Source of the DNA: Bacteroidota bacterium
GTDB taxonomy: Bacteria > Bacteroidota > Bacteroidia > JABEUT01
Direction of reading: 5' to 3'
DNA: 38,611 nt
Assembly (NCBI GenBank): GCA_013288205.1
Contig: JABDCH010000017.1
Span: forward strand, 1 to 38,611
The notes beneath the pieces were generated by a model, which was not told the origin of the DNA, searched no databases, and saw only the letters and a program-made list of their open reading frames with translations. How positions within the stretch are numbered: the first letter of the stretch is position 1; every line of letters begins with the position of its first letter. Position numbers and translations under genes: made by a program. Positions 1 to 38,611 of this stretch are shown in pieces.

Positions 1-71
1 TTATTGGCCGGAACGCAGGAATAGAAGCCGATAATAACAGCTAATCCCGTAGTTATAAAAGTAATTTTCAT
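1..71 (-). CDS. N-terminal fragment of a putative lipoprotein (truncated by window edge)
   Basis: Minus-strand ATG at 71; reads MKITFITTGLAVIIGFYSCVPAN..., a signal peptide with a lipobox-like FYSC; open to window edge. Confidence 0.5.
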   Translation of the reverse strand, partial: MKITFITTGLAVIIGFYSCVPAN

Positions 72-122
72 GCTGGGTAAGGATAAATGGTTAAACTTAA
101 AATATGAGTGCTATGATAAAGC

Positions 123-350
123 CTATTTCTGACCTTTGGCGCTGTCAGTTTTTTTAGCAGTGTCAGTCGCTTTGGCAGCCTCCATAGAATCTTGCTGACG
201 CATCGTTTTTATGGCATTTTGCAAGGAATCGAAATGATGGGCGGCCGCAATAGAGTCAGTTGCTTTTTTATCTGCTCCTTTGTCAGCAGAACCACCGCAA
301 GAAGCTAAAAAGAAACAGGGAATGGCTAATAGAAGAAATTTCACTTTCAT
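123..350 (-). CDS. Small lipoprotein, hypothetical
   Basis: 75 aa; signal peptide with lipobox LASC followed by a low-complexity K/D/A-rich tail. Confidence 0.6.
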   Translation of the reverse strand: MKVKFLLLAIPCFFLASCGGSADKGADKKATDSIAAAHHFDSLQNAIKTMRQQDSMEAAKATDTAKKTDSAKGQK

Positions 351-502
351 TACAGAATTGTTTTATACAGCAAAAATACCAACAACGCAGGCCTTTAAAA
401 TACCCCTTCTAAAGAACTTATTAACAAGGGTCAAGGGAAAAGAGGAGGGGATAAGTACTTTGGATATTGAATAACGAACACGCAATAATAATTGCAGGAT
501 TT

Positions 503-1549
503 TTATTTAACCTTACTTAAATAACTCTTGATGGTTACATCCATAGCGTCCGACCCGTCTTGCATAACAACGAGTTTCTTTTCGCTGTTAAACAAAACAA
601 AGAAAGGCATAGCCGGGATATTATAATTCAAGCACAAATCTCCATAAAAACCATCGGATTCCCAGAGGTTGGTCCAAATGATTTTGCGGGTTGTTGCGGC
701 CTTTTGCCAATTTGCCCTGCTATTATCTAAGGCAAGCGAAATAAAGGCAATTTTTGAAGTATCCAGCGTTTTATAATAGCTAACTATCGAATCCATTTCA
801 TGTACACAAGGGCCACAGCCATTTGACCAGAAATGAAGCAATATCCATTTGTTTTTAATGGCAGCCGAATTAAACTTTCTCCCTTTCACATCCGTTAAGG
901 TAAATTCTTTAAAAGCATCCCCTGCATTAGGGTATTTCCTAGCGCCGGAAAGGTCTGCCTTTATCTGATGATATTCGGGATATAGATCAAGCGCCGGATT
1001 TAATTGATTAAATAATGCCAATTTTTTATCGGTGCTTTCTAAATATAGCATATGAGAATGGGTAAAGAACCAAAGCGATAAATAGGAATCGGGGTGTGTC
1101 TTTATATAGGACGTAACAATATATATCTCTTCAGAATCTTTATTTTTTTCTCCCATTAGCTGACAAATAGAATCCCATTCATGTAAAGTTTTATTTTCTA
1201 CGTTAATGTTAGGTATCTCTATGGTCTTATTTGAATAATTTATAATCAATTTTCTTCGTTTGATTTCAGGAGCAATCCATATCCGGCTTTTCCAATTGAA
1301 ATTTATATTTGAATCTCCATGCTTCTTAGGATCTAATAGAATGTAAAGATATTTTGGTTCTGTGGGATAGTACGTAAATTCAAGGGTAGAATCATTTATT
1401 CGTGTGGGAGGTACGTCCTGATAATTTAATATTTTCAACTCATTCATCAATTCAGATTTAGCGCCTCTTTGTACAATAACTAATTTACATTGTGAATTTG
1501 CATTTTGCAATAGCAATAAAGAAAAAAATATAAATATATGAGTCTTCAT
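503..1549 (-). CDS. TlpA/thioredoxin-like thiol-disulfide oxidoreductase, secreted
   Basis: Signal peptide from MKTHIFIFF (internal Met preferred over 1576); C-terminal thioredoxin fold with active site SNGCGPCVHEMD. Confidence 0.8.
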   Translation of the reverse strand: MKTHIFIFFSLLLLQNANSQCKLVIVQRGAKSELMNELKILNYQDVPPTRINDSTLEFTYYPTEPKYLYILLDPKKHGDSNINFNWKSRIWIAPEIKRRKLIINYSNKTIEIPNINVENKTLHEWDSICQLMGEKNKDSEEIYIVTSYIKTHPDSYLSLWFFTHSHMLYLESTDKKLALFNQLNPALDLYPEYHQIKADLSGARKYPNAGDAFKEFTLTDVKGRKFNSAAIKNKWILLHFWSNGCGPCVHEMDSIVSYYKTLDTSKIAFISLALDNSRANWQKAATTRKIIWTNLWESDGFYGDLCLNYNIPAMPFFVLFNSEKKLVVMQDGSDAMDVTIKSYLSKVK

Positions 1550-1617
1550 ATTATAAAAAGTGGAAATAGGCACCAAATATAATACCTATTTCCTTCCTGA
1601 TTAATAGGCAATTAATT

Positions 1618-2193
1618 TTAATTACTAGCTATAACATAGTATAATTGGCCATTAATTATTGTATTAAAATCTACGCAGCCTCCACCTCCAACACTGCAAC
1701 ATCCTGTCCAAGCCCAACCGCTACCACCCGGATTACCCGGTGGATAACAGTTTTCACAAAAACTACCTTCTGAACTAAAAATAATTCCACCACCAGTCAT
1801 ACTATTAAATTCAGCCATAGTAATATCTGTAACAGTTGGTTTTGTACTGTATGTACATGCAATAACTTCTATTCCGAAAATAGCTGATAATAGAGAGCTT
1901 GTGTAAGAAATATTAGGAGCGGAATCCAATCTGTGAATGTTGGAATCTGTACCAGAAAACCCCATAGGCAAACCATTAATAAAAACCATGTATGTTTCTA
2001 AAGATACTTTTGTGGCAGAATCTAGTGCCAGGATTAAGGTATTTGATGAGGTATTTAATAGTGAGGTTAATTGGGTGGTATTTGTTGGTCCACTATAATT
2101 TAATACTGCACTCACACATGCTTGAGAATTAGATTTATTAGCAAATGTAAACACCAAAACGAATACCAGTGCTAATTTTAATAAAGTTTTCAT
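1618..2193 (-). CDS. Secreted Cys/Gly-rich hypothetical protein
   Basis: 191 aa; clear signal peptide MKTLLKLALVFVLVFTFANKSNSQA; C-terminal CENCYPPGNPGGSGWAWTGCCSVGGGGC segment. Confidence 0.6.
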   Translation of the reverse strand: MKTLLKLALVFVLVFTFANKSNSQACVSAVLNYSGPTNTTQLTSLLNTSSNTLILALDSATKVSLETYMVFINGLPMGFSGTDSNIHRLDSAPNISYTSSLLSAIFGIEVIACTYSTKPTVTDITMAEFNSMTGGGIIFSSEGSFCENCYPPGNPGGSGWAWTGCCSVGGGGCVDFNTIINGQLYYVIASN

Positions 2194-2319
2194 AGGTTTA
2201 AAATTTAATTGTTATTATTATAAAAATTTGGAAAACAAATGTAAATAGAGGTCTATCGGTCTCTTTTATCCTTTAGGAATAATATATTCCCTGTACACAT
2301 AGTTTATGTAATTAATGCA

Positions 2320-2327
2320 TATATTTG
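2320..2327 (+). promoter_or_regulatory. Bacteroidota-type -7 promoter element candidate (TATATTTG)
   Basis: Matches TAnnTTTG, about 22 nt upstream of the probable XRE regulator ATG at 2349. Confidence 0.45.
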
Positions 2328-2348
2328 TTGTCATCAATAATAATTGAG

Positions 2349-2711
2349 ATGGTGCTTGGACAAAAAATAAAAAAAATTCGGGAGCTCAAAAATCTTACCC
2401 AGGAACACATGGCTATTCAGCTTGGCCTTACTCAAGGCACTTATAGTAGAATGGAATTGGGCGAGGTGGATATTCCATACACTAGGTTGGAGGAAATATC
2501 TAAAATACTTGAAATGAAACCTGAGGAAATCATTGCTTTTGATGAGCGTATGGTTTTTAATGTAATGTACAATACACCCGGGAAAGATTTGGTAGTTTAT
2601 CAGGTACAACAACACGAGGACACTATAAAATCATTAAAAGAAGAGATAGTCTACCTAAAAAGTGTATTGGATAAAATACTGCTATCGGACAAGAAAGGAA
2701 ATAAGGAATAG
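2349..2711 (+). CDS. XRE-family helix-turn-helix transcriptional regulator
   Basis: HTH_3 sequence LGQKIKKIRELKNLTQEHMAIQLGLTQGTYSRMELGEVDIPYTRLEEISKIL. ATG at 2349 is a better start than the TTG at 2325, which overlaps the promoter-like box. Confidence 0.85.
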   Translation: MVLGQKIKKIRELKNLTQEHMAIQLGLTQGTYSRMELGEVDIPYTRLEEISKILEMKPEEIIAFDERMVFNVMYNTPGKDLVVYQVQQHEDTIKSLKEEIVYLKSVLDKILLSDKKGNKE

Positions 2712-2718
2712 ATAATTG

Positions 2719-3153
2719 CTATTCCAAGTTGAGGCTTAGCTTTATTGCGGCATCTTCCTTTGCCCGCATGGTTTTTTTATTGGCAGCCGTTTTGTCGGTG
2801 TAACCGCATAGATGCAATATACCGTGAATAATGGTGCGCATCAATTCCCTTTCAAAGGGTTGTTTGAATGAATGTGCGTTCTCTTTCACCCGGTCTATAC
2901 TTATAAATATTTCTCCTTCCACTTTCGTTTTTTCGGAGTAATCAAAAGTGATAATGTCCGTATAGAAATCGTGTTGTAGGAATTGACGGTTTATATGAAG
3001 GAGGTATTCGTCGGTACAGAAAAAATAGGAGATGCTTCCGGGAGTTTTACCTTCCTGTTTCAATATCTTGCTGATCCAATTTTTTATGGATGCTTTTTCC
3101 TTTAAAGAAAATCCCAGGTTCTCTTCAACCTTAAATGTGATTCCTGATGCCAC
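2719..3153 (-). CDS. ybeY: Endoribonuclease YbeY / rRNA maturation factor
   Basis: UPF0054 signature HGILHLCGYTDK and IITFDYSE; 144 aa. Confidence 0.9.
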   Translation of the reverse strand: MASGITFKVEENLGFSLKEKASIKNWISKILKQEGKTPGSISYFFCTDEYLLHINRQFLQHDFYTDIITFDYSEKTKVEGEIFISIDRVKENAHSFKQPFERELMRTIIHGILHLCGYTDKTAANKKTMRAKEDAAIKLSLNLE

Positions 3154-3161
3154 AAAAGGCT

Positions 3162-3617
3162 TTAATTATTGCCTACCGGCAGTATATTAAAACTGATGGA
3201 AACACAAGAGCCTCCATCGGAAAATTGAACATCGTCAGCCAGGTGTTTCATTAAGAAAATTCCCCTGCCGCTTGGTTTTTCAATGTTGCTGGGATCAGTA
3301 GGGTCGGGGAGGTTATTAAAATCGAAACCGGAGCCCTCATCCCTTACAGAAAAGGATACCGAGGTGGTATTAGTTTTGAAACCTACATGCACTTTTTTGC
3401 CGGGGTTTGCCTTATTGCCATGATAAATGGCATTATTTACCGCTTCGGTAACGGCCACCAATATATTGCCATAATGATCTTCACCTAATTTATAAGTGGA
3501 GCAAATCATTTCAATTAGCTTTTCCATAATGTGAATTCCCTCGGCACCGGAAGGTAATTCAAGCTGTTGGCCGTTAAGTAAGCCAGATGCCTTATCAGGC
3601 GAAGATTTAGTAAGCAT
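3162..3617 (-). CDS. ATP-binding protein, anti-sigma regulatory factor (RsbW-like HATPase)
   Basis: AVTEAVNNAIYHGNKANPGKKV (N box) and RDEGSGFDFNNLPDPT...GRGIFLMKHLAD (G boxes). Confidence 0.85.
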   Translation of the reverse strand: MLTKSSPDKASGLLNGQQLELPSGAEGIHIMEKLIEMICSTYKLGEDHYGNILVAVTEAVNNAIYHGNKANPGKKVHVGFKTNTTSVSFSVRDEGSGFDFNNLPDPTDPSNIEKPSGRGIFLMKHLADDVQFSDGGSCVSISFNILPVGNN

Positions 3618-3635
3618 GACGCGGGGAATTTTTTT

Positions 3636-6600
3636 TCATTCCTGGAATGAGTTGAAATATTGATTTACTTTATCTCTGTAAAATGAATTCAAATCGGGCG
3701 GGACGGTTTTTAACAATTCGTCCTGCTTTGTTCTTTGGGTATTATACTCTAAAAATGGGTTAGGGTTACCAAAAAATTGCTTTTTTACTATATGTGATTC
3801 AAATTCAGGGTTTTGCCCTTGTGTTTGTTTGGCCTTTTCATATTCCAGCAGATGTTTTATAATTTGTTGCTGGCGTTGCAGGGTAGCATCCGTTATTTGG
3901 CGGTTTACAATGTCTTCTTCGTTCTTGCTCATTTGCTTGGTAATGTCGTCCAGTTGCCCTCCACCTTGCTTATTATCACCCATTTCCTCTTCGGCTTGTT
4001 GCATTTGCTGGCGAATATATTGCTGTTCAGCTGCCATTTTAGCAAGAGCCTCACTGGTTCCCTGGTTTTGGTCGCCCGGTTTGCTGCCAGGCTTATTGCC
4101 TTGTTGCTGTCCCAGATTTTTGCCATTTTTCATCATAGCGTTCTTCATGGCATCTAATTGTTTGGATAATTGCTCCTGCATTTGACGTAGCTGCGACATA
4201 GAAGGCTTACTCCCCATTCCGCCTGGTTTATTGCAACTGCCCATTCCGGGTGAATGTTTTTTTGATTGAGATTGTTGCATACCGGCTAATGCATCGCCCA
4301 GAAGCAGGGCCAGGTTGTTGATGGATGTCATGGAAAATTGCTGGTTCGATGCAGCCTGCGGGGCATGTCTTTCTTCCATTTGATCAACAGCCTCTTTCAT
4401 GTTTCTGTTTATTTTATCCATTTCCTGGTTCACAATGCTTTGCAGCTTCAGGTTTCTTTTACTTAGCTTGTAGAGACTATCGGCAATGGTAGAAGCATTT
4501 TCCTGTAATTCTTTTTGTTTGTATGCGATATCAGAATATTGCATAGTAGTTTGCCCGCCTGAAGCAGTGACTTTATCCATCAAGTCTTCTTGTGCAAAGG
4601 AGAGAGTGACAAGATTATTTAAAATATTTCGCAACGTTGCTTCATCCACTTCCTCCGACTGCGATTCCATATTCATTTCCATCGAGGAAAGCTGCTGAGC
4701 CATTTCTTTCATCTTGCTCGCTGCATTTTTCTGCGATTGGGAAGCTTTACTGGAATTATTTTTCGATAATTGTTGGCTGCTGTTCTGCATTTCTTGCTGC
4801 ACAGACTGCGATTGCTGTTCCGGATTTTTATATTGTGTAGGCTCTTCTAACTCGCTGTTTTTCTTTTCGAGGTTTTCGAGGTTTTTAGCTACATCCTGGA
4901 AATCTTTGTTTAAGGCATCTTGCTCCTTCTGTTCCTGCTGAGTAGCCCCTTCCTTGTTCTTATTTTCTTTCGATTCATTGCTTAACTGGTCCTGTTTTTG
5001 GGCCAGTGAATCGAGCCGTTGCTGATTTGCTTGCAGTTGTTGCTGAAAGTCGAGGCGCTTGTAAAGTTCGAGGGTGCGCTCCAATTCCTTTTTAAAATCC
5101 TGGTTATTGGAAGTGAGTTTTTCCAGTTGTTGTTGCACATCCTCCTTATTCATTTTATTAAGCATTTTTTGCAATTCTTCCAGCTTCTTTTTAAGGCTGT
5201 CGTTTGCCAGTTGGTTGAACAGCTTTTGCAATTCATCCTGCTTAGCCATCATATCAGAATCTTTCTTCTGGAATTCCCACTGTTTCTTGGTATTTTCTTT
5301 GTTCTTTTTAGCAATCTCATCCACCTTTTTCTGCAAGTCGAGTTGTTGTTGCAAAAGGTTATCCATTTTCTTGCGGTCGGTCCAGTTCATTTCCTGTTTG
5401 TTGAAGAGGTCCGCCCTTTCCTGCTCCATTTCGCTTTGCAAAATATTAGCCTGTTCAACCGTTTTACTTATCTCGTTCTGAACATGGCTATTATTATCTT
5501 CCGTATTCTTTACAATTTCATCCATCGAAGGAACCTTGAAAAACATAGGGTTCGTTTTGGTTGACTTAGGTCCATTTACTCCATCGTTATCCCACACTTC
5601 GAAGTAGTATTCCATTTGCTGGCCGGGAGCAAGGGAAAGCGTATCCATATCCCAGTAAAAATAAAAAGGCTGTTGCAGTTGATTTTTGCTGATAGTTAAT
5701 TCCGTTTTATGAATAGTGCCCGCGTGGGAAGATGAGTCGTCGGAATTATATATACGGTAAGTAAAAACGAGTCTCGTAAAACCATAGTCATCTTTAATAT
5801 TTCCATTGAAATATAATTGTTTCGATGAAGTTGAATCTTGCTTTTGCTCTACTTGTACGGAAGGGTATAAATCGGGTATTACCTGTATGGCATATTTTAC
5901 CGAGTCGTGATTGATGAAATATTGGTTAGAGGCCGATATGGAATAATTTCCACTCTGCATAAACTTACGGTTGAATGAATAAGAATCTTTCCCCAAGAGG
6001 GTTAATGCTGTCGCCGAATCAGCGAACCGTAACTGCAATTTATCGGCGTTGTGGGTATTGAAATTCCATTGTACCATTGTTCCCTGCGGTATGGATAAAT
6101 CCCCTGTGTTGCGCAGTGTTTCATCTTTTTTGCCGATGTATTTCGGGTAGTGCAGGGTAATATCGAAATTTACTAATTGTGGTTCTGGCAGAGCCGTTAG
6201 CGTGTATTCTTTTGAGTCGTATCCCGCCGCCTGGAAGACGAACGTTTCATTGTGCTGCACATTGCGGAAGGTATATTCAAACGAAGTATTGTCGCCCTTA
6301 TCCATTTTAAATGTGCTGCCATCGTATTGTATAAAAACATCTTGCGGCAATTGATTGCCTTTTATCTTTAATTTGAGGGTGAAATCCTTTTGCTGTATGG
6401 CTTTTAAATCGTTGTTTTCAATCACAAAATCGAATGGCGCCATCTTAGGGAAATAGGTGTTGTATTTGAACATTTGTTTGGTGCCTTGCCTCAATAGCGA
6501 TGGAACGATAAACCACAATAAAAGAATGAGAAACAAAGGAGCCGCTACATAAGGAACATATTTGCGGTTACGCGAAATATCAATAGCAACCGGGAAGGGA

Positions 6601-7025
6601 ACAGGTTTTATTTCTTTTATCTTTTGCTCGATACTCGCCTCTACTAAAGCCAGGGTTCCTGCTTCAGGCAGTTGTTTGTTAAGTTGCAGTATATTCAGTA
6701 GTTTGTCTTGTACTTCAGTAAAATGTTTGCCAATAATATGCGCCGCATCTTCATAGCTTAATACGTCGCCTATGCGGTACAATTTGAAGGCGGGAATAGC
6801 AATATACCGGCCGAGTATAAACAATATACCGGCCGAAAAAGAATAAAATAAAATAGTGCGGAGTGTAATGCTGAAATCACCATAATATTCAGCAATTACA
6901 ATGGTAATATACAAAGAAAGCCCTAAGGCCAGAGCATAAAGAGCTCCCCTTACAAGCTGATTCTTGTAATACTTGCGAATAAATTCGTCTAGCTTTGAGA
7001 TTAATATGCGATATGAGGCTGTCAT
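3636..7025 (-). CDS. DUF4175-like large membrane-anchored protein
   Basis: About 1130 aa; N-terminal TM helices, extracytoplasmic Ig-like region, then a very long Q/K/E/N-rich coiled coil typical of Bacteroidota DUF4175-type proteins. Start likely at MTASYRIL (7025). Confidence 0.75.
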   Translation of the reverse strand: MTASYRILISKLDEFIRKYYKNQLVRGALYALALGLSLYITIVIAEYYGDFSITLRTILFYSFSAGILFILGRYIAIPAFKLYRIGDVLSYEDAAHIIGKHFTEVQDKLLNILQLNKQLPEAGTLALVEASIEQKIKEIKPVPFPVAIDISRNRKYVPYVAAPLFLILLLWFIVPSLLRQGTKQMFKYNTYFPKMAPFDFVIENNDLKAIQQKDFTLKLKIKGNQLPQDVFIQYDGSTFKMDKGDNTSFEYTFRNVQHNETFVFQAAGYDSKEYTLTALPEPQLVNFDITLHYPKYIGKKDETLRNTGDLSIPQGTMVQWNFNTHNADKLQLRFADSATALTLLGKDSYSFNRKFMQSGNYSISASNQYFINHDSVKYAIQVIPDLYPSVQVEQKQDSTSSKQLYFNGNIKDDYGFTRLVFTYRIYNSDDSSSHAGTIHKTELTISKNQLQQPFYFYWDMDTLSLAPGQQMEYYFEVWDNDGVNGPKSTKTNPMFFKVPSMDEIVKNTEDNNSHVQNEISKTVEQANILQSEMEQERADLFNKQEMNWTDRKKMDNLLQQQLDLQKKVDEIAKKNKENTKKQWEFQKKDSDMMAKQDELQKLFNQLANDSLKKKLEELQKMLNKMNKEDVQQQLEKLTSNNQDFKKELERTLELYKRLDFQQQLQANQQRLDSLAQKQDQLSNESKENKNKEGATQQEQKEQDALNKDFQDVAKNLENLEKKNSELEEPTQYKNPEQQSQSVQQEMQNSSQQLSKNNSSKASQSQKNAASKMKEMAQQLSSMEMNMESQSEEVDEATLRNILNNLVTLSFAQEDLMDKVTASGGQTTMQYSDIAYKQKELQENASTIADSLYKLSKRNLKLQSIVNQEMDKINRNMKEAVDQMEERHAPQAASNQQFSMTSINNLALLLGDALAGMQQSQSKKHSPGMGSCNKPGGMGSKPSMSQLRQMQEQLSKQLDAMKNAMMKNGKNLGQQQGNKPGSKPGDQNQGTSEALAKMAAEQQYIRQQMQQAEEEMGDNKQGGGQLDDITKQMSKNEEDIVNRQITDATLQRQQQIIKHLLEYEKAKQTQGQNPEFESHIVKKQFFGNPNPFLEYNTQRTKQDELLKTVPPDLNSFYRDKVNQYFNSFQE

Positions 7026-7101
7026 CCTTATAACTCTCAAATATAGGCTAAAAGGGGGTGCAGACGGCAGTCTGGAATGTTAAATTTTATTATTCCCCGC
7101 T

Positions 7102-7869
7102 TTAAGAATTGGAATGTTGTTGCAATGTTTGCAATATCCTTTGCCTCACCTCTTCCTTCAGACGGGGTATATCCCTGTGTGTCATGTTTTGGGTAGATAT
7201 GGGTTCCGTCCAAACGGCTTTCAAGGTGCCGGGTTTTAACTGCATAAATTTATGTGCAGGCGAAAATTCAGCTGAATTTAAAATGGTAAGAACTGCTATA
7301 GGCACTTGTGTATCAATGGCCAGGCGAAATGCTCCGTCTTTAAAATCAATCAGGGGTTTGTTCGTGCGGTTGCGTGTGCCCTCGGGGTAAAGAACAACCG
7401 ATATTTTTTCTTTAAGTAATGAATCTTGCATTTTAATAATGCTTTTAGCCCGATCCTCTTTGCTTTTCCTGTCAACAGTTATATAGATCCTTCCCACTAT
7501 ATATCCCATAAGCGGAATTTTAGTGACTTCAATTTTCGAAAGGAAACGGAAGGTGTTTACACAAGCCCTTGCAAATAAGGGGATATCTAATTGCGAACGG
7601 TGATTACATACAAATACATAGGGCTGTTCGGGTTTAATAAGATTCTTACCTTTTACATCTACCCGGATGAAATAGCATGTTAATAGAAAGCCTGCCCAAA
7701 ACCTTGATATTTTATGTGCCTGAAAGGGCGCTTTATCCGCTGGCACGAACCAAAAAACAAAAAAATAGGAGGGAATAACAATGAAAAAAGAAACGATAAC
7801 GATTAATACGGCATACAGGCCGAATAAAGTCATCAAAATCTGGACAAGTATATTAGGTTCTTTTTTCAA
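7102..7869 (-). CDS. plsC: 1-acyl-sn-glycerol-3-phosphate acyltransferase (PlsC-like)
   Basis: Acyltransferase motifs NHRSQLD (H-x4-D) and YPEGTRNRT. Confidence 0.88.
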   Translation of the reverse strand: MKKEPNILVQILMTLFGLYAVLIVIVSFFIVIPSYFFVFWFVPADKAPFQAHKISRFWAGFLLTCYFIRVDVKGKNLIKPEQPYVFVCNHRSQLDIPLFARACVNTFRFLSKIEVTKIPLMGYIVGRIYITVDRKSKEDRAKSIIKMQDSLLKEKISVVLYPEGTRNRTNKPLIDFKDGAFRLAIDTQVPIAVLTILNSAEFSPAHKFMQLKPGTLKAVWTEPISTQNMTHRDIPRLKEEVRQRILQTLQQHSNS

Positions 7870-7945
7870 AAGAGGATTATTGGGAATGCAAAGGTAAGGT
7901 GTTTAAATAAAGAAGAAAGTGTGCCCTTGGAAATATAAGAATATC

Positions 7946-8545
7946 TTAACGTCCCAGCCCTATATCAAGCCCGACATTGATAAGGGGATTCGTATATGGA
8001 TTGTACGGGGAATTATTAAAGTTCCATAAAATATATGCGCAAAAGAAAAATTTTTCGGTTACCGCTTCTTTATATCCTATACCCATCATTGGCAGGGTTA
8101 AATTACCCCTGCTAAGCTGGTAGGTAAATATGTTGGCTTCAGGTAAATTAAGTACATCGCATTCGCCCATTATAAATATCCGCGAAAGCTCATCAGGGAG
8201 GAAATATAGTGCATCAATCCGTGCTCCATAAATGCTTGATGTATAGCTAAATCCTCCATAAGCCTGTGCATCGGCATTTTCATATTGGTAAATAGGCCCA
8301 AGGCCAATCATAAAGCTTTCATTAAAATGATAACTCAAAAGTGGTTCAAGGGCTACAAAGGTCACATCACCAAATTGTAAGCCGAAACTCCCGCCTATCG
8401 ACAAGTGATTTAGAAAACTGTTTGAAGGCATTTGGCTTGGCGCCGGAGCGTAACGGGACGATGTTGAATCGCCCTGCCTTACGTATTGCGCCTGTGCGGA
8501 GATAGTTATATACACTAAAACTAAAATGCTTATTGGCTTCTTCAT
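7946..8545 (-). CDS. Outer-membrane beta-barrel-like hypothetical protein
   Basis: Signal peptide; alternating beta-strand pattern (GGSFGLQFGDVTFVALEPLLSYHF...); start overlaps the ribD stop. Confidence 0.55.
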   Translation of the reverse strand: MKKPISILVLVYITISAQAQYVRQGDSTSSRYAPAPSQMPSNSFLNHLSIGGSFGLQFGDVTFVALEPLLSYHFNESFMIGLGPIYQYENADAQAYGGFSYTSSIYGARIDALYFLPDELSRIFIMGECDVLNLPEANIFTYQLSRGNLTLPMMGIGYKEAVTEKFFFCAYILWNFNNSPYNPYTNPLINVGLDIGLGR

Positions 8546-9621
8546 GATTTTACGGATGACATTTTGCTGTTTGCAGGGTGAAGGTATTCATATAACGTAT
8601 CTGACCCTATCTTTATTTTACGATGCAGATTACCTTTTATAATGGGTGCTTTTATACCATTGCCCGCTTTTTGGGGTGAAATGAATACTCTTGCCTCATC
8701 CCATAAGCCCTGGGTTATAAACGAATTTAAAAACGATGCTCCGCCTTCCACAATCAATGATTGGATGTTGCGATTATATAATTCATCTAAAATGGTATCA
8801 AGAGCGTTTTTCTTAAACTTTATTTTCACAAATTCTGTATTCCCCGATTGGGAGTTTTTCTTTTCATTCAGCACAATAACCTTTGCAAATTTATTAAATA
8901 TGTTGGCTTCCCGGGGAAGTACAAGGTTCCTGTCCAATATTATCCGTATGGGCGATTTGTCTTTCAATTTACCGGTTGCGAGGCGATTGGTGAGCATGGG
9001 GTCATCCATCAAAGTAGTCCGTGTTCCTACCATAATGGCCTGTTCCTCACTGCGCCATTTATGAGATAGTTTATCAGCCTTCTTACCCGTTATTTTCAAT
9101 GGTTTTTCATCTATGGTTCGTATCTTATCTATATAACCGTCTTTAGTCATGGCCCACTTAAGTATAATATAAGGTCGCTTTTCCCGGTGAAAGGTAAAGA
9201 AGCGTTTATTCAATTCTGTGCATTCCTTTTCCAACACCCCTGTAATAATAGTGCATCCGCTGTGCATCAGTTTGGCAATTCCTTTGCCTTTTACTAAAGG
9301 ATTTGGGTCAACACAGCCTATAATAACTTTTTTTATTCCATGCTTAATAATAGTATCGGCACAGGGAGGTGTTTTTCCATGATGTGCACAGGGTTCCAGG
9401 GTAACATATAAGGTAGCGTCTTTTAATAATGCCTTATTTTTTACCGATCGGAGGGCATTTATTTCGGCATGTGCCTCGCCATATTTTTCATGGTAACCCT
9501 TCCCAATAACCTTGCCATTATATACAATTACGCAACCAACCATAGGGTTGGGGGCTACCCTTCCGAAACTTTTAATTGCCAGATTGATAGCTTGTTGCAT
9601 ATATTTTTCGTGGATAGTCAA
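8542..9621 (-). CDS. ribD: Bifunctional diaminohydroxyphosphoribosylaminopyrimidine deaminase / 5-amino-6-(5-phosphoribosylamino)uracil reductase
   Basis: Deaminase motifs HAEINALRS and PCAHHGKTPPCAD; C-terminal RibD reductase domain ending in IVEGGASFLNSFI. Confidence 0.93.
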   Translation of the reverse strand: MTIHEKYMQQAINLAIKSFGRVAPNPMVGCVIVYNGKVIGKGYHEKYGEAHAEINALRSVKNKALLKDATLYVTLEPCAHHGKTPPCADTIIKHGIKKVIIGCVDPNPLVKGKGIAKLMHSGCTIITGVLEKECTELNKRFFTFHREKRPYIILKWAMTKDGYIDKIRTIDEKPLKITGKKADKLSHKWRSEEQAIMVGTRTTLMDDPMLTNRLATGKLKDKSPIRIILDRNLVLPREANIFNKFAKVIVLNEKKNSQSGNTEFVKIKFKKNALDTILDELYNRNIQSLIVEGGASFLNSFITQGLWDEARVFISPQKAGNGIKAPIIKGNLHRKIKIGSDTLYEYLHPANSKMSSVKS

Positions 9622-9672
9622 ACCATTTTATATTAATCTTCGTATGTTGCCTTTTAAGCTACTACTGTAAAC

Positions 9673-10521
9673 ATGAAGTTAAATGAATTAAAAGATATTT
9701 TCAGCAGTGAATTGAAAAGCATATATTCAAAGGAAGAATCGCGAACCATTCTGAATTACATATTAATTGATGCAGTAGGAATCCCAAAATTAACTATCCT
9801 TTTGCAATCGCAGATTGAATTAGACGAAAATCAATCTGAAAAGGCTTTATCCTTCTTGGTAGACTTAAAAAAAGGTATCCCGGTTCAGCACCTGCTGGGC
9901 ATAGCTCATTTTTACGGAATGATGCTGGAAGTTAATGCTGATGTGTTGATTCCGAGGCAGGAAACAGAAGAGTTGGTCGACTGGATCATTAAAGATACCG
10001 GCGATGCAAAAGTAAGGATACTAGACGTGTGTACAGGTAGCGGCTGCATAGCACTGGCACTAAAAAAGCATTTACCTTCAGCTGACGTAACTGCTGTTGA
10101 TATTTCGGAAAAAGCCCTTGCTGTTGCACGGAAAAATGCGCTCAATCAAAATCTTGAGGTCCATTTTAAAAAAGTAGATGCCTTGAATTTGGAGCAGGAA
10201 TTGAGTAATGAGGTGTTTGACATCATTGTTTCAAACCCACCATATATTCCTCTTTCAGATAAGGATACGGTGCAAAAAAGCGTGTGGATGTACGAACCGC
10301 ATATTGCTTTGTTCGTGCCGGATAAGTGCCCATTAGTGTTCTATGAAGCCATAGCAAAGTATGCAAAAAACTTCAACCCAGTATTGCTCTATTTTGAAAT
10401 GAACGAAGACTTGGGCGATGAGCTTGCTGAACTAATGAGCAACATGGTTTTCAAAGATATAACTATTCGAGCAGATTTAAACGGCAAAAACAGAATGTTA
10501 AAGTGTCGTTTTTTTAGCTAA
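9673..10521 (+). CDS. prmC: Peptide chain release factor N5-glutamine methyltransferase
   Basis: IPRQETEELVDWI, DVCTGSGCIALALKKHLP and catalytic NPPYIP. Confidence 0.92.
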   Translation: MKLNELKDIFSSELKSIYSKEESRTILNYILIDAVGIPKLTILLQSQIELDENQSEKALSFLVDLKKGIPVQHLLGIAHFYGMMLEVNADVLIPRQETEELVDWIIKDTGDAKVRILDVCTGSGCIALALKKHLPSADVTAVDISEKALAVARKNALNQNLEVHFKKVDALNLEQELSNEVFDIIVSNPPYIPLSDKDTVQKSVWMYEPHIALFVPDKCPLVFYEAIAKYAKNFNPVLLYFEMNEDLGDELAELMSNMVFKDITIRADLNGKNRMLKCRFFS

Positions 10522-10546
10522 TATTACAGTCCCGTATTTACCTTAG

Positions 10547-12565
<2,019 letters not shown>

Positions 12566-12583
12566 TTTTAAATAACGGAAGCT

Positions 12584-13711
12584 TTGAAGTACCTCTTATA
12601 TCCCATATCACTCCTTTATGGAATAATTATATCCATACGAAATCTGATGTTTGATCGTCGTATGATACGTTCCACACGTTTTCCCACCTGGGTTATTTCA
12701 ATCGGTAACCTCTCAGTGGGTGGTACCGGAAAATCTCCCCATGTGGAATATATGGCACGTGTGCTTGAGGGTATGAACAATAAGTACAAGGGACTTCACA
12801 TGCCCCTGAATAAGATGGCAATAGTAAGCCGGGGTTATGGCAGAACCACCACCGGGTTTGTAATGGTGAACGAAACCAGTGATGCCGGGCAAGTTGGCGA
12901 TGAACCCCTGCAACTGAAACGCAGATTAAAAGAAGTATATGTTGCAGTAGATGAAGACAGGGTGCATGGAATAAATACATTGCTTGAAAAAAACAGGTGG
13001 ATTCATTTGGTGATTCTTGATGATGCTTTTCAACACCGTTATGTAAAAAGTGATTTATCTATTTTACTTACTAATTATAATTTCCCATTTTATAAAGATT
13101 ATATGTTGCCATTTGGCAGACTAAGAGAACCTCGCAGCGGATACAAGCGCGCCCGTTTTATTTTTGTGACAGATACTCCTCCCAACATCAGCGAGGGTGA
13201 AAAAAAACAAATCATAGATAAAATAAATCCCGGCTATAAGCAAAAAGTATTCTTTTCGAGCATCTTCTACCAAGACCTTCTCCCGGTTTTTAAAAATACT
13301 CCCGATGCCCCGCCAATAGATAAAGCCACCTCTGTTGTGCTTTTTACAGGCATAGCAAATCCACAAAGTTTGTATGCCCATTTAAATGCAACTGCAAAAG
13401 AAGTTACACATATTGTTTTCCCTGATCATCATATCTTCCAGCCTGATGATATAACTAAAGTGGTGAATGCGTACAACGCTACCTTAAATCCCAATAAACT
13501 TATCGTAACAACCGAAAAGGATGCTATGCGCCTGGAAACGGGAAATTTGATAAATAGCTTTGGGCATACCCCGGTTTTTTATTTGCCTATACAGGTTAAG
13601 GTGGATGCTGACGAGAGACTGGAAGACTCCATTATAAGTAAATTAAGCCCTCCCAGCTTTGCCCGGATGGTAAGTAATAAAGCCATGGTTAATAAGATTG
13701 CTGAACAATAA
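12584..13711 (+). CDS. lpxK: Tetraacyldisaccharide 4'-kinase (lipid A biosynthesis)
   Basis: SIGNLSVGGTGKSPHVEYM P-loop, SRGYGR, DDAFQHR. Start codon is TTG. Confidence 0.93.
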   Translation: MKYLLYPISLLYGIIISIRNLMFDRRMIRSTRFPTWVISIGNLSVGGTGKSPHVEYMARVLEGMNNKYKGLHMPLNKMAIVSRGYGRTTTGFVMVNETSDAGQVGDEPLQLKRRLKEVYVAVDEDRVHGINTLLEKNRWIHLVILDDAFQHRYVKSDLSILLTNYNFPFYKDYMLPFGRLREPRSGYKRARFIFVTDTPPNISEGEKKQIIDKINPGYKQKVFFSSIFYQDLLPVFKNTPDAPPIDKATSVVLFTGIANPQSLYAHLNATAKEVTHIVFPDHHIFQPDDITKVVNAYNATLNPNKLIVTTEKDAMRLETGNLINSFGHTPVFYLPIQVKVDADERLEDSIISKLSPPSFARMVSNKAMVNKIAEQ

Positions 13712-13740
13712 ACAGCAGTTTCCTGTTATGTTAAAGTCCA

Positions 13741-13748
13741 TATCTTTG
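13741..13748 (+). promoter_or_regulatory. -7 promoter element candidate (TATCTTTG)
   Basis: Matches TAnnTTTG upstream of the membrane protein gene at 13767. Confidence 0.35.
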
Positions 13749-13766
13749 TCATAGTTAGTATAATGA

Positions 13767-15656
13767 ATGACAGGATTGGGGAAATTATTTAGTGCATGGT
13801 TTCATCAACCCGGAATAAATGATGTAACCTTCAACAGAAAACAATACCTGTCTTTTGCGGGGTTTGCACTTTTAATTTTGGTTTTCACTTTCCCATTCTT
13901 TTCCCCCGAAATTCATTTCGGAATGGATGGTTCTGAGTTTTTTGCATTTAATTATTTATTTTACCATCATATTCAGTTTGGAACCAGTGTTGTGTTTACG
14001 TATGGTCCCCTGGGATTTTTATGCGGACCTGAATACCTGGGTAATAACCTCATTATAGCCATTGTTCTGATAAACGCTATTCGGTTTGTTTTTATATATG
14101 GATTCCTCATGTTCGGTTTTTTAGTTAATAAATCTCACCGGGTATTCCACATCCTACTGGCAATTGGCATTTGCAACCTGGCCTATATCGATATGATTTT
14201 TGTCGGCAGTGCCATTGTAACCATGTTACTATTCCACCTCCGCAAAAAAATAATATGGCTGGCGCTTGGCTGCTTATTAGGCTCTGTAGCGCTTCTTGTA
14301 AAATCTTCTTACGGCGTAATAAGTATGGCTATTTTGTTTTCGTATGCCTTGTATACTATTATTTGGCACAAGCGTGTAGATGTTTTTTTGAATACATGTA
14401 TTTTCATTTTCTGTTCGCTCTTTGTTATATGGTTTACGCTGTACCATAGTTTTTCGGGCATCTTCACCTATTTCCAGGCCATGTATCAATTCAGCAAGGA
14501 TAATTCGAGCGCTTATCAAATTAATGTGGTAAATCACTGGGGAATCCTTGGGCTGGCATTGGTTTTCTTTTTCCTACCTTTGCTATTCAATAAAAGCGAA
14601 CTTACAAAGCTGTTGTATTTTATTTCGGTAGCAGGCTTGTATGCTGCGTTTAAGTACTCATTTGCACGGGAAGAGAATTGGCATCTGCGCTTTTTATTTG
14701 ATTTCTGTATCACATTTTTTGCGCTTTTTATATTACTCAATACGAGTAGCAAACCATTTATAATAATGTTACCGTTGGCTGCCATAACATTGCTCTATTG
14801 CAATATATGCATGACGAATGCTTATGCCATTGGAAATAGTGTGTCAATTATCAGCGTCGATAATTTTATGAAGTTTGTTATACATTATGATGATGCTATC
14901 CGAGAAGCAAAAAAATCGAGCGAGGTTAAATTGCTTGACGAAGAACAAAGATCAATTATAGGAAATAGCACAGTCGATTGTTATCCTTTGGAATTAACGT
15001 ATGTTATTGCCGATACATTAAATTGGGAACCGCGCCCCACATTGCAAATATTGTCTTACACGCCTTGGCTCGATTCGCATAATGCTTCGTTTTTATCTTC
15101 CGGTAATGCACCGAGGTTTTATGTATGGCAACTTTCACCGCCCCCAATTTCCCTGTACTCGGTCGATGATCATTATCTGTTAAATGAAGAGCCCATATCG
15201 ATATATGAGTTTTTTAAACATTACCAACTTATAAATGCAAATTCCAAGGTTGCTTTATTCCGGCATACGGATGCGAAGCTATTGGGAGATGAACATATGA
15301 CAGGCTCTTCCGAAGGTAATATTAATAAATGGATTAATATACCATCTACTGATAGCCTTACTGTATTACGGGCAAAAATACATTTTCATAATACATATAA
15401 AGGAGTGCTGAGAAAAACATTTTATAAAGATCAGATATACTTTATTGACTATATGCTGGCAAATGGAATTATAGAATCGCATCGACTTGTTCCCGGGAAT
15501 GCTGTTTCAGGAGTGTGGATTAACCCTTTGGTTAGTGACATAACAAAAGGACCAGGCAGTGGCGAAAAGGTAAAAGCAATTCGTATCCGTGTAACGGGTT
15601 CGGGGTATATCAAGGATAATTTTTCCATAGATTGGAAAACCTTCCGGATACTGTGA
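13767..15656 (+). CDS. Polytopic integral membrane protein of unknown function (possibly GT-C glycosyltransferase-like)
   Basis: 629 aa with about 10 hydrophobic segments in the N-terminal two thirds, then a soluble C-terminal domain. Confidence 0.6.
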   Translation: MTGLGKLFSAWFHQPGINDVTFNRKQYLSFAGFALLILVFTFPFFSPEIHFGMDGSEFFAFNYLFYHHIQFGTSVVFTYGPLGFLCGPEYLGNNLIIAIVLINAIRFVFIYGFLMFGFLVNKSHRVFHILLAIGICNLAYIDMIFVGSAIVTMLLFHLRKKIIWLALGCLLGSVALLVKSSYGVISMAILFSYALYTIIWHKRVDVFLNTCIFIFCSLFVIWFTLYHSFSGIFTYFQAMYQFSKDNSSAYQINVVNHWGILGLALVFFFLPLLFNKSELTKLLYFISVAGLYAAFKYSFAREENWHLRFLFDFCITFFALFILLNTSSKPFIIMLPLAAITLLYCNICMTNAYAIGNSVSIISVDNFMKFVIHYDDAIREAKKSSEVKLLDEEQRSIIGNSTVDCYPLELTYVIADTLNWEPRPTLQILSYTPWLDSHNASFLSSGNAPRFYVWQLSPPPISLYSVDDHYLLNEEPISIYEFFKHYQLINANSKVALFRHTDAKLLGDEHMTGSSEGNINKWINIPSTDSLTVLRAKIHFHNTYKGVLRKTFYKDQIYFIDYMLANGIIESHRLVPGNAVSGVWINPLVSDITKGPGSGEKVKAIRIRVTGSGYIKDNFSIDWKTFRIL

Positions 15657-15675
15657 TATAATTGCCTGAAATTTT

Positions 15676-15683
15676 TATTTTTG
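15676..15683 (+). promoter_or_regulatory. -7 promoter element candidate (TATTTTTG)
   Basis: Matches TAnnTTTG about 44 nt upstream of mscL. Confidence 0.35.
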
Positions 15684-15726
15684 CATTATGTGTTCTTTTA
15701 ATCAATAACCCTCAAACACCCATCTT

Positions 15727-16122
15727 ATGTCAGCTTTACAAGAATTTAAAAAGTTTGCCCTGCAAGGCAATGTGGTTGATCTTGCCGTTGGTATTGTAAT
15801 TGGCGCTGCTTTCAGCAAAATAGTAAGCTCCGTGGTAGACGATATTGTTACGCCCGCCGTTTTAACTCCTGCACTGAAAGCCGCAAAACTTACTGATTTA
15901 AGCCAGTTAGTTATACCGGGTACTGCTATTAAATATGGCAATTTTCTTTCTAATATTATTTCTTTTATTATTGTGGCTTTTTCATTGTTCATTGTGGTTA
16001 AGCTTATAAATGCAGCCAAAAAGAAAGAACAGGTCGTTGTACCGCTGGCCCCGGTAGAAGCATCTCCCACCGAAGTTCTTTTAACGGAGATTAGAGATTT
16101 GCTGAGGAAAGAAGCAAAATAA
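15727..16122 (+). CDS. mscL: Large-conductance mechanosensitive channel
   Basis: EFKKFALQGNVVDLAVGIVIGAAFSKIVSSVVDDIVTP is the MscL signature. Confidence 0.95.
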   Translation: MSALQEFKKFALQGNVVDLAVGIVIGAAFSKIVSSVVDDIVTPAVLTPALKAAKLTDLSQLVIPGTAIKYGNFLSNIISFIIVAFSLFIVVKLINAAKKKEQVVVPLAPVEASPTEVLLTEIRDLLRKEAK

Positions 16123-16163
16123 AAAATATATCACTGACTTTTTTTAAAGCCCTGCATTGTGCC

Positions 16164-16625
16164 ATGACTAAACTTCTTACTATTATCCTTTTCTTTTATT
16201 GCTCTACTTTAATTGCACAAAATAAAAGCAATAATTGGACAATAAGCTTAAACGATAGTGTTGTCAGGCAAATGCCCTGGATTGATAGTTTAACCGTATT
16301 ATGGAAAAGAATGTTTCCCGCTGGTCAACCACCTCTTCAATTATGGAGCGATAGCGGGTACATAGTAAATAATGCTGATCCCGATAAGGGTTATATATCC
16401 CTAAAAAAAATAAATGGTGAACCGGAAGAAGGCTTTATTTATTTTTATGATACTTACTTGAAATTTACATTTTTTCTAAAGGAATTCAAATCAGGGGAGA
16501 AGAGTACAATTAAATTGCACAAAATTTATAAACTGCTTTCCGGGAAAAATTGTAATTACACAGCAGTTTTAACAGAATTTGTAGATAAGAAGTCAATACC
16601 TATTGCCATAATTTATTTTAAATGA
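16164..16625 (+). CDS. Secreted hypothetical protein
   Basis: 153 aa with signal peptide MTKLLTIILFFYCSTLIAQ. Confidence 0.5.
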   Translation: MTKLLTIILFFYCSTLIAQNKSNNWTISLNDSVVRQMPWIDSLTVLWKRMFPAGQPPLQLWSDSGYIVNNADPDKGYISLKKINGEPEEGFIYFYDTYLKFTFFLKEFKSGEKSTIKLHKIYKLLSGKNCNYTAVLTEFVDKKSIPIAIIYFK

Positions 16626-16681
16626 GTTGTTTATGGAGACAATGAGTATGAAATTTGCTGAGAGCTAAACTCATATTGTAA

Positions 16682-18385
16682 TCATACTATAGGGAGTACA
16701 AAATAAAACCTACTACCTATTCCAACAGTACTCTCTACTCCTATTTTTCCATTTTGCGATTCTATGAATTCCTTACTAATTGCAAGTCCTAACCCGGTAC
16801 CTGATTTGCCAACTTCTCCGCTTGGAATTTTATTAAACCTATCAAAAACCCTATCCAGGTATTTGGGCTCTATTCCCTTTCCATGATCTGTTGCAGAGAA
16901 CATTAAGCCTTCCGGTACATTCTTAGCCTCCATTATTATTTCAGAATTTTCGTTGCTGTACCGGATAGCATTGGATAGGAAATTTACCATTACCCAAGCT
17001 GTCTTTTCGAGGTCGCAATGCACTTTTGGCAGGTCAGAAGGGCAATTGATCTTAATAGCAATATGTTTTTGCTCTGCCTGAACTTTAAGGGCATTATTTG
17101 CATAATCAATAATAGAACGTGCTTCCACAAATTGTTTTTCAAGGGTTATTTTCCCGCTTTCCACTTGGGCAAGGTCCAATAGCTCGCCGGTTATGGAAAG
17201 CAATCTTTGCGAGTCTTCCTTAATATTGCCAATCAGTTTGGTCTGTTCCTCATTTAATGCACCAATGCGGGTATCTTCCAGTAGTTTCAGGCTCATCTTT
17301 ATAGATGCTATTGGTGTCTTGAGTTCATGAGAAATGGTAGCAATAAAATTGGTTTTGGCAAGGTCTAATTCCTTAAACTGGGTAATATTTCTCAATAGTA
17401 CGACACTTCCTATTGCCTTATCCTCCGCTGTGATATTTAATATCTCTTTGGAGAAATAACTTTCTTTCGAATCAGCATATATCTTCAAGGGAGCATTATT
17501 ACCATTATCGTTAATCAGGTTTCGCAGTAAATCATTTTTTAATGCAATATCGGGCGAATACTTGCCAATTAAATCCGCTTCTTTAATTCCCAGTATCTTA
17601 ATAGCTGTAGTATTTACAAAAAGAATATTGCGGTTCTCGTCCAACCCGATAATTGGGTCTTTCATGCCATTGATAATAGTTTCTATTCTCCTTTTTTCAA
17701 AAATAATTTTTGCCAGGTTACTATTTTCATATTCATTCAATTGTTTTGCCATTGAATTAAATGCTTCTGCAAGTTCTCCAAACTCATCGCTTTTATCAAT
17801 GTTGATCCGTTGAGAATAATTTTTATTGGCAATTTGTTTGATACCTGCTGTGAGCTCATTAATCGGGTTCGCAATATATCCGGGGAAATTGAGTAAAAAT
17901 GAAAAGGAAAGGAGAAAACTCAGGGTTCCAAGTATGGTCAAATAAAGTTTGGCTTTGTCTGCTGTTTGCTGTGTTTCTTTACTTTTCCTCACGATAGCAT
18001 TCATGTTGAGTTCGCTCACCAGGTAAATCCGGGTGCGAATAGCGGGTATCAATGAAGCAGAGGTATCATGCTGTCTGAATTTTTCAAATAAATCCCGTAA
18101 GGAAGAAGTTGCTTCCTGTTCTCCCGGCTCTGTAATATTTTTTTCCTGTGCTTCCAAATTTTTCTCGAAATCACCAAGTGAGCTAAAATTCCTTACTTCA
18201 AATTGGTCGAGATCGCTTTGCATATTTTTGGCATAAACAATACTTTCATAATTTGCTTTGAGAATATTTTTTGATTCATCGGCAAGCTTGTTTATAGCGA
18301 ATAACCCAACTATACCTGTAAGTATAATTACAACGAACAGGAAAAGAATACCAAGAGAAAGTTTTGATTTAATTCTAAGTTTCAT
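16682..18385 (-). CDS. HAMP/PAS sensor histidine kinase of the kdp locus
   Basis: TM-HAMP-PAS-HisKA (ISHELKTPIASIKM)-HATPase (NFLSNAIRYS, DHGKGI, GTGLGLAISKEF). Start codon overlaps the stop of the KdpD-like ORF. Confidence 0.9.
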   Translation of the reverse strand: MKLRIKSKLSLGILFLFVVIILTGIVGLFAINKLADESKNILKANYESIVYAKNMQSDLDQFEVRNFSSLGDFEKNLEAQEKNITEPGEQEATSSLRDLFEKFRQHDTSASLIPAIRTRIYLVSELNMNAIVRKSKETQQTADKAKLYLTILGTLSFLLSFSFLLNFPGYIANPINELTAGIKQIANKNYSQRINIDKSDEFGELAEAFNSMAKQLNEYENSNLAKIIFEKRRIETIINGMKDPIIGLDENRNILFVNTTAIKILGIKEADLIGKYSPDIALKNDLLRNLINDNGNNAPLKIYADSKESYFSKEILNITAEDKAIGSVVLLRNITQFKELDLAKTNFIATISHELKTPIASIKMSLKLLEDTRIGALNEEQTKLIGNIKEDSQRLLSITGELLDLAQVESGKITLEKQFVEARSIIDYANNALKVQAEQKHIAIKINCPSDLPKVHCDLEKTAWVMVNFLSNAIRYSNENSEIIMEAKNVPEGLMFSATDHGKGIEPKYLDRVFDRFNKIPSGEVGKSGTGLGLAISKEFIESQNGKIGVESTVGIGSRFYFVLPIV

Positions 18386-19509
18386 TAGGAAAGGATTACA
18401 ATATCAATATCCGTATCTGCTAATTTTATAAGTAGCTGGTCAAATAAATTATTACTTAGAATGGATTTGATTAAATTGAAGTGCGGCTTACCTATGCAGA
18501 TGGTTGTAATTTCCTTTTCTTCAGCCGTTGCAACAATAGACTTTGCGACATTATCGCTGCTTACCCTTATTACCTCTGCACCAAGTTCAGTAGCGGTTTT
18601 AAAGTTGTTGATGAGGTGCCTTTGCACCGCAAGGCCTATGTTATCTGCATTTTCTTTTTTGGTTTGCACATATAGCACAAACCATTTTGAATTATAATAT
18701 GCTGCGAGGCGAGCGGTTTTTCGTATAATCATTTTCGCAGTTTCTGTATTCGAGCTAATACAGGCCAAAAATTTTTCACGGCGCAATGTAATATTACGGG
18801 GTAGTTCGGTTTCTATTTTTCGTTCTACCTGCGCAGTTACTTCCCGTAATGCAAATTCGCGTAGCCGTAGGATTTTTTCTACCTTGAAGAAATTCTGTAA
18901 GGCTGTTTCTATCTTCGATTTATCATATATTTTTCCTTCCTTCAGCCGCGCAATCAGTTCATCGGCGGTCAAATCAATGTTCACTACTTCATCTGCTAAA
19001 TACAGCACTTTATCAGGTATACGTTCACTTACTTCAATACCAGTTATCTCTTTTATTTCTTTATTCAGGCTTTCAATGTGCTGTATATTTACGGCACTAA
19101 TTACATTAATGCCGGCATCAAGTATTTCCATCACATCTTGCCAGCGTTTTTCATGTGTGCTGCCTTCAATGTTGGAGTGGGCGAGTTCGTCTACTATTAC
19201 AATTTCAGGATGGATATTCAGAATGGCTTGCAGATCCATTTCCTCCAATTCTTTTCCTTTATAAAAAAGCTTGCGCCTCGGAATTATGGGGAGCCCTTCT
19301 ATCAGGGCTTGCGTTTCTTTGCGGTTATGCGTTTCCACATATCCAACTTGTATATCTACCCTATTGGAATACAGGGTATGTGCTTCCTGAAGCATGCGGT
19401 AGGTTTTACCCACACCTGCACTCATCCCAATATAAATCTTGAACTTACCACGCTTTGAACGGCGGATAAGTTCAAGAAAATGTTCAGGGCTTTGTTCGGG
19501 TTCTGCCAT
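18385..19509 (-). CDS. kdpD: KdpD N-terminal sensor protein plus universal-stress-like domain, lacking TM and kinase domains
   Basis: KdpD domain KIYIGMSAGVGKTYRMLQEA...GYVETHNRKET...VIVDELAHSNIEGSTHEKRWQDV; Usp-like C-terminus. Only 374 aa versus about 900 for full KdpD. Confidence 0.88.
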   Translation of the reverse strand: MAEPEQSPEHFLELIRRSKRGKFKIYIGMSAGVGKTYRMLQEAHTLYSNRVDIQVGYVETHNRKETQALIEGLPIIPRRKLFYKGKELEEMDLQAILNIHPEIVIVDELAHSNIEGSTHEKRWQDVMEILDAGINVISAVNIQHIESLNKEIKEITGIEVSERIPDKVLYLADEVVNIDLTADELIARLKEGKIYDKSKIETALQNFFKVEKILRLREFALREVTAQVERKIETELPRNITLRREKFLACISSNTETAKMIIRKTARLAAYYNSKWFVLYVQTKKENADNIGLAVQRHLINNFKTATELGAEVIRVSSDNVAKSIVATAEEKEITTICIGKPHFNLIKSILSNNLFDQLLIKLADTDIDIVILS

Positions 19510-19534
19510 AGTACAAAGCTACATCAATATCGTT

Positions 19535-21007
19535 TTATATCCGGAACAGGATAGCAACAATAATCCGGTTTTCCGAACGAACCAAGTCAGGTACCCAGCC
19601 TGAGATAGACGCAAGGGATCCATTGGGTTGTTGAATTAAAACAGGGTCAGTGGTGTAACCATTGGGAGAAGTAACACCTCCTGGGCCTGCAAAGTAAGGC
19701 ACACTTGCCTGGCGGTGCAATAACTCCAGTTTGAACTCTATGCTTTGATTGGGCATCCATGAGATATTTGTGGAACAATCCCATGCTGTAAACTGGTCAC
19801 CTGGGTTTTGGGTAAAAGGAACTATGCCTTCCTGTGTGGTTGTTTGCAAAATGGTGCCGTTTGACATTTGTATGGCGGCCGGAGTAGGAAGATCGCTTGC
19901 CTGTCCGGTAGGTTCAAGTACCAGGTAGCGGCCGGGGTTTACCATTACTCCGCCACCAAACATCCAAGCCCATTTGCCATGTGCAAACCATATCCTATTA
20001 TAAAACATAGCGCTTACAAAATATTGGGCATATCCCGTTGAATCATTACCTTTTTTAAAACCATTGAATCCGTTTACACCATCTCCACTTTCATCACCTA
20101 TATCACCTGTTAGAGAAAATGCCATTTGGGTTATTCCCTTGGATGATTTTGGTCTATGGAAATATCTAACTAAAAAGCTATTGTCAGAGTGGAACCTGTG
20201 CCTGCCAAGTAAGCCTGCATCGTCCTGTCCATAATAATCGTTGGTTAAGAGTTTGATATTTTCATTGGGACACCAGGTAATGTTTCCGCCAAATCCAGGA
20301 TTGGAATTGAAGGTGGCATAACTTTGCCATCCATTGATAAGCCATATTTCAATTTTCAACTTATTCGATGGAAAAATCTGTGTGCGTATTCCATTAAAAA
20401 ACCAAGGAGTATTGTCAGAGGTGTAAGATGCCTGGTAATCCCAGTTTTCCACCTGGTAGTAGGAGTTCAGGCCAATGTATGACATGAACAATCCTCCGTC
20501 TACGTTGATCCCGTGCATTGCGTTAAAGTGATATCCTCCATATGCTTCGCTAATATAACGATAAGCGTCTTGTAAATCATATTGACCACGATAAGTACTG
20601 TAATCGTTTCTGGGCACAACTTCATCGCGGGTTCCGAATTGGGTCATAAATCGTCCGCGTGCACCATCATAATTAAAATCGCCTCCAAAACCTAACTGCG
20701 AGATTTCCATTTCATTGTTGCGGGCCAATGCTGTAGAACCCACAACAGTATGGTCAATCGGGTTATTGCCAGAATAGGTAACATTGGCATCCACGAATAT
20801 TTCCGGTGTGAAGTAGGGTATATGGAATACCGACGAATCACGGCGATCGTTTCCATTTACCCAGGATTGGTCCATGTTGTCAAAAGGAGTTTGATCCTGC
20901 AAAACATGTTTTTTGCTGGCCGTATCCTTTTGAGGTGTTTGTGCATTGGCATGGCTTGCAAAAGCTACTGACATAAGCACAACTAAAGTAAGTGTTGTTT
21001 TTTTCAT
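19535..21007 (-). CDS. Outer-membrane porin-like beta-barrel protein embedded in the kdp operon
   Basis: Signal peptide MKKTTLTLVVLMSVAFASHANAQ; about 490 aa of beta-barrel pattern with terminal aromatic/hydrophobic strand ...NRIIVAILFRI. Start at internal Met (21007). Confidence 0.7.
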   Translation of the reverse strand: MKKTTLTLVVLMSVAFASHANAQTPQKDTASKKHVLQDQTPFDNMDQSWVNGNDRRDSSVFHIPYFTPEIFVDANVTYSGNNPIDHTVVGSTALARNNEMEISQLGFGGDFNYDGARGRFMTQFGTRDEVVPRNDYSTYRGQYDLQDAYRYISEAYGGYHFNAMHGINVDGGLFMSYIGLNSYYQVENWDYQASYTSDNTPWFFNGIRTQIFPSNKLKIEIWLINGWQSYATFNSNPGFGGNITWCPNENIKLLTNDYYGQDDAGLLGRHRFHSDNSFLVRYFHRPKSSKGITQMAFSLTGDIGDESGDGVNGFNGFKKGNDSTGYAQYFVSAMFYNRIWFAHGKWAWMFGGGVMVNPGRYLVLEPTGQASDLPTPAAIQMSNGTILQTTTQEGIVPFTQNPGDQFTAWDCSTNISWMPNQSIEFKLELLHRQASVPYFAGPGGVTSPNGYTTDPVLIQQPNGSLASISGWVPDLVRSENRIIVAILFRI

Positions 21008-21078
21008 ATAGTGTTTGGTTTGTGGTTTGCTTTGTTTAGGGTTAAAAGTTTTTGAGATGTACATTATGGCTGGAATAT

Positions 21079-21648
21079 TTAATGGGTGTGCAAATCATCC
21101 AGGGCGATATTTAATTTTAATACGTTGACCTTTGCCGGTCCAAAAATACCGAATAAAGGCTTTTCCGTGTGTTCGTCCACCAGTTTTAACAAATCTTGTT
21201 CGGGTATATTTCTCAGCCGTGCAATGCGTTTTGCCTGTATGTTGGCTCCTTCCGGGCTCAAGTCAGGGTCTAAACCGCTGCCCGATGCCGTAACCAGTTC
21301 GGCAGGTATATCCGATTTGTTTATACCGGGATTATGAACCGTAAATGTATCAATGGCAGCCTGTACCTTTTTCAGATAGTCGGGGTTTGTTGGCCCTGCA
21401 TTGCTGGCTCCAGAGCCCGCTGCATTATAGTTGACTGCCGAAGGGCGGGGTTGAAAATATCTGTCACTTTTAAATGCTTGTGCAATATTTTCATAGCCCA
21501 CTACTTTACCATTGCGGTATACTTTAACTCCATCACCGCCGCCCGGGGTAACTTTCCCGACCAGCATAATGAAGAGAGGATAGATTACACAAAGTAATAT
21601 CAGAAGTACGAGAGTGAGTCTTAAAGATGGAAGCAAATACTTTTTCAT
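21079..21648 (-). CDS. kdpC: K+-transporting ATPase subunit C
   Basis: Single N-terminal TM; YFQPRPSAVNYNAAGSGASNAGPTNPDYL and DIPAELVTASGSGLDPDLSPEGA are KdpC signatures. Confidence 0.95.
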   Translation of the reverse strand: MKKYLLPSLRLTLVLLILLCVIYPLFIMLVGKVTPGGGDGVKVYRNGKVVGYENIAQAFKSDRYFQPRPSAVNYNAAGSGASNAGPTNPDYLKKVQAAIDTFTVHNPGINKSDIPAELVTASGSGLDPDLSPEGANIQAKRIARLRNIPEQDLLKLVDEHTEKPLFGIFGPAKVNVLKLNIALDDLHTH

Positions 21649-21660
21649 AACAATTCTGTT

Positions 21661-23730
21661 TTAGTTTACGTGGAGTAATACGAGCATCATGTCAATTAAT
21701 TTTATCCCGATAAATGGAATAATTATTCCGCCTAACCCATAAATAAGCAGGTTCCTTCTTAGTAAAGCACTCGCGCCAATGGGTTTATATTGAACACCTC
21801 TTAGCGCCAATGGAATAAGCAATGGGATAATAATTGCATTAAAAATAACAGCAGATAATATGGCACTTTCCGGGCTGTTTAAGCCCATAATATTCAATAT
21901 ACGCAACGAGGGTATTGTTACTATAAACAATGCAGGGACAATGGCAAAATACTTTGCTACATCATTGGCAATACTAAAGGTAGTAAGCGTTCCACGGGTC
22001 ATAAGCAATTGCTTGCCTATTTCCACTATTTCAATAAGCTTGGTAGGGTCGTTATCCAGGTCAACCATATTACCGGCTTCTTTGGCGGCTTGCGTACCGC
22101 TGTTCATAGCAACACCTACATCTGCCTGTGCCAGTGCCGGAGCATCGTTCGTTCCATCACCCATCATGGCAACCAGCTTTCCTTCGGCTTGTTCCTTTTT
22201 AATATAATTCATCTTATCTTCGGGCTTGGCTTCAGCAATAAAGTCATCTACACCGGCTTTTTCAGCAATAAATTTGGCTGTAAGTGGATTATCTCCCGTT
22301 ACCATTACCGTTTTAACTCCCATCTTGCGTAAGCGCTCAAAACGCTCATGAATACCGGGCTTGATGATATCCTGCAATTCTATTACCCCCAGCACTTTTT
22401 TATCTTCCGATACCACAAGCGGGGTTCCTCCATTGGAAGAAATTTGTCTTACTTTTTCTTCTGTATCAGCCGGGAATTGATTTCCAGCCGTTACCACAAT
22501 TTTTCGGATGGCATCAAAAGCGCCTTTGCGTATTTCTTTCCCTCCGGGAAGATTTACTCCGCTGCTGCGGGTTTCGGCGCTAAATTTTATAAGGATTGCT
22601 TTATGTATATCAAAATTATCCGGTGCATTTCCTCCTTTCTCCCTTGCAAGCTCAATAATTGATTTCCCTTCGGGCGTTTCATCGGCTAAAGAAGAAATCA
22701 GGCAGTTTCGTATAAATGCAGAATCATCTATTCCTTTTGTAGGATAAAAGTTGGTAGCCTTACGGTTCCCAATTGTTATGGTGCCGGTTTTATCCAACAG
22801 CAACGTATCAAGGTCGCCTGCCGTTTCCACTGCTTTACCTGATTTGGTAATTACATTGGCACGCAGTGCCCTGTCCATTCCCGCAATACCAATGGCTGAA
22901 AGCAACCCGCCAATAGTTGTGGGAATTAAGCATACGAAGAGTGAAACGAAAGCGGCTATAGTAATAGGAGTTAACGAGTAGTCTCCGAAGGGTTTGAGTG
23001 TTACACATACTATAATAAATACAAGTGTAAACCCTGCCAACAAAATTGTAAGGGCTATTTCATTCGGTGTTTTCTGACGGGATGCGCCTTCTACCAAAGC
23101 AATCATTTTATCCAGGAAGCTTTCACCGGGTTCCGCTGTAATCTTTACTTTAATTTTATCCGACAGAACTTTTGTTCCGCCTGTTACCGACGATTTGTCG
23201 CCTCCGGACTCCCTTATCACTGGGGCGCTTTCGCCTGTTATAGCGCTTTCGTCAATGGTGGCAAGCCCTTCTATTATTTCTCCGTCCATCGGTATCGTGT
23301 CGCCTGTTTCACATAAGAACACATCTCCTTTTTTCAGTTCCGATGAATTGACAATTTGTATTTCGTCCACATACATTTCTCCTACCGGGACAATTTTCTT
23401 AGCAGGAGTTTCTTCGCGCGTTTTACGAAGAGAATTAGCCTGCGCTTTGCCGCGTGCTTCTGCCAACGCCTCGGCGAAGTTTGCAAACAATACGGTTACA
23501 AACAAGATAAGTGTAATAGCCAGGTTGTATGCCAACGAGCCCTGAGTGGTATTGTGATTGAAAAGGATAGCACAGCAAACGCAAGCCATTACCACGGTCC
23601 CAATTTCCACAGTAAACATTACCGGGTTGCGCCATAGTGTGCGGGGGTTTAGTTTTACTAACGATTGCACCAAAGCCTCGTTTACCAGATCTTTTTGAAA
23701 TAATGCGTTATTTCTTTGTCTTTTAGCCAT
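21661..23730 (-). CDS. kdpB: K+-transporting P-type ATPase subunit B
   Basis: P-type ATPase DKTGTIT phosphorylation motif, [33 protein letters not shown]. Confidence 0.97.
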
Positions 23731-23753
23731 AATTCAAATAGTGTTTTCTTTAT

Positions 23754-25469
23754 TTATTTCATACTAAAAAATTCCGCAAACGGACCTAAAGCCAATGCCG
23801 GGAAGAAAGCCAGGGCTGCAATGATTATAATTACTGCAAGGGTCATCACTCCAAAGGTTCCCGTATCTGTTTTTAATGTACCTGCTGATTCCGGTATATA
23901 TTTTTTCTGAGCCATTATTCCGGCTATAGCTACAGGGCCAATAATGGGTATGAATCTTGAGAAAAGCAATACTACGCCAGTGGTTACGTTCCAGAAAACA
24001 TTGTTGGCCGTTAAACCACCCATCGCAGAACCGTTATTAGCTGCGCAAGAGGTATATTGGTAAAGCATTTCGGAGAAGCCATGATATCCGGGATTTCCCA
24101 ACCAGTTTTTGGGTTGGAAAGCCCAATGAATATTAGGGAGGTTCACCAACACATAACACGATAATGCTGTGAATGAAAGTATGAGGAAAGGATGCAGCAG
24201 AGCCGCTATAGAGGCAATTTTCATTTCACGGGCCTCTACTTTATGTCCCATAAATTCAGGTGTTCGACCGACCATTAAGCCGGAAATGAATACGGCAATA
24301 ATAATCATTATGTAATAGTTCATAAAACCTACCCCGCAACCACCATAAAAGCAGTTCACCATCATAGCCATTAATTCCGCTCCTGTTGTCATGGGCATAT
24401 AACAATCATGGGCTCCGCAGGCAGAACCGGTAGAAGTAACAGTAGTTTGCGTACTCCAATAAGCTGTTGCCGGAATGCCGAATCGTACTTCTTTGCCTTC
24501 CATTGCCGTATTCGTAGGATTTATACCCATTGCGGCAATAGCAGAATTGCCATGCATTTCACCTTGAATTGTTGGAATGAATAACAGAAGCATTCCAAAA
24601 GTCATTACTCCAAATATGATGTAAGCTAACTTCTTCTTTTTTAAATAAAATCCTAAAGCGAAAATCAGGGCAATTGGAATAACTAACTGGGCTATCATTT
24701 CCACCATATAGGTCAGGTAATTTGGGCATTCCAACGGATGAGCGGAGTTAGCTCCAAACCAGCCTCCACCATTTGTACCAAGATGTTTTATGGCAACCAG
24801 CGCGGCAACAGGGCCTCGGGAAACCTGTGTAGTGTCGCCCTGCATGGTGATAACAGTATCTTTGCCCGCATAGCTGGTAGGTGTGCCGTTAAACGCCAAT
24901 ATTATGGCAATAAGAACGGAGAGTGGTAACAGGAAACGAGTAATACTTTTCACAAAAAAATCCCAAAAATTACCGAGTGTAGTGACGCTCTTTTCCTTCA
25001 GTCCTTTATAAATAACCATCATAGCTGCAATAGCAGTGGCCGCACTCGTAAAGTGAAAGAACATTAACACAAAGTGCTGAGTAAAATAAGTTACCCCGGT
25101 TTCCCCGCTATAATCCTGGATATTACAATTTACTAAAAAACTGATAGCTGTATTGAAAGCTAAATCAGGAGTTTGGCCCAGGTTATGGTCCGGATTGAGG
25201 GGAAGTTTATCCTGATAAATAAGAGCGAAGAAGGCATATATCAACCAAATGGAACTAATGGTAAGCATTGCTTTCATCTGCTCTTTCCAATTCATTTCCT
25301 TAGTGGAGTCAATACCGGAAAGACGGAAAATAAACCGCTCAAAGGGTTTAAGAAAGTCCGTCCATACTTTTTCTGCGGCAAATACTTTGGCAATGTATTT
25401 CCCCAATGGGATTGCCAATAGCAAGGTAATGCCATAAGTTGCAACAATGCCAACAATTTCTGTATTCAT
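23754..25469 (-). CDS. kdpA: K+-transporting ATPase subunit A
   Basis: Polytopic; GTNGGGWFGANSAHPLECPN and selectivity-filter-type repeats characteristic of KdpA. Confidence 0.96.
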   Translation of the reverse strand: MNTEIVGIVATYGITLLLAIPLGKYIAKVFAAEKVWTDFLKPFERFIFRLSGIDSTKEMNWKEQMKAMLTISSIWLIYAFFALIYQDKLPLNPDHNLGQTPDLAFNTAISFLVNCNIQDYSGETGVTYFTQHFVLMFFHFTSAATAIAAMMVIYKGLKEKSVTTLGNFWDFFVKSITRFLLPLSVLIAIILAFNGTPTSYAGKDTVITMQGDTTQVSRGPVAALVAIKHLGTNGGGWFGANSAHPLECPNYLTYMVEMIAQLVIPIALIFALGFYLKKKKLAYIIFGVMTFGMLLLFIPTIQGEMHGNSAIAAMGINPTNTAMEGKEVRFGIPATAYWSTQTTVTSTGSACGAHDCYMPMTTGAELMAMMVNCFYGGCGVGFMNYYIMIIIAVFISGLMVGRTPEFMGHKVEAREMKIASIAALLHPFLILSFTALSCYVLVNLPNIHWAFQPKNWLGNPGYHGFSEMLYQYTSCAANNGSAMGGLTANNVFWNVTTGVVLLFSRFIPIIGPVAIAGIMAQKKYIPESAGTLKTDTGTFGVMTLAVIIIIAALAFFPALALGPFAEFFSMK

Positions 25470-25501
25470 AAAATCAAATAGTATAAAATGGGATTGGTCA
25501 A

Positions 25502-25579
25502 CTAAAATTTTTCCGGTTTAATAAGCGCATAAACCAAATAGCAGAATACTGCAATGCATAAGATAAACAGTGCTGTCAT
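25502..25579 (-). CDS. kdpF: K+-transporting ATPase subunit F (25 aa), missing from the supplied ORF track
   Basis: Minus-strand ATG at 25579 to TAG at 25502 translates as MTALFILCIAVFCYLVYALIKPEKF. Size, single TM, YLVYALIKPEKF tail and position before kdpA match KdpF. Confidence 0.9.
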   Translation of the reverse strand: MTALFILCIAVFCYLVYALIKPEKF

Positions 25580-25583
25580 AGTG

Positions 25584-25667
25584 TTATATTTTTTCAAAAA
25601 AGTTAATTGATTTGAATAATAACCACATTCCTACAATGCAGCCCAGGAGAAGAATCAGAGTCATCAT
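25584..25667 (-). CDS. Putative 27-aa single-TM microprotein, first ORF of the kdp operon
   Basis: Minus-strand ATG at 25667 to TAA at 25584 translates as MMTLILLLGCIVGMWLLFKSINFFEKI; lies between the sigma-54 promoter and kdpF. Confidence 0.6.
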   Translation of the reverse strand: MMTLILLLGCIVGMWLLFKSINFFEKI

Positions 25668-25700
25668 GTTATTACTAATTTTTATTTCATCTATATAATT

Positions 25701-25715
25701 GCAAGTCTTATGCCA
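25701..25715 (-). promoter_or_regulatory. Sigma-54 (RpoN) -24/-12 promoter for the kdp operon
   Basis: Minus strand TGGCATAAGACTTGC(A): GG and GC elements at the canonical 12-nt offset (consensus TGGCAC-N5-TTGC), about 34 nt upstream of the first small ORF and next to an NtrC-type activator gene. Confidence 0.8.
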
Positions 25716-25783
25716 AACTCTTATAAAGCCTTCTCGATTCTAGTTAATCTGCTGGTATTTAATACCTTATTGCTATATTGATA

Positions 25784-25850
25784 TTCCTAAAGGTAGGAAA
25801 GAATATACAAACCCCTTCCATTTTGGTAGGGTTATTTTCATTTTGGCAGG
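25784..25850 (-). promoter_or_regulatory. Candidate enhancer (UAS) region for the NtrC-type activator
   Basis: Perfect dyad TTCCTA-AAGG-TAGGAA (25784-25799), a near-dyad CCCTTCC-ATTTT-GGTAGGG (25814-25831), and direct repeats CATTTTGGTAGG (25819-25830) / CATTTTGGCAGG (25839-25850). GGYAGG cores lie 33 and 20 bp apart. Confidence 0.55.
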
Positions 25851-25853
25851 CTT

Positions 25854-27188
25854 TTAAGAAAGTTTGTATTCTTCCAGTTTACGGTAAAGCGTAGTGAGCC
25901 CGATATGGAGTAAATGGGCTGCTTCGGTCTTATTTCCTTTGGTATGTTCCAGGGCCTTTTGTATGTGGTATTTTTCTATTTCGGCCAAGTTAAAGGAGGC
26001 AGAGCTTAGGGCAGAAGAATTTCGTATTTCGAATGGTAAATCGTCAGCTGTTAAGATAGAGCTATCGAAGAGAATAACCATTCGTTCCATTATGTTTTTT
26101 AATTCGCGCACATTCCCTTTCCACGGGTAGCTTTTTAGTTTTTCAATAAATTCCGCACTTATTTCCGGGATGGGCTTATTTACCTTGGCAGCAAATAAGG
26201 CCAAAAAATATTTTGCTAGCGGCTCTATATCTTTCGGGCGCTCCCGCAAAGGCGGCAGCGAAATTTGAAAGACGGCGAGGCGGTAATACAAATCCGATCT
26301 GAATTGGCCATTTTCGGTTTCCTTCAGCAAATCGCGGTTGGTAGCGGCAATTACCCTCACATCAACACGCGTTGGTTTAGTATCGCCTACTTTTATAAAT
26401 TCGTTGGTTTCAAGTACACGAAGCAGTTTTGCCTGCAGGTCGGGGCTCATTTCACCTATTTCATCCAGGAAGATAGTTCCTCCGGTCGCTTCTTCAAAAA
26501 GTCCTTTAGTGTCTTTCTGTGCCCCGGTATAAGCTCCGGCTTTGTGCCCGAATAATTCGCTTTCCAAAATGTCCTTTCCCAACGCAGAGCAGTTTACAGC
26601 CACATAATTCTTATTACGCCTGCTGCTTCCATAGTGAATCGCTTCTGCAAGTACTTCTTTCCCCGTACCTGTTTCACCTAATAACAGAACGGTTGCATCG
26701 GTCGCGGCTACTTTTCTACCCAGGACAATAGCTTCCTGTAATTGTTTGGATGAACCAATAATGGTGTCGAAACTATGTTGTTTGTTTACTTTTTTTTCGA
26801 GTGTATAAAGCCGTTGTTGTAAAACTGATTTATCGGTTGCCCGGTAAAGTAAAGGCAGAATTTTATCATTATCATCGCCCTTGGTAATATAATCGAACGC
26901 CCCATTTTTAATAGCTTTCACGCCATCGGCAATAGTGCCGTAAGCCGTGAGCATAATTACTTCTGTAGCAGGTGAAATTTCTTTTATCTTCTTCGTTAAA
27001 TCAATGCCGTTCGCATCCGGAAGCTTTACGTCGCATATAACCACATTGAATTCCTCTTCTTCCAGTTTTTTCAGTCCGGCTTTGGCATTGGCTGTTTCAA
27101 CAACTTTAAAGCCTTCTAAGGATACAATCTTTGCAAGAAGCCCCCTGAGCTTTTCTTCATCATCAATAATGAGTACGGTGCCTTGCAT
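25854..27188 (-). CDS. Sigma-54-dependent response regulator (NtrC family, receiver-AAA+-Fis HTH)
   Basis: Receiver CDVKLPDANGIDL; AAA+ GETGTGKEVLAEAIH; sigma-54 contact loop GAYTGA; C-terminal Fis-type HTH NKTEAAHLLHIGLTTLYRKLEEY. Confidence 0.95.
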   Translation of the reverse strand: MQGTVLIIDDEEKLRGLLAKIVSLEGFKVVETANAKAGLKKLEEEEFNVVICDVKLPDANGIDLTKKIKEISPATEVIMLTAYGTIADGVKAIKNGAFDYITKGDDNDKILPLLYRATDKSVLQQRLYTLEKKVNKQHSFDTIIGSSKQLQEAIVLGRKVAATDATVLLLGETGTGKEVLAEAIHYGSSRRNKNYVAVNCSALGKDILESELFGHKAGAYTGAQKDTKGLFEEATGGTIFLDEIGEMSPDLQAKLLRVLETNEFIKVGDTKPTRVDVRVIAATNRDLLKETENGQFRSDLYYRLAVFQISLPPLRERPKDIEPLAKYFLALFAAKVNKPIPEISAEFIEKLKSYPWKGNVRELKNIMERMVILFDSSILTADDLPFEIRNSSALSSASFNLAEIEKYHIQKALEHTKGNKTEAAHLLHIGLTTLYRKLEEYKLS

Positions 27189-27211
27189 AGTTAAACGTTA
27201 AAATTTCAAAG

Positions 27212-27285
27212 AGCCTCGCAGGAGATTCGAACTCCCGACCTGCTGATTACGAATCAGCTGCTCTAGCCAGCTGAGCTAACGAGGC
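27212..27285 (-). tRNA. tRNA-Thr (anticodon CGT)
   Basis: Minus strand GCCTCGTTAGCTCAGCTGGCTAGAGCAGCTGATTCGTAATCAGCAGGTCGGGAGTTCGAATCTCCTGCGAGGCT; complete cloverleaf, anticodon loop TTCGTAA, TTCGAAT T-loop. Confidence 0.95.
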
Positions 27286-27291
27286 TTGTTA

Positions 27292-27360
27292 AATTGTAAA
27301 TGGAAAATTGTGAATTGTTAATGTATTTCATTCAGCATTTACAATTCAGCATTTACAATT
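27292..27360. repeat. Short inverted/direct repeat cluster between tRNA-Thr and the tyrS 3' end
   Basis: AATTGTAAATG (27292-27302) inverted against CATTTACAATT at 27336-27346 and again at 27350-27360. Confidence 0.7.
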
Positions 27361-28631
27361 ATTAGATAATAGTTTTTCTTTCCTTTTTGTGCAAGTATAT
27401 ATTTTTCTTTTATAACACTACTCATTCCAACTACAAAATTTACATCTTCTACTTTTTCTTTATTAATAAATACTCCACCCCCCGTAAGCATTTTTCGTGC
27501 TTCTCCTTTTGATGGGAAAATAGTTGTATTCACACTTAAAAAATCAATAACAGGAATACCCTTTTCTATTTCCGACTGAGGAATATTTACCTGGGGCACC
27601 CCTTCAAAAACGGCTTCCAAATCTTGGTCCGAAAGTTTTTGCAGACTTTCTTTTGTGCCTTTTCCAAACAGAAGTTCCGATGCTTCCACAGCAAAAGTAT
27701 AATCCTGTTCCGAATGTACACGTATGGTCACATCTTTTGCTAGCGCCTTTTGCAATGTGCGCATGTGCGGGGTTGTAGTATGCTCTGCTTCCAGTTTTTC
27801 AATTTCTTCTTTTTCAAACAGGGTAAATATGCGGATGTACTTTTTAGCGTCATCGTCCGATACATTCAGCCAGAACTGGTAAAATTTGTAAGGCGATGTT
27901 TTAGCCGGATCGAGCCATACATTACCTTCTTCTGTTTTGCCGAATTTGGTGCCATCGGCTTTAGTTACAAGATGTGTGGTGAGTGCAAAAGCATCTCCAC
28001 CACCCATGCGCCTGATTAGTTCCGTGCCTGTTACAATGTTCCCCCATTGGTCGGAGCCACCCATTTGCAGTTTGCAGTTTTTATTTTTCCACAGGTAATA
28101 AAAATCATAACCCTGCACTAATTGATAGCTAAATTCAGTAAACGATATGCCACTCTCCATACGGTTTTTAACCGAGTCTTTGGTGAGCATATAATTTACG
28201 GTAATGTGTTTGCCCACATCGCGTATAAAATCTAAAAAACGAAATTCTTTATACCACTCGTAATTGTTAACTATTTCGGCGGAATTATCACCACAATTAA
28301 AATCAAGGAATCTTTCCAGTTGTTTTCGTTGACAATCCAGGTTATGTTCCAGAATATCCAACGTTAGCAAGTTTCTTTCCTGCGATTTGCCCGAAGGGTC
28401 GCCCACCATACCGGTAGCGCCGCCCACTAAAGCAATGGGTTTATGGCCTGCCTTTTGAAAATGCAGCAAGGTCATAATTTGGGCCAGGTTGCCTACCCCC
28501 AATGAATCGGATGTAGGATCAAACCCGATATACCCGCTCACCGAGCCGCTGTTCAGCAGTTCTTCGGTACCGGGCATAATGTCGTGCAACATGCCTCTCC
28601 AGCGTAATTCTTCTATAAAACTCGATTTCAT
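27339..28631 (-). CDS. tyrS: Tyrosyl-tRNA synthetase
   Basis: [20 protein letters not shown] (HIGH-like), [13 protein letters not shown] (KMSKS-like), [20 protein letters not shown]-terminal S4 domain. Confidence 0.96.
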
Positions 28632-28910
28632 TTTGAGCCGCCAAAGATATGATTTATCCGAATGTCTAAATTCGATTTATTAAAAGACTGATTATCCTTT
28701 CTGCGTTTTCTCTTATGCAACAGTTTTTAGCGAATTCGAAAACGCTATTTTTGGCACCATATTAGCTGGTTTACTACATGTTACGCCACTTGCAAAATGC
28801 CTTCCAAACTGTTGCATATAAATTTGCCCGGGCAAATGGATTGCAAATGCGGGGCATTTATGGAGAAAGAAAGGGGGTGAGGTGTAAAGTCTTTATATTC
28901 TTTTCTCTCC

Positions 28911-28918
28911 TATATTTG
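28911..28918 (+). promoter_or_regulatory. -7 promoter element candidate (TATATTTG)
   Basis: Matches TAnnTTTG, 26 nt upstream of the SprB-repeat surface protein ATG. Confidence 0.4.
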
Positions 28919-28943
28919 CTATACATTGGGGTATTAGTATGCG

Positions 28944-31085
28944 ATGAAAAAAACTATTTTCATTATTTGTGTAATCTTTTCTCTTGGAATTGGACAAAAT
29001 ACCAATGCCCAAAAGGATACTGCATTTTATTATACAGGTTCGGTGCAGACATGGACAGTACCTCCTTGCGTATATTCAATAATGATTAATGGACATGGAG
29101 CACAAGGTGGAACAGCCCAATATACTTTAGGAGGAGGATTTGGTGCAGACATAACGGGTACCTTTACAGTTACACCCGGAGAGATTCTTAATATTTTAGT
29201 TGGACAAATGGGAACAGCACCAGTTTTGTGCGCCAGTGGCGGTGGTGGTACATATGTATGGAATTCCATTAATTCATCCCTCCCTATGTTAGTTGCCGGC
29301 GGTGGCGGTGGCAGTGCTGGTGGGGATACTTCTGGTGTTGGTTCAGCAACAACAACTCCAACTACGCCTACACCTAACGGATGCGGTGCAGGTGGTGCCG
29401 GCGGTAATGGCGGTGCAGGTGGTGCAGGTGGTAATTTTAAAAACACTGCTACAGGCGGCGGTGGTGCAGGATGGATAAGCAATGGGCAACCCGGAACACT
29501 ATACCCATTTGGCGGTGGTGGTTATGACCCGACAAACGGAGGAACAGGTGGAACTCCAGGTTTCCGAGGTGGACAAGGTGGTTATGGCGGTGGCGGTGGA
29601 TCTGCAGGTTATGATGGAGCAGGCGGCGGTGGCGGCGGATATAACGGCGGCGGCGGCGGCAATCAATGGGATACTATTGCTTGGGGTGCAGGCGGTGGTG
29701 GCGGTTCATATAATGGAGGAACAAATCAAATTAATATTGCTGGGGCTGATACTGGCAATGGTTCAGTTACAATTACTGTTGTTGGGCCATCCATATCCTT
29801 TTCACAAGTAAATCCTATTTGTGGTATGTGCAATGGAGTTCTTGTAGTAGCTGCGAGCGGAGGCGCAACACCTTATACATACTCCTGGTTACCCGGCGGA
29901 CAAACTGCGGATAGCATAACAGGATTATGTGCAGGAACCTATACGGTAACTGTAACGGATTCTTGTGGAAATACTTCTAGTGCATTTGTAGTACTTCCGG
30001 CGAAACCTCTTCCGCTTACAACTACTGTTACTGCCAATGAAAAGTGTAATGGAAATTGCATGGGCAGCGCCATTGTCAAAGTAGATACGGGTACTTCCCC
30101 TTATGCTTATTTATGGACTCCTTCAGGAGGAAATTCTGCGAATGCTACAGGACTTTGTGCAGGTATTTATACCATCACCGTAACAGATAAAAACGGATGC
30201 ACAGGCAGTGCGACCGCGACTATCACAGAACCACCTGCAATAACACTTACTTCCTGGACCAATAATGTAGTATGTGCAGGTACATTGGATAGTGCTACGG
30301 TTACTCCTTCCGGAGGTACTTCGCCTTATACCTATTTATGGGCTCCATCAGGAAAGACAGCAACTACTGTTACAGGGCTTAGTAGCGGTACATATACTAT
30401 TACCGTTACGGATATAAACGGATGCACGCAAAGCACAAGCCTTACCATATTGCATCCACCGGTATTAACCGCAACGATGGGAGTTCCCAATAATGTGCCA
30501 TGCAATGGAGGTATTGGTAATGCTACTGTAACGGCTGGAGGAGGTGTTTCACCCTATATTTATTCCTGGTCTCCATCCGGAGGAAGTAATGCCCAGGGAA
30601 CCGGGCTTAGTGCCGGGAGCTATACTGTGACTATAACCGATCGGAATAGTTGTACAGCAATAGCTAGTGTGGTAATAACTCAGCCACTACAATTGGTAGC
30701 AAAAAAAGATACTATTCTCAATGTTTTTTGTAATGGGGGAGTAGGGAGTGCTGCAATTCGTGTTTCAGGAGGAACTTCGGCCTACACTTATTTATGGCCC
30801 CCTACGAAACAAAGCAGCGATAGTGCAACAGGGCTGAGTGCTGGTTCCTATACTGTTTCTGTAACAGATAACCATCATTGCAGTACCAGTGTGAGTGTGA
30901 CTATTACCCAGCCCACGCAAGTAGCCGCTACGTTTACAATCAATGATGTGCTCTGCAACGGAGGTGTCGGGAGTGCAACAGCCAACGCCAGGGGGGGGGG
31001 TATCACCCTATACTTATCTGTGGACACCTACCAATCAAACTACGGCAACCGCCACCGGGCTAAGTGCCGGAGCATATACCATTAA
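28944..31085 (+). CDS. SprB-repeat surface protein, N-terminal part (Gly-rich domain plus repeats), frameshifted at G10
   Basis: Signal peptide MKKTIFIICVIFSLGIGQNTNAQ; Gly-rich domain; repeats of GG.SPYTYLW.PSG...ATGLSAGSYTVTVTD..GCT. Repeat reading is lost after the G-run (ARGGGITLYLSVDTYQS...). Confidence 0.85.
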   Translation: MKKTIFIICVIFSLGIGQNTNAQKDTAFYYTGSVQTWTVPPCVYSIMINGHGAQGGTAQYTLGGGFGADITGTFTVTPGEILNILVGQMGTAPVLCASGGGGTYVWNSINSSLPMLVAGGGGGSAGGDTSGVGSATTTPTTPTPNGCGAGGAGGNGGAGGAGGNFKNTATGGGGAGWISNGQPGTLYPFGGGGYDPTNGGTGGTPGFRGGQGGYGGGGGSAGYDGAGGGGGGYNGGGGGNQWDTIAWGAGGGGGSYNGGTNQINIAGADTGNGSVTITVVGPSISFSQVNPICGMCNGVLVVAASGGATPYTYSWLPGGQTADSITGLCAGTYTVTVTDSCGNTSSAFVVLPAKPLPLTTTVTANEKCNGNCMGSAIVKVDTGTSPYAYLWTPSGGNSANATGLCAGIYTITVTDKNGCTGSATATITEPPAITLTSWTNNVVCAGTLDSATVTPSGGTSPYTYLWAPSGKTATTVTGLSSGTYTITVTDINGCTQSTSLTILHPPVLTATMGVPNNVPCNGGIGNATVTAGGGVSPYIYSWSPSGGSNAQGTGLSAGSYTVTITDRNSCTAIASVVITQPLQLVAKKDTILNVFCNGGVGSAAIRVSGGTSAYTYLWPPTKQSSDSATGLSAGSYTVSVTDNHHCSTSVSVTITQPTQVAATFTINDVLCNGGVGSATANARGGGITLYLSVDTYQSNYGNRHRAKCRSIYH

Positions 31086-31812
31086 AGTGAGTGATAACAA
31101 CGGCTGTACCTTAACTAATACAGTAACCATTACCCAGCCGGCTGTATTGAGTGTTAATACTACAAACACACACGCCTTTTGCAATCTTCCTAATGGAACG
31201 GCCACTGCAAATCCGGCGGGAGGCACGGGCCCCTATACCTATTCCTGGAACCCCAGTGGTCAAACTACAGCTAAAGCCACAGGTCTGTTTGCCGGAAGTT
31301 TTACGGTAACGGTAACCGATAACCACCATTGCACCACCAGTGCCAGCGTAAGCATTACCCAACCAACCTTGGTAACGGCTACTATCAGCAATGTTAACAA
31401 CGTAAGTTGCTATAATGGAACCAATGGTTCTGCTACGGTTACAGGCAGCGGAGGAACCGCACCCTACGCGTATTTGTGGAGTCCGGGGGGTAATACCAAT
31501 GCCACCGCAACCGGATTATTCGCTTTAAGTTACACCGCTACCGTAACTGATAACAACGGATGTACAGCCAGCGCATCTGTTAACCTGACAGAGCCTACAC
31601 AAGTAACTGCCAGCATCAGTGAGCCTAAAATTATTTGCAAGGATAGTACCGGAGTATTAATAGCTAATGCGAATGGAGGCACCCCACCGTATAAATACAA
31701 TTGGAGTTCGGGAGCCACCAATGGAACAGCTACTATTACCCCTGTAGCTACCAATGATTATTCTGTGATAGTAACCGATAGTCATGGTTGCACTGCCAGC
31801 GCTAACATTGTA
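29822..31812 (+). repeat. Tandem array of about nine SprB-type repeats (roughly 70-75 aa each)
   Basis: Recurring unit C.GG.GSATV..SGGTSPYTYLW.PSG..TATATGLSAGSYTVTVTDN.GCT.SASVTITQP across both ORFs. Confidence 0.85.
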
Positions 31813-32862
31813 TTGCAATATGGCCCGGCTTTTGCCGTAGATATAACCGGAAAGAAATCCGTCTGTGTGGGAGACTCTACCCTTATCTGTGCGAATGCCA
31901 TTGGTGCTATTGATGGAGTATTCTACCAATGGGCCCCGGTAAATAGTAGCAATGGATGTATATTAGTAAGTCCAGGTATATCAAGTGTATATACGGTAAC
32001 GGTAGTAGATGGTTGCGGTTCTACTACAACTGCCCAAACAAGCATAACCGGTGAACCGAGCCCTATAGTGAATATGGGAGTAAACTTCTCACAAGGCTGT
32101 GAGCCTTTCTGTGTGCAGTTTATCAATCAATCTGTATTATCAAAAGGCCAGGTAGGACAATATGTATGGGATTTTGGAGACGGAGACAGTTCCAGCAGCA
32201 AGAGCCCTATTTATTGTTATAAAACAGCAGGACAATACAATGTAAGCCTTACTGTAATATCTGACAGCGGTTGCAGCGCTACCCTAAAGAAGATAAATAT
32301 GCTCACTATTTATGCTCCACCTAAAGCGGCGTTCAGTTACTCTCCCAATCCGGCAACAATAGAAACACCTACTATACAATTTGCTGATAAGAGCAAAGAT
32401 CCCAATGGAAATAATGTGATCTACTGGACATGGAGCTTTGGGGACAGGAGTGACTCGAGCAGTAACCAACAAAATCCAACACATACCTATCACGATACAG
32501 GGATGTATTGTGTAAACTTAACTGTAATGAGTAGAGAAGGCTGTACGGACACAACTACCAACTGCCTGATCATCGAACCTGATTTTAAATTATACATTCC
32601 CTCAGCATTCACTCCAAATCAAGATGGCAGGAATGAAACCTTTCAACCGGTGGGGCAATATGTAAAGAATTTCGAGATGTATATTTTCAATCGTTGGGGA
32701 ACACAAATATTCCACTCAACCAATCTAAATCAGGGTTGGAATGGGGAAGTAAACGGTACAGGTCAAATCTCCCCCGAAGATGTGTATATCTATAAAATTA
32801 TGGTCATTGATGCCAAAGGAACTGAACATTCTTATGTAGGAAATGTCGTCTTGTTGAAGTGA
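30943..32862 (+). CDS. SprB-repeat surface protein, C-terminal part: SprB repeats, PKD domains, T9SS gliding-motility-type C-terminal domain
   Basis: From GVSPYTYLWTPTNQTT onward it continues the repeat register; two PKD domains (YVWDFGDGDSSSSKSPIYCYKTAGQYNVSL; WTWSFGDRSDSSSNQQNPTHTY); CTD YIPSAFTPNQDGRNETF...MYIFNRWGTQIF. The ORF-track N-terminus before about 31001 is probably not a genuine start. Confidence 0.85.
   Translation: MMCSATEVSGVQQPTPGGGVSPYTYLWTPTNQTTATATGLSAGAYTIKVSDNNGCTLTNTVTITQPAVLSVNTTNTHAFCNLPNGTATANPAGGTGPYTYSWNPSGQTTAKATGLFAGSFTVTVTDNHHCTTSASVSITQPTLVTATISNVNNVSCYNGTNGSATVTGSGGTAPYAYLWSPGGNTNATATGLFALSYTATVTDNNGCTASASVNLTEPTQVTASISEPKIICKDSTGVLIANANGGTPPYKYNWSSGATNGTATITPVATNDYSVIVTDSHGCTASANIVLQYGPAFAVDITGKKSVCVGDSTLICANAIGAIDGVFYQWAPVNSSNGCILVSPGISSVYTVTVVDGCGSTTTAQTSITGEPSPIVNMGVNFSQGCEPFCVQFINQSVLSKGQVGQYVWDFGDGDSSSSKSPIYCYKTAGQYNVSLTVISDSGCSATLKKINMLTIYAPPKAAFSYSPNPATIETPTIQFADKSKDPNGNNVIYWTWSFGDRSDSSSNQQNPTHTYHDTGMYCVNLTVMSREGCTDTTTNCLIIEPDFKLYIPSAFTPNQDGRNETFQPVGQYVKNFEMYIFNRWGTQIFHSTNLNQGWNGEVNGTGQISPEDVYIYKIMVIDAKGTEHSYVGNVVLLK
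30991..31000 (+). repeat. Poly-G tract (G10) at the frameshift site
   Basis: gccaacgcca-gggggggggg-tatcaccc. With 9 G the reading becomes ATANARGGVSPYTYLWTP, joining both ORFs. Confidence 0.95.
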
Positions 32863-32870
32863 GCAAAAGT

Positions 32871-33509
32871 TTATTGGTAGTCAGTTTGTACTAATATAAA
32901 GTTCCCAATCTTTTTGTACTCCATGGGAATAGTTTGGTTGTCGTCTCCTTTATGAATAAGTCCCTCCAGCTTACCTTCTGAAGAAAACTCAAAGGGTTTA
33001 ATTTCAAAATGATTCTGAAAGGAAATACCACTTTGTCCGTATACTTTGAACATCACTTCCTTAGCCCCCCATATTATGGTGAGCTGTTCTTCGGTAGAGG
33101 GCGATGGCCCTAAGTATTTTATCTCCTGTTCGCCTAAAAAGCGGTATGCTATTTTATGTATCCGGGGACGCAATATTTCAATATCTACTCCCGGATTTTT
33201 GTGTGGATGGGTTGCGATGCTAACCATTTTGCCTGAATGGCTTATAGAAATCTTATCGCTATGATTTATAAGCAGTGGTTTTCCATTTTCATGGTAGTCG
33301 ATAACCGGGGCAGGGGTATATAACTCTTTTAATAAAACCCTTACGGCAAGCCACTCCATGCGCCTTCCCTCATGGGCCAATAAAGAAAAGGCATGTAGCC
33401 CTGCTTTATCAAGCGAAGCCGTTTCGAGTAACGATTGTTCATTTTCGATAATCTCCCAAAGGGCTGTACGCTGACCGTCTTGATGTTCTATTTTAAGAAT
33501 TACAGGCAT
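32871..33509 (-). CDS. 4'-phosphopantetheinyl transferase superfamily protein
   Basis: GVDIEILRPRIHKIAYRFLGEQE and IWGAKEVMFKVYG. Start likely MPVILKIEHQ (33509). Confidence 0.88.
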   Translation of the reverse strand: MPVILKIEHQDGQRTALWEIIENEQSLLETASLDKAGLHAFSLLAHEGRRMEWLAVRVLLKELYTPAPVIDYHENGKPLLINHSDKISISHSGKMVSIATHPHKNPGVDIEILRPRIHKIAYRFLGEQEIKYLGPSPSTEEQLTIIWGAKEVMFKVYGQSGISFQNHFEIKPFEFSSEGKLEGLIHKGDDNQTIPMEYKKIGNFILVQTDYQ

Positions 33510-33536
33510 AAAAGACAATATTAATACCATTTTTCA

Positions 33537-33544
33537 TACCTTTG
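33537..33544 (+). promoter_or_regulatory. -7 promoter element candidate (TACCTTTG)
   Basis: Matches TAnnTTTG upstream of ahcY (85 nt leader). Confidence 0.45.
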
Positions 33545-33628
33545 CAGCCCTGAAATAAAATACATAATCAAATAAAGGTATGTACTATTTATTCAGTATC
33601 AAAATATAACATTAAAAATTACAGAAAG

Positions 33629-34948
33629 ATGAGTTCAACCACCAAGGAAAAGAAACTGCCTTACAAAGTAAAGGATATAAAACTGGCAGAATGGGGACGC
33701 AAAGAAATATATTTGGCAGAAGCTGAAATGCCGGGTTTGATGGCCCTGCGTGAAGAGTATGGCAAAAAGAAGCCGCTGAAAGGCGCTCGTATTGCCGGTT
33801 GCCTTCACATGACTATTCAAACGGCTGTATTAATAGAAACCCTTGTCGAGCTGGGCGCTGAAGTACAGTGGTCATCATGTAATATATTTTCGACCCAAGA
33901 CCATGCTGCTGCTGCTATTGCTGCCGCAGGTATTCCTGTATATGCATGGAAAGGGCTGAATGAAGCAGATTACGAATGGTGTATTGAACAAACCTTGTTC
34001 TTTGGCGATGATAACAAGCCCCTGAATATGATTTTGGATGATGGAGGAGACCTTACCAATGTGGTATTAGATAAAAACCCTGAATTAATTTTAGGTGTTA
34101 AAGGTATCAGCGAAGAAACCACTACAGGTGTTCATCGCTTATACGAAAGGATGACCAAGGGAACCCTTGCAATGCCCGCATTCAATGTGAATGATGCCGT
34201 AACCAAATCAAAATTTGATAATAAATATGGCTGCCGCGAATCGTTAGTAGATGCTATTCGTCGTGCAACCGACCTGATGCTTGCCGGAAAAGTGGCTGTA
34301 GTGGCTGGTTTTGGCGATGTGGGTAAAGGTTCTGCACAGGCATTGAAGAATTCGCAGATGCGTGTTATAGTAACCGAAATTGATCCTATTTGTGCGTTGC
34401 AAGCTGCTATGGAAGGCTACGAAGTGCGTAAAATGGATGATGCCGTTAAGATGGCTGATATTATTGTTACTACCACCGGTAATCATCATATTATTACTGA
34501 TCGTCATTTCTTAAGCATGAAAGATAAAGCCATTGTTTGTAACATTGGCCACTTTGACGTGGAAATAAACATGGCATGGTTGAATGAAAATTATGGACAT
34601 ACCAAAGATACCATCAAGCCACAAGTAGATAAATATACCATCAACGGTAAAGATGTTATTGTGCTTGCCGAGGGAAGATTAGTAAACCTGGGTTGCGCCA
34701 TGGGACATCCTTCTTTTGTAATGTCTACTTCATTTACCAACCAGGTGTTGGCGCAAATAGAATTATGGCAAAACCATAAGAGCTACGAAAACAAGGTATA
34801 TACCCTGCCTAAATTATTGGATGAAAAAGTAGCCCGTTTGCACCTCAAGAAAATTAGTGTGGAACTGGATGAACTTAGTCCTGAGCAGGCAGCTTATATT
34901 GGTGTAGAAGTAAGCGGTCCGTACAAGCCTGAATACTATAGGTATTAA
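33629..34948 (+). CDS. ahcY: Adenosylhomocysteinase
   Basis: [54 protein letters not shown]-terminal KPEYYRY. Confidence 0.97.
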
Positions 34949-34971
34949 TAGAATTTTGAACTGATTTCTGG

Positions 34972-35009
34972 AAAGGGAAAGAACACATTGTTCTTTCCCT
35001 TTTTGCTTT
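34972..35009 (+). terminator. Rho-independent terminator downstream of ahcY
   Basis: Perfect 14-bp stem AAAGGGAAAGAACA-CAT-TGTTCTTTCCCTTT followed by a T-rich tract. Confidence 0.85.
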
Positions 35010-35028
35010 ATACAAGATGAACTACTTG

Positions 35029-35493
35029 CTAGTTAGATATGTATATCAAAGGGGGATAGTTACTATAATTAATTGTGTACTGCTTTAAGGCAAGTGTGCC
35101 AGGGCCATTGCTGGTAATTGTGCCAGAGTATAGTGAATAGGTTGTACCACAAACAGGGCATTTGGCTGTAATTCCGCCTGCCTGAACGTTCAAAACGGCT
35201 TTTGAATTGGTTGTACAGTCGTAAGGACAACCGCGGTCAAAGGCAAGATAAGAATCTTGTGCGTTGCAGAATACTATGATATTGTCGTACCCTCCAAAAA
35301 CATATCCCCATCCGCCAATAGTTTGTAGAGAAGCATTGGTAGAAACATTAACAGTTGCATTGACTGCCACATTGGGAACCCCAGCATTTACCGGAGAATT
35401 TTTTTTGCATCCGGAAGATATTCCTGCACTCAGTAGGAATAATAAGGTAAGTTTCTTTTGCGTCTTTAAAAGCATTTTAAAACTTTTGAGCAA
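35029..35493 (-). CDS. Rieske-like lipoprotein (paralog 1)
   Basis: Lipobox ISSGC; AFDRGCPYDC...KCPVCGTTYSLYSGTI..GPGTLALKQY follows a Rieske box I/box II layout. Confidence 0.65.
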   Translation of the reverse strand: MLKSFKMLLKTQKKLTLLFLLSAGISSGCKKNSPVNAGVPNVAVNATVNVSTNASLQTIGGWGYVFGGYDNIIVFCNAQDSYLAFDRGCPYDCTTNSKAVLNVQAGGITAKCPVCGTTYSLYSGTITSNGPGTLALKQYTINYSNYPPLIYISN

Positions 35494-35497
35494 AAAT

Positions 35498-35932
35498 TTA
35501 GTTGCTTACCGTCAGATTGGTGCCGTCGAAAGAAGTTTGATATTGCTTTAATGCCACACTACCCGGGCCGCCGGTAGTTGTACCGCTATATAAGGAATAG
35601 CTAGTGCCGCAAACAGGGCACTTGGCAGTAATATTATTGGTTTGTACCTGTACAATAGCTTTTGAGTTTGTTTCGCAATCATAAGGGCAACCACGGTCAA
35701 AGGCGAGATAAGTATCCTGCCCGTTACAAAAAAGTATTATTCCGTCATAGCCCCCTGTAACATATACCCATCCTCCCACATGTTGCAAAGGAGTGTAGAG
35801 TGGATTGTCAACATCAACTGAAAAATTAACTGCTACATTCGGTACACCACTGGTACTTGCTGGTGAATCTTTTTTACACCCAATAATAACGCTAAGAAAA
35901 AGCAGGGGTAACAAAAAAAACCGTTTATACAT
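35498..35932 (-). CDS. Rieske-like lipoprotein (paralog 2)
   Basis: Start at MYKRFFLLPLLFL (35932), lipobox VIIGC; AFDRGCPYDC...KCPVCGTSYSLYSGTTTGGPGSVALKQY; tandem duplicate of the neighbour. Confidence 0.65.
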   Translation of the reverse strand: MYKRFFLLPLLFLSVIIGCKKDSPASTSGVPNVAVNFSVDVDNPLYTPLQHVGGWVYVTGGYDGIILFCNGQDTYLAFDRGCPYDCETNSKAIVQVQTNNITAKCPVCGTSYSLYSGTTTGGPGSVALKQYQTSFDGTNLTVSN

Positions 35933-36037
35933 TTTATAAGAAAATAATAAAAGCCTGTTAACAACAGGTAACTTATTTTGCAAATATAACGTATTTTTGA
36001 TTCGTATGAAAGGCATTTCTTATATAATAGAGATTGA

Positions 36038-36322
36038 ATGAGGGAATTAAAAACCATACTTAAAAATGCCCCCATTATTATAATGATGGCTGGTCTTGCA
36101 TTGGTATTACCTTGTATAGCTGATGCTCAAAGCAAGCCGAGTGCACCCACCGGGCCTGTGAAAACATCGAGGGAAATGCAAAAAAAGCAGTGGAAAAAAC
36201 AACGGAAAATAGACCTTGCTACTAAAAAGGCTTTAAAAGTCCATATGAAACATCAGACAAAGGAAGTGCGAAAGCGTATGAAAAAGGATGCTAAAAAGGC
36301 ATCTGATAATAATAGCAGGTAA
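36038..36322 (+). CDS. Small exported lysine-rich basic protein
   Basis: 94 aa; hydrophobic signal segment IIIMMAGLALVLPCIADAQ, then a strongly basic region (KKQWKKQRKIDLATKKALKVHMKHQTKEVRKRMKKDAKK). Confidence 0.5.
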   Translation: MRELKTILKNAPIIIMMAGLALVLPCIADAQSKPSAPTGPVKTSREMQKKQWKKQRKIDLATKKALKVHMKHQTKEVRKRMKKDAKKASDNNSR

Positions 36323-36644
36323 AACTTATTGCAGGTTTGCAAGGCAGTTTAATAAGCCAAAACTACCATTTAATAAGTCAAACCCACCGTATAATAATTA
36401 CGACACATTTCTGGATTTTCCTGTCATATATTTGTATTCGAAACAAATAGAGCACGGATTTTGTGAATGCATCAAGGATAAATTAAAGCAAACCAAGGAC
36501 TATTCGAAGTAAATAACATGAAATACATTGATAAATATAATGTTAGTTATTATAAAAAAATAATATATCTGATTACTAGATACTTAATACAAATGTTCAA
36601 TATCCTCATCAACGAAATGCTTTACTGTTTGAACAAATTAATTT

Positions 36645-36652
36645 TACATTTG
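36645..36652 (+). promoter_or_regulatory. -7 promoter element candidate (TACATTTG)
   Basis: Matches TAnnTTTG, 41 nt upstream of the TonB-dependent receptor ATG. Confidence 0.4.
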
Positions 36653-36692
36653 TGCGTTTGCATTAACATAAATTAACAAAACACTACGTTTT

Positions 36693-38611
36693 ATGTTCAA
36701 AAAGATACGCATTACAGCACTAGCACTATTAATTACCGGTGCACTCTCCGCACAAACCGGTATTAAAGTGCGTATAGTAGATAAGACCACCAAATTACCG
36801 ATTCCATTTGTGGAAGTTGCTGTTGAGCAAGGTGACAGGCAAGTTACCGGCGGTATGACCGACGATAAAGGTATTGCAGAATTAAAACCGCTCGATCCGG
36901 GAACATACAATGTCCGGGCTCAGGAGCAAGGATATAAAGACTTTCTTGAAAAAGGGATAGTAGTTAACCAGGATGTGTTGGTTAAAATAGATGTGAACAT
37001 GTATACTATAGCAGATACCTCTATTTCTGTTACAGTGATGACTTATCATACACCCCTTATTAAACAAGGTACGCAATCAGGACAGGTATTAGACAGCGCT
37101 GATATACATAGCATGGCTTCAACCAATATCAATGTTATAGCTGCTGGTACAGCAGGTGTTTATGCTTCAGATGTGGGTGGTGCCCTAAACATTCGCGGAG
37201 GCAGATCGAATTTTAATGAATATATTATTGACGGACAAAAAGTAACCAATGACCAGACTAACGGATCCTTGCCAACCGGGCTGATTGAACAGGAAACAGT
37301 TGTTACAGGTGGTGTTCCTGCAAAATACGGAGATGCCACAGGAGGTATTATCGAAATAAATACCATAGCCGGAGCTGACCATTATTTTGGTAGTGTGCAG
37401 GGTTCAACTTCTAACCTTTTTGATTCCTATCATAATAATGATATTAACTGGAGCCTAGGTGGACCTATATGGTCTAAAACGGATAGTAATAAGACCAAAA
37501 GCACAATAGTTGATTTTATATTTGGCGGTGATTATCTCTACCAGAGAGATCAGAATCCAAGTTTTATTGATCCTACCTATACAAATGGCTCAACCCTGGC
37601 ACAATTACAAGCCAATCCCATTATTCCGGAAGTTGGTGGTATCGGATTCTATAATGCAGCCAGTTATATAACATCGTCACAGATGTACACTCAAAGCTGG
37701 CACTTGAACGATGCACAGGACCAAATATCATTAACTACAAAATTAAATTTTCATGTTACCAGTAATGTGAAAATTACACTTGGGGGTTCCTATCAATACC
37801 AAACCGGACACAACTGGAATGGTTCTCCTTATGGTGCAGGAGGTGGTATTAATTATGAAATGTTCGACTATAGTGAAAACCCGCTTCAAACACAAATTAA
37901 CTACAAAGGCTTTGTAAGACTTACCCAAAAGTTTAATAGTTTAGAAGGGAAAGATAAGAGCTCTCTTATAAAAAATGCTTATTACAGCATCCAGGCAGAA
38001 TATTCTCATACTTGGACACAAGTAGATAATGGTAGCTTCGGGAATAACTACTTTGATTATGGATATGTGGGTAAATTTTACGAATACAGAACACCAGTTT
38101 ATTCAACCGGATATATGGAAGGCAAAGATGGATTAGGCCGTTATCAAACAGGTTTCAATGACTCAGCATATACGTTTACACCATCTAATTTGAACCCAAT
38201 CGAAGCTAACTACGCTAAGGATGTTATTAAACAATTAGGTACAGGGGGAGAATATAGTACTGTGATCCCTGAAAATAATGGCGTTGTGAACGGACTTTCT
38301 CCGGGTAATATTTATTCTTTGTGGTATAACGTGGGACAACCAGATGGTGGGTATTTTCAACAAAACAATAACTTTTTCCGTTTCTCAGCTGATTTTTCGG
38401 CAGAAATTGCAAATAACTCTGTTGATATAGGATTTGAATACGATCAAAATAATATTAGTCAATATAACCTTAATGCTTCAGGATTGTGGCAATTGATGCG
38501 CCAGTTGACAAACTTCCCTCAATTTTTAGCATTAGATACAGCTCATCCTTTCCCTGGTAATTATATCCGTAATAACCTACATAGCTATTTCCACCATTTA
38601 AAAGGTCGGCA
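36693..38611 (+). CDS. TonB-dependent receptor with N-terminal carboxypeptidase-regulatory-like domain (3' truncated by window)
   Basis: Not in the ORF track because it lacks a stop. ATG at 36693 reads MFKKIRITALALLITGALSAQTGIKVRIVDKTTKLPIPFVEVAV...; plug domain ALNIRGGRSNFNEYIIDGQKV..., VVTGGVPAKYGDATGGIIEINT; open to the window end. Confidence 0.85.
   Translation, partial: MFKKIRITALALLITGALSAQTGIKVRIVDKTTKLPIPFVEVAVEQGDRQVTGGMTDDKGIAELKPLDPGTYNVRAQEQGYKDFLEKGIVVNQDVLVKIDVNMYTIADTSISVTVMTYHTPLIKQGTQSGQVLDSADIHSMASTNINVIAAGTAGVYASDVGGALNIRGGRSNFNEYIIDGQKVTNDQTNGSLPTGLIEQETVVTGGVPAKYGDATGGIIEINTIAGADHYFGSVQGSTSNLFDSYHNNDINWSLGGPIWSKTDSNKTKSTIVDFIFGGDYLYQRDQNPSFIDPTYTNGSTLAQLQANPIIPEVGGIGFYNAASYITSSQMYTQSWHLNDAQDQISLTTKLNFHVTSNVKITLGGSYQYQTGHNWNGSPYGAGGGINYEMFDYSENPLQTQINYKGFVRLTQKFNSLEGKDKSSLIKNAYYSIQAEYSHTWTQVDNGSFGNNYFDYGYVGKFYEYRTPVYSTGYMEGKDGLGRYQTGFNDSAYTFTPSNLNPIEANYAKDVIKQLGTGGEYSTVIPENNGVVNGLSPGNIYSLWYNVGQPDGGYFQQNNNFFRFSADFSAEIANNSVDIGFEYDQNNISQYNLNASGLWQLMRQLTNFPQFLALDTAHPFPGNYIRNNLHSYFHHLKGR

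Follow-up and report, generated by a model that had tools for sequence, protein, structure and literature searches.

A surface-protein gene of an uncultured Bacteroidota bacterium is broken into two reading frames at a run of G, which raises the question of whether the run is a phase-variation switch, as an earlier note on this DNA had proposed, a tolerated frameshift or an error of the assembly. The window (the whole stretch of 38,611 nucleotides that was analysed) is contig C17 of a MAG of 2.42 Mb in 153 contigs, which is 61.7 % complete.

The split gene and its genomic setting

The features of the locus are collected in Table 1. The run consists of exactly ten G and is the only run of at least eight G in the window. 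Both this count and the ORFs agree with the earlier description of one protein divided between two frames. The upstream frame encodes, in order, a probable signal peptide, a Gly-rich region, SprB repeats (PF13573, E=2.6e-16, Pfam) and then about 25 out-of-frame residues. It had been claimed that the repeats continue in another frame up to a T9SS C-terminal domain, and the downstream frame was indeed found to hold SprB repeats, PKD domains (PKD_4) and a T9SS type B C-terminal domain (Pfam, TIGR04131). SprB repeats are present on either side of the tract, and the PKD and CHU_C/T9SS type B sorting domains only 3' of it. Of the marks of a T9SS-exported SprB-repeat protein, PF13573 was found in each half and PF13585 (CHU_C) together with TIGR04131 in the downstream frame only. 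The -7-like motif, 25 bases 5' of the start codon, resembles the Bacteroidetes -7 motif TAnnTTTG and we take it to be a putative promoter.

Table 1. Coordinates of the split gene and its parts (positions in the window)
Feature	Position	Strand	Basis and remarks
-7-like promoter motif TATATTTG	28911..28918	+	Letters read directly; function putative
Probable Sec signal peptide MKKTIFIICVIFSLGIGQNTNAQ	28944..29012	+	Judged by eye from the translation
Upstream frame, 713 aa at G10	28944..31085	+	ORF list, translation
SprB repeats 5' of the tract	29799..30990	+	Pfam PF13573, repeat register in the translation
G10 tract, site of the frame change	30991..31000	+	Direct count; in frame at G6, G9 and G12
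Downstream frame, ORF of 639 aa	30943..32862	+	ORF list; authentic protein from about 31001
T9SS type B sorting domain (CHU_C / Bac_Flav_CTERM)	32596..32844	+	PF13585, TIGR04131; lost at G10

The gene is solitary, flanked by tyrS-like and phosphopantetheinyl-transferase-like genes that both lie on the opposite strand, and a search of a plasmid collection gave no match. The genome also encodes T9SS machinery of the kind expected for export of a SprB-repeat protein, with SprA (2373 bits) and two genes of the PorP/SprF family. About 136 genes were assigned as T9SS cargo; they are glycine-rich, a composition that favours G-runs. From its domains, the gene product is predicted to be secreted and to reach the cell surface, as a SprB-repeat/PKD protein of an uncultured Bacteroidota bacterium that possesses a T9SS.

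From 28944 to 32862 there are 3919 nt (3n+1). When the frame was recomputed for each tract length, products of 1305 aa at G9, 713 aa at G10, 706 aa at G11 and 1306 aa at G12 were obtained, with G6 full length too, so that one G more or less toggles between a full-length and a truncated product. This reproduces the claim that loss of one G would restore a single ORF of about 1305 aa. It was likewise borne out that the G10 state is without its C-terminal sorting domain, which lies beyond the stop at 713 aa. Downstream of the tract there was no stop over about 620 codons and no second shift. The length of ten lies within the range of at least 7–8 G given for poly-G contingency genes (PMC6321876). 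When the contigs of this single MAG were searched with a pattern of flexible length, the tract was not found a second time; it is known in one state per locus, from one incomplete MAG.

The in-frame state could be read from paralogues. The C74 paralogue, in the same genome, is one intact ORF of 1215 aa and has no G-run at the tract position, where it reads GCA-AGT-GGA-GGA-GTA-TCA against GCC-AGG-GGG-GGG-G-GTA-TCA in the window. As C74 is one base shorter at this site, the window gene is in frame at G9, the length that had been proposed as the ON register. The C129 paralogue is likewise single-frame at the site and lacks the G-run. The dN/dS ratio 3' of the tract was 0.10 against C74 and 0.11 against C129. 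These values show that the downstream half has been under purifying selection, and with a ratio so low (about 0.10) the frame break is taken to be recent. Additional inactivating mutations downstream, which had been named, together with a uniform G10, as an observation that would speak against a switch, were looked for and none were found. The C-terminal half is in part 100 % identical to C74, in a near-identical block (window 32300-32690 vs L032:4412-8059, minus strand) that suggests gene conversion or a recent common ancestor. A chimeric assembly of two paralogues was considered and rejected, since this block begins about 1.3 kb past the tract, which is therefore not at a chimera junction.

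Frame breaks at other G-runs

To place the tract among its like, G-runs of 8 or more were collected from the genome. There were 12 (seven G8, three G9 and two G10), 11 of them coding, and the frame was broken at the run in four of the 11: the G10 runs of C17 and C71, the G9 run of C56 and the G8 run of C48. The C56 run (L036:7867-7875) and the C48 run (L035:8827-8834) break DUF7948 paralogues at the same domain junction, the C48 gene with a type B and the C56 gene with a type A sorting domain. The upstream frame of the C48 gene in L035 also contains an N-run with a duplicated stretch on its flanks, an artefact of scaffolding beside the tract. In C71 (L034:1488-1497) the G10 break is near the C-terminus of a protein that is YD/Rhs-like by eye and had no Pfam match. 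Five further genes, in MAGs of the same genus, are frame-broken at runs of G9–G10. Three of these (L073, L085 and L109) have type A sorting domains 3' of the break; the others encode, as judged by eye, an outer-membrane-like protein (L086) and a YD-repeat-like protein (L087). A Pfam T9SS sorting domain was found downstream of the break, severed from the N-terminal part, in six of the nine broken genes.

The DUF7948 family served as a control, and nearly all of the genus genes matched kept a long open frame. Both copies in this genome that are short at the domain junction (C48 and C56) have their G8 or G9 exactly there. The intact copies examined at the junction have no G-run, and one other short case, L277, is an ordinary stop. 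What exceeds chance is that in the window gene and at three further G-runs of the genome the frame changes precisely where the run lies.

For comparison, runs of at least nine G in five other families of the class were mostly intergenic or in frame, with one break, near a start. The coding breaks are therefore neither a general artefact nor a general feature of Bacteroidia MAGs. Housekeeping genes of the genus, such as a mutase-like gene in L083, also contain G-runs of 9 or more that stay in frame. The number of runs varied among genomes: G017, of the Bacteroidia, had 191 G9 matches, far more than its relatives, and G062 and G028 were high too. G-runs of 12–19 were seen near or at contig ends in same-genus genomes (L098:55-73, L107:1-14, L108:3573-3587 and L105:133-144), and these are either real hypermutable tracts that halt assembly or poly-G read artefacts.

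Synonymous codon shuffling of the upstream SprB-repeat part produced a G-run of 9 or more in 0.9 % of shuffles, which is unusual for a single gene and not for a genome with so many T9SS cargo genes. On coding strands, five G-runs of 9 or more were observed and about 1.4 were expected (synonymous shuffle, scaled), with a Poisson p of about 0.014, or about 0.05 when runs are counted at their in-frame length. G-runs of 6–8 were rarer than the shuffle expectation. A test that pooled G and C runs showed no excess, and a modest one emerged when G on the coding strand was taken separately. As the excess at nine or more is modest while shorter runs are depleted, there is weak support for selection acting on the tract. 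GnT sites are a known type of hotspot at which G-runs are extended by substitution (PMC12344412), and such hotspots could help tracts to grow without selection.

A proposed slipped-strand switch and its alternatives

The explanation that we favour, with moderate confidence, is that slipped-strand mispairing of the G-tract uncouples the SprB-repeat/PKD protein from its sorting signal and gives ON and OFF cells of the poly-G contingency type. The tract would have arisen where one repeat has a conserved pair of Gly codons and then slipped by one base, and mispairing at replication would add or remove G at a high rate. In ON cells (G9 or G12) the protein would be exported and anchored, and in OFF cells (G10 or G11) it would be truncated, lack the sorting signal and not be displayed. 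The population would hold both, as with the poly-G contingency genes of Campylobacter, Helicobacter and Neisseria. In C. jejuni, tracts of at least 8 G mediate gene switching, and poly-G tracts in Campylobacter most often have a length of 9 or 10 (PMC6321876). The T9SS recognises the C-terminal sorting domain as its signal (PMC3796261). Because the sorting domain is this recognition signal, and SprA and PorP/SprF are present, no display is expected from the assembled G10 allele (OFF).

How much of the proposed switch stands can be stated in two parts. A genuine, recent frameshift of the slippage type is supported by the comparison with paralogues, by purifying selection downstream and by the recurrence of such cases in the genus. 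The word 'switch' overreaches these data: a poly-G on/off switch is plausible and unproven, and its reversibility is what we infer.

An error in sequencing or assembly of the homopolymer, with a true tract of G9 and an intact gene, would account for the locus, given that this is a draft MAG in which a one-base error in the longest G-run would suffice. At all four breaks in the genome the run is one base longer (+1) than its in-frame length, which would fit such an error, and a search for long runs itself favours +1; for this reason the predominance of +1 among the breaks was also dropped as a sign of recoding. The region of the C48 tract, near the N-run with its duplicated flank, is imperfectly assembled. 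The check for homopolymer error drew on contig stretches chosen without bias, about 340 kb, which with the tract-bearing contigs make about 464 kb of this genome. None of the 117 coding A/T runs of 7–8 bases in the 464 kb was truly broken, unlike in flow-based or raw nanopore data; three flagged A-runs were gene ends or starts (two were checked; the third, judged by eye, is a gene start reading ATG-AAAAAAA). This speaks against homopolymer indels as a general problem. The comparison is unmatched and partly confounded with run length, there being hardly any A/T runs of 9 or more, so that an error rising with G-run length keeps some probability. Other G9 runs in the genome are in frame (C24 and C74), and like breaks occur in other, separately assembled genomes. 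A poly-G-specific assembly error behind the G10 is unlikely, and we regard an artefact as a rather improbable source of the break.

A closer competitor, which we judge unlikely and yet somewhat less so than an artefact, accepts real slippage at a mutable G-run and sees in it no evolved switch. Chance would supply G-runs in glycine-rich proteins, these runs would slip, and an allele broken in this way, tolerated in a dispensable surface gene, would become a pseudogene. The count of long runs only modestly over the shuffle expectation agrees with this, as does the AGG (Arg) codon that the in-frame tract places at a position which is Ser, Gly, Ala or Asn in most repeats. Tract positions differ between homologues (L073 vs L100) and the tract is absent from C74 and C129, which suggests that it is not maintained. 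A decaying allele fits less well with a downstream half that is undamaged at a dN/dS of 0.10, and with breaks that recur among several unrelated surface genes in several species. Programmed frameshifting or transcriptional slippage at the run, giving short and long products from one allele, would explain why the frame changes at a run that looks slippery and why the downstream frame is intact. A conserved frameshift site was not found among homologues, as C74 and C129 read through in a single frame without the run, and the broken genes of different families differ in the length and place of their runs. Known transcriptional slippage sites are, moreover, usually A or T runs (PMC3711429), and we consider this explanation very improbable. 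Slipped-strand switching thus remains the reading that we prefer.

Relation to known phase-variable systems

The mechanism of poly-G slippage is itself well known. No report of poly-G phase variation in T9SS cargo was found in the literature searched, from which subscription journals were largely missing, and T9SS cargo is provisionally a new setting for it. A broader and doubtful extension is that the whole genus uses poly-G slippage to phase-vary T9SS cargo, so that cells would display different subsets of more than 100 surface proteins through the connection to the sorting domain. If the switch in the window gene is real, homopolymer phase variation, studied mainly in animal pathogens, would reach the T9SS adhesins of uncultured Bacteroidota, and single cells of Bacteroidota could differ in adhesion, gliding or phage receptors for a simple genetic reason. 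Such genes may be split or called pseudogenes in MAG annotation, which should be taken as a warning.

Phase variation in Bacteroides proceeds by DNA inversion at capsule and surface loci. The variation proposed here would resemble it in being stochastic, in affecting the surface and in belonging to the same phylum; the Bacteroides systems invert promoters or gene segments, whereas homopolymer slippage would act on the window gene. With the SprB/RemA-type adhesins of Flavobacterium johnsoniae the gene shares SprB repeats, a C-terminal T9SS sorting domain and the nature of a large surface protein (PMC3796261). It differs from them in its length of only about 1305 aa, its PKD domains and a frame broken at a G-run. 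From the poly-G phase-variable genes of Campylobacter, Neisseria and Helicobacter, whose products are mostly surface-exposed, it is set apart by its uncultured Bacteroidota host, by the mid-gene position of the tract, by the loss of a T9SS sorting domain and by the single tract state known. What it has in common with these genes is an intragenic G-tract of 9–10 and a toggle between full-length and truncated products (PMC6321876, PMC3711429).
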